A stretch of 64,000 bases of DNA from Mycobacterium botniense (GTDB lineage: Bacteria; Actinomycetota; Actinomycetes; Mycobacteriales; Mycobacteriaceae): positions 1,550,001 through 1,614,000 of the forward strand of contig NZ_BLKW01000002.1 in the NCBI RefSeq assembly GCF_010723305.1, in the 5' to 3' direction. How positions within the stretch are numbered: position 1 is the stretch's first letter; each line of letters begins with the position of its first letter. The notes under the pieces were generated by a model. It did not search any database. It had not been told where the DNA came from and saw only the letters and a list, made by a program, of their open reading frames with translations. A program made the position numbers and the translations under genes. This document shows, in pieces, positions 1-64,000 of the stretch.

Positions 1-1
1 C

Positions 2-490
2 GAGTCGGTCGCGCCGGCGCTGCGCACCCGGTGCATGGTCGCATCGGTGCGCTCGGCGAGCGCGGGAATGCCGATCGAACTCGGCGCTACCGCGCCGTTC
101 ACCGACGGTCAGTGGCTGTTGGCGCACAACGGGACCGTCGACCGCACGGTGCTGCCCCGCTGTGTGTCGGCCGAACCGGTGTGCGACAGCACCATCCTCG
201 CGGCTGTGCTCTTCGAACGCGGGCTGGACGCTCTGGGGGAAACCGTCGCCGCAGTCGGAGCCGCGGACCGCAACGCCCGGCTGAACATCCTTGCTGCCGA
301 CGGTTCCCGGCTTTTGGCGACCACCTGGGGGGACACACTGTCGATCCTGCGCCGTGATGACGGGGTGGTGGTGGCCAGTGAGCCGTACGACGACGATCCC
401 CGCTGGGAAGACGTGCCCGACCGCCACCTCGTGCAGGTCACCGCGGACGGGGTCACGCTGACCGCACTGCACTCTGCGAAAGGATCGTGA
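2..490 (+). CDS. egtC: EgtC, ergothioneine pathway glutamine amidohydrolase (3' part only)
   Basis: This is the C-terminal 162 codons of a class II glutamine amidotransferase-fold protein; the N-terminus, with the catalytic Cys, lies outside the window. The frame is open to the left edge. The segment AHNGTVD and the run of conserved Arg/Ser residues before it fit the Ntn-hydrolase fold. EgtC removes the gamma-glutamyl group from gamma-glutamyl-hercynylcysteine sulfoxide in the cytosol during ergothioneine synthesis. Its TGA stop overlaps the ATG of egtD by one base (TGATG), so the two genes are translated from one message. The identification rests on sequence resemblance and on the neighbouring egtD. 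Confidence 0.9.
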
Positions 491-1455
491 TGACCCTGTC
501 GCTGTCGAACCACCTGGCCGCCGGTTCGGCATATCAGGCCTTGTGTCGGGATGTGTTCGACGGCCTACAGCGAACACCGAAATCTTTGCCGCCCAAGTGG
601 TTTTACGACTCGGTGGGCAGCGATCTGTTCGACCAGATCACTCGGCTGCCCGAGTACTACCCCACGCGTGCCGAAGCCGCTATCCTGCGGTCCTGCTCAG
701 CGGAAGTGGCCCACGCCAGCCGGGCCGACACCCTGGTCGAGCTGGGTAGCGGCACCTCGGAGAAAACCCGCATGCTGCTGGACGCACTGCACCACCGCGG
801 GTCACTGCGCCGATTCGTGCCCTTCGACGTCGACGCCGCCATGTTGCACGCGGCAGCGACCGCCATCCAGCGTGAATATCCGTACATCGAAATCGAAGCC
901 GTGTGCGGAGATTTCGAGGAACACCTGGGCGAGATTCCCGGCGGCGGGCGGCGGCTTTTCGTGTTCTTGGGTTCGACGATCGGCAACCTGACCGGCGGGC
1001 CGCGCGCGCAGTTCCTGGCGGCGCTGGCCGCGGTGCTGCGCCCCGGGGACAGCCTGCTGCTGGGCACCGATCTGGTGAAAGACAGCGAGCGGCTGGTGCG
1101 TGCATACGACGACGCCGCCGGGGTGACAGCCCGGTTCAACCGCAATGTGCTCGCCGTCATCAACCGGGAACTCGACGCCGATTTCGACCTCGGCGCCTAT
1201 CGGCATGTCGCACGCTGGAATGCCGGTGAAGAGCGGATCGAGATGTGGTTGCGTGCCGAGCGGCCCCAGCGAGTGCGGGTGCGCGCGCTGAACCTCACCG
1301 TCGAGTTCGCTGCGGGCGAAGAGATGCTCACCGAGGTGTCGTGCAAGTTCCGGCCCGCCGCGGTGGCAGCCGAGTTGGCCGCCGCGGAACTGCGCCGAAC
1401 GCATTGGTGGACAGACGACGCCGGCGACTTCGGGTTGTCACTGGCTGTCAAGTAG
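490..1455 (+). CDS. egtD: EgtD, L-histidine N-alpha-methyltransferase
   Basis: Transfers three methyl groups from S-adenosylmethionine to the alpha-amino group of histidine, giving hercynine, the first step of ergothioneine synthesis. The 321-residue length equals the usual mycobacterial EgtD. The SAM-binding motif [10 protein letters not shown] is at 84-93. Residues known to hold histidine in the M. smegmatis enzyme are at the same numbers: Tyr39, Tyr56, Asn166 (in GSTIGNLTG), Glu282 and Ser284. I chose ATG 490 over the GTG three bases upstream because GAAAGGA at 478-484 is well placed and the numbering then matches the family. The usual next gene, egtE, is not present: a convergent methyltransferase gene ends 41 bases downstream. 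Confidence 0.96.
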
Positions 1456-1496
1456 GCCGCGGCTCGCCCCACCTGGTGCGGCCCGAGCAGCTTGCG

Positions 1497-2177
1497 TTAG
1501 CCGGTCTTGTGGGCAGTGAGCAGGTACGCAGGCATCTTCGCCCGGCCTTTCTCGTCCCTGGCGAACTCCGGCATCTGGAACGGCGCATCGGCGCGGGCCG
1601 CTGGGGTGTTGGCGTGGATGAAGGCCGGGCGGATCTCGTCGATCTCCCAGTATTTTGACACCGCTGCCCGCAACTCGTCTTCGTCGACCGTGTTGGGCCC
1701 CTGCTCGGCCTCTGGTGGAAATGCACTTTTGGCGAACACTAGCGCGAAATAGCTGGCCCCGGGGGCCGCGGCCCGGTGCACCGAGCGCAGGTAGTCGTCG
1801 CGCGCCTCGACCGGTAGCGAGTGAAACAGCGTGGAGTCGACCACGGTGTTGAAGCGGCCGTCATAGCCGGTCAATGTGGTGATGTCGGCCTGCACGAAGC
1901 TGGCGTTGCCCAGCCCCCGTTCCGCTGCCGCTTTTCGTGCGGCGGTGATGGCGGTGGGCGTGAGGTCGACGCCGACGACCGTGTACCCTTCGGCGGCCAG
2001 CGCCAGGGATAGCTCGGCATATCCGCAGCCGGCGTCGAGCACCTCGCTGCGGAACTTGCCTGCGCGCATCAGTGCAGCCAGCTCCGGCTGTGGTTCACCG
2101 ATATTCCACGGCGGCGGGCCCTCGAAGACGCCCTCCTGCCGGTAGACGCTGTCCCAGTCCATCACTTCATTGGCCAT
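1497..2177 (-). CDS. Class I SAM-dependent methyltransferase (Rv3699 type)
   Basis: A 226-residue Rossmann-fold methyltransferase. The SAM-binding motif VLDAGCGYAELSLALA is near residues 46-61, followed by the acidic end of strand 2 in VVGVDLTP. The order of motifs fits the small soluble methyltransferase family that acts on metabolites; the substrate is unknown. I used the ATG at 2177 because the protein then begins MANEVMDWD, as I recall for the M. tuberculosis counterpart; a longer frame to 2222 would overlap the upstream gene. It starts 11 bases after the stop of the GCS2-like gene, so the two probably form an operon. It converges with egtD. A role in ergothioneine metabolism is not shown by anything in the sequence. 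Confidence 0.85.
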   Translation of the reverse strand: MANEVMDWDSVYRQEGVFEGPPPWNIGEPQPELAALMRAGKFRSEVLDAGCGYAELSLALAAEGYTVVGVDLTPTAITAARKAAAERGLGNASFVQADITTLTGYDGRFNTVVDSTLFHSLPVEARDDYLRSVHRAAAPGASYFALVFAKSAFPPEAEQGPNTVDEDELRAAVSKYWEIDEIRPAFIHANTPAARADAPFQMPEFARDEKGRAKMPAYLLTAHKTG

Positions 2178-2187
2178 GAAATCCACG

Positions 2188-3666
2188 CTACTCGGCAAGA
2201 TCCCAGACATGCACCGGCTCATTGGTGTGCATGTTCTCGCAGTATCGGCGCAGCATCTCAGCGAGAGCCGCGGGCCGGGTCATCCCAGCCTCCTGTAGTG
2301 ACCGCACGGTGGACACCTGCCAGACGGCGCCGTTGCGGCCCGTTTTGGCGCGGCCTTCGATGACACCGAGAAACCGGTCACGTGCCTCGACGGCAACATC
2401 CCACCGCCGCAGGCCCTCATCGGCCATCGGCAGCAGGTGGCGCAGGACCAATTCATCGGTTGTGACCTCGCCCACACCCGGCCAGTGCATGCGGGCAGCG
2501 ATGCCGTGTCGCGCGGCATTCAAGAAATTGGCATGAGCGGCAGTGAAACTCATCTTAGTCCAGAGCGGACGATCGTCCTCTGACAGGACACGCAGCACGC
2601 CGTAGTAGAACACCGAATTGGCCAGCATGTCGACAACCGTCGGCCCGGCGGGCAACACCCGGTTTTCGACCCTGAGGTGGGGCCGGCCGTCGACGACGTC
2701 GTATACCGGCCGGTTCCAGCGGTATACGGTTCCGTTGTGCAGCCGCAACTCGGCAAGCTGCGGAGTCCGTCCGGCAGCCAGCTCGGCGACGGGATCCTCG
2801 TCGGACACCTCGGGCAGCAATGACGGAAAGTAGCGCACATTTTCTTCGAAAAGGTCGAAGATCGACGTGATCCAGCGCTCGCCGAACCACACCCGGGGCC
2901 GCACCCCCTGGGCTTTGAGCTCGTTGGGGCGAGTGTCGGTGGCCTGGGTGAACAGTTCGATGCGGGTTTCCGCCCACAGCTGATGACCGAAGAAGTAGGG
3001 CGAGTTCGCCCCCAACGCCAGTTGCGGCCCGGCCAGCACCTGCGCGGCGTTCCAGTTGTGGGCGAAAACACCGGGAGGCACCTGCAGGTGCAATTGCACG
3101 CTCGTGCAAGCGGATTCGGGAGCGATGGACGCGGAATGCAGACTCAGCGGCTCGGGGCCGCTGATGTCGATCTGAATGTCCTCGCCGCGGGCGCTGAAGA
3201 TGGAGTCGTTGAGCGCCGCATACCGCGTCGACTCGCTCATCCAGCCTTCGGTGAGGTGCCCGGGCATCAGCGTGGGCAGAATACCGATCATCACGATGTG
3301 GGTGCCGTTGGTGTTGGCTTTAGCTTCGGCTGCGTTCAAGCTGGCCCGGACGTCGGCCTCCAGTTCCAGAACGGTGTGCCCGGCCAGGGGCCGGGGAGGA
3401 ACATTTAATTCGATGTTGTACGCGCCCAGTTCGGTCTGATAAGCGGGGTCGGCGATAGCGGCCAGTACGGGCTGATTCGCCATCGCTGGTCGGTACTCCG
3501 AATCGACCAGATTGCACTCGATTTCCATGCCGGTGAGCGGTCGGTCGAATTCGAAACTGGACTGCGCCAGCATCGTTTCGAAGACGTCTAGGCACAGCTG
3601 TACTTTGCGCCGGTATTGACGCCGGTGAGCGCGGTTGTAGGCGGCGCGCTTGACCTCTTCACCCAC
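2188..3666 (-). CDS. Glutamate-cysteine ligase family (GCS2-like) protein
   Basis: A 492-residue cytosolic protein resembling Rv3698. The N-terminal part contains GMEIECNLVDSEYRPAM, the pattern of the glutamate-binding/ATP-binding strand of GCS2-type ligases, followed by ELNVPPRPL. Enzymes of this fold join the gamma-carboxylate of glutamate to an amine with ATP. Here the amine is unknown, and the protein should not be equated with EgtA, which lies elsewhere in the cluster in other mycobacteria. I chose GTG 3666, giving a start of (V)GEEVKR, which matches the family; the frame is open to 3702. No strong ribosome-binding site is visible. The VapBC48 toxin-antitoxin pair that I recall next to this gene in M. 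tuberculosis is absent: only 163 bases separate it from glpK. Confidence 0.8.
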   Translation of the reverse strand: MGEEVKRAAYNRAHRRQYRRKVQLCLDVFETMLAQSSFEFDRPLTGMEIECNLVDSEYRPAMANQPVLAAIADPAYQTELGAYNIELNVPPRPLAGHTVLELEADVRASLNAAEAKANTNGTHIVMIGILPTLMPGHLTEGWMSESTRYAALNDSIFSARGEDIQIDISGPEPLSLHSASIAPESACTSVQLHLQVPPGVFAHNWNAAQVLAGPQLALGANSPYFFGHQLWAETRIELFTQATDTRPNELKAQGVRPRVWFGERWITSIFDLFEENVRYFPSLLPEVSDEDPVAELAAGRTPQLAELRLHNGTVYRWNRPVYDVVDGRPHLRVENRVLPAGPTVVDMLANSVFYYGVLRVLSEDDRPLWTKMSFTAAHANFLNAARHGIAARMHWPGVGEVTTDELVLRHLLPMADEGLRRWDVAVEARDRFLGVIEGRAKTGRNGAVWQVSTVRSLQEAGMTRPAALAEMLRRYCENMHTNEPVHVWDLAE

Positions 3667-3829
3667 ATCGCCGATGCAACAGGTTTCCCGGCTTCTGCGC
3701 AACCAAGGCGATGGATTGGGGTGTGCGAGCCAGCGGCCCCCTCGCCCGCATCCTGTGCCGGGCTACCTCGTAGAGCTACCGGAAGGCCATCATGGATGGT
3801 TACACTGACCGCGGGCCAAAGGAGCACAG

Positions 3830-5347
3830 GTGGCCGAATTCGTCGCCGCTATCGACCAGGGCACCACCAGCACTCGGTGCATGATTTTCAGCCACGACGG
3901 CGCCGAAGTCGCGCGCCATCAGCGTGAGCATGAGCAGATCCTGCCGCGCGCGGGCTGGGTCGAACACAACCCAGCCGAGATCTGGGAGCATACCGCATCA
4001 GCGCTCACATCCGTCCTGCAGATGACCAACCTTTCACCAAAAGATATTGCTGCGCTGGGAGTGACAAACCAGCGGGAGACCACGCTGGTGTGGGATCGGC
4101 ACACCGGGCGGCCGTACTGCAACGCGATCGTCTGGCAGGACACCCGCACCGACCATATCGCCGCGGTGCTGGATCGTGACGGGCGCGGCGATGTGATACG
4201 CCGCAAAGCCGGCCTGCCGCCGGCCACCTATTTCTCCGGCGGGAAATTGCAGTGGATTCTTGACAATGTCGAGGGTGTGCGTGAAGCCGCCGAACACGGT
4301 GACGCCCTGTTCGGCACCGTCGACACTTGGCTGGTGTGGAATTTGACGGGCGGACCGCGCGGCGGGGTGCACGTCACCGACGTCACCAACGCCAGCCGAA
4401 CCATGCTGATGGATCTGGAGACGCTGGACTGGGACGATGAGTTGCTGTCGCTCTTCACTATTCCGCGGGAAATGCTGCCGGTGATCGCGCCGTCATCGCC
4501 GCAGCAGCCCTACGGCGTGACGTCCAAGACCGGACCGGTGGGCGGTGAGGTGCCGATCACCGGAATCCTCGGCGACCAGCATGCGGCGATGGTCGGTCAG
4601 GTTTGCCTGGCCGAAGGAGAAGCGAAAAACACGTACGGCACAGGCAATTTTCTGCTGCTTAACACAGGTGAGAAGATCGTACGGTCACGCAATGGCCTGC
4701 TGACGACCGTCTGTTACCAGTTCGAAGACGCGAAACCAGTTTATGCCCTTGAAGGTTCGATCGCGGTAACCGGTGCTGCAGTGCAGTGGCTGCGTGACCA
4801 GCTGGGTATCATCGGCGCTGCCGAGGAAAGTGAGGCGCTGGCCCGCCAAGTTCCCGACAGTGGCGGGGTGTACTTCGTGCCGGCATTTTCCGGTTTGTTC
4901 GCTCCCTACTGGCGATCCGATGCCCGTGGCGCAATCGTGGGCTTGTCCCGGTACCACACCAACGCTCACCTGGCACGCGCTACGCTGGAGGCCATTTGCT
5001 ACCAAAGTCGTGACGTGGTCGATGCGATGGAAGCTGATTCCGATGTGCGCCTTGAGGTTTTAAAGGTAGACGGTGGTGTTACCTCCAACGACTTATGCAT
5101 GCAGATTCAGGCTGATGTTCTGGGAGTAGATGTGGTACGGCCCGTTGTTGCCGAAACCACAGCGCTCGGCGCGGCCTACGCCGCGGGCCTGGCGGTCGGG
5201 TTCTGGGCGGATCCGGCCGAGCTGCGGGCGAACTGGCGGGAGGATAAGCGGTGGCGGCCGGTTTGGTCTGCCGACCAACGCGCAGCGGCATATGCGGGTT
5301 GGCGTAAAGCGGTGCAGCGCACGCTGAACTGGGTCGACGTGTGCTGA
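3830..5347 (+). CDS. glpK: Glycerol kinase
   Basis: Phosphorylates glycerol to sn-glycerol-3-phosphate with ATP, feeding phospholipid synthesis and central carbon metabolism. The 505-residue length is typical of the FGGY kinase family. The first ATP-binding strand reads DQGTTSTR at residues 9-16. The segment [10 protein letters not shown] in the middle contains the catalytic Asp region, and NTYGTGNF follows as the phosphate-2-type loop. The start is GTG 3830, preceded by AAAGGAG at 3818-3824. The gene stands alone between two oppositely oriented neighbours, with no transporter or regulator beside it. It converges on the RDD gene. Confidence 0.96.
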
Positions 5348-5422
5348 GTTGGTGGGCTGGACTGGGGGCCGGACCAGCCGCTCGCCGGCGAGATCACCTT
5401 GCCGGCTGTTGCGATCAAGCCG

Positions 5423-6298
5423 TCACTGAGGTGGTGTGAGCCCGTCGGCGTCCGGCGGCCGTTGCGAGGAGGCGGGCTGGGGGCCATGCCCCAACGGTGT
5501 CCCCGGCGTTGGCCAGGGCGGGCCCGGTGATCGCAGCGGCTCGGGTGAGCGGGGCGTCGCACGCAGTCGCGCGAGCTCGCGCCGATGCCGTTCAGCTAAC
5601 ACGGCGGCCAACACCAGCTGTGGCGGAGTACCTGGCGGAGGTGGTGGCGCGATGTGCGCGAGCACGTCACCGGCGATTCGGTACGCCATTTGCTCACGCA
5701 CCCGAGGGTCGAGTTGTTTTGCTCGAGAGAGGAATTGCCGTGCCACTTCAGCCTGGTGACCGCTGAGGCCCGACAGCTGCAGCGACGACGCCCACTGGGC
5801 GAGCGCGGGCGGCATCTCCGGTGGTGGGCCTAACCGCGGCCCGCGTTCACTGATGACGACCGTGCCGGCAAAAATATCGCCGATACGTTTGGCTTTCGGT
5901 GACACCATACTGCAGATCATTGCCGGACTCCCGGCGAACATCCAGATTTCCACCACCGAGGCCAACGCACGAAAAAGCGCCTGCCGAAAACGTTCCGGAC
6001 CGCCGTCGTCAGCTACCACGCGTAAACCCATCACGATCTTGCCGACAGAGCGACCCCGCGTCGCCGTTTCGAAAATAAGTGGATACCCGACCAGCACTGC
6101 CACTGTGAAAATGATCACGCCCGCGGTGGTCAGCGCGTCGTCGAACCGGGTCAGCGTGGCCGCCCACAGCATGAGACCGAGCATGTAGCTGACAAACATC
6201 ACCGTGATGTCGATCAACGCGCCGACTGCCCGCACCGGCAACTGGGCAATCTGCATATCAAGCACAACGGCATCACCAGTGACCAGCTCTGCGGACAT
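5423..6298 (-). CDS. RDD-family membrane protein
   Basis: A 291-residue integral membrane protein of unknown function, counterpart of Rv3695. The RDD domain occupies roughly residues 10-145. It opens with LPVRAVGALIDITVMF, includes the typical Arg and Asp near the membrane face, and has hydrophobic stretches near 25-48, 58-80 and 110-130. The RSVGKIVMGLRVV segment around 93-105 is the conserved loop of this family. The C-terminal 130 residues are soluble and end in a Pro/Gly-rich tail. It is divergent from the SpoIIM-like gene with 136 bases between the starts. RDD, SpoIIM and MoxR/DUF58 genes often occur together in actinobacteria, suggesting a membrane-linked chaperone complex. That is inference. 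Confidence 0.85.
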   Translation of the reverse strand: MSAELVTGDAVVLDMQIAQLPVRAVGALIDITVMFVSYMLGLMLWAATLTRFDDALTTAGVIIFTVAVLVGYPLIFETATRGRSVGKIVMGLRVVADDGGPERFRQALFRALASVVEIWMFAGSPAMICSMVSPKAKRIGDIFAGTVVISERGPRLGPPPEMPPALAQWASSLQLSGLSGHQAEVARQFLSRAKQLDPRVREQMAYRIAGDVLAHIAPPPPPGTPPQLVLAAVLAERHRRELARLRATPRSPEPLRSPGPPWPTPGTPLGHGPQPASSQRPPDADGLTPPQ

Positions 6299-6434
6299 AC
6301 CTTCGAACGCTACCGTGTGTGACTGGGGCGCTCACCGGCAAAAAGATGTGGTCCCGGGTCGACGGCGGCTGCCGGTGGCATTTGAGGACCGTGACCTGCC
6401 GCATCGCGCTGCATTCGGCACTACGCTGCGCTAG

Positions 6435-7427
6435 ATGGACGTCGACGCGTTCGTGCTGGTTCACCGGGACACCTGGGACCGGCTTGAGAAATTGGTGAAG
6501 AACCGGCGGCGGCTCACCGGCGCCGAAGTCGACGAACTTGTCGAGCTGTACCAGCGGGTGTCCACCCATCTGTCAATGCTGCGCTCGGCGTCGTCGGACT
6601 CGGCATTGATCGGCCGGCTCTCGACCCTCGTCGCGCGTGCCCGGGCCGTTGTCACCGGTGCGCACGCCCCAATGACCGGTACGATCATCCGGTTCTGGAC
6701 GGTGGCTTTCCCGGTGGTGGCTTACCGCGTGTGGCGGTGGTGGCTGGCCACGGCACTGGCCTTCTTCGCCCTCGTCGCAGTCATTGCCTTGTGGGTTGCC
6801 ACCAGCCCGGAAATCCAGTCCGTCATCGGAACACCAAGTGACATAGACGAATTAGTCAACCACGATTTCGCTTCATATTACCGTGAGCACCCGGCCGGGT
6901 CTTTCGCTCTGCAGGTGTGGGCCAACAATTCCCTGGTGGCCGCGAAGTGCATTGCATTCGCGGTGCTGCTCGGGCTGCCGATCCCGTTGGTGCTGTTTCA
7001 AAACGCCGCCAACCTCGGAGTAATCTCCGGCCTGATGTTCCAGGCGGGTAAGGGTGCCATTTTGCTGGGCCTGCTCACGCCGCACGGGCTGCTGGAGTTG
7101 ACCGCGGTGTTCTTGGCGGCGGCGGCCGGAATGCGGTTGGGGTGGACTGTAATATCGCCTGGTCAGCGGCCGCGGAGCCAGGTGCTCGCCGAGCAGGGGC
7201 GTGCGATGGTGTCGATCGCTGTCGGACTGGTGGCGGTGCTGTTGGTCTCAGGGGCGATTGAAGCACTGGTGACACCGTCCCCGTTACCCACCGTAGTGCG
7301 GGTAGGCGTTGGAATAACTGCGGAGGCAGCCTTTTTGACCTACATTGTCTACTTTGGCAGCCGGGCCGCACGAGCAGGCCGTACTGGGGACGTCGAGGAT
7401 GCGCCCGATACCCTCCCAACGGGGTGA
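6435..7427 (+). CDS. SpoIIM-like (stage II sporulation protein M family) membrane protein
   Basis: A 330-residue membrane protein of the SpoIIM/DUF95 family, counterpart of Rv3694c. The first 90 residues are soluble and charged, with the family's opening pattern of an Arg-rich helical region (RDTWDRLEKLVKNRRR). Hydrophobic segments follow near 105-130, 170-200, 205-230, 255-275 and 285-305. In sporulating bacteria SpoIIM works with a peptidoglycan-degrading complex; the role in non-sporulating mycobacteria is unknown. The gene is divergent from the RDD gene and convergent with the MoxR operon. Start ATG 6435 leaves room for a shared promoter region. Confidence 0.85.
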   Translation: MDVDAFVLVHRDTWDRLEKLVKNRRRLTGAEVDELVELYQRVSTHLSMLRSASSDSALIGRLSTLVARARAVVTGAHAPMTGTIIRFWTVAFPVVAYRVWRWWLATALAFFALVAVIALWVATSPEIQSVIGTPSDIDELVNHDFASYYREHPAGSFALQVWANNSLVAAKCIAFAVLLGLPIPLVLFQNAANLGVISGLMFQAGKGAILLGLLTPHGLLELTAVFLAAAAGMRLGWTVISPGQRPRSQVLAEQGRAMVSIAVGLVAVLLVSGAIEALVTPSPLPTVVRVGVGITAEAAFLTYIVYFGSRAARAGRTGDVEDAPDTLPTG

Positions 7428-7532
7428 CCACCGTGGAGCGTGAACTGGTGATGCACGGAATCGCGAAAAACCCTTCGTGACTGACTTTTCGATCCTGCTC
7501 GGACACATCGCGCCGCCCCACTGCCATGTTGG

Positions 7533-8855
7533 CTAAAGTCGGCCGGCAGCTTTCATCGCCAGGTAGCTGTCGGCAAGTGCGGGAGCGAGTTGTGGGGGTG
7601 CCGCGTCCACCACGTCGACCCCGCGGCGGCGTAGCCGTGATGCGATGGCGCGCCGGTCATTGCGGGCACGTTCGGCGGCTGCCGCCTCGTATACTGCGGC
7701 CGCATCGGAGCGACCGCAGGCCAGTTGGTCAAGGCGGGGGTCGGTGACCGCGGCCAGAATGACCTGGTGCCTGGCCGCTAGTTGGGGAAGGACCGGCAGT
7801 AGGCTTTCGCCGAGCGCAGCCGCGTTGAGGTCGGTCAGCAGGACCACCAGCGCACGCCGGGGAGCTCGGTGCACGATTGCGGCAACTGTTGCGCGCCAGT
7901 CTGTCTCGATCAGCTCCGGTTGCAATGGTGCAATCGCATCGACGAGTTGTGCGAGCAGTTCGGTGCGTGACGAGCCGAACACGGCGGCCTTGAGCACCCG
8001 GTCATGAGCCAGGAAGTCGACGTGATCGCCGGCCCGTGAAGCCAGTGCGGCCAGCAACAGCGCGGCGTCTACCGACCAGTCCATCCGGGGCCAGCCGGCC
8101 GGGTCGCGGGCCGTGGGATCGACGCCGACGCGACCTGCGGCCGTGCGGCCGGTGTCGAGCACGATGATGACTCGCCGGTCGCGTTCAGGCCGCCACGTGC
8201 GTACCACGACATCGGCTCGCCGGGCAGTGGCTCGCCAGTCGATCGAGCGAACATCGTCGCCCACGACATACTCGCGCAGCGAATCGAATTCCGTGCCTTG
8301 TCCGCGGGTCAGCGTCGGCAGTAGGCCGTCGATTTCGCGCAGTTTGGCCAGTCGCGACGGCAGGTGCTTACGCGACAAGAACGGCGGCAGCACCCGGAGG
8401 AGACACGGGACGGACTGCGAACTCTGCCGGCCGGCCAGCCCCAGCGGCCCGATCGACCGGGCGGTGACCACGGTAGACAGCTGGTCCCCGCGGCGAACCG
8501 GTACCAGCTGGGTCGTGACCTGAACGCAGTGCCCGGGTGCGATATCAACACGGTGACACCGCGGCAGCGCGCGTGCACTGGGAGCCCAGGCGTCGCGCAC
8601 CTCGCCGCGGAACCGTCGCCGACCGCTGTTACGGATCAACAGGTCGACGCCCACCGAATCGCCGAGCCGCGCTGAGGCGTAGTTCGCTCGGGTAAATCGC
8701 AGCGCCCGGGTGCTCGCCGCTAACCAGGTATCGACCGCGACTGCCGCCACTAAGAGCGCCAGCAGCACGATGAAAGACGCAGCAGGCCAAGGTGTTATCG
8801 CGATCGGAAGGATGCACAGCAGTGCAACCAGCGCTGGCCGTCGGGTCAGACTCAC
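7533..8855 (-). CDS. DUF58 domain protein (MoxR-partner)
   Basis: A 440-residue protein with two N-terminal membrane helices (about residues 8-40) and a DUF58 domain. The diagnostic block EYVVGDDVRSIDWRATARR is near 192-210, followed by a von Willebrand A-like segment starting VIIVLDTGRT. DUF58 proteins are partners of MoxR ATPases in membrane or envelope protein maturation. The GTG start at 8855 shares a base with the TAG of the upstream moxR gene (TAGTG), so translation is probably coupled. It is the last gene of the five-gene operon that begins at 12933. Confidence 0.9.
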   Translation of the reverse strand: MSLTRRPALVALLCILPIAITPWPAASFIVLLALLVAAVAVDTWLAASTRALRFTRANYASARLGDSVGVDLLIRNSGRRRFRGEVRDAWAPSARALPRCHRVDIAPGHCVQVTTQLVPVRRGDQLSTVVTARSIGPLGLAGRQSSQSVPCLLRVLPPFLSRKHLPSRLAKLREIDGLLPTLTRGQGTEFDSLREYVVGDDVRSIDWRATARRADVVVRTWRPERDRRVIIVLDTGRTAAGRVGVDPTARDPAGWPRMDWSVDAALLLAALASRAGDHVDFLAHDRVLKAAVFGSSRTELLAQLVDAIAPLQPELIETDWRATVAAIVHRAPRRALVVLLTDLNAAALGESLLPVLPQLAARHQVILAAVTDPRLDQLACGRSDAAAVYEAAAAERARNDRRAIASRLRRRGVDVVDAAPPQLAPALADSYLAMKAAGRL

Positions 8856-9838
8856 TAGCGGGGCACCGGGACGGAAGCCAGGATCCCGTCGAGGATGCTG
8901 TCGGCTGTGGCGCCCTCAAGCTCCGCTTCCGGGCGTAGCGACACCCGGTGCCGCAGCACCGGCCGCGCCATGGCTTTGACGTCGTCAGGGGTGACGTAGG
9001 GGCGCCCGGATAGCCATGCCCACGAACGCGCGGTGGCCATCAGCGCCGTCGCGCCGCGGGGCGAGACACCGAGTCGCAGTGCGGGCGACCGCCGGGTGGC
9101 GGCGACGATGTCGACGATGTACCCGAGCACCTCATCGGCGACCAAAACCTGACTTACCGCGTCGCGACCGGCGGCCAGCTCTGCCGGCCCGGCCACCGGG
9201 TCGATCGCGGACAAGTCGCGGGGGTCGAAGCCGTGCACATGCCGGCCGAGGATGGCGATCTCCGAGTCCCGCCCCGGCAAAGGCACAGTCAGCTTGAGCA
9301 GGAATCTATCCAGCTGCGCTTCCGGCAGTTGATAGGTGCCCTCGTATTCGATCGGGTTCTGGGTGGCAGCGACGATAAACGGGTCCGGCAGCGCCTTGGG
9401 TTGACCATCGATACTGACCTGGCGCTCTTCCATGGCTTCCAGCAACGCCGCCTGCGTCTTGGGCGGGGTCCGGTTAATCTCGTCGGCCAGCATGAGATTG
9501 GTGAAGACCGGGCCCGCCCGGAACACGAATGCGGCGGTGCGCGCGTCGTAGACCAGCGAACCGGTGACGTCCCCGGGCATCAGGTCCGGCGTGAATTGCA
9601 CCCGCTTGAACTCCAACTGCAGAGCAGCGGCCAAAGCCCGGATCAGCAGCGTCTTAGCAACCCCGGGAACGCCTTCAAGCAGGACGTGCCCCCGGCACAA
9701 CAGCGCGACCACTAGGCCGCTGACTATGGCGTCCTGCCCGACAACAGCTTTGGCGATTTCGGCACGCAGGGCCAGCAGTGCTTGTCGGGCCGACTCAGCA
9801 GCCGGGGCCTGGGGTGATGCGGACGCTGGCTGTGTCAC
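8855..9838 (-). CDS. moxR2: MoxR-family AAA+ ATPase
   Basis: A 327-residue AAA+ ATPase thought to act as a chaperone for envelope or metal-dependent protein assembly. The Walker A motif EGVPGVAKT lies near residues 56-64. The Walker B segment LMLADEINRT is near 116-125, and sensor 1 is in the ATQNP stretch. The arginine-finger region and C-terminal lid (LRLGVSPRGA) are present. The GTG start overlaps the TGA of the DUF4350 gene by four bases (GTGA). The order DUF4350, MoxR, DUF58 is a standard actinobacterial MoxR cluster; Rv3692 (moxR2) occupies this position in M. tuberculosis. Confidence 0.93.
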   Translation of the reverse strand: MTQPASASPQAPAAESARQALLALRAEIAKAVVGQDAIVSGLVVALLCRGHVLLEGVPGVAKTLLIRALAAALQLEFKRVQFTPDLMPGDVTGSLVYDARTAAFVFRAGPVFTNLMLADEINRTPPKTQAALLEAMEERQVSIDGQPKALPDPFIVAATQNPIEYEGTYQLPEAQLDRFLLKLTVPLPGRDSEIAILGRHVHGFDPRDLSAIDPVAGPAELAAGRDAVSQVLVADEVLGYIVDIVAATRRSPALRLGVSPRGATALMATARSWAWLSGRPYVTPDDVKAMARPVLRHRVSLRPEAELEGATADSILDGILASVPVPR

Positions 9839-10986
9839 GAGTGGGTGACCCGCCTTTCGATATCGTCGAGCGCACGGGCAAGGTGTAGCAGATCGGCATC
9901 GGTCGCCGGTGGCGGACCGAACAGGCTGTGGTGTACCCAGTCCGCGGAGACGTCGGTGCGTTGTATCACAGCGGATACTACTGCCGGCGCCGGTGTGTCG
10001 GCTTCGAGTCCGATCCGGGTCAACATCCGCTGCAGCGCAGCGGTGCGCAGCGCCTGGGCGGCACGGTCGCGCGCTCGCCGGGACCGGTACAGCCGGCCCA
10101 AGCCCTCAACGGTCTCCGACGCACGCACCACCACCGGCAAATTTTCGGCCACCAGCGGACCGAGTCGGCGTCCCTTCCAGAGTGCCAGCGCGATCACCAC
10201 GACCCAGAGCTGCCCGGCCATCCAGATGACCCGGTCTGGAATGACGTCGACAATAGTTGCCGAACGAGATGTCTCACCTTCGGTGCGTTGTGGTGCATAC
10301 CAAATGAGGCGTGAGCGGGAGCCAGCGAGGTTCATCGCCAGCGCGGCATTGCCTGCCCGCAACAGTCCTTTGTTGGTCATGAAGTGGCTGTCGCCGACCA
10401 CGGTGATGGTACGCGTGCCGTCGCGGTAGCGGACCAGCACGCCGCCATAGCAGCTCGTGACCGGCCGCTGATCGGTGGCCACATAGGTGTCGGTGGGCCC
10501 GAACTGTACCGAGCCAGCGCGGTTCGCTTCTTGTAGAGCACAATTGGGGAAACTGTCGGGCATTTCGAGCCCACCGGCTCGCAGCACCGGGGCCAGCGCG
10601 GCACGCGCACGTGACGTTGGCTTGACCAACAGCAGGTCGGCGGGAGTTTTCGCCAGCCGTTCGAGTATCGAATCGCCGGCCAGATGCTGAGTCTGGGCCA
10701 CCAGCACCAGCGCGTCTGGCCGGGCTGCGTGTTCGACATCGGCGATGTTGTGCGCAACTACCACCTGCACCCCGTGGTCACGCAGCAGCGCTACAAGAGC
10801 GTGCGCCCCTGCGGGTTCGGTTGAGGCCGGGTCCATCCGCCCACCGGGTCGCGGTGCGGTGAGATATGTGCCAATCGCGGCGACGGCCGCGACAGCGACC
10901 ACAGCCGCCACCATCCCACGCCATGAGCGCCACCGCCGCGACGTGGACGGGGCTACGGCGAGGCGACCCGAGGTGCCGACGGTCAT
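9835..10986 (-). CDS. DUF4350 membrane protein of the MoxR operon
   Basis: A 383-residue protein, counterpart of Rv3691. It has an Arg-rich N-terminus, a membrane helix near 22-42 and a large external or cytosolic domain. A second helix near residues 253-272 (WMAGQLWVVVIALALW) precedes a cytosolic C-terminal domain rich in Arg and Ala. The region after the first helix (DPASTEPAGAHALVALLRDHG) is the typical DUF4350 opening. Its function is unknown. The ATG start overlaps the stop of the DUF4129 gene (ATGA), and its own stop overlaps the moxR start, so it is translationally embedded in the operon. Confidence 0.85.
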   Translation of the reverse strand: MTVGTSGRLAVAPSTSRRWRSWRGMVAAVVAVAAVAAIGTYLTAPRPGGRMDPASTEPAGAHALVALLRDHGVQVVVAHNIADVEHAARPDALVLVAQTQHLAGDSILERLAKTPADLLLVKPTSRARAALAPVLRAGGLEMPDSFPNCALQEANRAGSVQFGPTDTYVATDQRPVTSCYGGVLVRYRDGTRTITVVGDSHFMTNKGLLRAGNAALAMNLAGSRSRLIWYAPQRTEGETSRSATIVDVIPDRVIWMAGQLWVVVIALALWKGRRLGPLVAENLPVVVRASETVEGLGRLYRSRRARDRAAQALRTAALQRMLTRIGLEADTPAPAVVSAVIQRTDVSADWVHHSLFGPPPATDADLLHLARALDDIERRVTHS

Positions 10987-11636
10987 TCGACTTGTGCCCA
11001 GGAACCGGACTCCGCCGGATGGACAACCTCCGGTGGTGTGGCTGGTGAACGGGTCCGCAGATGATCATCGAGGTTGACGATCATCTGATATTCCTCCGGG
11101 GTCCCACGGCGGCCTCCATAGGTAACGTCGTTGAAGACCATCGCCGCCGTGACCAATTCAGGCGACAAATCCGGCAAGGATGTACCGGCGTCGCGGGCCA
11201 GCTCGCTGGCGGTGCGGCCAGGAGCCGGGTTGAGGATATTTCTCTCCTCGAGCTCACGAGCAACGGCGCGCACCCGATGTCGAATCGCTGCAGTCCAATT
11301 GCCCGCCGCCGCATGGCTTTCGGCACTTGTTCGATGCTGCGCGGCACTGAGGAGGTTAGTGTCGAAGAGTTGGAGATCGGTATTGCGGTGGGTGTGCATG
11401 GTGCGGCGGGCAACCCGGATACCAGCCACGACCGCGATTGCCAGCGCGGTCAGTACAGCGGTGATGGCAAGCCATCCGCCGGGTACCGAGGAACCTTTTA
11501 GCGCCAGGCGATACAGGAGGTCCTCGACCCAGTCGCGGACCAGCTGTCTCGGCGAGTCTTTAGGGTAGATCGCTTTGGCCAGTTCGTGTTTCGCAGCTTC
11601 ATGGGCCGCGTTGCGATCGATGTCGATAGCGGGCAT
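10983..11636 (-). CDS. DUF4129 protein of the MoxR operon
   Basis: A 217-residue protein, counterpart of Rv3690, with one membrane helix near residues 55-75. The C-terminal DUF4129 domain begins around residue 105 with the pattern HAAAGNWTAAIRHRVRAVAR and ends with FNDVTYGGRRGTPEEY. DUF4129 domains are found beside transglutaminase or MoxR genes and are thought to sit on the cytosolic face of the membrane. The start ATG 11636 is 13 bases after the stop of the upstream membrane protein gene. Confidence 0.85.
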   Translation of the reverse strand: MPAIDIDRNAAHEAAKHELAKAIYPKDSPRQLVRDWVEDLLYRLALKGSSVPGGWLAITAVLTALAIAVVAGIRVARRTMHTHRNTDLQLFDTNLLSAAQHRTSAESHAAAGNWTAAIRHRVRAVARELEERNILNPAPGRTASELARDAGTSLPDLSPELVTAAMVFNDVTYGGRRGTPEEYQMIVNLDDHLRTRSPATPPEVVHPAESGSWAQVE

Positions 11637-11649
11637 TATCGGCCAGTCC

Positions 11650-12933
11650 TCACACCGGCCGGGTCAGCCACAGGGAGTCGGTAGCCGCCGCCGGGGCTGT
11701 CGCGCCAGCAGCGCCAGTCTGCAACACCAGGTCGAAGGCCTCTGCACGGATTCGGCGGTCGGTGTAGAGCAACACGATCACCCCGGCGCCGAACGGCGCG
11801 GTGACAATTTGCCCGATCGCCGAGCCGAGATGTGTCAGCGCGGTGCCGATGAGCAGCGGGCCGGTGGATGACGCGGCGGTCATGAGCAGCTGGCCGCCGA
11901 TACTGAACGGCATCGCAATAGCGCTGCTGGCCACAAAGACCACCACGGCGGCCAGTAGCCGGATGCCCAGTACCCGCCAGAAGCTGTTGCGCACCAGCCC
12001 AATGGATCTGGTGATCGCGTCGAAAACGGTGAGTCTCTCCAATACGATCAGCACCGGTGCGAACAACAGCACAGTGTAGAGGTAGCCGATCGTGACGATC
12101 AGGCCAAGCACCAACGGGAACCCGACGACGACCGCCGCCACGCCGTTGCCCAGCGCTGCGACGGCGGCGACTATCAAGACAACCGGTCCCACGAGTGCAA
12201 CCATTCCGGCGGCTTCCAGCGCCGCCAGCCCCATCAACGGCAAGAGCCGGGCACGGATTCTGGACCATGTTTCACCGGCGGTGATCGAGGTCCCGAACAC
12301 CGCGCGTCCGACGATAACGGTGAGCATTCCGCTGAGCAGTATTCCGGCTAGCCAGGAAACGAAAGCGCTGGCACTGGTCGACATACTCCAGGCGCCGATG
12401 TCTCCCCAGGTGGGTTCATACGATGGATCTGCGCGCATTTGGCGTACGGCGGCCAGTGGTCCGGTCTCGGCGATCAAGGCGATGAGCTGCATGAGGACGA
12501 CGACGATCGCAGTCAATCCCAGTGTCGGCTTTGGGTTGGCGCGGATATAACTGACCGCCCCGTTGAAGATGTCGCTTAAGCTCAACGGCCGAAGCGGAAT
12601 GATTCCGGGTTTGACGACCGCCGGGGGCGGCTGCAATTGGGCGGCATAGCCTGCCGGTGCACCATAGCCGGTCGGTGGACCATACCCAGCTAGGGGCCCA
12701 TGAGCCGGCGGTGGGTAGCCTGGCCACGGGCCGTAACCCGGGAAGCCGTAACCCGGCGGTGTTCCGTAACCCGTCGGAGCGTAACCGGGTGGCGGATAGC
12801 CCGGGGCGCCATAACCCGGCGGGCTATAGCCCCACGCCGGGTAGCCGGGCGGCACAGCGCCCGCAGAATCGTAGTCGAGTGGCGGATCGCCGGGTGCCGG
12901 ATAGCCCGGAGCACCATGCGGCAGCGTGCTCAC
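11650..12933 (-). CDS. Polytopic membrane protein with Pro/Gly/Tyr-repeat N-terminus (Rv3689 type)
   Basis: First gene of the MoxR operon. Residues 1 to about 115 are low-complexity and made of repeats close to GYGxPGYPPPG, predicted to be disordered. About 300 residues follow with six or seven hydrophobic helices, resembling the glycerophosphodiester phosphodiesterase membrane-domain family. There is no catalytic domain, so an enzymatic name would be wrong. The frame is open to 13038, but that start would be only 18 bases from the divergent YqeY start. I prefer GTG 12933, where the proline-rich part begins, although no good ribosome-binding site is seen there. The start is the least certain part of this call. 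Confidence 0.8.
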   Translation of the reverse strand: MSTLPHGAPGYPAPGDPPLDYDSAGAVPPGYPAWGYSPPGYGAPGYPPPGYAPTGYGTPPGYGFPGYGPWPGYPPPAHGPLAGYGPPTGYGAPAGYAAQLQPPPAVVKPGIIPLRPLSLSDIFNGAVSYIRANPKPTLGLTAIVVVLMQLIALIAETGPLAAVRQMRADPSYEPTWGDIGAWSMSTSASAFVSWLAGILLSGMLTVIVGRAVFGTSITAGETWSRIRARLLPLMGLAALEAAGMVALVGPVVLIVAAVAALGNGVAAVVVGFPLVLGLIVTIGYLYTVLLFAPVLIVLERLTVFDAITRSIGLVRNSFWRVLGIRLLAAVVVFVASSAIAMPFSIGGQLLMTAASSTGPLLIGTALTHLGSAIGQIVTAPFGAGVIVLLYTDRRIRAEAFDLVLQTGAAGATAPAAATDSLWLTRPV

Positions 12934-13055
12934 TGGCGGCGGCCGCCGTCGTCGACGATCATGAGTCCCATCCTGTCGGCCGGTGAGGTATTTCTCAACG
13001 TTGGGTCGTATTGCCGCTCGAACTAGCGCCCACCTCACCGCGTAGTGTCTGGGCT

Positions 13056-13520
13056 ATGGCGCAACTCAAAGCCCGGCTGCGGGAAGATCTGACCGAGGCG
13101 ATGAAAGCCCAGGACAAGTTGCGAACAGCGACCCTGCGGATGTTACTCGCAGCGATCCGCACCGAGGAGGTCTCCGGCAGGCAGTCGCGGGAGCTCTCCG
13201 ACGACGAGGTGCTCAGGGTGCTGGCCCGCGAATCACGTAAACGTAATGAGGCAGCCGAGATCTACGCCCAGAACGGCCGCGGTGACCTCACCGCCAACGA
13301 GCACGCCGAAGCGCGCGTCATCGACGAATACCTGCCTACGCCGCTCACCGACGCAGAGTTGGCCGACGTTGTCGACACCGCCGTCGCCCAGGTGACCGAG
13401 CAGCTCGGTGAGCAGCCTGGTATGCAGCAAATGGGGCTGGTGATCAAAGCCGCCAGTGCCATCGCGGCCGGGAAAGCCGATGGTGCACGCCTGGCCGCCG
13501 CGGTGAAACAACGCCTCTGA
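13056..13520 (+). CDS. GatB/YqeY domain protein
   Basis: A 154-residue soluble, helical protein of the YqeY family, counterpart of Rv3688c. It begins MAQLKARLREDLTEAMKAQD and carries the conserved DKLRTATLRMLLAAI block near residues 18-32. The C-terminal half matches the tail domain of GatB, which binds tRNA in the Glu/Asp-tRNA amidotransferase, but there is no amidotransferase catalytic region. The family's role is unsettled. I used ATG 13056 rather than the in-frame start at 13011, which would enter the opposite gene's promoter space. In M. tuberculosis the next gene on this strand is rsfB; here about 8.7 kb of other genes lies between. Confidence 0.9.
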   Translation: MAQLKARLREDLTEAMKAQDKLRTATLRMLLAAIRTEEVSGRQSRELSDDEVLRVLARESRKRNEAAEIYAQNGRGDLTANEHAEARVIDEYLPTPLTDAELADVVDTAVAQVTEQLGEQPGMQQMGLVIKAASAIAAGKADGARLAAAVKQRL

Positions 13521-13703
13521 CAGTTCGAGCTGGAGTGAGGTGTCGGTTGCGCGCGATAGCGGCTCAACGGGGCTCATCACCACGCCCGGACCTGTTCGGC
13601 GCGGTCTGATCGCATCTCGGTGAGTGATGGCATGACCGCAGACGCCATGGCCGGACCGGCTGCGAGGGTGCAGCGTCGGGGGCCGGTGAATGCGGGCCGG
13701 GCA

Positions 13704-13728
13704 GTTTGTGCACGCCGCAGCGGGGTAT
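13704..13728 (+). promoter_or_regulatory. SigF/SigB-type promoter candidate for the F420 oxidoreductase gene
   Basis: GTTT at 13704-13707, a 15-base spacer and GGGTAT at 13723-13728. This fits the GTTT-N15-17-GGGTA pattern described for SigF in mycobacteria. The ATG of the downstream gene is at 13738, so transcription starting 6-9 bases after the -10 element would give a leaderless or nearly leaderless message. No separate ribosome-binding site is evident before the ATG. The match is by eye only. Confidence 0.5.
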
Positions 13729-13737
13729 GTGTTGAGT

Positions 13738-14742
13738 ATGAGTACGACCCGTTTCGGCTACACCTTGATGACAGAACAGAGCGGCCCGAAAGACCTTGTC
13801 AGATACGCAGTTTCGGCCGAGGAATGTGGTTTCGACTTCGAGGTCTGTAGTGACCACTTTTCGCCGTGGTTGACGTCGCAGGGGCATGCGCCCAATGCGT
13901 GGGTGTTGCTGGGGGCGGTGGCGCAAGTCACCGAACGGGTTGACCTCTACTCCTATGTGACCTGTCCGACCATGCGGTATCACCCGACGGTGGTCGCTCA
14001 GCAAGCCGCGACCATGCAAATTCTTGCCGACGGACGCTTCACACTGGGGCTGGGCAGCGGGGAGAACCTCAATGAGCATGTTGTCGGCAAGGGCTGGCCG
14101 GCGATCCGCACCCGGCAAGAGATGTTGGGCGAGGCGATCGAGATCATCCGCGCATTGTTCAGCGGCAGGTTGGTAAGTTGGCGGGGCGACTATTTCCAGG
14201 TCGATTCGGCGCGACTGTGGGACTTGCCCGACGTGCCGGTGAGCATTGCGGTCGCGATGGCCGGGAAGAAGTCCCTGGATAGATTCGCGGCGCTGGCCGA
14301 CCACCTGGTCGCGGCACAACCCGACGGGGAGCTGGTGGCTGCATGGCTCAGCGCGCGGCACGCAGCCGGGCAGGCCGACCGCGGCCGGGTAATCGGACAG
14401 ATACCCATTAGCTGGGATCCTGACCGCGATGCGGCGATCCGGCGTGCTCACGATCAGTTCCGCTGGATCGGCGGCGGCTGGAGGGTCAACGCGGACCTGC
14501 CGACGACGGCGGCGTTCGCCGGCGCCACGCAGTTTGTGCGCCCTGACGACATCGCTGAGAGTATTCCGTGCGGGCCCGACTTGGACGCCATCGTCGAGGC
14601 GGCCCGACCATATTGGGAAGCGGGTTTCACCGACGTGGCGGTGGTGCAGATCGGCGGCCAAGCGCAGGACATCTTCTTCCAAGAAGCTGCTGAACCGTTG
14701 TTGAGGGCCCTGCGAGCGGCGTCAGGCGGTGCAGATGCCTGA
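13738..14742 (+). CDS. F420-dependent LLM-class oxidoreductase (glucose-6-phosphate dehydrogenase-like family)
   Basis: A 334-residue luciferase-like TIM-barrel flavoenzyme of the coenzyme F420 type. It opens with FGYTLMTEQSGPKDLVRYA, and the block FEVCSDHFSPWLTSQGHAPN near residues 33-52 is typical of the G6PD-related family (TIGR03557). LGLGSGENLNEH near 105-116 is the F420 phosphate-binding turn. Enzymes of this family move hydride between F420 and small alcohols, aldehydes or sugars; the substrate here is unknown. The ATG at 13738 is used because the family's first strand starts there. The gene has a SigF-like promoter directly upstream and lies at the edge of the stressosome block. A 343-base stretch without a gene separates it from the convergent haem-oxygenase-like gene. 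Confidence 0.88.
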   Translation: MSTTRFGYTLMTEQSGPKDLVRYAVSAEECGFDFEVCSDHFSPWLTSQGHAPNAWVLLGAVAQVTERVDLYSYVTCPTMRYHPTVVAQQAATMQILADGRFTLGLGSGENLNEHVVGKGWPAIRTRQEMLGEAIEIIRALFSGRLVSWRGDYFQVDSARLWDLPDVPVSIAVAMAGKKSLDRFAALADHLVAAQPDGELVAAWLSARHAAGQADRGRVIGQIPISWDPDRDAAIRRAHDQFRWIGGGWRVNADLPTTAAFAGATQFVRPDDIAESIPCGPDLDAIVEAARPYWEAGFTDVAVVQIGGQAQDIFFQEAAEPLLRALRAASGGADA

Positions 14743-15085
14743 CGCCGCGGCCTGCTGCCGAAATGCTCGCGAGGGGCTGGATCAGTGGATTCGGCCGGAC
14801 GCCTCTGACAAGTTCGGCCGCTGCCGTACGACGTCACGGGATCGAGACAGCGGCACATGTCAAACCGATTGGCTGTGAATTCATATCACATCGGTGACGA
14901 TACGGCCCCCCGGCGCGGGGGTGTGAGTCACTGGACACCGGTGGGCTGTATTCGCCGCAACGTTTCTCGAGCCGCTGGGCGCACCGGCTCGACCGCGTCA
15001 TCGAATCTGATTGATGCTCGCTGTCTGCACCTGCGGCTGCTGCCACTGCAATACGGCCATTCGGTATGGTTCCGGGCGGATCGGC
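14743..15085. other. Convergent intergenic stretch, 343 bp, nothing recognised
   Basis: Lies between the 3' ends of the F420 oxidoreductase gene and the haem-oxygenase-like gene. Open frames here have no recognisable protein features or ribosome-binding sites. A partial palindrome TGTGA-N7-TCACA sits at 14874-14890, but its spacing is one base longer than a standard Crp site and no gene start is near it. Confidence 0.5.
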
Positions 15086-16147
15086 TCAGTGAAGCGGTCG
15101 CCGCAATGACGTCTGGCCGGCCTTCCATGATGTCAGAAGTGTTTCCGACAGCCGGCTTTCGACAACGTTGTAGGCTCGTATACCGAAGACCACATCGCGT
15201 TCCAGATGCGGCTCTCGGGCCAGCAGATCGCCAACCACATCACGGCGCACGGCTTGGCCGTGCGCCGCGCCGGTCTGGGCGTGTTGACAGTAGAAGGCCA
15301 GGCACGCAGCCGGCGCGCCCAGCCGTTGCAGGGCCGCGACCAGCTGGCGCGATCCCGGCGGCGAGGTGATTTCGGTCGCTGCGAAATGTCCCACGGCGGC
15401 TCCGCGCCACCGGCGGTGCAGCCCGAATAACGACATCAGGTTGACCACCGCCAGCGACTCCGCGGGCACCGCATCCAGGTAGCCCGCATACGTCGCATCA
15501 AGATCCGCGGCGGTCAGCAAGTCCGCGAACAGCGATTGACGCATTGCTTGTCCACGTCCGGCCCCGTACTCGGCGAATTCGAGGGCGACAAAGGAGGCCT
15601 TGGCCGGACCGGATAGCCGTGGGATCGCCCACGCATGCGGATCGCCTTCTTTGAGGTGAGAAAGTGATCGGTGCACGAAATACTCGCGCATCTGGTCCCA
15701 CGTCGCGTGGTCGCGCAGGTAATGCGACACGTCGGCGCCCTCGATCGGTTCCATGATGAGTGACTCGATTTCGGCAATCGCGGTGTGGTGGGCGTCAATC
15801 GGGCCGATGTCGCGATGCAGCCCAGTGAGGAAGATGCGCTCTAACTGAGCACGTAGATCGAGCAGCGCCGGATGCCACTCCCAAGCGGGGTCTGCACCAG
15901 CAAACCCCCGGTAGTGCAGCTCATAACACATATACAGCGCCAATTGGAGGTCAAGACCATAGGGGTCGGCATCGCAGACCGAAGCACCGATGTGCACGGG
16001 CTGGCTGTGCGGCGCAGGTTGGATGAGCCACCGCCGGACCGTCATCGAGAGCGGACCGTACGGCTCGGGTAGCTGCGGCTCACTGGCTGACGCCGGCGTG
16101 CTGGTGTGCGGATAGTGGGGGGCTGCAGCGCGTCCGGTTTTGGGCAT
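15086..16147 (-). CDS. Iron-containing redox enzyme family (haem-oxygenase-like fold) protein
   Basis: A 353-residue protein of the haem-oxygenase-like diiron superfamily. The N-terminal 35 residues are Pro/Ser-rich. The core is helical, with ELHYRGF, EIESLIMEPIEGAD, EFAEYGAGRG and HFAATEITSP as candidate metal-ligand-bearing helices. It ends in the typical HAQTGAAHGQAVRRDVVGDL segment. Substrate and reaction are unknown; relatives oxidise or decarboxylate small molecules using iron. The start ATG 16147 is preceded by an excellent GAAGGAG with 5-6 bases of spacing. A SigF-like promoter lies about 110 bases upstream. The gene is downstream of, and on the same strand as, the stressosome operon, but 320 bases separate it from the last operon gene, so it is probably transcribed on its own. 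Confidence 0.82.
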   Translation of the reverse strand: MPKTGRAAAPHYPHTSTPASASEPQLPEPYGPLSMTVRRWLIQPAPHSQPVHIGASVCDADPYGLDLQLALYMCYELHYRGFAGADPAWEWHPALLDLRAQLERIFLTGLHRDIGPIDAHHTAIAEIESLIMEPIEGADVSHYLRDHATWDQMREYFVHRSLSHLKEGDPHAWAIPRLSGPAKASFVALEFAEYGAGRGQAMRQSLFADLLTAADLDATYAGYLDAVPAESLAVVNLMSLFGLHRRWRGAAVGHFAATEITSPPGSRQLVAALQRLGAPAACLAFYCQHAQTGAAHGQAVRRDVVGDLLAREPHLERDVVFGIRAYNVVESRLSETLLTSWKAGQTSLRRPLH

Positions 16148-16467
16148 CGTCGCTCCTTCTCGGCCCGTTCGGATGACCCGAACTGTCAACCCGCGGCGTC
16201 ACTCGGCGACCGTGTGGCCCGCGCGTGGAATCAATACCGGGTGACGCACGCCGTATACCCGTGAGCTGCCACGGATCAAACAGTGAACAGCGGGGTGCAC
16301 AAACCGCGGTCAGAGCCGGCAATCGGGCAGTCGGTGACTACCGCGGCCCGGTGGGCCGGTAACCGGCGTGCTCATCCGGCGAGAGGAGTGACTGGTGTGG
16401 ATTGGAACTGTTTGTCGAAAGCCGAGAAGGAGGAGTCTGCGTACACGCCACGCCCGCGAACAGATCG
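16148..16467. other. 320-bp gap between the molybdopterin oxidoreductase and haem-oxygenase-like genes
   Basis: Contains the SigF-like promoter at 16255-16281 and the GAAGGAG ribosome-binding site just upstream of 16147. I see no credible coding sequence in the remainder, and no U-rich terminator after the oxidoreductase stop at 16468. Confidence 0.5.
16255..16281 (-). promoter_or_regulatory. SigF/SigB-type promoter candidate for the haem-oxygenase-like gene
   Basis: On the minus strand, GTTT (16281-16278) is followed by a 17-base spacer and GGGTAT (16260-16255). The coding start is at 16147, which would give a 5' untranslated region of about 100 bases. The pattern is the same as the candidate before the F420 oxidoreductase gene, with a spacer two bases longer. 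The rest of the 16148-16467 gap shows no gene. Confidence 0.5.
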
Positions 16468-17601
16468 TCAGATCGGCATGCGGTACCCGTAAAATTCGTG
16501 GTCTTCGTTGTAGCCGCCTTGGCCGTATCCCAGCTGAGCGAAACTCTCCACAAACTCGATGCCCTCGATCCATTTGACTTGTTTGAAGCCGAGTTCGCGC
16601 TCATTTCGCAGCCGTAGCGGAGCGCCATGGGATACGTTGAGCGGCTTCCCGTTCATTTCGTAAGCCAGCAGACACGTCGGTTCGCGCATGTGCCCGATTT
16701 GGTGGCAGTCGTAGTAGCGCCCTTCTTCTGCTCCACCGGCTCCTTCGGCCAACGAGTAAAACACCACCCAGCGGGCCGACGGCAGCGGGCGCACGATGTC
16801 GAGGATGTCAGCCATGCGCACCCCTCCCCATTTAGCGATGCCCGACCAGCCCTGGATACAGTAATGCTGGGTGACGGTTTCGTGTTTGGGCAGCGCGCGC
16901 AGCTCATCGTAGGATAGATTAATCGGGTTTTCGACTAGCCCCGCTATCCGCAGCGAATAATCTTTCCAATTGCTGGCCTGCAGCTTCCGGTAGTGTTCGG
17001 ATGTGGGTATCGTGCCATTGGGCCAGAGGTACGGGGAAATATCTTTTTCAGAATATGTGGCATTCGGATGGGACCACTCCATCAATGACTTCACCCACCC
17101 GACCATGCAACGACCTACTATTTGGACCACAGCGGGATAGCGGAGTGTCATGGGCGATGCAATCAACCACAGACCGGTAATGATGACCATGGCCACCCCG
17201 TAGATCAGCAGCGCCCAATACGATTGGGTATTCTTGCCGAGGACGATATGGTTGAGATTGGCGACGAGCCCGGTGGTGAATACCATCACTGTGTGAACGA
17301 TAATGAAGAACACCATCCACACAAGAACCGCAAAATGAATGGTCCGCGCAACCTGCCGATTGAAAATGCCCCGTCCGAAACCGAACCGTGCCGCAATCGC
17401 CGGCGCTTGCAACAGGCCGGTGATAAATGCCAATGGCGCGGCGATGAACACCGTAGTGAAGTAGGCGAGAATCTGCAATCCGTTGTAGTTGGTCCAACCC
17501 TGGTTTGGCGGAAAATCAAGCGAGGCGTATTGAATCCCCGTCGACACGGCATTGGGGAGAACGGCCGCGCAGTCTTGGCGCGTCAGAATTTGTGATGTCA
17601 C
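16468..17601 (-). CDS. Molybdopterin-dependent oxidoreductase with truncated cytochrome b561-like membrane part
   Basis: A 377-residue protein. Three hydrophobic helices (about 42-68, 85-112, 126-150) belong to a cytochrome b561-like membrane domain. A sulfite-oxidase-fold molybdopterin domain covers about residues 200-365. The Cys in HYCIQGWSGIAKWGG near residue 245 is in the position of the molybdenum ligand. Proteins of this design usually have another N-terminal region with the first helix or helices and haem-ligand His; I recall the Rv0218 type as about 440 residues. Here the frame starts in the middle of that domain at GTG 17601, whose bases overlap the stop of the upstream sensor gene (GTGA). 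The upstream codons in frame do not encode the missing helices. It may be a shortened but expressed form, or the remains of a longer gene joined to the operon. Confidence 0.75.
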   Translation of the reverse strand: MTSQILTRQDCAAVLPNAVSTGIQYASLDFPPNQGWTNYNGLQILAYFTTVFIAAPLAFITGLLQAPAIAARFGFGRGIFNRQVARTIHFAVLVWMVFFIIVHTVMVFTTGLVANLNHIVLGKNTQSYWALLIYGVAMVIITGLWLIASPMTLRYPAVVQIVGRCMVGWVKSLMEWSHPNATYSEKDISPYLWPNGTIPTSEHYRKLQASNWKDYSLRIAGLVENPINLSYDELRALPKHETVTQHYCIQGWSGIAKWGGVRMADILDIVRPLPSARWVVFYSLAEGAGGAEEGRYYDCHQIGHMREPTCLLAYEMNGKPLNVSHGAPLRLRNERELGFKQVKWIEGIEFVESFAQLGYGQGGYNEDHEFYGYRMPI

Positions 17602-19793
17602 ACGACGAAGCGCATTTCCACGGTGGTCCCGGTTGTGGTGCAGTTGAGGTCGACCTGGTGGCTGACGGCCCGGATCAGCGGCAGGCCCCGCCCGCCACGA
17701 TGGTCATCGGCACCCGGGGTCTTCCAGGAACCGGAGTCGGCGACGCGCACACGAACTCCGGAGCCGTCGACGTTGGCGTCGACCATCATCGTTCCCCGGT
17801 CATGTCCACGGTATGCGTGCTCGACACTGTTGGTGCAGGCCTCGTTTACGGCCAAGACGATGTCGGAAATGAGCGCTTCCGGAACGGTCAAAGCGCTCAG
17901 CCAGCTGGCGAGCTGATGTCTGATATCCACTAAATAGTCAGCAGTAGCATCGGTTTCGATCCGAAGAGGGCTAAGAATCCTTCGATATAAGACGATTGCG
18001 ACGTCGTCGTCGTACCCTTCTGCCGGTGTCAGTTCCCGAAGCACCGCATCCGCGACAGCCTCGACAGGTAAATTCATCGTGTTCGTGAGAACCTCAGCGG
18101 CACGCGCGATCCCTGCGTCGATCGAATCATGTTTCCGTTCTACGAGGCCGTCGGTAAACAACATCAGGGTCGCACCCGGCGGCAGCACCTGGGATGCCTG
18201 CGGGCGGGACCGGTCTCGGTGCACCACGAGCGGAACCGAACTCGCAGCGCTTAACAAGGTTGCCCCGGACTGCGGTGTAGCAAGCACCGCGGGAACGTGA
18301 CCGGCGCTGCTGTACTGCAGGACGCCGGTTTCGGTCTCCAGTGTCGCCAGAAACACTGTCGTGCAGTAGGCACCCGGTATGAGCTCCGCCACCGAGTCGA
18401 GTTGTTCGAGCAACAGGGCTGGTTCGGCGCCGGTCAGTAAAAGCGCGCGTGCCGAACTGCGAAGCTGCCCCATCACCGCGGCGGCGGGCAGGCCCCGGCC
18501 CACGCAGTCGCCGACGACGATTCCGATGCGGTGCTCGTCGATGGGCAATACGTCATACCAGTCGCCGCCGATTTCCAGTGGCGGGACAGCGGGTTCGTAG
18601 CGAACGGCAAAACCTGCCGGAAGCTCCAGGGGCGCCAACATGGCACGCTGCAATGTCAGCGAAGTCTCGCGCGCAGTTTCGAACTGTCGGACATGGTGCA
18701 TCGCCAGACCCAGGTGACCGACGAGCATAGTCACCAAGAGTCGATCCTCGGCGCTGATCCGGCGAGGGCCGCCGAACTCCAACCACAGCGCATCGCCGGC
18801 GCCAGAGAGCACCGCGACGATGCCGCGTGACTCACCCGGCATATCGGCCGACTCCACCAGCCGGACCGTAAGCGGCAAGTGGTGGCGGGCTTCCTCAAGC
18901 GTTTGGCGCAGCAGTGGATCGAGATCCCGCCAGCTCGATACGGGCGGCTGGCCCGCTGCCTGCACGACCGGCTCAACATCGTTCGGTGGCCACATGACCA
19001 CGACCACGCGCTGCGCATCGATGGCGGTGCCGCACTCATCGAGAGTGGCCGACAACAACTCGGCAATGTTCTTGGCGACACTGACCGCTGTGGCGAGGCG
19101 CAAGACCGCGCTTTCCCGCGCCGCAAAGGCACGCTCAGCGGTGACGTCGCGGACCGTACCCACATACACGTCCCGATCGCCGCTATAGGCGGTGACCACG
19201 TTGATGCTCACGGCTACCCATAAGAGAGTGCCGCCTTGATGCCGAATCGGTGTCTCGTACTGGACGCTGTTCTCCCGGTTGAGGCGGTCCCACGCCTGCC
19301 GTGCCGCCTTCTTGTCCACCAACCATGGGTGTGGCCACCGGTATGGCAAACCCTCTGCCGGGTAACCGGTGATTTGAGTGAACGCATCGTTGATCTCGAT
19401 GACCGCACCGTCGTGGTCGGCGACGAAAAATCCCTCCTGCAGCGAGTTCACCAAAGCGGTACGGAACTCGTCGCGGTCGGCGAGATCCTCCAACCGCGCC
19501 CGCTGTTCCTCGTAACGTCTCGTGCCGTCGAGGAATCCCCGAGTGACGACGTCGAGCGCGGCCAGTGTCTGCAGCAAAAACTCCAGTGCTGCCGTTCCGT
19601 CGACGCCAGCGTCCTTCGCGAGTTCGTCGATCAGCTGGAAGTGGTGCTCGACGATATCGAGCATGCTGATTTGTTCCCGCAGGGCTTCGCGTCCGAGCTC
19701 ATGTCCGACGGCCAGGCTGGCCTGATCCCGTGCGTCGAGATAGCAGTGCAGCGCCGCTGCATAGTGGAGGCGAAACTTTTCCGCATCGGTCAT
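17598..19793 (-). CDS. RsbU-type phosphatase fused to PAS, GAF and RsbW-like kinase domains
   Basis: A 731-residue cytosolic protein with five parts. Residues 1-100 are helical and resemble the N-terminal RsbT-binding domain of RsbU. PAS occupies about 110-225 and GAF about 230-370. A PP2C/SpoIIE phosphatase spans about 385-605, with metal-binding Asp in GGDWYD (411), VVGDCVG (429), FTDG (548) and the DDD at 595-597. A GHKL ATPase of RsbW type covers about 620-731, with N-box AVNEACTNSVEH (Asn650, Glu651, Asn655), Asp686 in ADSGSW and GRGLPL at 701-706. It could receive RsbT and a PAS/GAF ligand, dephosphorylate an RsbV-like protein and also bind or phosphorylate an anti-anti-sigma factor. 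The ATG overlaps the rsbX stop (ATGA). I keep the domain identities apart from the partner assignments, which are inferred. Confidence 0.9.
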   Translation of the reverse strand: MTDAEKFRLHYAAALHCYLDARDQASLAVGHELGREALREQISMLDIVEHHFQLIDELAKDAGVDGTAALEFLLQTLAALDVVTRGFLDGTRRYEEQRARLEDLADRDEFRTALVNSLQEGFFVADHDGAVIEINDAFTQITGYPAEGLPYRWPHPWLVDKKAARQAWDRLNRENSVQYETPIRHQGGTLLWVAVSINVVTAYSGDRDVYVGTVRDVTAERAFAARESAVLRLATAVSVAKNIAELLSATLDECGTAIDAQRVVVVMWPPNDVEPVVQAAGQPPVSSWRDLDPLLRQTLEEARHHLPLTVRLVESADMPGESRGIVAVLSGAGDALWLEFGGPRRISAEDRLLVTMLVGHLGLAMHHVRQFETARETSLTLQRAMLAPLELPAGFAVRYEPAVPPLEIGGDWYDVLPIDEHRIGIVVGDCVGRGLPAAAVMGQLRSSARALLLTGAEPALLLEQLDSVAELIPGAYCTTVFLATLETETGVLQYSSAGHVPAVLATPQSGATLLSAASSVPLVVHRDRSRPQASQVLPPGATLMLFTDGLVERKHDSIDAGIARAAEVLTNTMNLPVEAVADAVLRELTPAEGYDDDVAIVLYRRILSPLRIETDATADYLVDIRHQLASWLSALTVPEALISDIVLAVNEACTNSVEHAYRGHDRGTMMVDANVDGSGVRVRVADSGSWKTPGADDHRGGRGLPLIRAVSHQVDLNCTTTGTTVEMRFVV

Positions 19794-20416
19794 GGCGATG
19801 CACCTCGGTGACGCGCGGCAAGCACCGACGCATCATCGGTGTCCTTGGCGTGTTTACCCAGGACCTGGTCGCTGATCGCCACGGCGGACGCAGCGAAGTC
19901 GACGCTGTCCAAATGTCCTTCGCTGATACCGTCGCTTGCGATGACCAGCAGATCGCCGGGGCGGATTGCAACGTTCCGCGCGACTACCGTGTCCGGCATA
20001 CGGAATCCGACAATGCCGCTGGCGAGCGGAGTGGCAGAACGAATCGCGACACCGCTTGGCGCCTTAGCGATGAGGTTCGCGGTGACATTGCCGACGCCGA
20101 TCCAGCTCAGCATGTCAGATTCGAAATCGATCCGGGCCAGGGTCATCGCAGCCCCTCTGGTGGACATCAAGGCCCGGTGACACAGTTCGATCATCGCCTC
20201 AAGGGGTTCGGCGCGGGCGTGCTTGAGCACCTCCACCGCGCACAGTGCCGCCGTTTCGGCTTCCTCGCCGTGGCCCAATCCGTCCAGCCCGGCGAACAAT
20301 GCGGCCTGACCTCCCACGTCGAGCGCGATCACATAGTCCCCGCAGGCCTGCTCACCGGGCAGTGAGCGGGTTGCCCCTGCCCACTCGATTGGACCGATCC
20401 GGCCGTGCTCACGCAC
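19790..20416 (-). CDS. rsbX: RsbX-type stressosome phosphatase
   Basis: A 208-residue single-domain PP2C/SpoIIE phosphatase. The metal-binding DGLGHGEEAETAA starts at residue 45 and a second acidic site is in ASDGISEGH. In Bacillus, RsbX removes phosphate from RsbR and RsbS after stress and so resets the stressosome. Its place directly after rsbT is the standard RsbRSTX order. The GTG at 20416 overlaps the end of rsbT by eight bases, and its own stop overlaps the start of the large phosphatase gene by four. Confidence 0.88.
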   Translation of the reverse strand: MREHGRIGPIEWAGATRSLPGEQACGDYVIALDVGGQAALFAGLDGLGHGEEAETAALCAVEVLKHARAEPLEAMIELCHRALMSTRGAAMTLARIDFESDMLSWIGVGNVTANLIAKAPSGVAIRSATPLASGIVGFRMPDTVVARNVAIRPGDLLVIASDGISEGHLDSVDFAASAVAISDQVLGKHAKDTDDASVLAARHRGASP

Positions 20417-20819
20417 TCGGCGGAACCCATTTCCACATCTCGACGACTGTGCCCTGCCCGGCGGCGGATTCCACGATCAACCGGTCCATAAGCCGGCGGG
20501 CACCGGGCAGACCCAACCCAAGCCCGCGGCTGGTCGAATACCCATCCTCCAGCGCCCTCTCGACGTCGGCAATACCGGGTCCGGCATCCTCGGCGCGCAC
20601 CACCAACGCTTTGCGACCCTCCCGGTCGGCCACCATGACCCGAACCGCGCCGCGACCAGCGTAGCTGGTGATGTTGCGTGCAACCTCGGAGATCGCCGTA
20701 GCGATCATGGTGACATCTGTTAACGAAAAACCGAGATCACTGGCGAGTTGGTGACCCGCCTGACGGGCAGTGACAATGTCGTCGGGGTTATCGACCTCGA
20801 CGACCACGTCATCTGCCAT
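20409..20819 (-). CDS. rsbT: RsbT-type switch kinase
   Basis: A 136-residue GHKL-fold serine kinase, close in length to Bacillus RsbT (133). The N-box AISEVARNITSYAG contains Glu45 and Asn49, DAGPGI at 78-83 is the G1 box, and GLGLGLPGARRL at 99-110 is the G2 box. This is the RsbT form rather than the RsbW form. RsbT is held in the stressosome by RsbS; under stress it phosphorylates RsbR and RsbS, leaves, and activates RsbU. ATG 20819 is preferred over the TTG at 20831; in either case the start lies at or near the rsbS stop (20809-20811) and inside its last codons, so synthesis of RsbS and RsbT is coupled. Confidence 0.92.
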   Translation of the reverse strand: MADDVVVEVDNPDDIVTARQAGHQLASDLGFSLTDVTMIATAISEVARNITSYAGRGAVRVMVADREGRKALVVRAEDAGPGIADVERALEDGYSTSRGLGLGLPGARRLMDRLIVESAAGQGTVVEMWKWVPPSA

Positions 20820-21198
20820 CGTCGCGTCCAATCGTTGATTTGCCTTGGGCGCGGTGACGATTCAATAGAGCAAGGCCTTCTTCCAGGTCCAGTGCGGTGT
20901 GCATGTCCTCGAACCCAAGACCGAGCTGGACCATCGCGAAGGCCACCTCCGGCTGTACACCCACGATCACGGTTTCGGCCCCGCGCAGCCGCGTCATGTG
21001 CGCAATGGTGCGCAACGAGCGGGCAGCAAACGAATCCATCACGTCGATGGCGGTGACGTCGACGATGATTCCTTGTGCGCGAAACCGGCTGACACGTTCC
21101 ATGAGGTCGTGCTGGAGGCGTTCGGTGTCGGAGTCGGTGAGCGCAGCCTGCACCGTCGCGATCAGAATCGGGCCCTGTTTCAGGATTGGTACCGGCAT
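20809..21198 (-). CDS. rsbS: RsbS-type STAS scaffold protein
   Basis: A 129-residue single STAS domain. Ser56 in DVMDSFAARSL lines up with Bacillus subtilis Ser59, the residue phosphorylated by RsbT. The C-terminal half (VGVQPEVAFAMVQLGLGFEDMHTAL, read in parts) follows RsbS closely. RsbS forms the core of the stressosome with RsbR and sequesters RsbT. The ATG at 21198 is 24 bases after the rsbR stop. The last few residues (after about 118) extend beyond the STAS domain and overlap the start of rsbT. Confidence 0.92.
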   Translation of the reverse strand: MPVPILKQGPILIATVQAALTDSDTERLQHDLMERVSRFRAQGIIVDVTAIDVMDSFAARSLRTIAHMTRLRGAETVIVGVQPEVAFAMVQLGLGFEDMHTALDLEEGLALLNRHRAQGKSTIGRDDGR

Positions 21199-21221
21199 AA
21201 CACGTCTGCGGTGGGACCGGG

Positions 21222-22124
21222 TTACCCGGTCTGTTCGCCGGTGCGGGTGACTTCGTAGCCCAGCAGACGTTCGGCCTCCTCGATACCGCCCTGCAGGTCG
21301 CCGACCGCATTCATCTTCGACAGGTCCAGCCCGATCGTCACCAGGGTCAGCGCGATCTCCGAGGACAGACCGGTGATGATCACGCTCGCGCCCATCAACC
21401 CCGATGCGTCGACCGTCTGCACGAGGTGGTTGGCGACGGTCGAGTCGATGGTGGGCACACCGGTAATGTCGATGACCACGACTTTCGCCCGGTTCGCCCG
21501 GATGGCGCGCAGCAGCTGTTCGGTGAGTTGTCTGGCGCGTTGACTGTCCAGGACGCCGATGATCGGCAGGATCAGCAACTGCTCACGCACCTGGAGCACC
21601 GGGGTGGACAGCTCGCGGATCGCTTCCTGTTGCTGGCGGATGATCCGCTCGCGTTCCTGGACGAAGCTGACCGCCACCGTGTTGGCAATACGGTTGGCCG
21701 CCGGCTCGTAGGCGTCGAGCACCCTGTTGAGCAGGTCGAAGTCCGACTGGTATTTCTTGAACAAGGAGCGCGCGAGGACGTCCCGCAAAAGCAACACGAT
21801 GCCGACGACCTCGTCGGTCTCCACGCCCCTGGGGATGATCCGCTCGGAGAGGTCACGCGCGTAGGCCTGCAGCGCCTCGACGCTGCCGGTCTCAAGCACC
21901 TCCACATAGTTGTCGTAGACGGCGGTTGCCTCGGAGAAGAGTTCCTCGGGCGTCATGGCGGTGAGGAGCTTCGCCTCGGCGATCCTGCGGGCCCACTCCT
22001 CGCGCAAGGCGGTTCGATTCTGCCGCAGATGCTGAACCAGCTGCGGCAGCAGACCGTCGGTGGAGATCCCGGTCGTCTGCGCGGCGGCAGCGGTACTGGC
22101 GAAACCTGTCGTCGGATCGGACAT
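21222..22124 (-). CDS. rsbR: RsbR-type stressosome sensor
   Basis: A 300-residue protein with an N-terminal helical sensor domain (about 25-155, the place of the non-haem globin fold in RsbR), a coiled linker (about 155-170) and a C-terminal STAS domain (about 172-290). ELSTPVLQV at 171-179 opens the STAS domain, and DITGVPTID at 219-227 is the conserved central strand. The positions equivalent to Bacillus Thr171 and Thr205, judged by their 34-residue spacing, are Ser194 (in GVLDSQRA) and Ser228 (in TIDSTVA). ATG 22124 is preceded by GGGAGG with four bases of spacing; a TTG lies just before it. It is the first gene of the operon, and 166 bases separate its start from the divergent rsfB. Confidence 0.92.
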   Translation of the reverse strand: MSDPTTGFASTAAAAQTTGISTDGLLPQLVQHLRQNRTALREEWARRIAEAKLLTAMTPEELFSEATAVYDNYVEVLETGSVEALQAYARDLSERIIPRGVETDEVVGIVLLLRDVLARSLFKKYQSDFDLLNRVLDAYEPAANRIANTVAVSFVQERERIIRQQQEAIRELSTPVLQVREQLLILPIIGVLDSQRARQLTEQLLRAIRANRAKVVVIDITGVPTIDSTVANHLVQTVDASGLMGASVIITGLSSEIALTLVTIGLDLSKMNAVGDLQGGIEEAERLLGYEVTRTGEQTG

Positions 22125-22290
22125 CAAACCTCCCGGATCCCGCTCGCCCTCGGCAAAAGGCGCGAGTTTTGAGACTAGCGCCGGTGCAGCGGTGTGGGAA
22201 GCGTTGAAGTCGTGTTCTTCTCGCTGTTCGCTGGGTTAGGCTTGCACCGCATCTGCTCCGGGTGGTGGGGCGCTGGATAAAGGATTGCCG
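22125..22290. promoter_or_regulatory. Divergent promoter region between rsbR and rsfB
   Basis: 166 bases hold both promoters. On the minus strand a weak candidate is TTCCCA, 17 bases, TAGTCT, upstream of rsbR. On the plus strand GTTC, 15 bases, GGGTTA upstream of rsfB is a degenerate SigF-like match. Neither is strong enough to be called alone. I found no clean GTTT-N15-17-GGGTAT here. Confidence 0.35.
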
Positions 22291-22659
22291 TTGTCAGCTA
22301 CGGATCCCATGACGACCTCGGTGGGCTACCACGAGGGGATCGCCGTGCTCGCTGTCGACGGTGACGTCGACTTGGTCACCGCTCCGACCCTCGAAGAGGT
22401 GATCGCGACCGTGGTCGCCGATCGCCCCACAGCGCTCGTCATCGATCTCTCTGCGGTGCAGTTTCTCGCCTCGGCAGGGCTCAAACTGCTGGCGGCCACC
22501 CGCGAGAAAATCCGTGGCTCGTCTCGATTTGCAGTGGTCGCACATGGGCCGGCGACACGGCGGCCCATCCACTTGACGGGGCTGGACGAAATGTTCGCTG
22601 TGTACTCCACCGTGGACGATGCGCTGACGGCGATCCAGGACAGCGAATTCGATCACTAG
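22291..22659 (+). CDS. rsfB: RsfB, anti-anti-sigma factor (STAS domain)
   Basis: A 122-residue STAS protein of the RsbV/SpoIIAA type, the same length as M. tuberculosis Rv3687c. The phosphorylation site is Ser61 in FLASAGLKLLA, and the RRPIHLTGLD segment near 90-99 is shared with RsfB. RsfB binds the SigF anti-sigma factor RsbW/UsfX and frees SigF; phosphorylation of the serine blocks this. I chose TTG 22291 because AAAGGA lies six bases upstream and the N-terminus (SATDP) then matches the family; a second TTG at 22285 is in frame. It is divergent from the stressosome operon, whose kinase and phosphatase domains are plausible regulators of its Ser61. Confidence 0.92.
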   Translation: MSATDPMTTSVGYHEGIAVLAVDGDVDLVTAPTLEEVIATVVADRPTALVIDLSAVQFLASAGLKLLAATREKIRGSSRFAVVAHGPATRRPIHLTGLDEMFAVYSTVDDALTAIQDSEFDH

Positions 22660-22769
22660 AGCAGCTGCATCGTCGGCTTCTCAAGTGGTGCGGCGAACCC
22701 GGGGTTTTGCCTGCTTGTGTGATCACAGCGCCCGCGCCCGGTGATCGCCTCAGAGCCTCATACCACGAG

Positions 22770-22843
<74 letters not shown>

Positions 22844-22913
22844 CGCAAGCGACGTCAGCGTATCGCACCCGCGCGCTGGCTGGCCAAACGGCGCTGGGGG
22901 GGTGAGAGGCGGG

Positions 22914-22939
22914 GGTTAGAGACGTCAAAGGTTGGGTAT
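22914..22939 (+). promoter_or_regulatory. Possible SigF-type promoter near tRNA-Pro
   Basis: GGTTA (22914-22918), a 15-base spacer and GGGTAT (22934-22939). One base differs from the GGTTT form of the -35 element. It points towards a small open frame starting near 23118. The only support is the pattern. Confidence 0.3.
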
Positions 22940-23117
22940 CCTGCGGACATCGCGCGCGAGGGCCCATGCCGAGATTTTCGCGTGTGTGCCCGGCCACATC
23001 CGAACCGGTCAGCGACCCATGCCACGGTCCGCGGCGGAACAACGACGCTATCCGTGACGTTAAACAGACTAATTAAACGTGCGCTGTGTGCGTGGAAGCG
23101 AGAAAGTGAGTGAGGCC

Positions 23118-23327
23118 ATGACGGCGTTAGGCGCAGTGGTGTTCGGTGGACTATTCGGTCTCGCAGTGCTCTGGCTTCTGCTGACCGGTCCGTATGACGA
23201 CGGAGTTGTAGGCGCTCAAGTTGACGGGAATCACTCCCACAAGCACGAGCGTTCGAATGCAGCCAGCGTCGCAGCCGCTGCGGCGGTGTCAAGCCCCTGG
23301 GCGGCCACCCACTCGTCACAGAAGTAG
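23118..23327 (+). CDS. Possible small membrane protein (69 aa)
   Basis: An open frame from ATG 23118, with GTG 23106 as an alternative, encoding a single hydrophobic helix at about residues 3-24 ([18 protein letters not shown]) followed by TGPYDD and a polar Ala/Ser-rich tail. The last third overlaps, in antisense, the 3' end of the cysteine-synthase-like gene, so the tail may be an accident of the opposite strand. GTGAGG lies close before the ATG. I do not recognise the protein. A SigF-like promoter candidate about 180 bases upstream would suit a stress-induced small protein. Confidence 0.3.
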
Positions 23328-24337
23328 GTGTCAGCGTAGCGATCACCGCTGTCCGCGAGCAGCGTGACCACCGAGCCGCTACGACCTGAGGCAACCATTT
23401 CGGCAATGAGGCCGAAAGCTCCCCACAGGTTGGTGCCCGTCGACCCGCCCACCCGCCGGCCCAGCACAGCGCTGGCGTGGCGGGCGGCGGCTACCGAGGC
23501 TGCATCGGGCACGGAGACCATGCGGTCAACTACGTCGGGCAAAAAGGACGGCTCCACCCGCGGTCGGCCGATGCCTTCGATGCGCGACGATGCGGTGATC
23601 ACTACGTCGCCGCGGGATTCGGCGTAGGCCGGGTAGAACGCGGAGTTCTCGGGATCAACCACACACAACCGGGTGGCGTGACGCCGGTAGCGGATATAGC
23701 GGCCGATCGTCGCACTGGTGCCGCCCGTACCCGCCCCGACCACTATCCAGTGCGGGATGGGATGTTTCTCCTCGCGCATCTGAACGTAGATCGACTCGGC
23801 GATATTGTTGTTGCCCCGCCAGTCAGTCGCTCGCTCGGCGTTGGTGAACTGATCCAGGTAATGTCCCCCCGTCTCTTTGGCGACCCGCTCCGCCTCGGCG
23901 TAGACCTCGCTCGCGTGCTGTACGAAATGGCAACGGCCACCTTGTGCTTCGATCAGCGCGACTTTGGCGACGCTGGTCGACGCCGGCATCACGGCGATGA
24001 ACGGCAGACCCAGCAGGGCGGCAAAATATGCTTCGGACACCGCGGTCGAGCCGGATGACGCCTCCACCACCGTCGTGTTCTCACCGATCCACCCGTTGCA
24101 CAGCGCATACAGGAATAACGAGCGCGCTAGCCGATGTTTGAGGCTGCCGGTGATGTGTGTCGTCTCGTCTTTGAGGTAGAGCTCGACACCAGCGTCTGCG
24201 CACCAGGCCGACGGCAGCGGATAACGCAGCAAATGGGTATCGGCGCTGCGGCGCGCGTCGGCCTCGATCAGCCGGATTGCGTTATCCGACCAGTCGCGTG
24301 ACCGGCTCCGGACTGCGATGCGGGATCGCTGCGTCAA
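23231..24337 (-). CDS. PLP-dependent cysteine synthase-like enzyme (Rv3684 type)
   Basis: A 368-residue fold-type II PLP enzyme. The PLP Lys is in [10 protein letters not shown] near residue 66, the substrate Ser/Thr loop is SSGSTAVSE, and the glycine-rich phosphate-binding loop is [12 protein letters not shown] near 202-213. Enzymes of this family catalyse beta-replacement or beta-elimination on O-acetylserine, cystathionine or cysteine; which one applies here cannot be read from sequence. The frame is open back to 24583, but the homologous part begins near [13 protein letters not shown] chose TTG 24337, which overlaps the TGA of the phosphoesterase gene (TTGA). The two genes are an operon. 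Whether it supplies the C-S lyase step of ergothioneine synthesis is speculation. Confidence 0.88.
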
Positions 24338-25311
24338 TGCACCGACACAGTGGGCTGTGACCGGCCCAGTTTTCTGCGCGAGTCGCGGTCGCCCATCGGG
24401 GCAGCGGTCAGTGTCAGCAAAGTGGCTTCCGGCCGGCAGCAGAATCGCAGCGGCGCGAACGGGGACGTTCCGATTCCGGCCGAAACATGTAACCGCATGC
24501 CGGCCCCCCAGCGTGATGTTCCCTTCACCCGGGAGCGGTCCAGACCGCAGTTGGTCACCACCGCCCCGTAAAACGGCAGGCATAACTGCCCACCGTGGGT
24601 GTGGCCGGCCAGCACCAGTTGGTAGCCGTCGGCGGCAAAACGGTCCAGGACGCGCGGCTCCGGCGAATGGGTCAGCCCCAGTCGGAGGTTCGCCGCCGGG
24701 TTTGCCGGGCCCGCGATGGTCTGGTAGCGGTCGCGTCCGATATGCGGGTCGTCCACACCTGCGGCGGCGATGAGCAACCCGCCCACCTCGAATTCGCGGC
24801 GAGTGTGGGTCAGGTCGAGCCAGCCCCGCTCGGTAAACGCAGCGCGCAAATCCTGCCAGGGCAGCGGTTTACCGTAGACCCGATGACTTGGATTGGTCAC
24901 ATAGTTCAGCGGGTTCTTCAGCCGCGGCCCGTAATAGTCGTTGCTGCCGAACACGAAAACACCCGGTAGGGATAGCAGATCGCCGAGTGCCTGGACGATG
25001 GCAGGCACCGCTTTCGGGTGAGCCAGATTGTCGCCGGTGTTGACGACGAGGTCGGGTTCCCACGCGCCCAATTCACGCAGCCACGCCTGCTTGCGGCGCT
25101 GGTGGGGCCGCATGTGAATGTCGCTGATATGCAACACCCGCAGCGGAGAGGAGCCCGGGCTCAACACGGGCATGGTGACCTCGCGCACGACAAACGCGTT
25201 GCGCTCGATGAGCGAGGCGTAGCCCACACCGGCCACGGCTGAGCCAAGCGCCACAGCCGACACGCGTTTCAGGGCGATCGGGTCATGAGCGGCACTCATG
25301 ACAGCACTCAT
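24334..25311 (-). CDS. Metallophosphoesterase (calcineurin-like), membrane-anchored
   Basis: A 325-residue protein, counterpart of Rv3683. An N-terminal hydrophobic segment (about residues 18-35) may be a signal anchor. The metal-ligand motifs of the calcineurin-like fold are all seen: [21 protein letters not shown] (N-D in place of the more usual NHD/NHE) and GHTHGGQ. Substrate unknown. ATG 25311 and ATG 25299 are both possible starts. The upstream ponA2 gene ends 57 bases away, so ponA2, this gene and the PLP enzyme may be co-transcribed. Confidence 0.88.
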
Positions 25312-25368
25312 GGCAGCCAGCCTACTGCCGGCCGCTCGTTGCCAGCACGGCATTCACCGTGAGATGGC

Positions 25369-27792
25369 CTACGGTGGCGGCGGCTCGGCGGGCGGCGGTG
25401 GTGCCAGCAGCGGAATCGTGATGGGCGGAAGTCCGGGGATCTCCACTACCTGCGAGCCCACTGGCAGCGGCAGGCCCTCCGGCGGCGGGGGCGGCGCCGG
25501 GGGAATCCCGTTGCTGGTTTGTATTGTGATGATCGACCCCGGCAACGTCTGACCGCTCGGTGACGTTCCGACCACCTCGCCGTACTTTGCGGTGCTGTTG
25601 ACCGGCGTGGGCTGGTCGGCGACCTGGAAACCGGCTTCCTTCAGACGCTGACGCGCCGCCTCTACGTCCAGGCCGGCCACGCTGGGCACGTGCGCGTTGG
25701 CGGACCCTTCGACGTAGCGGGGATCCGTCGGCGGCAGGTGGATGTCACCAAACTTGGTGGCGATCGGCTTCATGGCAGTAAACCACGTACGGGCCGGCTC
25801 GTTGCCACCGAATAGATCCCCGTCACCGCAGCGGCGCAACGGGTTGGAGCACAGATCCGACGGTGTGCTCGAGTCGTCGTAGATGTAGTTGGCCGCCGCG
25901 TAGCGGTTGGTGAACCCCACGAAACCCGACGAGCGGTGGGCTTCGGTGGTGCCGGTCTTGCCGGACATCGGCAACGTCCAGCCCGCCGCCGCCGCCGAAC
26001 CCGACGCGGTGCCGCCGGGCTGGGAGTCCTTGCTGAGCGCGTTGGCGAGCGTGTTCGCCAGGCCTTCGGGCACCACCCGGTCGCAGGCCTCGGTGTTGAC
26101 CGCGATCTCCTTACCGTTTCGGTCGACTAACTTGTCGACCGGATTGGGCGGGCACCAGACACCCCCCGACGCCAGCGTGGCCGCCACATTCGATAACTCC
26201 AGGGCGTTCAGCTCGAAGGGGCCCAGGGTGAATGAGCCGATGTTCTGGCGTTTGATGAAGTCGGCCAAACTCTCGTTACTGTCAGGATCGTAGTCGCGGG
26301 CAGTGCCCGGGTCGGCGTACGAGCGCAGTCCAAGCTTGATGGCCATGTCCACCGCGCGTGGCACGCCGACCTGCGAGATCAGTTTGGCGAACGCGGTGTT
26401 CGGTGAGGTCGCCAGCGCGTCGGTCACGTTCATCGGGGAGTGGTAGTTTCCCGCGTTGACCACGCACCAGGTCTCCTTCGGGCAGCCTTTGGCGCCCCCG
26501 CTGCCCATGCCCTTGGCCTGGAACCGGCCCGGCACCTCGAGCTGGGCGTTGATGCCCATGCCCATCTCCAGCGCAGCGGCCGTCGTGAAGATCTTGAATA
26601 TCGATCCCGCACCGTCGCCGACCAGGGAGAAGGGCTGTGGCCGCATCGTTTCGCCGGCGTCGGTGTTCAGCCCGTACCTGCGGTTGCTGGCCATCGCCAG
26701 CACCTTGTGGGAGTCCTTACCGGGTTTGATCACACTCATCACGCTGGCGATTCCCGGCAAATCGGGCGGAGCGAATTTGTCGATGGCCTGTTTGACCGAC
26801 ATCTGGACGTCCGGGTCCAAGGTGGTGCGGATCGTATAGCCGCCTCTGGCCAATTGCTCTTTACTGATGCCGGCGCGCGCCAGATACTCCTGCACGTAAT
26901 CACAGAAGAAGGCGCGATCGCCCGCCGCGATACAGCCGCGCGGCAATTCTTTCGGTTGCGGCAATATCCCCAGCGGCTCCGCTTTCGCCGCACGCAGGGC
27001 GTCGGCCTCCCCGGGAAGGTTTTCGATCATGGTGTCCAGGACCAGGTTTCGCCGCGCCAGCGCGCCCTCGGGGTTGGTGTAGGGGTTGAGTGCGCTGGTC
27101 GACTGCACCAGTCCGGCCAGGAGTGCGGCTTGCTGCCAGTTCAAGTCCGACGCATTCACCCCGAAGTAGGTTTGCGCGGCGTCTTGCACACCGAACGAGT
27201 TGTTGCCGAACGATACGAGGTTGAGGTAACGGGTCAGGATTTCGGGCTTGCTGAACGTCTTGTCGAGGGTGAGCGCCATCCGGATTTCGCGCAGCTTACG
27301 GGCCGGGGTGGTCTCGACGGCGGCGCGTTTCTCAGCGTCGGTCTGGGCCGTGACCAGCAGCTGATAGTTCTTGACGTACTGCTGTTCGATAGTCGAGCCG
27401 CCGCGGGTGTCGACGTCACCGGAGGCGTAGCCGGCCAGTCCGGTCAGCGTACCTTTCCAGTCCACACCGTTGTGCTCGGCGAAGCGCTTATCCTCGATCG
27501 ACACGATTGCCAGCTTCATGGTATTGGCGATCTTGTCACTGGGCACTTCGAACCGACGTTGCGAGTACAGCCAGGCGATCGTGTTGCCCTTCGCGTCAAC
27601 CATGGTCGAGACCGCCGGCACTTCGCCTGTGAGCAGCTGAGCCGAGCCGTTGGCAACCACTTCGGAGGCGCGATTGGACATCAGCCCGATCCCGCCGGCC
27701 ACCGGGAACATGAGCGCGGCGGCGATCACACTGGCCAGCAGACAACAGCCGGCGAGCTTGAGGACCGTGACAGTCTCGCGGCGCTCCAGCAT
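25369..27792 (-). CDS. ponA2: PonA2, bifunctional class A penicillin-binding protein with PASTA domain
   Basis: An 807-residue peptidoglycan polymerase and cross-linker anchored by a helix near 10-32. The glycosyltransferase 51 domain (about 75-250) carries EDKRFAEHNGVDW with the catalytic Glu and the family's RGGSTIEQQ segment. The transpeptidase domain (about 330-640) has the nucleophile motif SIFK, SPN and SGKTGT. One PASTA domain (VPSVAGLDVEAARQRL) follows near 700-765, and the protein ends in a Pro-rich tail. The length is close to the M. tuberculosis protein. PonA2 is linked to survival in non-growing and acid or oxidative stress. The gene is divergent from whiB4. Confidence 0.96.
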   Translation of the reverse strand: MLERRETVTVLKLAGCCLLASVIAAALMFPVAGGIGLMSNRASEVVANGSAQLLTGEVPAVSTMVDAKGNTIAWLYSQRRFEVPSDKIANTMKLAIVSIEDKRFAEHNGVDWKGTLTGLAGYASGDVDTRGGSTIEQQYVKNYQLLVTAQTDAEKRAAVETTPARKLREIRMALTLDKTFSKPEILTRYLNLVSFGNNSFGVQDAAQTYFGVNASDLNWQQAALLAGLVQSTSALNPYTNPEGALARRNLVLDTMIENLPGEADALRAAKAEPLGILPQPKELPRGCIAAGDRAFFCDYVQEYLARAGISKEQLARGGYTIRTTLDPDVQMSVKQAIDKFAPPDLPGIASVMSVIKPGKDSHKVLAMASNRRYGLNTDAGETMRPQPFSLVGDGAGSIFKIFTTAAALEMGMGINAQLEVPGRFQAKGMGSGGAKGCPKETWCVVNAGNYHSPMNVTDALATSPNTAFAKLISQVGVPRAVDMAIKLGLRSYADPGTARDYDPDSNESLADFIKRQNIGSFTLGPFELNALELSNVAATLASGGVWCPPNPVDKLVDRNGKEIAVNTEACDRVVPEGLANTLANALSKDSQPGGTASGSAAAAGWTLPMSGKTGTTEAHRSSGFVGFTNRYAAANYIYDDSSTPSDLCSNPLRRCGDGDLFGGNEPARTWFTAMKPIATKFGDIHLPPTDPRYVEGSANAHVPSVAGLDVEAARQRLKEAGFQVADQPTPVNSTAKYGEVVGTSPSGQTLPGSIITIQTSNGIPPAPPPPPEGLPLPVGSQVVEIPGLPPITIPLLAPPPPAEPPPP

Positions 27793-28134
27793 GCTACTAC
27801 AGTAGCGGTGCCTGGGCCTGAGCCCCCAGTACCTCTCTGGCCCACAGCGCCGACGGGCCGTGACAACCCTGGAATTTTCGGCCGCGTCACAGGTCAGGGG
27901 CGTTGCCGAGCGTCTCGTCGGGCGGTTTGGACGCCCCGATCACGATCGGACGGCACGGTCGTCCCAAAAAAGCCTGTATGAGGCAGTTGCGCAATTGCCA
28001 CCTGACCACCTAACTTAGACACACACTGAGACATAGGTAACAGCAGCCTGCATAGTGTGGCGTAGATCGCATCTGGTCTGCACCCGAGGGACTTGCCGTC
28101 AAGCAGAGGGCGGCCGGAGCGAAGGGGACCGCTG
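27793..28134. other. 342-bp divergent region between ponA2 and whiB4
   Basis: No coding sequence is supported. It must contain the promoters of both genes, but I see no strong -35/-10 pair; CATAGTGT near 28050 is a possible -10 region for whiB4. The stretch around 27967-28040 is richer in A and T than its surroundings. Confidence 0.45.
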
Positions 28135-28488
28135 GTGTCAGGTACACGAACCACGGCGCACAGCACCAAGACGACATCTGCTCACCGCACGCTCCGACGC
28201 GCCGATGCCGAATCCCGGATCGCTTGGGTGTCCCAAGCGCTCTGCCGCACCGCCGACCCTGATGAACTTTTCGTCCGCGGGGCCGCACAGCGCAAGGCTG
28301 CGGTGATCTGTCGGCACTGTCCGGTGATGTTGGAGTGTGGTGCCGACGCCCTGGACAACCGCGTGGAGTTCGGCGTGTGGGGTGGGATGACCGAACGTCA
28401 GCGTCGTGCCCTGCTCAAACAGCACCCTGAGGTGGTGTCGTGGGCGGATTTCTTCGCCGCCCAACGCAAACGCCGCACGGCGGGTTGA
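28135..28488 (+). CDS. whiB4: WhiB4, iron-sulfur redox-responsive regulator
   Basis: A 117-residue WhiB protein. Four Cys coordinate the [4Fe-4S] cluster: one in ALCRT and three in ICRHCPVMLEC. The GVWGG turn follows, then a basic C-terminal AT-hook-like part (RQRRALLKQ and RKRR). WhiB4 senses oxygen and oxidants and, when the cluster is lost and the thiols are oxidised, compacts DNA and represses genes, antioxidant functions among them. GTG 28135 is used because GAAGGGGA lies six bases upstream and the N-terminus (SGTR) matches the M. tuberculosis protein. Confidence 0.96.
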   Translation: MSGTRTTAHSTKTTSAHRTLRRADAESRIAWVSQALCRTADPDELFVRGAAQRKAAVICRHCPVMLECGADALDNRVEFGVWGGMTERQRRALLKQHPEVVSWADFFAAQRKRRTAG

Positions 28489-28508
28489 CAACACTCGGGT
28501 TCAGGCTG

Positions 28509-29684
28509 CTAGCCACTCGCATCATCGCCGACCGGCGTGATGTGGTCGGCGGTGATTTGGTCGGCGAGCGCATGTAGCGCCTCCAGGTCGGAGACGTCGA
28601 AGGGTAAGGACGGTACCCCGACGATCGCCACATGCGGATGAGCCCCGGTAAATCGGGACAGCAAACGGGTCTCGCGTTTGGCCGTCTGGGCGCGGTCGGC
28701 GTGGATCTGCAACACCGCAATCGCAAGCGCTGCCGCGGCCTCGAGGTCGGTGGCCTCCGCCTGCAAGGTTTCAGCAGCATCGATAGCACGCTCGACGGGC
28801 AAGCTGCACAACATCGGATGGGTGCGGTTCAAGATGAGGCCCGCCAGCGGCATGCCTTCTTCTGACAGCCGGTCGACAAAGAAGGACGCCTCGCGCAGCG
28901 CGTCCGGTTCGGCCGCCGACACCACAACAAACTGGGTACCGTGCCGCTTCAAGAGCGCATACGTGCGTTCCGCCTTCGCCCGAAAACCGCCGAAGGTGGC
29001 GTCCAGCGACTGGACGAACGCCGCTGCGTCGGAAAGCATCTGAGAACCCAATACCGTCGATATCGCCTTCATTGCCAGACTCATTGCGCCGGTCACCAGC
29101 CGCCCGATGCCCCGCCCGGGGCCCAGCAGCAGCCGCCACAGCCGGCTGTCCATGAAGCTGCCCAGTCTTTTCGGCGCGTCGAGGAAATCCAGTGCGTTGC
29201 GTGACGGCGGGGTGTCAACCACCACCAGATCCCAGCGGTCCTGGGCCAGCAGCTGACCGAGCTTTTCCATCGCCATGTACTCTTGTGTCCCCGCGAGCGA
29301 GGTGGCGACGGTCTGGTAAAACTGGTTATTCAGAATTGCTTGGGCGCGTTCCGGTCCGGAATACTGCGCCACCATCTCGTCGAAGGTGCGCCGCATGTCG
29401 AGCATCATCGCGTAAAGTTCGCCGGGGACTTCAGGCGCAAGCGGGACGCGTTGCGGTGTGTTGCCAAGGGCGTTGATTCCCAGTGCTTGTGCTAGCCGCT
29501 TGGCCGGGTCGATCGTTAAAACTACTACTGTCCTGCCATATTCAGCAGCCCGGAGCGCCAGCGCCGCAGCGGTGGTGGTCTTGCCGACACCGCCGGCGCC
29601 GCAACACACAATGACGCGGTTGCTGGTGTCAGACAAAATGGACGCCATATCCAGTCTTGGCGGCGTGTGCACCGGAGGACTCAT
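28509..29684 (-). CDS. ArsA/Get3-like anion-transporting ATPase (Rv3680 type)
   Basis: A 391-residue deviant-Walker ATPase. The P-loop [14 protein letters not shown] is near residues 28-41, switch II is in [15 protein letters not shown] near 154-168, and the A-loop follows. The M. tuberculosis counterpart has been described as one half of a Get3-like pair (BagB with BagA). The proteins are cytosolic; a role in tail-anchored proteins or in metal and small-molecule tolerance remains open. ATG 29684 overlaps the stop of the partner gene (ATGA), fitting a 1:1 complex. The gene is convergent with whiB4, 20 bases apart. Confidence 0.92.
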
Positions 29685-30694
29685 CGCACCCCCTGTTGGG
29701 CAAGGGATTCAGAGAGCTCGTAGAGGCTGCCGAGGTCGACACCGTCGGCAACCGCCGGGAGTTCTAATCGCGGCACATGTAGCTGGTCGAGCTGCTCCGC
29801 GGTTTCAGCGCGCGCAGCGATCCGGGCGGCGTGATGGATCGTTTCGGTGAGCAGCCCGGCGAAGTCGGCGTCCGCCAGCTTGATCCCTGCTCTGGCCAAT
29901 CCGGCCCGGACGGCGTCGGCGTCGACATCACCCTCGGCGGCTTTGGCCAGGTCGTCGGGCTGCAGATAGGCGGGGATGTTGCGATTCACGATCACGCTGC
30001 CGATCGGCAGGTTCAGCTGGCGCAGTTCGTCGATCGCTTCGATCGTCTCCTGCATCGGCAACGCTTCCAGCAGCGTCACCAGGTGGATGGCGGTCTGGTC
30101 GGAATGCAGCAGCTGCACCACACCTTCGCTTTGGGAGTACACGGGCCCGCCCTTGGCCAGATCCGAAACTGCCCGGGTGACATCGAGGAAACGCGCGATA
30201 CGTCCAGTTGGGGGCGAATCAACGACGACCGCGTCGTAGACCGGCAGTCTGTTCTTGTCAACGCGGACGACCGATTCCTTGATCTTGCCGGTAAGCAGCA
30301 CGTCGCGCAGACCGGGCGCGATTGTTGTCGCGAACTCGATCGCACCGACGCGTCGCATCGCCCGGCCCGCAATGCCAAGGTTGTAGAACATGTCGAGGTA
30401 TTCCAGGAAGGCGGCCTCGATGTCGATCGCCAGTGCGTTCACGTGGCCGCCGTGCTCGGCGGTCGCGATTTTGACTTCCCGGTACGGCAGTGGCGGGACG
30501 TCGAATAGCTGTGCAATCCCTTGGCGCCCTTCAACTTCCACAAGCAGCACCTTGCGGCCGCCCGAGGCCAGCGTCAGGGCCAGCGCCGCCGCGACGGTGG
30601 ACTTGCCAGTGCCGCCTTTGCCGGTGACGAAATGCAGCCGAGCCTTCGAGGGCCAGCGCGCGGAACCGGCGCCGCTCGGTGTGGTTGCCACCAC
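29681..30694 (-). CDS. ArsA/Get3-like anion-transporting ATPase (Rv3679 type)
   Basis: A 337-residue partner ATPase. The deviant Walker A motif [13 protein letters not shown], with its signature Lys, is near residues 25-37, and [16 protein letters not shown] near 157-172 is switch II. The sequence [10 protein letters not shown] and the conserved C-terminus [15 protein letters not shown] agree with Rv3679. GTG 30694 is followed directly by a Val codon; the N-terminal 17 residues are variable. It is the first gene of the two-gene operon and is divergent from the small DUF4177 gene. Confidence 0.92.
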
Positions 30695-30839
30695 CGCATG
30701 CTAGCCCGATGGCTCGGCGGCCTCTGACAGGCCGGCTCTCTCGCTGAGGTGGTCTCTTCGGGAACACCCGATCCCCGGCGCCGCGCCGTGGTGTCGGCGA
30801 CCTGCCTGTCGCACCCAGCCCGACCGATAAGCTCACGGT

Positions 30840-31001
30840 ATGACCCAATCGACCGCGTGGGAGTACGTGACGGTTCCCCTCTTGACGCACGCAACCAAAC
30901 AGATTCTCGACCAGTGGGGTGCTGACGGCTGGGAGCTGGTTGCGGTGCTGCCGGGACCAACCGGTGAGCAACACGTCGCTTACCTCAAGCGCCCCAAGTA
31001 A
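30840..31001 (+). CDS. Small DUF4177-type protein (53 aa, Rv3678A type)
   Basis: A 53-codon gene starting at ATG 30840 and stopping with TAA at 30999-31001. The protein begins MTQSTAWEYVTVPLLTHATK and contains LDQWGADGWELVAVLP, the WEL pattern typical of DUF4177, then ends AYLKRPK. It is predicted to be a small soluble alpha/beta protein of unknown role. The stop is six bases before the RidA start, so the two genes and the metallo-hydrolase gene probably form an operon. Confidence 0.85.
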   Translation: MTQSTAWEYVTVPLLTHATKQILDQWGADGWELVAVLPGPTGEQHVAYLKRPK

Positions 31002-31007
31002 GCGCCG

Positions 31008-31472
31008 GTGAATGCCGTGAGTGCTTCGGCACGGCTCGGGCAGCTCGGTATCGAGCTTCCGCAAGTAGCGGCGCCGCTGGCGTCCTACGTACCCGCGGTA
31101 CGTGCTGGGAACCTGGTCTTTACAGCAGGGCAGCTGCCGATGCAGGCCGGCAAGCTGGTCCGGACCGGCAAGGTCGGCGCCGAGGTCAGTCCCGAGGAAG
31201 GTCACGCACTGGCCCGGATCTGCACGCTGAACGCGCTGGCGGCGGTGGATTCGCTGGTAGGTATCGACGCGGTGACCCGAGTGGTCAAGGTGGTCGGATT
31301 TGTCGCCTCCGCACCGGGTTTCAATGGCCAGCCCGGTGTTCTCAACGGCGCATCCGATTTACTCACGGACGTGTTCGCCGATAACGGCGCACATGCGCGC
31401 ACCGCGGTCGGCGTCGCCGAATTGCCGCTGAACGCACCGGTGGAAGTCGAGTTGGTGGTGGAGGTCGGTTGA
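31008..31472 (+). CDS. RidA-family (YjgF/YER057c/UK114) protein
   Basis: A 154-residue protein, counterpart of Rv3678c. FTAGQLPMQAGKLVRTGKVG near 38-57 is the central beta-strand region, and the mid-segment ARICTLNALAAVDSLVG resembles the RidA helix. RidA proteins are trimeric and hydrolyse reactive enamine/imine intermediates from PLP enzymes. The Arg of the active enzymes, usually just before the last strand, is not obvious here, so this may be a RidA subgroup with another function. GTG 31008 is used; GTG 31017 is also possible. The stop overlaps the start of the next gene. Confidence 0.85.
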   Translation: MNAVSASARLGQLGIELPQVAAPLASYVPAVRAGNLVFTAGQLPMQAGKLVRTGKVGAEVSPEEGHALARICTLNALAAVDSLVGIDAVTRVVKVVGFVASAPGFNGQPGVLNGASDLLTDVFADNGAHARTAVGVAELPLNAPVEVELVVEVG

Positions 31473-32269
31473 CGGGCGTGACCGGGGTTGCTGAGTCGTT
31501 GAACCATCCTGCCTACGGGCGGCTGCGGCCGGTCACCGACACGGCGTCGGTGTTGTTGGCCGAAAATCCCGGTTTGATGACGCTGGAGGGCACCAACACC
31601 TGGGTACTGCGCGGGAGAGGCAGCGACGAGCTGGTCATCGTCGATCCCGGCCCCGACGACGACGCCCATATCGCCCGGCTCGCTGCACTGGGGCGTATCG
31701 CGCTGGTGCTGATCAGTCACCGCCACGGTGACCACACCGACGGTATCGACAAGCTCGTCGAGCTGACCGGGGCCCCGGTGCGCTCGGTGGGCAGCGGGTT
31801 TTTGCGGGGGCTCAGCGGACACTTGGTCGACGGTGAAGTCATCGAGGCCGCGGGCCTTACCATCACCGTGTTGGCGACCCCGGGCCACACCGCCGACTCG
31901 GTGTCCTTCGTTCTCGAGGACGCCGTGCTGACGGCGGACACGGTATTGGGCCGCGGCACCACCGTCATCGACACCGAAGACGGCAGCCTGGCCGACTACC
32001 TGCAATCACTGCACCGTCTGCGTGGTTTGGGCCCGCGCATGGTCTTACCCGGACACGGCCCGGACTTACCCGACGTACAAGCCGCGGCCGCCGGATATCT
32101 GGCCCATCGGCAGCAGCGCCTCGAGCAGATTCGCTCCGCCCTGCGAGATCTCGGTGATGACGCGACCGCCCGCCAGATCGTCGAACACGTCTATGGCGAC
32201 GTCGACGAGAAACTTTGGGGTGTCGCCGAATGGTCTGTACAGGCCCAACTGGATTACCTGCGCAGGTAG
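31469..32269 (+). CDS. Metallo-beta-lactamase fold hydrolase (LACTB2/RNase Z-like)
   Basis: A 266-residue hydrolase, counterpart of Rv3677c. The zinc motif SHRHGDHTDG is near residues 76-85 (HxHxDH). Later ligands are in ATPGHTADS, LTADTVLG and VLPGHGPDL. The C-terminal part from about 205 resembles the winged-helix-like end of LACTB2-type proteins. Relatives act as RNases or thioester hydrolases; the substrate is not known. TTG 31469 overlaps the stop of the RidA gene (TTGA). The gene converges on crp, and a tandem hairpin repeat lies between them. Confidence 0.88.
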   Translation: MTGVTGVAESLNHPAYGRLRPVTDTASVLLAENPGLMTLEGTNTWVLRGRGSDELVIVDPGPDDDAHIARLAALGRIALVLISHRHGDHTDGIDKLVELTGAPVRSVGSGFLRGLSGHLVDGEVIEAAGLTITVLATPGHTADSVSFVLEDAVLTADTVLGRGTTVIDTEDGSLADYLQSLHRLRGLGPRMVLPGHGPDLPDVQAAAAGYLAHRQQRLEQIRSALRDLGDDATARQIVEHVYGDVDEKLWGVAEWSVQAQLDYLRR

Positions 32270-32272
32270 ACC

Positions 32273-32360
32273 GCTCGGTTGCGCCCGCGTTTCGCGGGCT
32301 TACCTCGCACCGGGTGGGTTGCTCGCTCGGTTGCGCCCGCGTTTCGCGGGCTTACCTCGC
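32273..32360. repeat. Two direct 36-bp copies, each with a hairpin, between the hydrolase gene and crp
   Basis: Identical 36-bp copies at 32273-32308 and 32325-32360, 52 bases apart. Each contains the palindrome GCCCGCG-TTT-CGCGGGC. The second copy runs into crp and supplies its last codons and stop (TTA on the plus strand at 32352-32354). No U-tract follows the hairpins, but their place between two convergent genes suits a bidirectional terminator. Confidence 0.8.
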
Positions 32361-33026
32361 TCGGCGGGCTAGCCTTTCCGAGTCCGAGATCAACACACTC
32401 TTGCCCTCCAAACGGATCCAGCCGCGGTGGGCGAAATCGGCCAGCGCTTTGTTCACAGTCTCCCGGGACGCTCCGACCAGCTGGGCGATCTCCTCCTGCG
32501 TCAAATCGTGGGTGACCCGCATCGCCCCACCCTCCTGGGTGCCGAAACGCTGGGCCAGCTGTAGCAACTGCTTGGCGACCCGGCCGGGCACATCAGTGAA
32601 GATGAGATCAGCCAGGTTGTTGTTGGTGCGGCGCAGCCGGCGGGCGAGGACCCGCAACAGCTGTTCGGCGATCTCAGGACGATCAGCAATCCATGAGCGC
32701 AGGGCGTCGCGGTCCATCGACACCGCCCGGACTTCGGTGATCGTGGTCGCGCTGGACGTCCGCGGCCCGGGGTCAAAGATCGACAACTCGCCGAACATGT
32801 CCGAGGGACCCATGATCGTCAGCAAGTTTTCCCGACCGTCGGGAGAACGGCGCCCGATCTTGACCTTTCCGGAAATAATAATGTAGAGCCGATCACCGGG
32901 CTCTCCCTCGGCAAAAATGGTATGTCCGCGCGGGAAATCGACCGGCTGCAACTGTTTGGTCAGCGCGGCGACGGCGCTGGGTTCAACCCCCTGGAAGATT
33001 CCGGCCCTCGCCAGGATCTCGTCCAC
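32352..33026 (-). CDS. crp: CRP/FNR-family cAMP-responsive regulator (Rv3676 type)
   Basis: A 224-residue dimeric transcription factor, the same length as M. tuberculosis Crp. The cyclic-nucleotide domain (about 1-115) contains [18 protein letters not shown], the cAMP phosphate-binding cassette. The helix-turn-helix near 175-200 reads [23 protein letters not shown] 33026 gives the start [11 protein letters not shown], as in the family. A membrane adenylate cyclase is encoded in the same window (60803-62389), although not next to it. The last codons lie in one copy of a 36-bp repeat. Confidence 0.95.
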
Positions 33027-33181
33027 ATTGCCCCTATCGGTATTTCGATGTTTGCCATATGTGCGAGCCGATTGCCCCGCTCGTACTCCAGCGTCGCGCG
33101 GCCGCTCTGGTGGCCGCGCAGGTCAACCGGTTGCTAGTGAGATCGAGTCTAGAGGCAGCCCATCGGTTCAACGTGCCAACG

Positions 33182-33568
33182 CTACACATGATTGACGTGA
33201 GGAGTCGCCCGAAATTGTGGATTGGCCCGGGAACGCTGATGTTGCTGTGCCGACAAACCGGGCCCCACGGCACCCAACGTCGTCGTGAAGAACGTGTCCG
33301 CGCGATGTTTCCCGCCGGGTGGTGCGTGCAGCGCGGGACCGATAGTTCGCTGAGCCCGGCGCCGGTGCAGGTAGTCGAGCGCCTCCGGCATCCCCTGCCG
33401 GACCAGGGTGCCCACCTCCTGGGCGCCGGCCTGGTCGAGAAACTCCGCCACGTCAGTCGAGGTGACGGCATCACGTGCCAGACCCTTTTCGAGGCGCTCG
33501 AGTCCGAACGTTGCCAGCATCAGCAATGCCGGAACGAAGGCCGCCAGCAACCATGACACAAGGTGCAA
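33182..33568 (-). CDS. Small membrane-anchored protein (Rv3675 type)
   Basis: A 128-residue protein with one N-terminal helix ([18 protein letters not shown], about residues 6-23) and a soluble part. The block [10 protein letters not shown] and [15 protein letters not shown] near 60-75 is the only recognisable family feature. The function is unknown. The last 50 residues are rich in Arg, Gln and Pro and look less constrained. The gene lies upstream of crp on the same strand, 155 bases apart, and is divergent from nth. Confidence 0.65.
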
Positions 33569-33661
33569 GTAAACACGGCTAAGGTCTCAGTGGGGTCACG
33601 AATCAGTACGCTGTCGAAGGTGACACTGGGTGAACCTGCCAGGCGCGCCGTGCCGGCACCT

Positions 33662-34417
33662 GTGGCGTCTGACCTTGCCGGGACAAAACGCTGGTCGTCC
33701 GAGACCCGTCTGAGCCTGGTGCGACGAGCTCGCCGCATGAATCGCAAGCTGGCACAAGCTTTTCCACACGCTCACTGCGAGCTTGACTTCACGAATCCAC
33801 TCGAGCTGACGGTAGCGACCATATTGTCGGCACAGAGCACCGACAAGCGGGTGAACCTGACCACCCCGTCGTTGTTCGCGCGCTACCGGACGGCGCTGGA
33901 CTACGCGCAGGCGGACCGCACCGAACTGGAAAACCTCATCCGTCCCACGGGTTTCTACCGCAACAAAGCGGCGACGCTGATCAAGCTCGGCCAAGCGCTG
34001 GTCGAGCGGTTTGACGGTGAGGTGCCCGCCACCATGGAAGAGCTGGTGTCGTTACCCGGCATAGGACGTAAGACCGCCAACGTCATCCTTGGAAACGCGT
34101 TCGGTGTCCCGGGAATCACGGTTGACACCCACTTTTTGCGGCTGGTCAAGCGGTGGCGCTGGACCGCGGAGACGGACCCGGTCAAGGTCGAGCACGCGGT
34201 TGGCGAACTGATCGAACGTCGCGAGTGGACCGCCCTGAGCCACCGCGTGATCTTCCACGGCCGGCGTGTGTGCCATGCTCGCAAACCGGCGTGCGGCGTA
34301 TGCGTGCTGGCCAAGGATTGCCCGTCGTTCGGGCTCGGTCCCACCGAGCCGCCGATCGCGGCCGCACTCGTCCAAGGTCCGGAAGCCGAACACCTCCTGG
34401 CTCTGGCCGGTCTATAG
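33662..34417 (+). CDS. nth: Endonuclease III
   Basis: A DNA glycosylase/AP lyase that removes oxidised pyrimidines; about 251 residues from GTG 33662. The helix-hairpin-helix [12 protein letters not shown] contains the catalytic Lys, and VDTHF the catalytic Asp. The [4Fe-4S] cluster Cys have the standard spacing C-x6-C-x2-C-x5-C in [17 protein letters not shown]. The frame is open back to 33563, but that would run into the divergent neighbour. The M. tuberculosis protein (245 residues) supports a start near 33662. The start codon is therefore uncertain by several in-frame GTGs. Confidence 0.93.
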
Positions 34418-34463
34418 CGCTGGGATGCTCGAACAGTCAAGCCGCTGTCGCCCGAAGGCCACT

Positions 34464-35099
34464 ATGAGTACTCGCTGGACCATTGCAATTCTGGTGTTGG
34501 TCACCGCTCTGCTTATTGCGCTGATGGTCGAGTTACGCGCAACCTTCGTGCCGGCACTGAGCCCGACGAACCCGGTAACCGAAAACCGCGAACACCGAGA
34601 CGCAGACACTCCGGCTGCGCTGGCAGGACCCCGGCAGCGGGCCAACTTGCCGCCGTGTCCTTCCGCCGCAGCGGGGCCCGGTTCGACGGCGCTGCGCGGC
34701 GTCATCGTGCAATGCGCGGCGGACGGGTCGGCGGTCGACGTGGCGCGGGCGCTGGCGGGGCGGTGGGTGGTCCTCGACTTGTGGGCATATTGGTGCGCAC
34801 CGTGCACGGCTGAATTGCCCGCGATGGCCGAGTATCAGCGGCGTGCCGGGCCGGCGGTGATGGTGGTGACCGTGCATCAAGACGAGAACGAGACGGCGGG
34901 GTTGTTGCGCTTGGCGCAGTTAGGTGTTCGGCTGCCCACTCTGCAAGACGGCCGCCGCCGCATCGCGGCGGCGTTGCGAGTCCCCAATGTGATGCCCGCG
35001 ACGATCGTATTGCGGCCTGACGGTAGCGTGGCGCAGGTCCTGCCACGAGCTTTCGGCAGTGCCGACGAGATTATGGCTGCGGTTGGGAACCACGCGTGA
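34464..35099 (+). CDS. TlpA-like membrane-anchored thioredoxin-fold protein
   Basis: A 211-residue protein, counterpart of Rv3673c. An N-terminal helix (about 6-27) anchors a periplasmic-side domain. The redox motif is WAYWCAPC near 104-111, within the TlpA-type setting VVLDLWAYWCAPC. A later cis-Pro segment, VMPATIVL, is also present. It likely reduces or oxidises disulfides outside the membrane. ATG 34464 was chosen because the signal anchor begins there and GAAGG lies seven bases upstream; the frame extends further up. The TGA overlaps the GTG of the NUDIX frame, and the next gene in the series is the periplasmic protease marP. Confidence 0.87.
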   Translation: MSTRWTIAILVLVTALLIALMVELRATFVPALSPTNPVTENREHRDADTPAALAGPRQRANLPPCPSAAAGPGSTALRGVIVQCAADGSAVDVARALAGRWVVLDLWAYWCAPCTAELPAMAEYQRRAGPAVMVVTVHQDENETAGLLRLAQLGVRLPTLQDGRRRIAAALRVPNVMPATIVLRPDGSVAQVLPRAFGSADEIMAAVGNHA

Positions 35100-35191
35100 A
35101 CCATTCGGTGATAATCCGGGCGGTGCGGTGCAGACCGGGCTCGCCCCGGGTGCGAAGCGAGGAGGGCGGCAATTGGACGAGGGAGACCCCC

Positions 35192-35959
35192 GTGAGCCCA
35201 GCGGTTCCGCTGAGTCCTGAGGGGAGCCCGCCGTGGCTGCGGCGGCTGGTCGATAACGTCGGTCAGATTCCGGACGCATATCGGCGCCGGCTGCCAGCCG
35301 ATGTGCTGGCGATGGTCACCGCCGCCAAGGCGAGTGCGACAGTGCGCTCCGACGGACGCGACGCCGCAGTGCTGGTGCTGTTCTCCGGACCGGACTCGGG
35401 TCCTGCCGGCGGCGCTGTTCCCGACGAGGCCGACCTGCTGCTGACCGTGCGGGCCTCGACACTGCGCCACCACGCGGGTCAGGCGGCCTTCCCCGGCGGC
35501 GCGTCCGAACCCGGCGATGACGGGCCGGTGGCCACCGCGCTGCGCGAGGCTCACGAAGAGACCGGGATTGACCCGCGCCGACTGCGTCCGCTGGCCACCC
35601 TCGAGCGCACCTTCATCGCGCCTTCACGTTTCCATGTGGTGCCGGTACTGGCCTATTCGCCGGACCCCGGCCCGGTGGCTGTCGTCAACGAAGCCGAAAC
35701 AGCCGTGGTGGCGCGGGTACCGGTACGTGCTTTCATCAATCCGGCCAATCGGCTCATGGTGTACCGCCGCAGCTTCAGCCACCGCTTTGCCGGGCCGGCG
35801 TTCATGTTGAACGAAATGCTGGTCTGGGGATTCACCGGCCAGGTGATTTCGGCGATGCTGGATGTGGCCGGCTGGGCGCAGCCGTGGGACACCACTGACG
35901 TGCGTGAGCTGGACGAGGCGATGGCGCTGGTGGGCAAGGAAGGCGGTGCGCCGCGATGA
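35192..35959 (+). CDS. NUDIX hydrolase of the CoA-pyrophosphatase (NudL) type
   Basis: A 255-residue protein if started at GTG 35192, which has GGGAG six bases upstream. The frame is also open from GTG 35096, which overlaps the previous stop, so a longer N-terminus is possible. The block LRHHAGQAAFPGGASEPGDD is typical of the CoA diphosphohydrolase subgroup, followed by the NUDIX helix ALREAHEETGI. The position usually held by Glu eight residues before REAHEE is Asp. NudL enzymes split CoA into phosphopantetheine and ADP. The stop overlaps the first ATG of the marP frame. Confidence 0.87.
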   Translation: MSPAVPLSPEGSPPWLRRLVDNVGQIPDAYRRRLPADVLAMVTAAKASATVRSDGRDAAVLVLFSGPDSGPAGGAVPDEADLLLTVRASTLRHHAGQAAFPGGASEPGDDGPVATALREAHEETGIDPRRLRPLATLERTFIAPSRFHVVPVLAYSPDPGPVAVVNEAETAVVARVPVRAFINPANRLMVYRRSFSHRFAGPAFMLNEMLVWGFTGQVISAMLDVAGWAQPWDTTDVRELDEAMALVGKEGGAPR

Positions 35960-35973
35960 CAGCGATAGCATCG

Positions 35974-37164
35974 ATGACCTCATCGCAGTGGCTGGACGTC
36001 GCCGTGCTGGCCGTCGCCTTTATCGCGGCCATCTCCGGGTGGCGCTCAGGAGCGTTGGGGTCGATGCTGTCGTTCATCGGCGTGCTGCTGGGTGCGGTCG
36101 CCGGGGTGCTGCTGGCCCCGCATATCGTCACCCATATCAGTGCTCCGCGCGCGAAGCTGTTCGCTGCGCTTTTTTTGATCCTGGCGCTGGTCGTCGTTGG
36201 TGAAGTGGCCGGTGTGGTGCTGGGCCGGGCGGTGCGCGGCGCGATCCACAGTCGCCCAATCCGATTCGTCGACTCGCTTGTGGGCGTCGCCCTGCAGATG
36301 GTGGTGGTTTTGATCGCGGCCTGGTTACTCGCGACACCGCTGACCCAATCGAAAGACCAGCCCAGCTTGGCCGCTGCCGTTCGTGGTTCACGGGTTCTGG
36401 CTCAGGTCAACGACGTTGCGCCGAGCTGGTTGAAAACCGTGCCCAGAAGGCTGTCCGCACTGCTGAATACCTCAGGTCTGCCCGCGATTCTGGAGCCGTT
36501 CAGCCGCACTCCGGTTGTCGCGGTGGCAGCACCCGACGCCGCACTGGCTGATAACCCTGTGGTGGCTGCCGCCCAACCAAGTGTGGTCAAGATCCGGGCC
36601 ATCGCACCCAGCTGCCAGAAAGTGCTGGAGGGCAGCGGATTTGTGATCGCGCCCGAAAGGGTGATGACGAATGCGCACGTGGTAGCCGGGTCGAATAGTG
36701 TCACGGTCGCCGCCAGCGGCAATTCCTACGATGCCACCGTTGTGTCGTACGACCCAAGGGTCGACATCGCCATTCTGGCCGTCCCCAACCTGCCTCCGGC
36801 TCCGCTGGCGTTCGCCGACGCTGCGGCGAAGACAGGCACTGACGTGCTCGTGCTGGGCTATCCCGGCGGCGGTGATTTCGTCGCAACCCCGGCCAGGATT
36901 CGTGAAATCATCGAACTCGACGGTCCTGATATCTACCGCAATGCGACAGTCACCCGCGAGGTGTACACCATCAGGGCCAGTATTGAGCAAGGCGATTCGG
37001 GCGGGCCGATGATCGACGTCAACGGCCATGTGCTCGGCGTGGTCTTCGGTGCGGCTGTCGACGAGAATGACACCGGTTTCGTGCTCACCGCCAAGGAAGT
37101 GGCCAGTCAGCTGGCGCATATCGGCGACACCCAGCCGGTGAGCACCGAAGGATGCGTCAGCTGA
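35974..37164 (+). CDS. marP: MarP, membrane-anchored periplasmic serine protease
   Basis: A 396-residue protein if started at ATG 35974 (MTSSQW, as in M. tuberculosis); the ATG at 35956, overlapping the NUDIX stop, would add six residues. The N-terminal CvpA-like part has four membrane helices (about 5-27, 33-52, 62-85, 103-125). The chymotrypsin-fold protease follows, with His in TNAHVVAGS, Asp in DPRVDIAIL and Ser in EQGDSGGP. Two Cys (CQKVL and the C-terminal CVS) fit the known regulatory disulfide. MarP maintains cytosolic pH homeostasis in acid and activates a peptidoglycan hydrolase. The upstream thioredoxin-like gene may act on its disulfide. Confidence 0.95.
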   Translation: MTSSQWLDVAVLAVAFIAAISGWRSGALGSMLSFIGVLLGAVAGVLLAPHIVTHISAPRAKLFAALFLILALVVVGEVAGVVLGRAVRGAIHSRPIRFVDSLVGVALQMVVVLIAAWLLATPLTQSKDQPSLAAAVRGSRVLAQVNDVAPSWLKTVPRRLSALLNTSGLPAILEPFSRTPVVAVAAPDAALADNPVVAAAQPSVVKIRAIAPSCQKVLEGSGFVIAPERVMTNAHVVAGSNSVTVAASGNSYDATVVSYDPRVDIAILAVPNLPPAPLAFADAAAKTGTDVLVLGYPGGGDFVATPARIREIIELDGPDIYRNATVTREVYTIRASIEQGDSGGPMIDVNGHVLGVVFGAAVDENDTGFVLTAKEVASQLAHIGDTQPVSTEGCVS

Positions 37165-38122
37165 GCCACGGCTCGCGCAGCTGCCCGATAAACCGCCTCA
37201 GGTGGCGGTTGACTTCCTCTGGCGCCTCTTCGTGGCTGTAATGTCCAGCGCCGGCAATGGATACATAGTGCCCATGCGGGGCGTATCGCTGGGTTCGTTC
37301 AACGGCGTCGCCCAGTATGTAGGGATCGGCATCGCCGCGCAAGTGCAGCACCGGGATTCCGTGATGCCGGTTGATCGCCTTCATAAAACGACGGCCCTCC
37401 TCACGCAGCTGGCTGCGCACAGCCCAGCGCTGGTACTCGAGTGCGGAATGCGCTGCGGACGGAATCTGGATCGCTTGCCTGAGGTGACGAATCGATTCCG
37501 AGAAATCTTCGGACGCAACCCATTTAGCGCTGGCGCGGCTACGCACTAAACGTTCGATCTCATCCGCGTTGTTTCGGGTGAGCACACGTTCCGGCCAAAT
37601 CGGCAGCTGGTATTTCAACAGCGACGGTAGCAATGCGCGTCCTTGATCGCGTCGCGTCAGCGCTGACCGGCGCAGTGCCGCCGGGTGCGGGGAGCTGATC
37701 AGGGCGATGGCGCGCACTAGCCGGGGATGAAGCACCGACGTGGCCCAGCAGACCAACCCGCCGTCGGCATGGCCAACCAGAATCGCCGACGCATGCCCCA
37801 GCGCGCGGATCAACCCAGCGGTGTCCCCGGCGAGCGTCCAGCCATCGTAGCCGCGGGGCGGCTTGTCGCTGCCGCCGTAGCCGCGCAGGTCGACTGCGAC
37901 CACCCGGGCCCCGCTCAATCCCCGCAATTGATGACGCCACGACCACCAGAACGAGGCGAAACCATGTAACAGGACCACCAGCGGCCGCGCCGTCGGCGGT
38001 GTGGTCACATCGTGGTCGGCCGACGCTGCCTCGACTACGTGGAAGCGGATGCCGTTGGCGTGCACGTCCAGATGACGCCACGGTCCGTGGATACGGGTTA
38101 CCGACGGATCGGGCGGACCCAT
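37157..38122 (-). CDS. ephE: Alpha/beta hydrolase (EphE-type, annotated epoxide hydrolase)
   Basis: A 321-residue alpha/beta-hydrolase-fold protein. The oxyanion region is HGFASFWWSW near 61-70, and the C-terminal His is in GAGHYSHEE near 288-296. The nucleophile elbow reads GHADGG, with Ala at the centre of G-x-Nuc-x-G where epoxide hydrolases have Asp, so the usual mechanism is doubtful. The M. tuberculosis EphE has the same GHADGG as I recall. ATG 38122 shares a base with the TAA of the upstream holin-like gene (TAATG), which sets the start; the frame is open further upstream. The 3' end overlaps the marP stop region on the other strand. Confidence 0.85.
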   Translation of the reverse strand: MGPPDPSVTRIHGPWRHLDVHANGIRFHVVEAASADHDVTTPPTARPLVVLLHGFASFWWSWRHQLRGLSGARVVAVDLRGYGGSDKPPRGYDGWTLAGDTAGLIRALGHASAILVGHADGGLVCWATSVLHPRLVRAIALISSPHPAALRRSALTRRDQGRALLPSLLKYQLPIWPERVLTRNNADEIERLVRSRASAKWVASEDFSESIRHLRQAIQIPSAAHSALEYQRWAVRSQLREEGRRFMKAINRHHGIPVLHLRGDADPYILGDAVERTQRYAPHGHYVSIAGAGHYSHEEAPEEVNRHLRRFIGQLREPWLS

Positions 38123-38673
38123 TACCAGCCTGAGGGATCGGGAGGTGTCTTGGCGTCGAAGGCAGAAACCGCTGGCTCGCTGGTCTTGTCGTGGCCGGGA
38201 CTGAACGCGGTGCGGGTTTTCTTCACAGTTTCGATCGTTTGCCGGGGCCCCCGGATGCGGCGCAGTTTGAGAAAACCCAACAGTGCCAGCATCGCGGTGA
38301 CGATGACCATGATCCCGAAAACGATGAGAAACGACACCCAGCGCCATAACCAGGTGTCGAGCAGTTCAGCCAGGAAGAAGAAGAAAAAGAACGTGGAGTA
38401 AAACAGCACCACCAGCGCTGAAATGAAGAACACGCTGCCGGTCAGGCCCTTCTTGATGTCGCGGGCGATTTCGGCACGGGCCAGCTCAACCTCGGCCCGA
38501 ACCAGCGTTGACACCTGAGCGGAAGCAGTTTTGACCAGGTCACCGATCGACGGTTGCCCGGAAGCGGCGTATGGATCGGTCAACGGAATGGTGGTCAGCG
38601 CGCCGGGCACACCATTCCCACGGTCGGTTTCGGCCGCTTCACTTTCCACGCTTTTACGATCGGCCTTGTTCAC
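38122..38673 (-). CDS. Phage-holin-superfamily (DUF1469-like) small membrane protein
   Basis: A 183-residue protein, counterpart of Rv3669. The first 50 residues are polar. An amphipathic segment with VKTASAQVSTLVRAEVELAR then leads to two strong membrane helices (about 85-112, including a run of seven Phe, and 120-142), typical of the actinobacterial holin-superfamily/DUF1469 fold. The C-terminal 35 residues are polar. No lytic neighbour is present and the function is unknown. GTG 38673 has a clear GAGAGGA seven bases upstream. It is translationally coupled to ephE. Confidence 0.85.
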   Translation of the reverse strand: MNKADRKSVESEAAETDRGNGVPGALTTIPLTDPYAASGQPSIGDLVKTASAQVSTLVRAEVELARAEIARDIKKGLTGSVFFISALVVLFYSTFFFFFFLAELLDTWLWRWVSFLIVFGIMVIVTAMLALLGFLKLRRIRGPRQTIETVKKTRTAFSPGHDKTSEPAVSAFDAKTPPDPSGW

Positions 38674-38867
38674 AGCTGGTCCTCTCCGAGTTGCGCGGGC
38701 TGTCTCGCGGTTCATGTTGCCACGCGGTGCCGTGCCGTACGAGGCCCGCCGGAAATTGCATAGGATCAACCGGGTTGCCGCGGTCATGTAACGGCGACGG
38801 GAGTTTCGCGGTGATCATTTAAACTGACGCAGCTGTTGCGGACGCCGACCTTGACAGGAGTGTTGCT

Positions 38868-39572
38868 GTGCAGACCGTGCACCGGTGTGTGGCAGCGGCG
38901 GTAGCGGTCCTGACCTCGGTGCTGGCTCTGGTCGGTCTGTCCGGTACCACTGCGACTGCCGACGACAAAGTCCCGTTAGGGGGCGGTGCAGGCATCGTCG
39001 TCAACGGCGACACGCTGTGCACCCTGACCACGATCGGCACGGACAACGCCGGCGACCTGGTCGGTTTCACGTCCGCCCATTGTGGCGGGCCCGGTGCTCA
39101 GGTCGCCGCTGAGGCGGCGAAAGATCGCGGCACGCTAGGCACTATGGTTGCCGGCAACGACAACCTCGACTACGCGGTGATCCGGTTCGACCCGGCCAGA
39201 GTGGCCCCCGTCGCCAACTACGACGGGTTTTTGATCGCCGGTATCGGACCGGACCCGGCCTTCGGCCAAATCGCCTGCAAACAAGGCCGCACCACGGGCA
39301 ACTCCTGCGGGGTGACCTGGGGCCCGGGTCAAGACCCCGGCACCATCGTGATGCAGGTCTGTGGCCGGCCCGGTGACTCCGGGGGGCCGGTCACCGTCAA
39401 CAATCTCCTGGTCGGAATGATCCACGGTGCGTTCAGTGAAAACCTGCCGACCTGCGTGATCAAATACATTCCGCTGCACACTCCGGCGGTGGTGGTGTCC
39501 ATTAACGCCGTGCTGGCCGACGTCAACAGCAAAAACCGGCCGGGTGCCGGGTTCGTGCCGGTGCCGGTTTGA
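38868..39572 (+). CDS. Secreted trypsin-like (S1) serine protease (Rv3668c type)
   Basis: A 234-residue exported protein. The signal peptide ends near ATADDK (about residue 30). The catalytic triad is visible: His in TSAHCGG, Asp in NLDYAVIRF and Ser in GRPGDSGGPV. Six Cys are available for disulfides. It has no membrane anchor beyond the signal peptide. GTG 38868 is preceded by CAGGAG with seven bases of spacing. The gene is divergent from the holin-like gene and convergent with acs. Confidence 0.9.
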   Translation: MQTVHRCVAAAVAVLTSVLALVGLSGTTATADDKVPLGGGAGIVVNGDTLCTLTTIGTDNAGDLVGFTSAHCGGPGAQVAAEAAKDRGTLGTMVAGNDNLDYAVIRFDPARVAPVANYDGFLIAGIGPDPAFGQIACKQGRTTGNSCGVTWGPGQDPGTIVMQVCGRPGDSGGPVTVNNLLVGMIHGAFSENLPTCVIKYIPLHTPAVVVSINAVLADVNSKNRPGAGFVPVPV

Positions 39573-39590
39573 TCGTGCGCAATCGGCAAA

Positions 39591-41561
<1,971 letters not shown>

Positions 41562-41798
41562 GTCGTTGAGCCTAGAACGTGTCCACCGCCGCGCAAGGCC
41601 GCCAGCAGGTTCAGGAAAGGCGTCGCGGGCGGCCGTTGCGGCTGGGTGGGCCGGGGGCCGGGAATCGTTGACCGTGGCCGATGCGCTCGACGGATGCGTC
41701 TCGTGGGCGACAACGCCGCTGCTATCCCTCCCGTGCCGCGGTCTGCGGTTGCCCGCGGCGCGCATTGCCGAAGCGGCCAAGGTCTTAATGTCGCTGTC

Positions 41799-43406
41799 AT
41801 GCGTCGGATGCGTGTGGCAGCGGTCATTGTCGCCGCCGCGTTGCCAGCGGCCCTGTTAGCCGGCTGCGGTGGGGGCGGCACGACCACCGACCTGGTCATC
41901 GTCAACGGCGGTGAGCCACAAAACCCGCTCATTCCGACCAACACCAACGAAACCAACGGCGGGCGCATCATCGATCGCTTGTTCGCCGGCCTGGTGTCCT
42001 ACGACGCCAACGGCACCCCGGCGCTCGAAGTCGCCCGGGCCATCGAGACCACCGACAACATCAACTATCGAATCACCCTCAAACCGGGATGGACATTCAG
42101 CAACGGCGAGCCGGTGACGGCCAAGTCGTTCGTCAACGCCTGGAATTACGGTGCCTTGACTACCAACGCCCAACTGCAGCAAAGCTTCTTCAGCCCGATC
42201 GATGGTTACGACCAGGTAGCGGCGCCGGCACCGACAGCGCGAACGATGTCTGGCCTGCGGGTGGTCAACGACCACGAGTTCACCGTCCGGCTGAAGGTGC
42301 CGACAATCGACTTCACACTGCGGCTTGGGTTTTCGCCATTCTACCCGCTGCCGACTGCGGCATTCGCCGATATGGCGGCGTTCGGCAGGCACCCCATCGG
42401 GAATGGTCCCTACCGGCTGGCCGACGCGCATCCCTGGCTGCACAACGTGCGAATCGATCTCGTCCCCAATTCGTGCTATCACGGTAATCGAATGCCGAAA
42501 AATAAAGGGCTGCGGATCATCTTCTACGCCAGTCTGGAAACCGCATACGCGGACTTGTTGACCAACAACCTCGATGTGCTGGACACCATTCCGCCCAGCG
42601 CGCTGCCGACCTACCGCCGCGACCTGGGGGACCGCGCGATCACCGGACCCGCGGCGGTCAACCAGACCCTCGACACACCGCTCTGGTTGCCTCATTTCGG
42701 CGGTGAAGAGGGGCGGTTGCGCCGCCTGGCGATCTCGGCGGCAATTGACCGGCCGCAGATCTGTCGGCAGATTTTCAACGGCACCCGAGCACCCGCCAAA
42801 GATTTCACCGCCCGTTCCCTGCCGGGCTTCGACCCCGATATCCCCGGCAACGACGCCCTGAACTACGACCCCGAGCGCGCCAAAAGACTGTGGGCACAGG
42901 CCGACGCGATCTCGCCGTGGAGCGGCGCGTACCAGATCGCCTACAACGCCGACGGCGCGCACCAGGAGTGGATTGACGCGGTCGCCAACAATATCAAAAA
43001 CACGTTAGGGATCGACGCGGCCGGAACACCCAAACCGACGTTCGCGCAGTTCCGGACTCAAATCACCGGCCGCAAAATCACAACCGCGTTCCGCGCGGGC
43101 TGGCAGGGTGATTATCCGTCGCTGCTGGAATTCCTTGAGCCGCTGTTCGTCACCGGAGCAGCCTCCAACGACGTCGGCTACACCAATCCCCGGTTCGATG
43201 CCGCGATGCGCGCCGCGCAGGCGGCGCCGACTCTGCCGGCCGCATATGCGGCGGCCAACACCGCTCAACAGATTCTGCTGCACGACATGCCGGTGGTCGC
43301 GTTGTGGGACAACATCAACGCGGCCGGGTTCTCGCGGTTCGTCAGCGGTGTGACGATCGCCTGGAACGGGTTGCCGGTCTACGAGAACATCGTCAAGAGC
43401 ACCTGA
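41799..43406 (+). CDS. dppA: DppA, solute-binding lipoprotein of the Dpp transporter
   Basis: A 535-residue family 5 extracellular solute-binding protein. The lipobox LLAGC has its Cys at residue 23, after an Arg-rich start and hydrophobic core. The binding domain includes LKPGWTFSNGEPVTAKSFV and GNGPYRL, typical of oligopeptide-binding proteins. In M. tuberculosis the Dpp system has been tied to peptide and haem uptake. The open frame upstream to 40443 is only the antisense of acs. The stop overlaps the dppB start (TGATG). Confidence 0.93.
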   Translation: MRRMRVAAVIVAAALPAALLAGCGGGGTTTDLVIVNGGEPQNPLIPTNTNETNGGRIIDRLFAGLVSYDANGTPALEVARAIETTDNINYRITLKPGWTFSNGEPVTAKSFVNAWNYGALTTNAQLQQSFFSPIDGYDQVAAPAPTARTMSGLRVVNDHEFTVRLKVPTIDFTLRLGFSPFYPLPTAAFADMAAFGRHPIGNGPYRLADAHPWLHNVRIDLVPNSCYHGNRMPKNKGLRIIFYASLETAYADLLTNNLDVLDTIPPSALPTYRRDLGDRAITGPAAVNQTLDTPLWLPHFGGEEGRLRRLAISAAIDRPQICRQIFNGTRAPAKDFTARSLPGFDPDIPGNDALNYDPERAKRLWAQADAISPWSGAYQIAYNADGAHQEWIDAVANNIKNTLGIDAAGTPKPTFAQFRTQITGRKITTAFRAGWQGDYPSLLEFLEPLFVTGAASNDVGYTNPRFDAAMRAAQAAPTLPAAYAAANTAQQILLHDMPVVALWDNINAAGFSRFVSGVTIAWNGLPVYENIVKST

Positions 43407-44332
43407 TGGCCCGCTATCTGCTCAGGCGCCTGTTGATCATGCTCCCGGTGTTTTTCGGGGCGACATTTCTGATCTATGCAATGGTGTTTTTGCTGGCTAG
43501 TGATCCCATCGCGGTGCTGGGCGGCGACCGCGCAGTCAATCCCGCAGTGGCCGCGCAGCTGCGCGCGCAATACCATCTCGACGACCCGTTTTGGCTGCAG
43601 TATATGAAATACCTGGGCGGTATCGCTCGTGGTGACTTAGGCCAGTCGTTCTCTGGGCTGCCGGTGAGCGAGGTGCTGGCCCAGGCTTTTCCGGTGACGA
43701 TCCGGCTGACGCTAATCGCGCTGACCGTCGAGACGGTGCTCGGCGTCGGTTTCGGCGTGGTGGCCGGGCTGCGCCGGGGCGGAGTATTCGACGCCGCCGT
43801 GCTGCTGGCCGGGTTGGTTGTCATCGCCGTGCCGATCTTCGTGCTCGGGTTTGTCGCGCAGTTCGTGTTCGGGGTTAAGCTCGGCCTCGCCCCGGTGACG
43901 GTCGGGGATCAGGCGACGCTGCGCCGCCTGCTGCTGCCCGGTTTCGTGCTGGGTTCGGTGTCTTTCGCCTATGTGGTCCGACTGACCCGTTCTGCGGTCG
44001 CCGACAATGCGGGGGCCGACTACGTGCGCACGGCCGCCGCCAAGGGGCTGTCGCGGCCGCGGATCGTCACGGTGCACATTCTGCGCAACTCGTTGATACC
44101 GGTGGTGACGTTTCTGGGTGCAGACCTGGGTGCGCTGATGGGCGGGGCGATCGTCACCGAGGGCATCTTCAACATCCACGGCGTCGGCGGCGCGCTGTAT
44201 CAGGCGCTGGTGCGGCAGGAGACGCCTACCGTGGTGTCGATCGTGACCGTGTTGGTGCTCATCTACCTGCTCACAAACCTGGTCGTGGATGTACTGTATG
44301 CGGCCCTGGACCCGAGGATTCGCTATGGGTGA
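43406..44332 (+). CDS. dppB: DppB, ABC transporter permease
   Basis: A 308-residue permease with six membrane helices. The EAA-type cytosolic loop TAAAKGLSRPRIVTVHILRN near 209-228 contacts the ATPase. It begins MARYLLRRLLIMLPVFFGATF, as in DppB/OppB proteins, and has the same length as the M. tuberculosis protein. Its ATG overlaps the dppA stop and its end overlaps dppC. Confidence 0.95.
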   Translation: MARYLLRRLLIMLPVFFGATFLIYAMVFLLASDPIAVLGGDRAVNPAVAAQLRAQYHLDDPFWLQYMKYLGGIARGDLGQSFSGLPVSEVLAQAFPVTIRLTLIALTVETVLGVGFGVVAGLRRGGVFDAAVLLAGLVVIAVPIFVLGFVAQFVFGVKLGLAPVTVGDQATLRRLLLPGFVLGSVSFAYVVRLTRSAVADNAGADYVRTAAAKGLSRPRIVTVHILRNSLIPVVTFLGADLGALMGGAIVTEGIFNIHGVGGALYQALVRQETPTVVSIVTVLVLIYLLTNLVVDVLYAALDPRIRYG

Positions 44333-45275
44333 CATCGGGCCCGGGCAAGAACGGTTCGTCGCGACCGACCAGCCTCAGGACGCTGACAGGGAACTGGCTG
44401 CGCCCACGGGTTTCTGGAGCGCGACCTGGCGGCAGCTGCGAAACCGCCCGAAATTTGTCATATCGGCTGCAGTGATCGTCCTGCTGGTGATGGCCGCAGC
44501 ATTCCCGCAGCTGTTCACCGGAATCGACCCCAGCTACGCCAACCCGTATCAGAGCCTGCTGCCCCCGTCGAGGCAGCACTGGTTCGGCACCGACCTGCAG
44601 GGACATGATATCTACGCTCGCGTTGTCTACGGTGCACGGGCATCGCTCACCGTCGGTATGGCGACGACCCTGGCGGTGTTAGGGATAGGGGGAACCCTCG
44701 GTGCATTGGCCGGTTTCTACCGTGGCTGGATTGACACGGTGGTGTCCCGGGTGACCGACGTGTTCTTCGCCATTCCGTTGTTGCTGGCCGCAATCGTGCT
44801 GGCGCAGGTATTGCCGCGACGCGGTGTGTGGACGGTGGTTGCGGTCCTGGCGATTTTCGGGTGGCCCCAGCTGGCACGGGTCACGCGGTCAGCGGTTCTC
44901 GAAGCACGGCAACGCGACTACGTAACCGCAGCAGAAGCGTTAGGACTCGGCAGGTTTCGCATACTTCTCACTCATGTTCTGCCTAACGCGATGGGACCGG
45001 TCATCGTAATCACGACACTATCGCTGGGCGCCTTCATCGTGGCCGAGGCGACGCTGTCTTATCTGGGTGTCGGACTGCCGCCGTCCACGGTTTCGTGGGG
45101 CGGTGATATCAACCTGGGCCAAAGCAGGTTGCGGTCAGGCTCGCCGATCGTGTTCTACCCGGCTGGGGCTTTGGCCCTGACAGTGCTGGCTTTCATGATG
45201 CTCGGTGACGTGTTGCGCGAGGCTCTGGATCCGGCCGCCCAGCGGATGCGTCGAGGCAGGTGCAGCGGGCGATGA
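44325..45275 (+). CDS. dppC: DppC, ABC transporter permease
   Basis: A 316-residue permease. A 40-residue polar N-terminus (DppC/OppC N-terminal domain, with FWSATWRQLRNRPKF) precedes six helices. The EAA loop is TAAEALGLGRFRILLTHVLP near 202-221. The ATG at 44325 lies inside the last codons of dppB (eight bases of overlap), and the stop overlaps the dppD ATG by four. Confidence 0.94.
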   Translation: MGDIGPGQERFVATDQPQDADRELAAPTGFWSATWRQLRNRPKFVISAAVIVLLVMAAAFPQLFTGIDPSYANPYQSLLPPSRQHWFGTDLQGHDIYARVVYGARASLTVGMATTLAVLGIGGTLGALAGFYRGWIDTVVSRVTDVFFAIPLLLAAIVLAQVLPRRGVWTVVAVLAIFGWPQLARVTRSAVLEARQRDYVTAAEALGLGRFRILLTHVLPNAMGPVIVITTLSLGAFIVAEATLSYLGVGLPPSTVSWGGDINLGQSRLRSGSPIVFYPAGALALTVLAFMMLGDVLREALDPAAQRMRRGRCSGR

Positions 45276-46915
45276 GCGAACCGCTGCTGCGCATCGAAGA
45301 CCTCGAGGTGCGATTCGGTGCTGCCGCACCGGCGGTGCGCGGCGCCCGGTTGACGGTGTATCCCGGGCAAACCGTGGCGCTGGTCGGGGAGTCCGGTTCC
45401 GGGAAGTCCACCATTGCCGGAGCAATTTTGGGTCTGCTTCCCCCCGGTGGCCGGATTACCAAAGGCCGCATCGTCTTCGAAGGCCGCGATATCACCTCGG
45501 CCGGTCGACGACAGATGCGGTCGATCCGGGGACGCGCCATCGGCTATGTGCCGCAGGACCCGATGACCAATCTGAACCCGGTCTGGAAGGTGGGCTTTCA
45601 GATACGAGAAGCGTTGCGCGCCAACGCTTGTAAACACGACGTGCGGCGACAAGCGGCGCAAATGCTCGGCCAGGCCGGTGTGCCCGATGCGGTCACCTAT
45701 GCCAGGCGCTATCCGCATCAGCTGTCTGGGGGGCTGTGCCAGCGTGCGTTGATTGCCATCGGGCTGGCGGGCCGTCCACGACTGCTGATCGCCGACGAGC
45801 CGACCTCCGCGCTGGACGTCACCACCCAGCGGCACATACTCGACCATCTGCAGCTGCTCACCGCAGAGCTCGGCACCGCTGTGCTGTTGATCACCCATGA
45901 CTTGGCGGTGGCGGCTGAACGGGCTGCACATCTGGTTGTCATGCACCGCGGCATGGTGGTGGAAGCCGGCGCAGCGCGGGACGTTCTGCAAGACCCGGAA
46001 CATGAGTACACGCGAACACTGGTGGGAGCGGTTCCGTCGCTTCGAAGCACCAATGCGGTGCGGGTGCGAGATCGGATGCGGCGCGACGCGGCAGCGACTG
46101 TTGCGAGTGAAAACGTAATCGTAGCTTCCGGTTTGACAAAGGTTTTTCGGGAACCGTCGGGTGCTGCCTGGCGGCACAGAGAGGTCCGCGCCGTGGACGG
46201 GGTATCGCTTCAGCTGCGGCGCGGCACAACGCTGGCGGTCGCAGGCGAGTCGGGGTCGGGCAAGTCGACATTGGCGCGGATGGTGCTGGGTCTGCTGAAA
46301 CCCACCTGCGGCACGGTGGTTTTCGGCGGCAAAGACATCTACGCACTGGATCGAAGCGGGTTATTCGCTTTTCGTCGCGGTGTCCAGCCAGTTTTCCAAA
46401 ACCCCTACAGCAGCCTGGATCCCATGTATTCGGTGTTCCGCGCGATCGAAGAACCCTTGCGGGTTCACCGGATCGGTGACCGCCGGCAACGGCAGCAGAT
46501 GGTGTACGAGCTCGCCGACCAGGTGGCGCTGCCCTTGTCGCTTTTGGGGAGGTTGCCGCGCGAGCTGTCGGGCGGTCAGCGCCAGCGGGTCGCGATCGCC
46601 CGCGCGCTGGCGCTTCGGCCCCAAGTGCTGGTGTGCGACGAGGCGGTCTCAGCACTGGACGTCGTGGTGCAGGCCCAGATTCTGGAGTTGCTGGCCGATC
46701 TGCAGGTCCGGTTGGGTCTGACGTATCTGTTCATCAGCCACGACCTGGCGGTAATCCGGGAGATTGCCGACGACGTCATGGTGATGCGGGCCGGTCGCGT
46801 CGTCGAGTTTGGGGCCGTCGGCGAGATATTCACCCGGCCCCGCGCTGACTACACCCGTCAGCTGTTGGCGGCGGTTCCGGGCGTGAGCCGCGCTGGCTAT
46901 CGTGACCGGTCATGA
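45272..46915 (+). CDS. dppD: DppD, double ABC ATPase of the Dpp transporter
   Basis: A 547-residue protein with two complete nucleotide-binding domains, so a separate DppF is not needed. Domain 1 (about 5-260) has GESGSGKST, LSGGLCQRALI and LLIADEPTSALD. Domain 2 (about 285-535) has GESGSGKST, LSGGQRQRVAIA and VCDEAVSALD; in the second, Pro after DE is replaced by Ala. The signature of domain 1 (LSGGLCQR) also departs from LSGGQ. Each domain ends with the oligopeptide-transporter C-terminal segment. The stop overlaps the next ATG (ATGA). Confidence 0.95.
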   Translation: MSEPLLRIEDLEVRFGAAAPAVRGARLTVYPGQTVALVGESGSGKSTIAGAILGLLPPGGRITKGRIVFEGRDITSAGRRQMRSIRGRAIGYVPQDPMTNLNPVWKVGFQIREALRANACKHDVRRQAAQMLGQAGVPDAVTYARRYPHQLSGGLCQRALIAIGLAGRPRLLIADEPTSALDVTTQRHILDHLQLLTAELGTAVLLITHDLAVAAERAAHLVVMHRGMVVEAGAARDVLQDPEHEYTRTLVGAVPSLRSTNAVRVRDRMRRDAAATVASENVIVASGLTKVFREPSGAAWRHREVRAVDGVSLQLRRGTTLAVAGESGSGKSTLARMVLGLLKPTCGTVVFGGKDIYALDRSGLFAFRRGVQPVFQNPYSSLDPMYSVFRAIEEPLRVHRIGDRRQRQQMVYELADQVALPLSLLGRLPRELSGGQRQRVAIARALALRPQVLVCDEAVSALDVVVQAQILELLADLQVRLGLTYLFISHDLAVIREIADDVMVMRAGRVVEFGAVGEIFTRPRADYTRQLLAAVPGVSRAGYRDRS

Positions 46916-47655
46916 GCGCTGACCCGCTGGCTCCGCTGATGGAGCTGCCCGGCGTCGCCGATGCCAGCGAACGCGCACGTGAGGCGCTGGGCCGAGTGCA
47001 TCGGCACCGGGCGAACCTGAGAGGTTGGCCGGTGACCGCCGCGGTGGCCGCGCTCCGGGCCGCGAAGGCCTCCTCGGTACTCGATGGCGGTGCCCGGCAC
47101 CGGGACGAGTCCGCATCAGGCGATCCGGTGTTCGCCGGGGCGTTGCGGGTCGCCCAGGCTGTGGAAGGTGGGCAGACCAGCCTGGTGTCGATCTGGCGGC
47201 GCGCGCCACTGCAGGCGCTGGCCCGAGTCCACATGCTGGCCGCCGCCGGTTGGGTCGATGACGAGCGGCTGGGGCGGCCGCGGGCCGACACCTCCATCGG
47301 GCCGCGTCTGGAGCTGCTCGCGACCCTGGTGACCGGGAACACCGTGGTCCCGGCAGCGGTCCTGGCAGCGGTCGTGCACGGCGAGCTTCTGGCGCTGGCG
47401 CCCTTCGGTTGCGCGGACGGCGTCGTGGCACGGGCGGCTTCGCGGCTGGTGACCATCGCCAGTGGGCTCGACCCGCACGGACTGGGTGTGCCAGAGGTGA
47501 GTTGGATGCGCTGCGCAGCTGAGTACCGCGACACGGCGCGTGGTTTTGCCGCCGGCACGCCCGACGGTGTGACCGCCTGGCTGATGCTGTGTTGCCGGGC
47601 GATGCAGGCCGGCGCGCACGAGGCTCTGCAGATTGCCGAATCGCTGCCGAATTAG
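46912..47655 (+). CDS. Fic-like or unknown Ala-rich protein after dppD (Rv3662c type)
   Basis: A 247-residue Ala-rich, helical, cytosolic protein. The stretch HGELLALAPFGCADGVVARAASRL (given in parts: HGELLALAPF, then GCADGVVARA) near 161-184 recalls the Fic motif HPFxxGNGRxxR: a His, then Pro-Phe, Ala-Asp-Gly, then Arg. The motif is spread out and altered, since the His is not adjacent to Pro-Phe. It could be a degenerate Fic-fold protein. Its ATG overlaps the dppD stop, so it belongs to the dpp operon. I do not assign a function. Confidence 0.7.
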   Translation: MSADPLAPLMELPGVADASERAREALGRVHRHRANLRGWPVTAAVAALRAAKASSVLDGGARHRDESASGDPVFAGALRVAQAVEGGQTSLVSIWRRAPLQALARVHMLAAAGWVDDERLGRPRADTSIGPRLELLATLVTGNTVVPAAVLAAVVHGELLALAPFGCADGVVARAASRLVTIASGLDPHGLGVPEVSWMRCAAEYRDTARGFAAGTPDGVTAWLMLCCRAMQAGAHEALQIAESLPN

Positions 47656-48147
47656 GTGCCAGATTGGTTGCCACGTCGAGCACCGCGGCCGCTGCGGCAA
47701 CGCGTGCACACCCGCAAAGCGGGCGGCGGTCCGAAGCGTTCCGGCCCGCCGCCCGCTAGCACGGAGCCCGGTTACCAAGCGTGCAACATGGGGCTGCGTG
47801 GGTTGGCCTCGGCGATCTTGCGAGACGTCTGGCCGCAGCCCCACCCAAAGGGCTGACGACACCATTCGTTTCTCGCAATAACGCAGGCCCGCAACACTTC
47901 TGCCATTATCGCGGCTGTAGCTCCGCGTGGGTGCCGGGAACCGTGCTAGGACGCCCGGATCGGGAGATCGAACCTTCTCTTCCGGATCGACCTTGGCCTC
48001 TCCGGGCTTCCGTGACTCCTTTGTACTACGTGACCCCTATCACATCAAGGCCCAATTCCGGCCGGCACTGCGCAGCGACGTCGACCACACCAGGCAATGT
48101 GTTTGCTGTGATATGCGGGCGGAACGGGCATGACTGTGCAACCCCAG
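47656..48147. other. 492-bp gap after the dpp operon, with two inverted repeats
   Basis: No convincing gene. The first 100 bases contain the terminator-like hairpin at 47717-47754. A second inverted repeat pairs 47790-47798 (GGGGCTGCG) with 47834-47842. The rest, 47880-48147, is less GC-rich in places and contains GC-paired segments around 47915-48000 that I cannot match to a known RNA family. The convergent HAD gene ends at 48148. Confidence 0.5.
47717..47754 (+). terminator. Strong hairpin downstream of the dpp operon
   Basis: An 11-bp perfect stem (GCGGGCGGCGG at 47717-47727 with CCGCCGCCCGC at 47744-47754) and a 16-base loop, starting 62 bases after the last stop of the operon. No U-tract follows, which is common for mycobacterial hairpin terminators. 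Confidence 0.5.
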
Positions 48148-49005
48148 TTAAAACGCCAGGCGGCGCAACAGCGAATAGGTCACCGCACCGGCCGCGAGCG
48201 CGCTCACCCCAACGGCGGCGGTTGTGGCAACCGCGACCCCCGAGGGGGGTTGGAAACGGTTGCGAAGCGACACGGGCCGGGTGAATGTCAGCACGGGCCA
48301 ACCGCGGGCGATTGCTTCCTTGCGCAAGGCACGGTCGGGATTGACCACAGTGGGGTGTCCGACGGTCTGAAGCATCGGCAGATCGGTGATCGAATCGGAA
48401 TACGCGTAGCAGTGTTCTAGCGGATAGCCCTCACGGGCAGCCAATTCGCGGATGGCCTGGGCCTTGCCCTCGCCGTAGCAGTAGAACGCCACCTCACCGG
48501 TGTACTTCCCGTTGTCGACGACCATGCGTGTCGCCATCGCGTGGGTGGCGCCGAGGGTGCGGGCGATCGGCGCCACGATCTCTTCACCGGAGGCCGACAC
48601 GACCACCACATCGCGGCCGCAGAGCTTGTGGCCCGCGATCAGATGTGCGGCCTCCGCGTACACCAGTGGGGTGACAATGTCGTGCAGGGTTTCGTTGACA
48701 ATCGAACGGACCTGCGCGACATCCCAACCCGCGCACATGTTGGTCATATGGGCCCGCATCCGGTCCATCTGATCATGGTCGGCGCCGGAGAGCAGAAAAA
48801 TAAACTGGGCGTAAGTGGACTTGAGCACAGCCCGTCGGTTGATTAGCCCCTGATTGAAGAATGGTTTGCTGAATGCGAGCGCGCTGGACTTGGCGATGAT
48901 GGTCTTATCCAAGTCGAAGAACGCGGCAGTGCGGATCTCCGGATGGCCGGTTGCCGGTGTTTCCGGTGTCGCTCGCTGTCGCTCAGCCGGATCGGAGACG
49001 GTCAC
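48148..49005 (-). CDS. HAD-IB family hydrolase (Rv3661 type)
   Basis: A 285-residue haloacid-dehalogenase-fold phosphatase. The nucleophile motif FFDLDKTII is near 29-37, motif II (VVVSASGEE) near 138-146 and the Asp-containing motif AYSDSITDLP near 196-205. The C-terminal 40 residues contain a hydrophobic helix (VAVATTAAVGVSALAAGAV), suggesting membrane attachment. The family includes SerB-like and lipid phosphatases; the substrate is unknown. The gene sits beside the Tad-type locus, as in other actinobacteria. Confidence 0.9.
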   Translation of the reverse strand: MTVSDPAERQRATPETPATGHPEIRTAAFFDLDKTIIAKSSALAFSKPFFNQGLINRRAVLKSTYAQFIFLLSGADHDQMDRMRAHMTNMCAGWDVAQVRSIVNETLHDIVTPLVYAEAAHLIAGHKLCGRDVVVVSASGEEIVAPIARTLGATHAMATRMVVDNGKYTGEVAFYCYGEGKAQAIRELAAREGYPLEHCYAYSDSITDLPMLQTVGHPTVVNPDRALRKEAIARGWPVLTFTRPVSLRNRFQPPSGVAVATTAAVGVSALAAGAVTYSLLRRLAF

Positions 49006-49169
49006 CGGCCCAGCATAGGGCGGGGCGCGACGTGGTCTCGATCGGTGTGCTTAAAGCCACCGTTCACAACGCGTCTACCAGGATTTTCCCGACTATAAGG
49101 CGGCGTTGTGACGGCCCGGGCTGATCGCGCAGGCACCCTGCGGGCGCCGGCAACACTTGCGCCGAACTA

Positions 49170-49510
49170 GACTCTCATGTGTATAGTAACAAGTACTCGG
49201 CTGTGCCGAGGGTGTATCAGCCCGACCCCCCGGGGCTGATACACGACGACCCTCGCCTCCTCCCCCCCTGGCGGGGGTCGTCCCTTTTTCTGACCGAATA
49301 GGTGGCCGGCAGCGGCGGGCAGATTGCTGCATCCCGGGTGTTTTCCGATGCACCGATGGTGCCGTCGCGCGTCAGCACAGCGCGTGACGTGCGTCGGTGT
49401 TGTGCACAGATCCGGATTTGTCCACAAAAGTGTCTGAGCGGCTGGCATGCCGTGAGCGCACCCCGCATGGTAGCGGAGTGCCTATCGCGACGAGTCCCGC
49501 CGGTTGCGGA
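49170..49510 (-). ncRNA. Probable Ms1/MTS2823 small RNA locus (boundaries approximate)
   Basis: In M. tuberculosis the abundant stationary-phase RNA MTS2823 (Ms1 in M. smegmatis), which binds core RNA polymerase, is encoded between the Rv3660c and Rv3661 counterparts. Here those genes flank 49006-49477. The stretch is rich in pairings: a 12-bp stem at 49212-49223 with 49233-49244, GACGACCC near 49245 with GGGTCGTC near 49275, and CTCGGC/GCCGAG near 49196-49210. I put the RNA on the minus strand by synteny. The ends are estimates, and the pairings alone do not decide the strand. Confidence 0.5.
49212..49244. repeat. 12-bp perfect inverted repeat in the Ms1 region
   Basis: GTGTATCAGCCC (49212-49223) and GGGCTGATACAC (49233-49244) with a nine-base loop GACCCCCCG. 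Flanking CGAGGG and CCCTCG can extend the stem with a bulge. On the plus strand a second hairpin ends at about 49282 and is followed by CCTTTTTC, which looks like an intrinsic terminator. Confidence 0.7.
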
Positions 49511-50569
49511 ATATTGGCGGTGCTGACCGAACCCGGATTACGTGCCGACATCGACCGGGTGGCAGCGGCTGCGGGTGTGCGGGTGGTGCATGCCGACGCC
49601 GAGTCGCCGATGACGAGGAAAGCCTGGTTTGCGGCCGCGGCTGTGGTGCTTGACCAGGCGGCGATCACGCGGTGCGCCCAACGCGCGCTGCCACGGCGCG
49701 CCCATGTGATCATGCTGACCCGCGGCGACCCGACGACCGAGACCTGGGAAGCGGCGATTGCTGTTGGAGCCCAACAGGTTCTGCGGTTGCCCGCACAGGA
49801 ACACGCGTTAGTGCGGGAGTTTTCCGAGGCCGCGGAATCAGGGCGCGACACCCACAAGCGCGGCCAGGTCGTCGCGGTTGTCGGTGGATGCGGCGGGGCT
49901 GGGGCTTCGTGGTTTGCCGCCGCGTTGGCTCGGGCGGCCACCAACGTGCTGCTGGTGGACCTCGATCCCTGGGCCGGCGGCATCGATTTGCTGGTCGGCG
50001 CGGAAACCGTGCCGGGTCTGCGTTGGCCCGATCTGGCTTTACAGGGCGGGCGGCTGAATTGGGCCGCCGTGCGTGAGGCGCTGCCCCGCTACCGCGGGGT
50101 GAGCATGCTCTCCGGTACGCGACGCGGGTATGAGCTGGAGCCCGGGCCGGTGGACGCCGTCGTCGACGCCGGACGCCGCGGCGGCGCGACGGTGATCTGC
50201 GACCTGCCCCGACGGTTGACCGCCGCCACCCACACAGCTTTGGACAGCGCGGATCTGCTCGTTATCGTCAGCCCGTGCGACGTGCGGGCGTGCGCGGCCA
50301 CCGCAACGGTCGCCGCGGTGTTTTCGGCCATCAATCCCGCTGTCGGACTGGTCGTGCGGGGACCGTCACCGGGCGGACTGCGCGCCGCTGAGATCGCGGA
50401 CATCGCCGGCGTGCCGTTGCTGGCGTCGATGAAGGCGCAGCCGCACCTGGCCGCGCAACTGGAACACGGTGGTCTGCGGTTATCCCGTAGGTCCCCACTC
50501 GCTGCGGCCGCGCGTCGTGTGCTCGCGGTGCTCCCAGCGGCGCCGAAGCAGAACGGTCGAGCAGCATGA
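49478..50569 (+). CDS. ssd: Ssd, CpaE/MinD-like ATPase of the Tad-type locus
   Basis: A 363-residue protein, first gene of the helicase/secretion-neighbourhood Tad cluster and counterpart of Rv3660c. The N-terminal 120 residues look like a receiver-type domain without phospho-acceptor motifs (GILAVLTEPG, HVIMLTRGDP). The MinD/ParA-like part from about 130 carries VVGGCGGAGASWFAAAL in place of the deviant Walker A: the conserved Lys residues are missing, so ATP binding is doubtful. LLVDLDPWAGGIDLLVG follows as switch II. I favour GTG 49478, which keeps the first beta strand; GTG 49520 matches the M. tuberculosis start, and ATG/GTG codons up to 49397 are in frame. The TGA overlaps the tadA ATG. 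Confidence 0.85.
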   Translation: MPIATSPAGCGILAVLTEPGLRADIDRVAAAAGVRVVHADAESPMTRKAWFAAAAVVLDQAAITRCAQRALPRRAHVIMLTRGDPTTETWEAAIAVGAQQVLRLPAQEHALVREFSEAAESGRDTHKRGQVVAVVGGCGGAGASWFAAALARAATNVLLVDLDPWAGGIDLLVGAETVPGLRWPDLALQGGRLNWAAVREALPRYRGVSMLSGTRRGYELEPGPVDAVVDAGRRGGATVICDLPRRLTAATHTALDSADLLVIVSPCDVRACAATATVAAVFSAINPAVGLVVRGPSPGGLRAAEIADIAGVPLLASMKAQPHLAAQLEHGGLRLSRRSPLAAAARRVLAVLPAAPKQNGRAA

Positions 50570-51732
50570 GCGGGTCACTGATCGAGCGTGTGCGAGAACG
50601 GCTGGCGGCAGAATCCGCCCCGTTGCGGCCGAATGTGGTCGCCGCCGCGATCCGGGCGGAATCCGGGGGAGTGCTCGGTGACACCGAGATGCTGGCCAGT
50701 CTTCGCGTGCTGCAGACCGAACTGACCGGTGCGGGTATCCTCGAACCGCTGCTGTGCGCCGACGGTACCACCGATGTGCTTGTCACCGCTCCCGACGCAG
50801 TGTGGGTTGATGACGGAAACGGGTTGCGGCGCAGCGAGATCCATTTTGACGACGAAGCGGCTGTGCGGCGTTTGGCGCAGCGGCTGGCGTTGGCTGCCGG
50901 CCGCCGCCTTGACGACGCGCAACCATGGGTTGACGGCCAGCTGACCGGTATCGGCACGGGGGAGTTCGCGGTGCGGCTCCATGCGGTGCTGCCACCGGTC
51001 GCGGTGGCTGGTACCTGCTTGTCGTTGCGGGTACTGCGGCCCGCTACCCAGAACCTGGACGGGTTGACCGCTGCGGGCGCGATCGCGCCGCAGGCCGCCA
51101 CGCTGCTGTCGCAGGTGATCGCCGCGCGGCTGGCGTTCTTGGTGTGCGGGGGTACCGGGGCAGGCAAAACCACCCTGTTGGCCGCGATGCTGGGAGCGGT
51201 GTCCGCGGCGGAGCGAATTGTGTGCGTCGAGGATGCCGCCGAGCTGGCGCCTCAGCATCCGCACCTGGTCAAGTTGGTTGCGCGGGGTGCGAACGTCGAA
51301 GGTGTCGGCGAGGTTACTGTGCGCCAGCTCGTCCGCCAAGCGCTGCGCATGCGCCCCGATCGCATCGTGGTCGGGGAGGTCAGAGGTGCTGAAGTGGTCG
51401 ATCTGCTGGCCGCACTCAACACCGGTCACGAGGGCGGGGCGGGCACTGTGCACGCCAACAACCCCGGCGAGGTTCCGGCCCGGCTGGAGGCGTTGGGTGC
51501 GCTCGGCGGGCTGGATCGTGCCGCGCTGCATAGCCAGCTTGCGGCGGCGGTCCAAGTGTTACTGCATGTTGCGCGGGACCGCGCCGGACGGCGCCGGCTC
51601 AGCGAAATCGCGATATTGCGCCAGTCCGGCAACGGCCGGGTTCATGCGGTCACCGTCTGGCACGCAGAGCGGGGCATGACCGAGGATGCGGGCGATCTGC
51701 AGCGGCTGCTGCGAGAACGGATGTCAGCATGA
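50566..51732 (+). CDS. TadA/VirB11-like secretion ATPase
   Basis: A 388-residue type II/IV secretion ATPase, counterpart of Rv3659c. Walker A GGTGAGKTTLL is near 196-206, the Asp box near VCVEDAAELAP (222-232), Walker B VVGEVRGAEVVD near 267-278, and the His box GHEGGAGTVHAN near 289-300. It powers assembly of the Flp-type pilus encoded downstream. ATG 50566 overlaps the ssd stop (ATGA), and its stop overlaps the tadB start. Confidence 0.93.
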   Translation: MSGSLIERVRERLAAESAPLRPNVVAAAIRAESGGVLGDTEMLASLRVLQTELTGAGILEPLLCADGTTDVLVTAPDAVWVDDGNGLRRSEIHFDDEAAVRRLAQRLALAAGRRLDDAQPWVDGQLTGIGTGEFAVRLHAVLPPVAVAGTCLSLRVLRPATQNLDGLTAAGAIAPQAATLLSQVIAARLAFLVCGGTGAGKTTLLAAMLGAVSAAERIVCVEDAAELAPQHPHLVKLVARGANVEGVGEVTVRQLVRQALRMRPDRIVVGEVRGAEVVDLLAALNTGHEGGAGTVHANNPGEVPARLEALGALGGLDRAALHSQLAAAVQVLLHVARDRAGRRRLSEIAILRQSGNGRVHAVTVWHAERGMTEDAGDLQRLLRERMSA

Positions 51733-52523
51733 GCGGCCAGTTGGTGGCAGCGCTGCTGTTGGTGCTGGCGATAGGGGTGTCGCCGTCGTCGTCGCGGGGC
51801 CGGATCGCTGCCCGCGTCAGCATTCGCGTGCCGCTCAAAACCCGCTGGATCAGCTGGCTCGCAGGGTGCGCGGCCGTCGTCGCCGCTGTAGTACTCCCAC
51901 TGACAACCACGGTGGCGGCCGCCGTGCTGGTAACGACCGTCGGCGTGCGGTCGCGCCGACGCCATCGCAGCCGACGTGCCATGAAGGACACCAGGGCGCT
52001 GGAAACCGGCCTTGATGTGGTGGTCGGTGAGCTGCGCGCGGGCGCCCACCCCGCGCAGGCGTTCTCCGCCGCCGCTGAGGAGACCGATGGAGCGGTTGCC
52101 GAGGCTTTCCGCGCAGTGTCCGCACGCGCCAGACTGGGCGCCGATGTCAGCGCAGGACTGCGTGGGGTGAGCGGCTCGTCGGTTGTGCATACACACTGGG
52201 AGCGGCTTGCGGTGTGCTGGCAGTTGGCATGCAACCACGGCTTGGCGATATCCACTGTGATGCGGACCGCGCAGCACGATATCGGTGAGCGCCGGCGCTT
52301 TTCCGCACGAGTGTCAGCAGGGATGGCGGGTGCGCGCACCACCGCCGTGATATTGGCGACTCTGCCGGCGCTCGGGGTAGCCCTGGGTCAGTTGATCGGA
52401 GCCCACCCGCTGCGCTTCCTGCTGGGTGGACACGCGGGTGGGTGGCTATTGGTGGTTGGGCTCACACTGACCTGTGCCGGGCTGCTGTGGTCGGATCGAA
52501 TCACCGACCGGGTGGCGCGGTGA
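51729..52523 (+). CDS. TadB-like membrane protein
   Basis: A 264-residue type II secretion F-domain protein, counterpart of Rv3658c. Hydrophobic helices lie near 5-17, 38-65, 195-225 and 235-255. The cytosolic part has the F-domain signature with ALETGLDVVVGELRAGAHPAQAF near 92-114. It forms the inner-membrane platform with TadC. It is coupled to tadA by an ATGA overlap. Confidence 0.9.
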   Translation: MSGQLVAALLLVLAIGVSPSSSRGRIAARVSIRVPLKTRWISWLAGCAAVVAAVVLPLTTTVAAAVLVTTVGVRSRRRHRSRRAMKDTRALETGLDVVVGELRAGAHPAQAFSAAAEETDGAVAEAFRAVSARARLGADVSAGLRGVSGSSVVHTHWERLAVCWQLACNHGLAISTVMRTAQHDIGERRRFSARVSAGMAGARTTAVILATLPALGVALGQLIGAHPLRFLLGGHAGGWLLVVGLTLTCAGLLWSDRITDRVAR

Positions 52524-52590
52524 GCCCCGCGGCGACAGTGAGGATCGCAGCGCCGAACGAGTGCGGACCGGCGCCTCCAGGAGCCGCAGT

Positions 52591-53181
52591 ATGAGCATCG
52601 CAGCGGTGCTGCTCGCGGTCGCGGTCGTGGTCGGCGCCGGGCCGTCGAGGGTGCGGGCGCGCGCGGGCAAAGTGGTGGCGCCGGGTCGGCCCCCGCGTGG
52701 GCATGCACCCGCCTCCGACCCGCTGGCCGTCGCGTCGAGTCTGGACGTGCTGGCTGTCTGCCTGGGCGCGGGTATGGCGGTGTCGACCGCGGCGGCCGCA
52801 ACCGCTGAATCGGCGCCGCCGCGCCTGGCCACGCTGCTGCGGCGGGCCGCGGATCTGCTGACGTTGGGCGCCGATCCCGCTGTTGCCTGGTCAGCCCCCT
52901 CGCAGAGCCTGGCCGGCTCGATCGATGCCCCCACCGACGCGCTGCTGCGGCTGGCGCGGCGCTCGGCGTCCTCGGGCGCAGCGCTGGCCGACGCCGTCGC
53001 CGAATTGGCTGCGCAGGTCCGCCACGACGCCGCGCAGGCGGCCACCGCTGCCGCCGAGCGGGCCGCGGTCCTTATCGCCGCTCCGCTCGGTCTGTGTTTC
53101 CTGCCGGCGTTCGTGTGCCTGGGCATCGTTCCAGTGGTGGCCGGGTTGGCCGGCACGGTCTGGCAATCGGGTGTGCTGTGA
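52591..53181 (+). CDS. TadC-like membrane protein
   Basis: A 196-residue F-domain protein, counterpart of Rv3657c. A short N-terminal helix (AAVLLAVAVVVGAG) is followed by a soluble Ala-rich domain with ASSLDVLAVCLGAGMAVSTA near 44-63 and a final pair of hydrophobic stretches (about 150-190). ATG 52591 has CAGGAG seven bases upstream; the frame is open above it. A 67-base gap separates it from tadB. Confidence 0.85.
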   Translation: MSIAAVLLAVAVVVGAGPSRVRARAGKVVAPGRPPRGHAPASDPLAVASSLDVLAVCLGAGMAVSTAAAATAESAPPRLATLLRRAADLLTLGADPAVAWSAPSQSLAGSIDAPTDALLRLARRSASSGAALADAVAELAAQVRHDAAQAATAAAERAAVLIAAPLGLCFLPAFVCLGIVPVVAGLAGTVWQSGVL

Positions 53182-53260
53182 GGCCGCCGGCCGGCCACGC
53201 GGAAGTCTCGCGGAACGGCCGCGGGGAAACTTCAACCGGTAACTAAAAGGAGGAAAAACA

Positions 53261-53464
53261 TTGGCGCGAAATATTTTCCGTGCTCTGGGGGCGCGTATAG
53301 CCGTTCTGGCGGCCGACGAGTCGGGAATGTCGACAGTCGAATACGCCATCGGGACGATCGCGGCCGCGGCCTTCGGCGCCATCCTCTACACCGTCGTCAC
53401 CGGCGACTCCATCGTCTCAGCGCTGACCAACGTCATCAGCCGGGCGCTCAACACCAAGGTCTAG
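53261..53464 (+). CDS. Flp-type pilin (DUF4244)
   Basis: A 67-residue prepilin, counterpart of Rv3656c. The processing site is G22/M23, with Glu at +5 and Tyr at +6 (SGMSTVEYAIG), the Flp signature, followed by a hydrophobic helix to about 46. TTG 53261 is preceded by a very strong AAGGAGG with seven bases of spacing, the best ribosome-binding site in the cluster, as expected for a major structural subunit. No prepilin peptidase gene is in the window. Confidence 0.9.
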   Translation: MARNIFRALGARIAVLAADESGMSTVEYAIGTIAAAAFGAILYTVVTGDSIVSALTNVISRALNTKV

Positions 53465-53487
53465 TCGACGATGCCGGTAGCAGCACT

Positions 53488-53790
53488 GTGGAAGCGGCTT
53501 TCGCGATAGCCGCGCTGGTCACGGTGCTGGTGTTGTGCTTGGCGGGGATCACCGCGGTGTCGATGCAGGTGCGGTGTGTGGACGCCGCCCGCGAGGCGGC
53601 TCGGCTCGCCGGGCGTGGTGACGACCGGGCCGCGCTTGAGACCGCGCGCCGAGTCGCACCGGGCGGGGCGCGGGTCGTGCTGCGTCGTGACGGTGAATTC
53701 GTCATCGCCACCGTCACCGCACGCTTCAGCCTTCTTCCGGCGTTGCCTATTGCAGCCCAAAGTGTTTCGGCAGCAGAGCCCCGGCGCTGA
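53488..53790 (+). CDS. TadE-like minor pilin (start problematic)
   Basis: From GTG 53488 the frame encodes 100 residues: a hydrophobic helix VEAAFAIAALVTVLVLCLAG, then a soluble part with CVDAAREAARLAGRG typical of TadE-like proteins. The codons directly upstream in the same frame (53470-53490) spell D-A-G-S-S-T-V-E, a complete processing motif with Glu at +5. However, there is no ATG, GTG, TTG or CTG in frame back to at least 53401. So either translation starts at GTG 53488 and the motif is lost, or a frame disruption separates the true start. The nearby ATG 53471 is out of frame. The counterpart is Rv3655c (125 residues as I recall). Confidence 0.7.
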   Translation: MEAAFAIAALVTVLVLCLAGITAVSMQVRCVDAAREAARLAGRGDDRAALETARRVAPGGARVVLRRDGEFVIATVTARFSLLPALPIAAQSVSAAEPRR

Positions 53791-54166
53791 GCGCGGCTCG
53801 GCCACAGTGGCCGCAGCTGCGATGGTCGCTGCGTTGCTGTGCGTCACCGGCGGCGCCGCGTACCTGGGATCGGCGGTGGTCGCTCGTCATCGCGTGCAGG
53901 CGGTGGCCGATCTCGGCGCGCTGGCCGCTGCCGAGCGCTTGCCCGCCGGAGCAGAATCAGCCTGCACCCGGGCGACTGCCGTCGCCCGGGCGATGGGAAT
54001 CGCCCGGATCGGCTGTGCGGTGCAAGGACTCGATGTCGTTGTCAGCGTCGAAATGGACGTCACCTTTGGCGGGGTCGTGCGTGCCGCGGCCCGCGCGGGC
54101 CCGGCGCCGCTGTCGGGGTCTCCGCCGAGGCTGCGGGCGGGGGCGACGCTCAAGGGTCAGCGATGA
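53762..54166 (+). CDS. TadE-like/Rv3654c-type secreted pilus protein
   Basis: About 134 residues from GTG 53762, a start inside the last codons of the previous gene. ERGSATVAAAAMVAALLCV carries a processing-like Gly followed by S-A-T-V and then Ala, not Glu, at +5. The helix is followed by HRVQAVADLGALAAAERLP, the family signature of the helicase/secretion-neighbourhood TadE-like proteins. The end is only one base from the convergent helicase gene. In M. tuberculosis PE genes lie between these two, as I recall. Confidence 0.8.
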   Translation: MFRQQSPGAERGSATVAAAAMVAALLCVTGGAAYLGSAVVARHRVQAVADLGALAAAERLPAGAESACTRATAVARAMGIARIGCAVQGLDVVVSVEMDVTFGGVVRAAARAGPAPLSGSPPRLRAGATLKGQR

Positions 54167-54167
54167 C

Positions 54168-56492
54168 TCACCGCGAGCCGCGTGCCAGCTCGGCGAGCAC
54201 CAGCCGCAGCACCTGCACCGCACCCGCTTTGTCCAGCGGGTCGTTGGCGTTACCACATTTGGGAGACTGAACGCAGGAGGGGCATCCTCTCGGGCATTCG
54301 CACGCCGCGATCGCCGCGGCCGTCGCACCCAACCACGTGCTGGCCTGGCGGAAGCCCCGCTCGGCGAATCCGGCTCCCCCCGGATAACCGTCGTAGACGA
54401 AGACGCTGGGTTGCGGGTCCAGTGGGTCAGGGCCCACCGCGGTGGACAGGCCGCCGATATCGCCGCGATCACAGCTGGCCACCAGCGGCAGCAGCCCGAT
54501 CGCGGCATGTTCTGCGGCGTGCAGTGAGCCGGGGATGCGCGGCGCGTCGATACCGATGCGCGCCAACGCCTCGGGTGTGACGGTGTACATGACGGCGGTC
54601 GTGGCCAGGGTGTGGGCCGGCATGTCCAGCTCGACGAAGTCGATCACCTCGCCGCTGAGCCGCCGGCGCAGATACCCGATGACCTGGTTGGTGACACTGA
54701 CCGGGACCAAGGCGAGGGTGACCGAACCGAACTGTGTGCGCTCACCAGCGCCGGTGATCGCAATGTCGGTGCGTTCACGTGCGAAGGTCGCATAGCCGGG
54801 ATCCTCGGCGCGCACGAATGCGATCTCGGCGTCGGCATCCAGCGAATCGACGACGTAGCTTTCGCCCTGGTGCAGGTAAACCGCCCCCGGGTGAACCGCG
54901 GCGGACGCCTGAGCGGCGCCGACATGGCCCAAAAGCCTGCCGGTGTCCGTTTCCACGATCGCGATCTGGCCGCCCGTCGGGCCACGGATGTCCACCGCGG
55001 TGTGCGGCTCCAGGCCGGGTGCGGCGAAATACTTCCCGGACCGGCGTCGCAGCAACCCCTCGTCGACCAGCGTTGCGGCCACCTCCTGGGCGCCGAGTGC
55101 TTTGACTTCAGTTTCGGTGAGTGGCATTTCGGTTGCAGCGCATAACAACTGGGGACGCAGAAGGTACGGGTTAGCCGGGTCGATCACGGCGCGCTCGATC
55201 GGCTTGTCCAGCAGCGCGGCCGGGTGATGGACGAGGTAGGTGTCCAGCGGATCGTCACGCGCGATCAGCACGATCAGTGCCCCCCGGCCATCCCGTCCCG
55301 ACCGGCCGGCCTGCTGCCAAAACGAGGTGATCGTTCCCGGGAATCCGGCGAGCACGACCGCGTCCAGGCCGGCGATGTCGACCCCCAACTCGAGCGCGCT
55401 GGTGGTGGCGAGTCCGCACAGCAGCCCGTCGGCCAGCGCGTGTTCCAGCGCACTGCGCTCTTCAGCCAGATACCCCGCGCGGTAGGAGGCCACCTTCCCG
55501 GCGAGCTCAGGGGCGATGTTCTCCAAGTGTGACCGGGCCGCCAGCGCGGTCAGTTCCGCGCCGCGACGGGTCCGGACAAATGTCAGGGTCCGGGCTCCCG
55601 CGGCGATCAGGCCGGCCATCACTCGAGCGGCTTCGGCGCCGGCGGATCGCCGCACCGGTGCGCCGTTCTCCCCGGTCAGATCGGTTCGCAGCGCAGGCTC
55701 CCACAGGGCCACGGTGCGCGGTCCCTGCGGTGCGCCGTCCTCGGTGATCTGCTCGACCGGTTGTCCGATGAGTTCGGCGGCCGCCGCAGCCGGCGAGGCC
55801 GTGGTGGCGCTGGCGAAGATGACGGTCGGCGCCGCCGAGTACCGGGCGCACAACCGCAACAGCCGGCGCAGCACCAGCGCGACATTCGAGCCGAAAACAC
55901 CGCGATAGTAATGACATTCATCGACCACCAGGAAGCGAAGGCCGCGCAGGAAAACTGCCCATCGGCTGTGGTTGCGCAACATCGACAGATGAACCATGTC
56001 GGGGTTGGAAAACAGCCAGCGGGAGCGTTCGCGCGCGAAGCGGCGCACCTCGGCGGGACTGTCGCCGTCGTAGGCAGTGGGCGCGACGTCACCGAGCCGC
56101 GGGACCGCGGCGGTCAGCGCGTGCGCGCTGCGCAGCTGGTCGCGCCCCAGTGCTTTGGTCGGCGACAGGTACAACGCCCGCGCCCGCGGGTCGGTGGCGA
56201 GCACGTTGAGAATCGGCAGCTGGTAGGCCAGCGACTTGCCCGAGGCGGTGCCGGTGCTCACCACCACATGATGTCCGGCGTAGGCCAGTTCGGCGGCATC
56301 GTACTGATGCGACCACGGCGCGGCGATGCCGCGCTCGGTCAACGCGCGCACCACATCGGGCTCGGCCCATGCCGGCCAACTGCGTGCGCGGGCCGGCCGG
56401 GCCGGCAGCTCTGCCACATGGCGAAGCGGGTGCTCGCCCGGTTGGGTGCCGGCGAGGGCCGCAACAAGCAGCTCGCTGCCGAAACTCGCCAT
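54168..56492 (-). CDS. DECH-box helicase of the Tad neighbourhood (Rv3649 type)
   Basis: A 774-residue superfamily 2 DNA/RNA helicase. Motif I is STGTASGKSLAYQ near 72-84, motif II VVDECHYY near 179-186, and motif VI QQAGRSGRDGRG near 390-401. The C-terminal DUF1998-like domain has four Cys in CECPRGCPSCVQSPKCG, likely a metal site. ATG 56492 is preceded by GAAGGGG; the open frame continues to 56879 but that part is antisense junk. The gene is always next to the Tad genes, and the reason is unknown. Confidence 0.93.
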   Translation of the reverse strand: MASFGSELLVAALAGTQPGEHPLRHVAELPARPARARSWPAWAEPDVVRALTERGIAAPWSHQYDAAELAYAGHHVVVSTGTASGKSLAYQLPILNVLATDPRARALYLSPTKALGRDQLRSAHALTAAVPRLGDVAPTAYDGDSPAEVRRFARERSRWLFSNPDMVHLSMLRNHSRWAVFLRGLRFLVVDECHYYRGVFGSNVALVLRRLLRLCARYSAAPTVIFASATTASPAAAAAELIGQPVEQITEDGAPQGPRTVALWEPALRTDLTGENGAPVRRSAGAEAARVMAGLIAAGARTLTFVRTRRGAELTALAARSHLENIAPELAGKVASYRAGYLAEERSALEHALADGLLCGLATTSALELGVDIAGLDAVVLAGFPGTITSFWQQAGRSGRDGRGALIVLIARDDPLDTYLVHHPAALLDKPIERAVIDPANPYLLRPQLLCAATEMPLTETEVKALGAQEVAATLVDEGLLRRRSGKYFAAPGLEPHTAVDIRGPTGGQIAIVETDTGRLLGHVGAAQASAAVHPGAVYLHQGESYVVDSLDADAEIAFVRAEDPGYATFARERTDIAITGAGERTQFGSVTLALVPVSVTNQVIGYLRRRLSGEVIDFVELDMPAHTLATTAVMYTVTPEALARIGIDAPRIPGSLHAAEHAAIGLLPLVASCDRGDIGGLSTAVGPDPLDPQPSVFVYDGYPGGAGFAERGFRQASTWLGATAAAIAACECPRGCPSCVQSPKCGNANDPLDKAGAVQVLRLVLAELARGSR

Positions 56493-56826
56493 CGCTCGCC
56501 CCTTCCCGGCTCGTCCGGCCTTGTCGACGGTGTCAGTTGTCCAGCGTTTCGTCAGCGCCATCCACGTCGTAGCCGGTCTGCAATCGAATTGTTGACCGAA
56601 ATCGATCATCCGAGGCTGTTGCCGGAACCGCAGACATGGTTGACTGATGACGGCCGCGGCTTCTGTGTTCGTGTCAAACTTTCGCAGGATCGACGTTGCG
56701 GCCGCGGTTCCTGCGAGGTTGGGTTCGGGTGAAGTTCCGGAGACTCCGCGAGGTATGGCGGTCACAGCAGGCCCGGTGCATCGAAAGGCGGTGCATCGCA
56801 CCCAGTAGAGAAGGAAAGATCGAGAA
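56493..56826. other. 334-bp divergent region between the helicase and cspA
   Basis: Contains the promoters of both genes and, by position, the cspA 5' untranslated region. A GAAGGAAAG ribosome-binding site lies just before the cspA ATG. Short repeats of GGTGCATCG occur at about 56780 and 56792. No coding sequence is supported. Confidence 0.5.
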
Positions 56827-57030
56827 ATGCCACAGGGAACTGTGAAGTGGTTCAACGCGGAGAAGGGGTTTGGCTTCATCGCCCCGGAGGATGGTTCCGC
56901 AGACGTGTTCGTCCACTACACGGAGATCCAGGGAACAGGTTTCCGCACCCTAGAAGAAAACCAGAGGGTCGAGTTCGAGATCGGCCATAGCCCCAAGGGT
57001 CCGCAAGCCACCGGCGTCCGGTCCATTTAG
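56827..57030 (+). CDS. cspA: Cold shock protein CspA
   Basis: A 67-residue single OB-fold nucleic-acid chaperone. The RNP motifs are KGFGFIAP (about 16-23) and VFVHY (27-31). The sequence from [18 protein letters not shown] is the classic cold-shock start. It is monocistronic, followed after 19 bases by a strong hairpin terminator. Confidence 0.97.
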
Positions 57031-57049
57031 ACCAGCGGATTCCGACGAA

Positions 57050-57087
57050 ACCCCCGGGCGGCCCACCACAGCGGGCCAACCGGGGGT
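57050..57087 (+). terminator. cspA terminator hairpin
   Basis: ACCCCCGG (57050-57057) pairs with CCGGGGGT (57080-57087), and the inner GGCCC and GGGCC also pair. CTTCATTATC follows, a moderately T-rich tail. It lies 19 bases after the cspA stop. Confidence 0.65.
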
Positions 57088-57222
57088 CTTCATTATCGGC
57101 GTGATCAAGGGTGCAGCGGTCACCGGAATGTTCCTCAACTGGCTTTTTGTCGACTCCGGGCTCGGCTCCGCGCGGGGCTCGCCGTGGGGTGCATCGTGTC
57201 GAGCAGGCCTACTGTCAGTGAC

Positions 57223-57801
57223 GTGAGCCAGCTGTCGTTCTTCTCGGCGGAGTCGGTTCCGCCGGCTGTCACCGACCTCACCGGGGTGCTCGCGGCCACT
57301 GGTCAGGTCGTGCTGGTCGGTGAAGGTGCCCGGCTGTCCGTTGTCGTGGATCAGCTGTGGCGGGCGTCCGCGCTGGCCGAGATGATTGACCAGGCTGGTT
57401 TGGTGGCTGAGATCGCCTACACCGATGAAAACAGTCCGCTGGTGCGCACTGGCGTGGATCCTCGGCTGCATGCTATCGCCGCGCAGTGGACTCGGGGGGC
57501 GGTCAAGACCGTGCCCCCGCTGTGGTTACCGGGCCCGCGCGAGCTGCGGGCGTGGACCCTGGCCGCGGGCAGCCGGGAAGCCGACCGTTATGTGCTCGGC
57601 CTGGACCCGCACGCACCACAGACACATTCGCCGCTGGCAGCGGCGCTGATGAGGGTCGGAATTGCGCCTACCCTCATCGGTACGCGCGGTGCTCGCCCGG
57701 CATTGCGGATCAGCGGCCGGCGCAGACTGGGGCGCCTGGTAGAAAATGTCGGGGAACCCCCGGGTGTCGCCGAGGCGTTAGCCCACTGGCCTCGCGTTTA
57801 G
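57223..57801 (+). CDS. Conserved actinobacterial protein of unknown function (Rv3647c type)
   Basis: A 192-residue soluble protein, the same length as the M. tuberculosis counterpart when started at GTG 57223 (SQLSFFSAES). It has no signal peptide or membrane helix. Segments such as LWRASALAEMIDQAGL and WLPGPRELRAWTLAAG suggest an alpha/beta fold, but I see no catalytic motif. It lies upstream of topA, with 165 bases between. Confidence 0.8.
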   Translation: MSQLSFFSAESVPPAVTDLTGVLAATGQVVLVGEGARLSVVVDQLWRASALAEMIDQAGLVAEIAYTDENSPLVRTGVDPRLHAIAAQWTRGAVKTVPPLWLPGPRELRAWTLAAGSREADRYVLGLDPHAPQTHSPLAAALMRVGIAPTLIGTRGARPALRISGRRRLGRLVENVGEPPGVAEALAHWPRV

Positions 57802-57966
57802 CAGGTGGGCGTTGCGGTGAGAAGGCAGGCGTCGCGGGGAGTCGGTTTGCGTCGGCCCGCCCGGGGTGCGAAATTGTCAAGTGCCCACAGGCCCGAGAGA
57901 CACCGGTGCGCGTCGCCTGGGATCGCTCAACCTGCGGGGCAGGACAGAAGTGGAGCGTAGGCACAG

Positions 57967-60741
<2,775 letters not shown>

Positions 60742-60802
60742 TTGGCGGCTTGTCGCCGACTTGCAGCCCACGCTTGCTGCGGTGTCGCGCAAGCCGAGAC
60801 AC

Positions 60803-62389
60803 CTAGGTAATCTCGCTCGAGACTTCTTCGGGCGCTGCCAGATTCACAGGCCGGGCCAGCTGTGTGGGCACGGTGCGTCCGCGTAATTCGACCACCTCGC
60901 CGACGTCCCAGCAGAGGGCTTCCGCGTCCAGCGCACCGCTCACCGCAATCGCCGACGCCAGCACGTGGCCTTCTTCCAGTTTGGCCAGTTCGGTGAGCCG
61001 TGCGGCCTCATTGACGGGGTCACCGATCACCGTGTACTCAAACCGCGCCTTCGCCCCGATGTGGCCGGCGATGGCCCGTCCGGCCGATACCCCGATTCCA
61101 AACTCCGCCGAACCGATCACCGGGAGCAGTTCGTCGTGCAGTTCACGCGCGGCCGCCAGAGCCGCGCCGGACGCGTCAGGATGTTCAATGGGTGCCCCGA
61201 AAATCGCCAAGGCCGCATCGCCCTGAAACTTGTTGACGAACCCGCCGTGGCGGCCGACGGTGTCCACTACTACCCGGAAGAACTCGTTGAGCAAGTTGAC
61301 GACTTCTGCGGGTGGCCGCGTGGCGGCGAGTTTGGTGGAGCCCACCAGGTCCACGAACAGCACCGCGACATACCGTTCTTGCCCTCCCAGCTCGGTGCCG
61401 CGCTCAAGAGCCCGGCGGGCCACGTCTTCGCCGACGTAACGACCGAACAGGTCACGCAGCCGTTGCCGCTCGGCGAGGTCGCGAACCATGTCGTTGAAAC
61501 CGGCCTGCAGCATGCCTAATTCGCTGGCGTCGTAGATCTGCATGTGCGCGTTGTAGTTACCGCGTTGCACCTCACCGAGCGCCCAGCGCAGCTGACGCAG
61601 CGGGTCGGCGATCGACATGGCCACCAAAAGCGTGCTGATCAACCCGACGGTCAACGCGGCCAACGCCAGCATCAAGATGGGGGTGAACAGTTTTTCTGGC
61701 GAGGCATGCAGCAGGGACGCCTTGTCGGCCACCACCGCCAGCACAATCGCCAGCAGCGGGACGCCGGTGGACAGCGCCCATGTCAGCATCTGCCGCAAGA
61801 TGACACCGGGAGCCCGCACAGTCTCCGGGACGCCGGCGCGGAGCGCGGCGACGGCCACCGGCCGCAGCACGCGCTCGGATTGCAGGTAGCCGATGATCGC
61901 GGTCGCGGTGGCACCCAACGCGGTGGCGACGGCGACAACGGGCGCGGCGTGCCGGGCTACCGGCCAGCTCGCGATAATGAACACCACCCCGCCCACGCCC
62001 CAGTAGCCCAGGCTGATCAGTGTGCGGTAGAAGGGCATCCGCAGCGCGCGGATGCGCGCGAGCTCGGTGGCGGCCGGATCAGTGTCGGCTCGCGGGCCGT
62101 CGCGGCGCTGCCACCGAAAAACCGGTATGAGTAATCGCACGCTCAGCGAAAATCCCGTGCTGAACAGCACGACAAGCACCAGCGCGAAGACCACGACATT
62201 GGTTCGCGGCAGATCCTGCAGCTCGATGCGGTCCTCGGGCGGCAGTCCGTAGCGCAGGAAGCCGAGCACGAACAGGGCGCCGATGATGTCGGCTTGCAAC
62301 ATGCTCAGCGTGAACACCGGCCAGGGAGTGCGCACCACCCAGCGGACGAACCCATTGATCCGCCCGCCGAGTGCCACTGTGCTGCTCAC
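60803..62389 (-). CDS. Membrane class III adenylate cyclase with HAMP domain (Rv3645 type)
   Basis: A 528-residue protein with six membrane helices (about 20-45, 60-85, 115-140, 145-170, 200-225, 235-260). A HAMP domain follows (DPLRQLRWALGEVQRGNY, about 265-315), then a class III cyclase domain (about 335-500). Both metal Asp are seen: in LFVDLVGSTKLA and FQGDAALAIFG. The transition-state residues are in VIGDPVNEAARL. The fatty-acid sensing role of Rv3645 has been reported. It would supply cAMP for Crp and for control of Acs acetylation. GTG 62389 is used. Confidence 0.93.
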   Translation of the reverse strand: MSSTVALGGRINGFVRWVVRTPWPVFTLSMLQADIIGALFVLGFLRYGLPPEDRIELQDLPRTNVVVFALVLVVLFSTGFSLSVRLLIPVFRWQRRDGPRADTDPAATELARIRALRMPFYRTLISLGYWGVGGVVFIIASWPVARHAAPVVAVATALGATATAIIGYLQSERVLRPVAVAALRAGVPETVRAPGVILRQMLTWALSTGVPLLAIVLAVVADKASLLHASPEKLFTPILMLALAALTVGLISTLLVAMSIADPLRQLRWALGEVQRGNYNAHMQIYDASELGMLQAGFNDMVRDLAERQRLRDLFGRYVGEDVARRALERGTELGGQERYVAVLFVDLVGSTKLAATRPPAEVVNLLNEFFRVVVDTVGRHGGFVNKFQGDAALAIFGAPIEHPDASGAALAAARELHDELLPVIGSAEFGIGVSAGRAIAGHIGAKARFEYTVIGDPVNEAARLTELAKLEEGHVLASAIAVSGALDAEALCWDVGEVVELRGRTVPTQLARPVNLAAPEEVSSEIT

Positions 62390-62493
62390 CAGATCACCGT
62401 ATCGGTCGGCATGGACTCGGCGGGGCTCAAAAGACGCGCTGTCGAGCTGCTCATCGTCGTTCTGTCGGCAAAACGGTTTACTGTTGCCGGTGG

Positions 62494-63702
62494 ATGTCCG
62501 GAGTGTTCACGCGTTTGATTGGCCAGGAACCAGTTGTATCCGAACTGGTCGCTGCTGCGCAGGCTGCGCGTCGTGATTCGGCTCACACCGCGGCGGCGGC
62601 CGGCGCTATGGCGCACGCCTGGCTGATCACCGGCCCGCCCGGCTCGGGACGCTCGGTGGCGGCGCTGTGCTTTGCGGCTGCGCTGCAATGCAGCGCTGAC
62701 GGAGTGCCCGGCTGCGGACAGTGCCGGGCGTGCACCACCACCATGGCGGGCACCCACGCCGACGTACGACGGGTGATCCCGGAGGGCCTGTCAATCGGCG
62801 TGGACGAGATGCGGGCCATCGTGCAGATCGCCTCGCGACGGCCGAGCACCGGCCGCTGGCTGGTGGTGGTGATCGAAGACGCCGACCGGCTCACCGAAGG
62901 TGCAGCCAACGCCCTGCTGAAGGTGGTCGAAGAACCGCCGCCGTCGACAGTGTTTGTGCTGTGTGCGCCGTCGATCGACCCGGACGACATCGCGGTTACC
63001 CTGCGCTCCCGGTGTCGGCATGTCGCGCTGGTGACCCCGTCAGCCGCGGCGATCGCGCAGGTGCTGGTCGAGGAGGACGGCCTGCCCGCCGACACGGCGA
63101 ACTGGGCGGCATCAGTCAGCGGAGGCCACGTGGGACGGGCGCGCCGGTTGGCCACTGATCCTGAGGCCCGGCAGCGACGCGAGCGCGCGCTGGCGCTGGT
63201 GCGTGACGCGGTCACACCTTCCCGGGCGTATGCGGCGGCTGAGGAGTTGGTGGCCGCAGCCGAGGCCGAGGCGTGCACGCTGACTGCGCAGCGCGACGAG
63301 GCCGAGACCGCGGAGCTGCGCACAGCGCTGGGGGCCGGTGGTACCGGTAAGGGCACCTCGGCGGCGGTCCGCGGTATGACCGCTGCGATCCGGGATCTCG
63401 AGCGACGGCAGAAGTCCCGCCAGACCCGGGCATCGCGCGACGCCCTCGACCGTGCCCTGATGGACCTGGCGACCTATTTCCGCGATGCGCTGCGGGTCGC
63501 GGCTCATGCCGGGCGGGTGCAGGCCAACCACCCCGATATGGCCGACCGGGCGGCTGCGCTGGCCGCCCACGCCCCACCCGAGCGGCTGCTGCGCTGCATC
63601 GAGGCCGTGCTGGACTGCCGTGCGGCGCTGGCCGTCAATGTCAAACCCAGGGTGGCTGTCGATGCTATGGTCGCCACCATCGGGCAGGCGCTGCGCGACT
63701 AG
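62494..63702 (+). CDS. DNA polymerase III delta-prime (HolB)-like clamp-loader protein
   Basis: A 402-residue AAA+ protein, counterpart of Rv3644c. The Walker A position reads GPPGSGRS, with Arg where Lys is needed for ATP hydrolysis, as in delta-prime subunits. A zinc-binding Cys set, C-x7-C-x2-C-x2-C, follows in CSADGVPGCGQCRAC. The sensor region VIEDADRLTEGAANALLKVVEEPP is strongly conserved. The C-terminal half is the collar domain. ATG 62494 gives a length matching the M. tuberculosis protein. tRNA-Thr follows 53 bases later. Confidence 0.92.
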   Translation: MSGVFTRLIGQEPVVSELVAAAQAARRDSAHTAAAAGAMAHAWLITGPPGSGRSVAALCFAAALQCSADGVPGCGQCRACTTTMAGTHADVRRVIPEGLSIGVDEMRAIVQIASRRPSTGRWLVVVIEDADRLTEGAANALLKVVEEPPPSTVFVLCAPSIDPDDIAVTLRSRCRHVALVTPSAAAIAQVLVEEDGLPADTANWAASVSGGHVGRARRLATDPEARQRRERALALVRDAVTPSRAYAAAEELVAAAEAEACTLTAQRDEAETAELRTALGAGGTGKGTSAAVRGMTAAIRDLERRQKSRQTRASRDALDRALMDLATYFRDALRVAAHAGRVQANHPDMADRAAALAAHAPPERLLRCIEAVLDCRAALAVNVKPRVAVDAMVATIGQALRD

Positions 63703-63755
63703 CAGTTGGGCGGGTTAGCCGGTCTGCCGTAGACTCGTGCCGCCCGGCAGGGCAG

Positions 63756-63828
63756 GCCACCTTAGCTCAGTCGGTAGAGCGGCTCACTCGTAATGAGCAG
63801 GTCAACGGTTCGATTCCGTTAGGTGGCT
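63756..63828 (+). tRNA. tRNA-Thr (CGT anticodon)
   Basis: A complete cloverleaf: acceptor GCCACCT with AGGTGGC, D loop AGCTCAGTCGGTAGAGC, anticodon stem GCTCA/TGAGC with loop CTCGTAA (anticodon CGT), and T arm AACGG-TTCGATT-CCGTT. The discriminator is T and the CCA end is not encoded. It reads ACG. The position matches thrV of M. tuberculosis. Confidence 0.97.
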
Positions 63829-63841
63829 CCGGTTTTTCGGC

Positions 63842-63901
63842 GCGAGCGTGCGGGTCTGTCCGGCGACACGCCGGCGTGGCCGGGTTTCTGCGCACGCTCG
63901 C
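63842..63901. repeat. Palindromic intergenic element after tRNA-Thr
   Basis: GCGAGCGTGCG (63842-63852) and its exact complement CGCACGCTCGC (63891-63901) enclose a second hairpin, CCGGCG-ACA-CGCCGG, near 63860-63874. Palindromes with GCGAGCGTGCG arms are common between mycobacterial genes, from memory. It could act as a terminator for the tRNA and the neighbouring gene. Confidence 0.6.
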
Positions 63902-63922
63902 GGCCAACCCGGCGCTTCGCGG

Positions 63923-64000
63923 TCAACGCGGCGCGAGGAATCCGACCGGTCCTGGCGCGATACACAGCGACAGCGCGGCGGTGTTGGCGCGAACGTCGAT
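63923..64000 (-). CDS. Possible C-terminal end of a gene continuing beyond the window
   Basis: The minus strand has an open frame of 25 codons from the right edge to a TGA at 63925-63923, ending LCIAPGPVGFLAPR. The stop lies next to the palindromic element, as expected for the 3' end of a gene. Too little is visible to name it. Confidence 0.3.
   Translation of the reverse strand: MDVRANTAALSLCIAPGPVGFLAPR

Follow-up and report, generated by a model that had tools for sequence, protein, structure and literature searches.

In mycobacteria, rsbR, rsbS, rsbT, rsbX and rsbUW have been reported in most slow growers, and the same paper describes mutual interactions among RsbR, RsbS and RsbT, as well as foci, in Mycobacterium marinum (Ramesh et al. 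2021, PMC8115616). In M. smegmatis, RsfB is controlled by RsbW2 through phosphorylation at Ser63, and RsbW1 is described as without kinase activity (PMC7693655).

We analysed a 64,000-nucleotide stretch of the M. botniense genome (the window, to which the positions below refer), in which five minus-strand genes, rsbR-rsbS-rsbT-rsbX-rsbU, occupy the region 17598-22659 with their motifs intact, beside a divergent rsfB. The initial annotation had implied that such a module was new to mycobacteria, which does not hold, as RsbRST and "rsbUW" were already published for M. marinum (PMC8115616). The features are as follows.

22285..22659, plus strand: rsfB, anti-SigF antagonist (STAS) with Ser63 at the phospho-acceptor position; TTG start, ATG alternative at 22309
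22125..22284, no strand: rsbR/rsfB divergent intergenic region, no SigF-type promoter by strict motif
21222..22124, minus strand: rsbR, ATG at 22124; RsbRD_N-like helical sensor domain and STAS, 300 aa
20809..21198, minus strand: rsbS, single STAS with Ser56, 129 aa
20409..20831, minus strand: rsbT, GHKL switch kinase; TTG start, ATG alternative at 20819
19790..20416, minus strand: rsbX, PP2C phosphatase
17598..19793, minus strand: rsbU, RsbU_N-PAS-GAF-like-PP2C-HATPase fusion, 731 aa ("rsbUW" in the M. marinum paper)

Gene identities are based on Pfam and PDB sequence matches, and together with the gene calls these agree with the gene order first proposed; rsbR, rsbS and rsbT are contiguous in that order, and the pairs rsbS/T, T/X and X/U overlap. 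Among PDB sequences, RsbS matched Listeria RsbS (E 4e-25), RsbR matched Listeria RsbR over residues 33-294 (E 3.5e-30), RsbX matched Moorella 3zt9 (E 8e-22) and B. subtilis RsbX (E 2e-11), and RsfB matched M. tuberculosis RsfB 8ih8 (E 1e-40); the best PDB match of RsbT was SpoIIAB, with no solved RsbT among its matches. RsbR scored 55 bits for STAS and 22.9 bits for RsbRD_N, slightly below the cut-off of 24.3 for the latter, and its model resembled the RsbR of 7b0u (Foldseek E 6e-12), a fold match we treat as supporting only because the model was built on 18 rows. As the initial annotation had stated, RsbS carries Ser56 in a phospho-acceptor context (Ser in 127/127 aligned rows, own locus included) and the RsbT and RsbX motifs are intact, with RsbT retaining N-box Glu49/Asn53, Asp82-Gly84-Gly86 and Gly103-Gly105-Gly107. 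Ser228 and Thr260 of RsbR, which we take to be its two phospho-positions, are invariant in 125 rows, and Ser63 of RsfB in 133/133. The divergence of rsfB was likewise correctly described, whereas its distance, given as 166 bases, is 160 from the rsbR ATG to the rsfB TTG or 184 to the rsfB ATG. We weighed a molybdopterin open reading frame (16468-17601) that shares 4 bases with rsbU as a possible sixth gene of the operon and discarded it; its front part is absent, given that its best relatives have ~602 aa, and it has no match in any fetched locus, including 61 named loci that contain the next gene (15086-16189), while 30 short loci end before the region of that neighbour.

Of 110 loci retrieved through similarity to RsbT or RsbR (own locus included), 107 have the same operon order, so the arrangement is not due to chance; RsbU was not matched in L047, L078 and L094, nor RsbX in L047. 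The survey of mycobacterial genomes that the initial annotation had suggested found the full spacing in 63 of 198 genus genomes, with two further loci cut by contig ends; among RsbT-positive genus genomes the figure is 63/70. Throughout the 80 named loci, which are the top 80 among 523 RsbR relatives, rsfB is divergent from rsbR. In another genus of the same family (g2), all six fetched loci instead have the genes co-directional in the order RsbR-S-T-X-U-RsfB, ending in rsfB, and in the 23 reduced loci fetched rsfB adjoins rsbU or rsbT-rsbU. The genes of the SigF partner switch are present, as an RsfB ortholog with Ser63 and an rsbW1-sigF pair located elsewhere (G000 C2:250476-251641). By the one strict definition used in our scan, a SigF-type promoter motif occurs in the usfX-sigF region and in 0 of 81 rsbR-rsfB intergenic sequences, and with one mismatch allowed per box there are weak matches oriented toward rsfB in the M. 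botniense intergenic region. The sigB operon of B. subtilis is autoregulated; because no SigF-type promoter was seen in the 81 sequences by this one strict motif, comparable autoregulation was not seen here, and we dropped SigF autoregulation of the rsb operon for lack of support.

The last gene had been called an RsbU-type phosphatase; the PP2C domain bears this out, yet the protein is not a plain RsbU, as it also contains PAS, a GAF-like fold and an RsbW-type kinase domain.

19548..19766, minus strand: RsbU_N of rsbU, predicted RsbT dock, residues 10-82, Pfam 62.8 bits
19134..19466, minus strand: PAS of rsbU, residues 110-220
18642..19067, minus strand: predicted GAF-like fold of rsbU, residues 243-384, from model secondary structure
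17979..18539, minus strand: SpoIIE/PP2C phosphatase domain of rsbU, residues 419-605, SpoIIE 138.6 bits
17607..17948, minus strand: RsbW-type HATPase_c_2 kinase domain of rsbU, residues 616-729, N-box Glu651/Asn655

The metal-binding Asp residues D411, D429, D548 and D595-597 are invariant in 24 rows. For the GAF-like fold, a relative (L118) has a weak GAF_2 match under the cut-off, and Foldseek matches of the RsbU model include PAS-GAF phytochromes; the model contains a helical linker (helix 66-119), and domain arrangements in the RsbU and RsbR models are unreliable given their pTM of 0.45 and 0.49. In the M. botniense genome, SpoIIE-family matches are confined to RsbU and RsbX, HATPase_c_2 scores highest on the kinase domain of RsbU (98 bits), and no RsbW2-like protein was matched at E<=1e-20. 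We asked whether RsbW2 and the RsbU fusion strictly exclude each other, and genus-wide they do not: RsbW2-like proteins are common at the same threshold (134/198 genus genomes), and many of these genomes also have RsbU.

From these genes, their order, motifs and domains we infer, with a probability of roughly 80%, that the operon works as a stressosome, as the initial annotation had proposed. RsbR and RsbS would form a core that holds the kinase RsbT; upon stress RsbT would phosphorylate RsbR (Ser228, Thr260) and RsbS (Ser56), be released and bind RsbU_N and its helical linker. The PP2C domain of the activated RsbU would then remove the phosphate from RsfB Ser63, and unphosphorylated RsfB would bind the anti-sigma factor RsbW1/UsfX, releasing SigF. 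RsbX would reset the core, the fused RsbW-type domain likely rephosphorylates RsfB, and the PAS and GAF-like domains, which lie between the dock and the phosphatase, are a likely second input. Consistent with this scheme, RsbW1 of M. botniense has Arg at the N-box Asn position (alignment read by eye), in agreement with the lack of kinase activity of M. smegmatis RsbW1, and the number of Ser63 is identical in RsfB here and in M. smegmatis (PMC7693655).

That a SigF output is fed through RsfB remains the interpretive part of the initial proposal, and RsfB as target has strong genomic backing: rsfB lies next to the operon in two arrangements, the genome has no SpoIIE-family matches besides RsbU and RsbX, and Ser63 is invariant. 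The true output might instead be another STAS protein or sigma factor, with rsfB a mere neighbour. The genome holds eight STAS matches, of which seven besides RsfB (including RsbR and RsbS) mean that RsfB is not the sole possible substrate, and it has two near-identical sigF copies; yet rsfB stands beside the operon both divergently and, in genus g2, as its co-directional last gene, and keeps its place in the reduced loci, which makes a different output improbable. A somewhat less remote alternative, still on the unlikely side, is that the C-terminal domain of RsbU serves as an anti-sigma factor in direct contact with SigF, in which case the fusion would act as an RsbW and not only as an RsfB kinase. 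The closest solved relative of RsbU, Rv1364c, is indeed an RsbU-RsbW protein, but M. botniense has its separate rsbW1-sigF pair, and the stand-alone kinase RsbW2 of M. smegmatis failed to bind SigF (PMC7693655).

Among relatives the operon also exists in reduced forms, which are new as far as we searched the literature. Four of the 198 genus genomes have rsbT-rsbU only, and 19 have rsbU without RsbT, its RsbT-docking domain being weak in eight (class B) and missing in 11 (class C). The RsbU_N score tracks RsbT presence: 11 proteins scanned from genomes with RsbT reach 47.8-62.8 bits and eight from genomes without it 21.3-43.2 bits (two below the Pfam cut-off of 25.5), with no match up to E 10 in the five scanned of the 11 class C proteins. 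Decay of the kinase core in orphan RsbTs was looked for and not found: N-box and G-box residues are kept, and dN/dS of RsbT against full-operon kin is 0.07-0.15 for L151, L153 and L154, the three loci compared, and slightly lower in control pairs (0.04-0.09). Arg52 or Arg102 is substituted in three of the four rsbT-rsbU RsbTs, a change that is only suggestive; Arg102 is Ser in two rows outside these loci (pattern read, with Arg102 unread in 24/127 rows), and the alignment has a non-Arg residue at position 102 in 5/131 rows overall.

We infer that these forms arose by repeated loss, contrary to the published late gain, because relics of the missing genes persist and an outgroup, the other genus of the family, has the full operon. 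RsbR or RsbS relics lie at three of the four rsbT-rsbU loci and RsbX relics at 6/7 class B loci (five confirmed in the controlled search, L122 from an earlier search alone), whereas none of 440 reversed segments scored as high with four query sets. On the RsbU gene tree, from which the change counts come, the rows lacking RsbR, RsbS and RsbT require six changes, at least five of them on well-supported branches, and their grouping in a single clade is rejected (p-AU 5e-42). The placement of L152 is unsure because its long branch joins that of L082, and the exact position of L157 inside the class B clade has support 88/63, its assembly (G112) being listed with 7% contamination. The opposite polarity, in which the reduced loci would be ancestral and the stressosome a later gain, is in line with Ramesh et al. 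2021, who placed the acquisition after the divergence of most slow growers from rapid growers (PMC8115616). It agrees with the class C genes, which besides lacking RsbU_N in those scanned have no relics upstream (0/11 loci), and with relic-free L152 (rsbT-rsbU), L125 (class B) and L129 (G030; from the first relic search alone, outside the 440-segment control), but against the relics, the outgroup and the tree we regard it as very improbable. Such repeated dismantling would likely have left simpler versions of the switch in relatives. More broadly, rsfB may be a fixed socket for exchangeable input modules, with the stressosome repeatedly dismantled from the front: losing core and sensor first would leave a working, stressosome-free RsbT-RsbU two-protein switch, and losing RsbT and the dock next would leave a PAS-GAF-PP2C-kinase protein gating RsfB alone, a model to which we give even odds.

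The M. botniense operon itself adds one more mycobacterium with a known system, and the comparison matters more. Natural loci with RsbT and RsbU without RsbR and RsbS, and with RsbU without an RsbT dock, are ready-made experiments on how the parts depend on each other; they make testable the role of RsbT outside the stressosome, PAS/GAF input as its replacement, and whether stressosome-free lineages lost it or never had it. The genus g2 operon ending in rsfB offers a simple reason for considering RsfB as substrate.

Compared with M. marinum, the gene set is the same, RsbS has 129 aa in both, RsbR has 298 aa there and 300 here, and that paper likewise proposes the SigF pathway as output; its main text names rsfB 0 times, using rsbV instead, and its available part describes no rsbT-rsbU remnants and interprets the distribution as late gain (PMC8115616). 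Rv1364c of M. tuberculosis has PAS, PP2C and RsbW-type domains ordered as in RsbU, with 31% identity across PP2C-HATPase, but by its published domain list (PMC10950880) it has a terminal STAS and no RsbU_N, whereas the M. botniense RsbU includes the RsbT dock and lacks a STAS. In M. smegmatis, as here, an RsfB kinase and a PP2C phosphatase are encoded beside rsfB (rsfB-rsbW2 and RsfSR); there, however, the kinase has a gene of its own, and the phosphatase carries a receiver domain and is under the control of a histidine kinase (PMC7693655, PMC10950880). With the sigB stressosome of B. subtilis and Listeria the locus shares rsbR-S-T, RsbX and RsbU, the RsbS Ser, the RsbT kinase motifs and RsbU_N with PP2C; in the alignment the first phospho-position of RsbR is Thr in Listeria and Ser in M. 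botniense, RsbU here adds PAS, the GAF-like fold and the kinase domain, and the rsbV-like rsfB is divergent with rsbW1-sigF located elsewhere.

In the window of the Mycobacterium botniense genome (4.34 Mb in 4 contigs), the minus strand carries five genes in the order rsbR, rsbS, rsbT, rsbX and rsbU, with rsfB on the plus strand ahead of rsbR. The gene order beside rsfB read in the initial annotation is borne out by Pfam and PDB sequence matches, through which each operon gene and rsfB was assigned, and by intact motif residues. The closest solved structures to RsbT were SpoIIAB, with no RsbT among the best PDB matches. RsbS Ser56, RsbR Ser228 and Thr260, and RsfB Ser63 are conserved (invariant) in 125–133 aligned rows, and the N-, G1- and G2-box residues of RsbT are present and invariant except for one glycine in one row. 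RsbR (21222–22124) shows a median identity of 92% over 110 loci (99% in its STAS part), far above RsbX (59%), RsbU (66%) and RsfB (62%), the opposite of what is expected for a fast-adapting sensor. At the edges of the locus, a tRNA-Pro (cgg; 22769–22843, minus strand) lies immediately downstream of rsfB, and an open-reading frame at 16468–17601 (minus strand), sharing 4 bases with the stop end of rsbU, encodes the C-terminal part of a protein in which a YedYZ/MsrP-like molybdopterin oxidoreductase is fused to cytochrome b (its full-length relatives have about 602 aa and share up to 83% identity); it had no counterpart in any relative locus fetched and is likely a truncated insertion.

The operon counts as a known system, and the novelty implied initially falls away, because a mycobacterial stressosome has already been published (Ramesh et al. 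2021, PMC8115616); in the available parts of that paper most slow growers are reported to carry rsbR,S,T,X,UW, the M. marinum stressosome proteins interact with one another, and the pattern across mycobacteria, which takes in the tuberculosis complex and most rapid growers, is read as late acquisition. A search by title and abstract start, covering few subscription journals, found no published work on rsbT-rsbU loci without RsbRS, on mycobacterial stressosome relics or on loss of RsbU_N, the predicted RsbT dock of RsbU. What is new is the comparative result, reduced forms and relics, which is stronger than the novelty first claimed.

RsbT (E ≤ 1e-10) was found in 70 of 198 genomes drawn from the genus. 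Spacing leaves room for the full operon in 63 of these, contig ends interrupt the locus in two (G005, G103), and in four (G068, G125, G170, G183) RsbT is flanked immediately by rsfB and rsbU, which leaves no space for RsbR, RsbS or RsbX. The RsbT of G157 belongs to a second, distant stressosome type, seen in one genome of the genus (locus L130; RsbR 50%, RsbS 39%, RsbT 41%, RsbX-like 29% identity), in which the front part of RsbR is longer. Locus L228 (genome G290), from another family of the order, has RsbT-, RsbR-, RsbS- and RsbU_N-like matches in a different gene order. A further 19 genomes, RsbT-negative, retain rsbU next to rsfB, eight with RsbU_N (seven designated class B, plus G030, where rsbU is split) and 11 without it (class C), the RsbU match starting only at residue 88–93. 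Among 25 genomes searched (these 19, the four rsbT-rsbU genomes, G157 and the source genome), RsbS was found in the source genome and G157, and RsbR in the same two plus a fragment in G170.

In several reduced loci, the sequence between the remaining genes retains pieces of the missing ones. In the rsfB-rsbT gap, L151 keeps the start and end of RsbR (read by eye) and the start of RsbS, L153 an RsbR start fused into the STAS domain end, and L154 an N-terminal piece of RsbR and the end of RsbS (by eye), whilst L152 holds no recognisable relic. C-terminal pieces of RsbX lie ahead of rsbU in L123, L124, L126, L127 and L128, and also in L122 (by a search separate from the control run); none was found there in L125 or L129, nor any relic in the 11 class C loci searched. 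None of 440 reversed control segments matched the scores of RsbR in L153 and L154, RsbS in L151 or five RsbX relics; weak matches to RsbR in L123 and RsbS in L154 were equalled by seven and four controls.

In maximum-likelihood trees of RsbU (residues 90–729), rows lacking RsbR, RsbS and RsbT (RST-less) are scattered over several places. Rooted with paralogs (62 rows), the tree requires seven label changes for full-operon rows, six forced by well-supported branches; with an outgroup from another genus of the family (g2; 61 rows), RST-less rows require six changes, five forced, or seven if loss is irreversible, and a single RST-less clade is rejected (p-AU 5e-42). Class C has L151, a relic-bearing rsbT-rsbU locus, as its sister (support 99/94, paralog-rooted tree), which suggests an order of loss from full operon to rsbT-rsbU to rsbU without the dock. 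L157, a full operon, falls inside the class B clade (100/100), its exact position being less sure. Together, the reduced forms and relics point to repeated stepwise dismantling.

In B. subtilis, the available text of PMC12143880 places the action of RsbT on RsbU at RsbU_N and its linker. The dock seems to be lost along with RsbT: RsbU_N scored 47.8–62.8 bits in 11 scanned proteins from RsbT-positive genomes and 21.3–43.2 bits in eight from RsbT-negative genomes, with no match in five scanned of the 11 class C proteins, the rows being related and the scores not independent points. Purifying selection persists on the three orphaned RsbT genes tested (dN/dS of 0.07–0.15 vs 0.04–0.09 in control pairs).

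The link between the stressosome operon and RsfB is well supported: rsfB is divergent from rsbR in 80/80 named loci (the best 80 of 523 RsbR relatives), and in genus g2 the genes run co-directionally as RsbR-S-T-X-U-RsfB, rsfB last, in 6/6 fetched loci. Twelve more loci (L136–L146, L148) carry an rsfB-like gene (45–51% identity), then a separate gene like RsbW2, the stand-alone RsfB kinase of M. smegmatis, several with a nearby PP2C gene (receiver-PP2C in L137, by Pfam). The absence of an rsbU ortholog from all 12 genomes (the G149 match is a different GAF protein) is description, not test, since these loci were picked for rsbU not lying beside rsfB. In the clade of L122–L128 and L157, extra PP2C phosphatases flank the locus, a receiver-PP2C beside rsfB and a PAS-PP2C past rsbU (Pfam domain calls on L122 and L125); L157, still a full stressosome, has similar PP2C matches at its flanks.

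The initial call of an RsbU-type phosphatase holds for the PP2C domain; the protein itself is a fusion rather than a plain RsbU (AlphaFold2 model: mean pLDDT 79.7, pTM 0.45).

Domains of RsbU
Residues 10–82, RsbU_N (Pfam)
Residues 110–220, PAS (Pfam)
Residues 243–384, predicted GAF-like fold (AlphaFold2 model)
Residues 419–605, PP2C (Pfam)
Residues 616–729, RsbW-type HATPase (Pfam)

RsbU and RsbX are the two SpoIIE-family matches of the source genome, in which no RsbW2-like protein reaches E 1e-20; its RsbW1, next to sigF, has Arg where the N-box Asn is expected (read by eye). This genome also carries sigF twice (C4:266332–267009, in L192:4321–5076; C2:250476–251153, in L193:3466–4220), with 99.5% identity between the copies across 756 bases. 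The C2 copy is accompanied by rsbW1/usfX, and the C4 copy has no HATPase_c_2 match beside it; the pair may stem from recent duplication or from the assembly. In M. smegmatis, according to the available parts of PMC7693655 and PMC10950880, RsfB Ser63 is phosphorylated by RsbW2 and RsfB is dephosphorylated by RsfR. The simplest reading, which we infer for the window's genome, is that the kinase and phosphatase halves of RsbU would do both RsfB jobs. The closest solved relative of this RsbU is the RsbU-RsbW part of Rv1364c.
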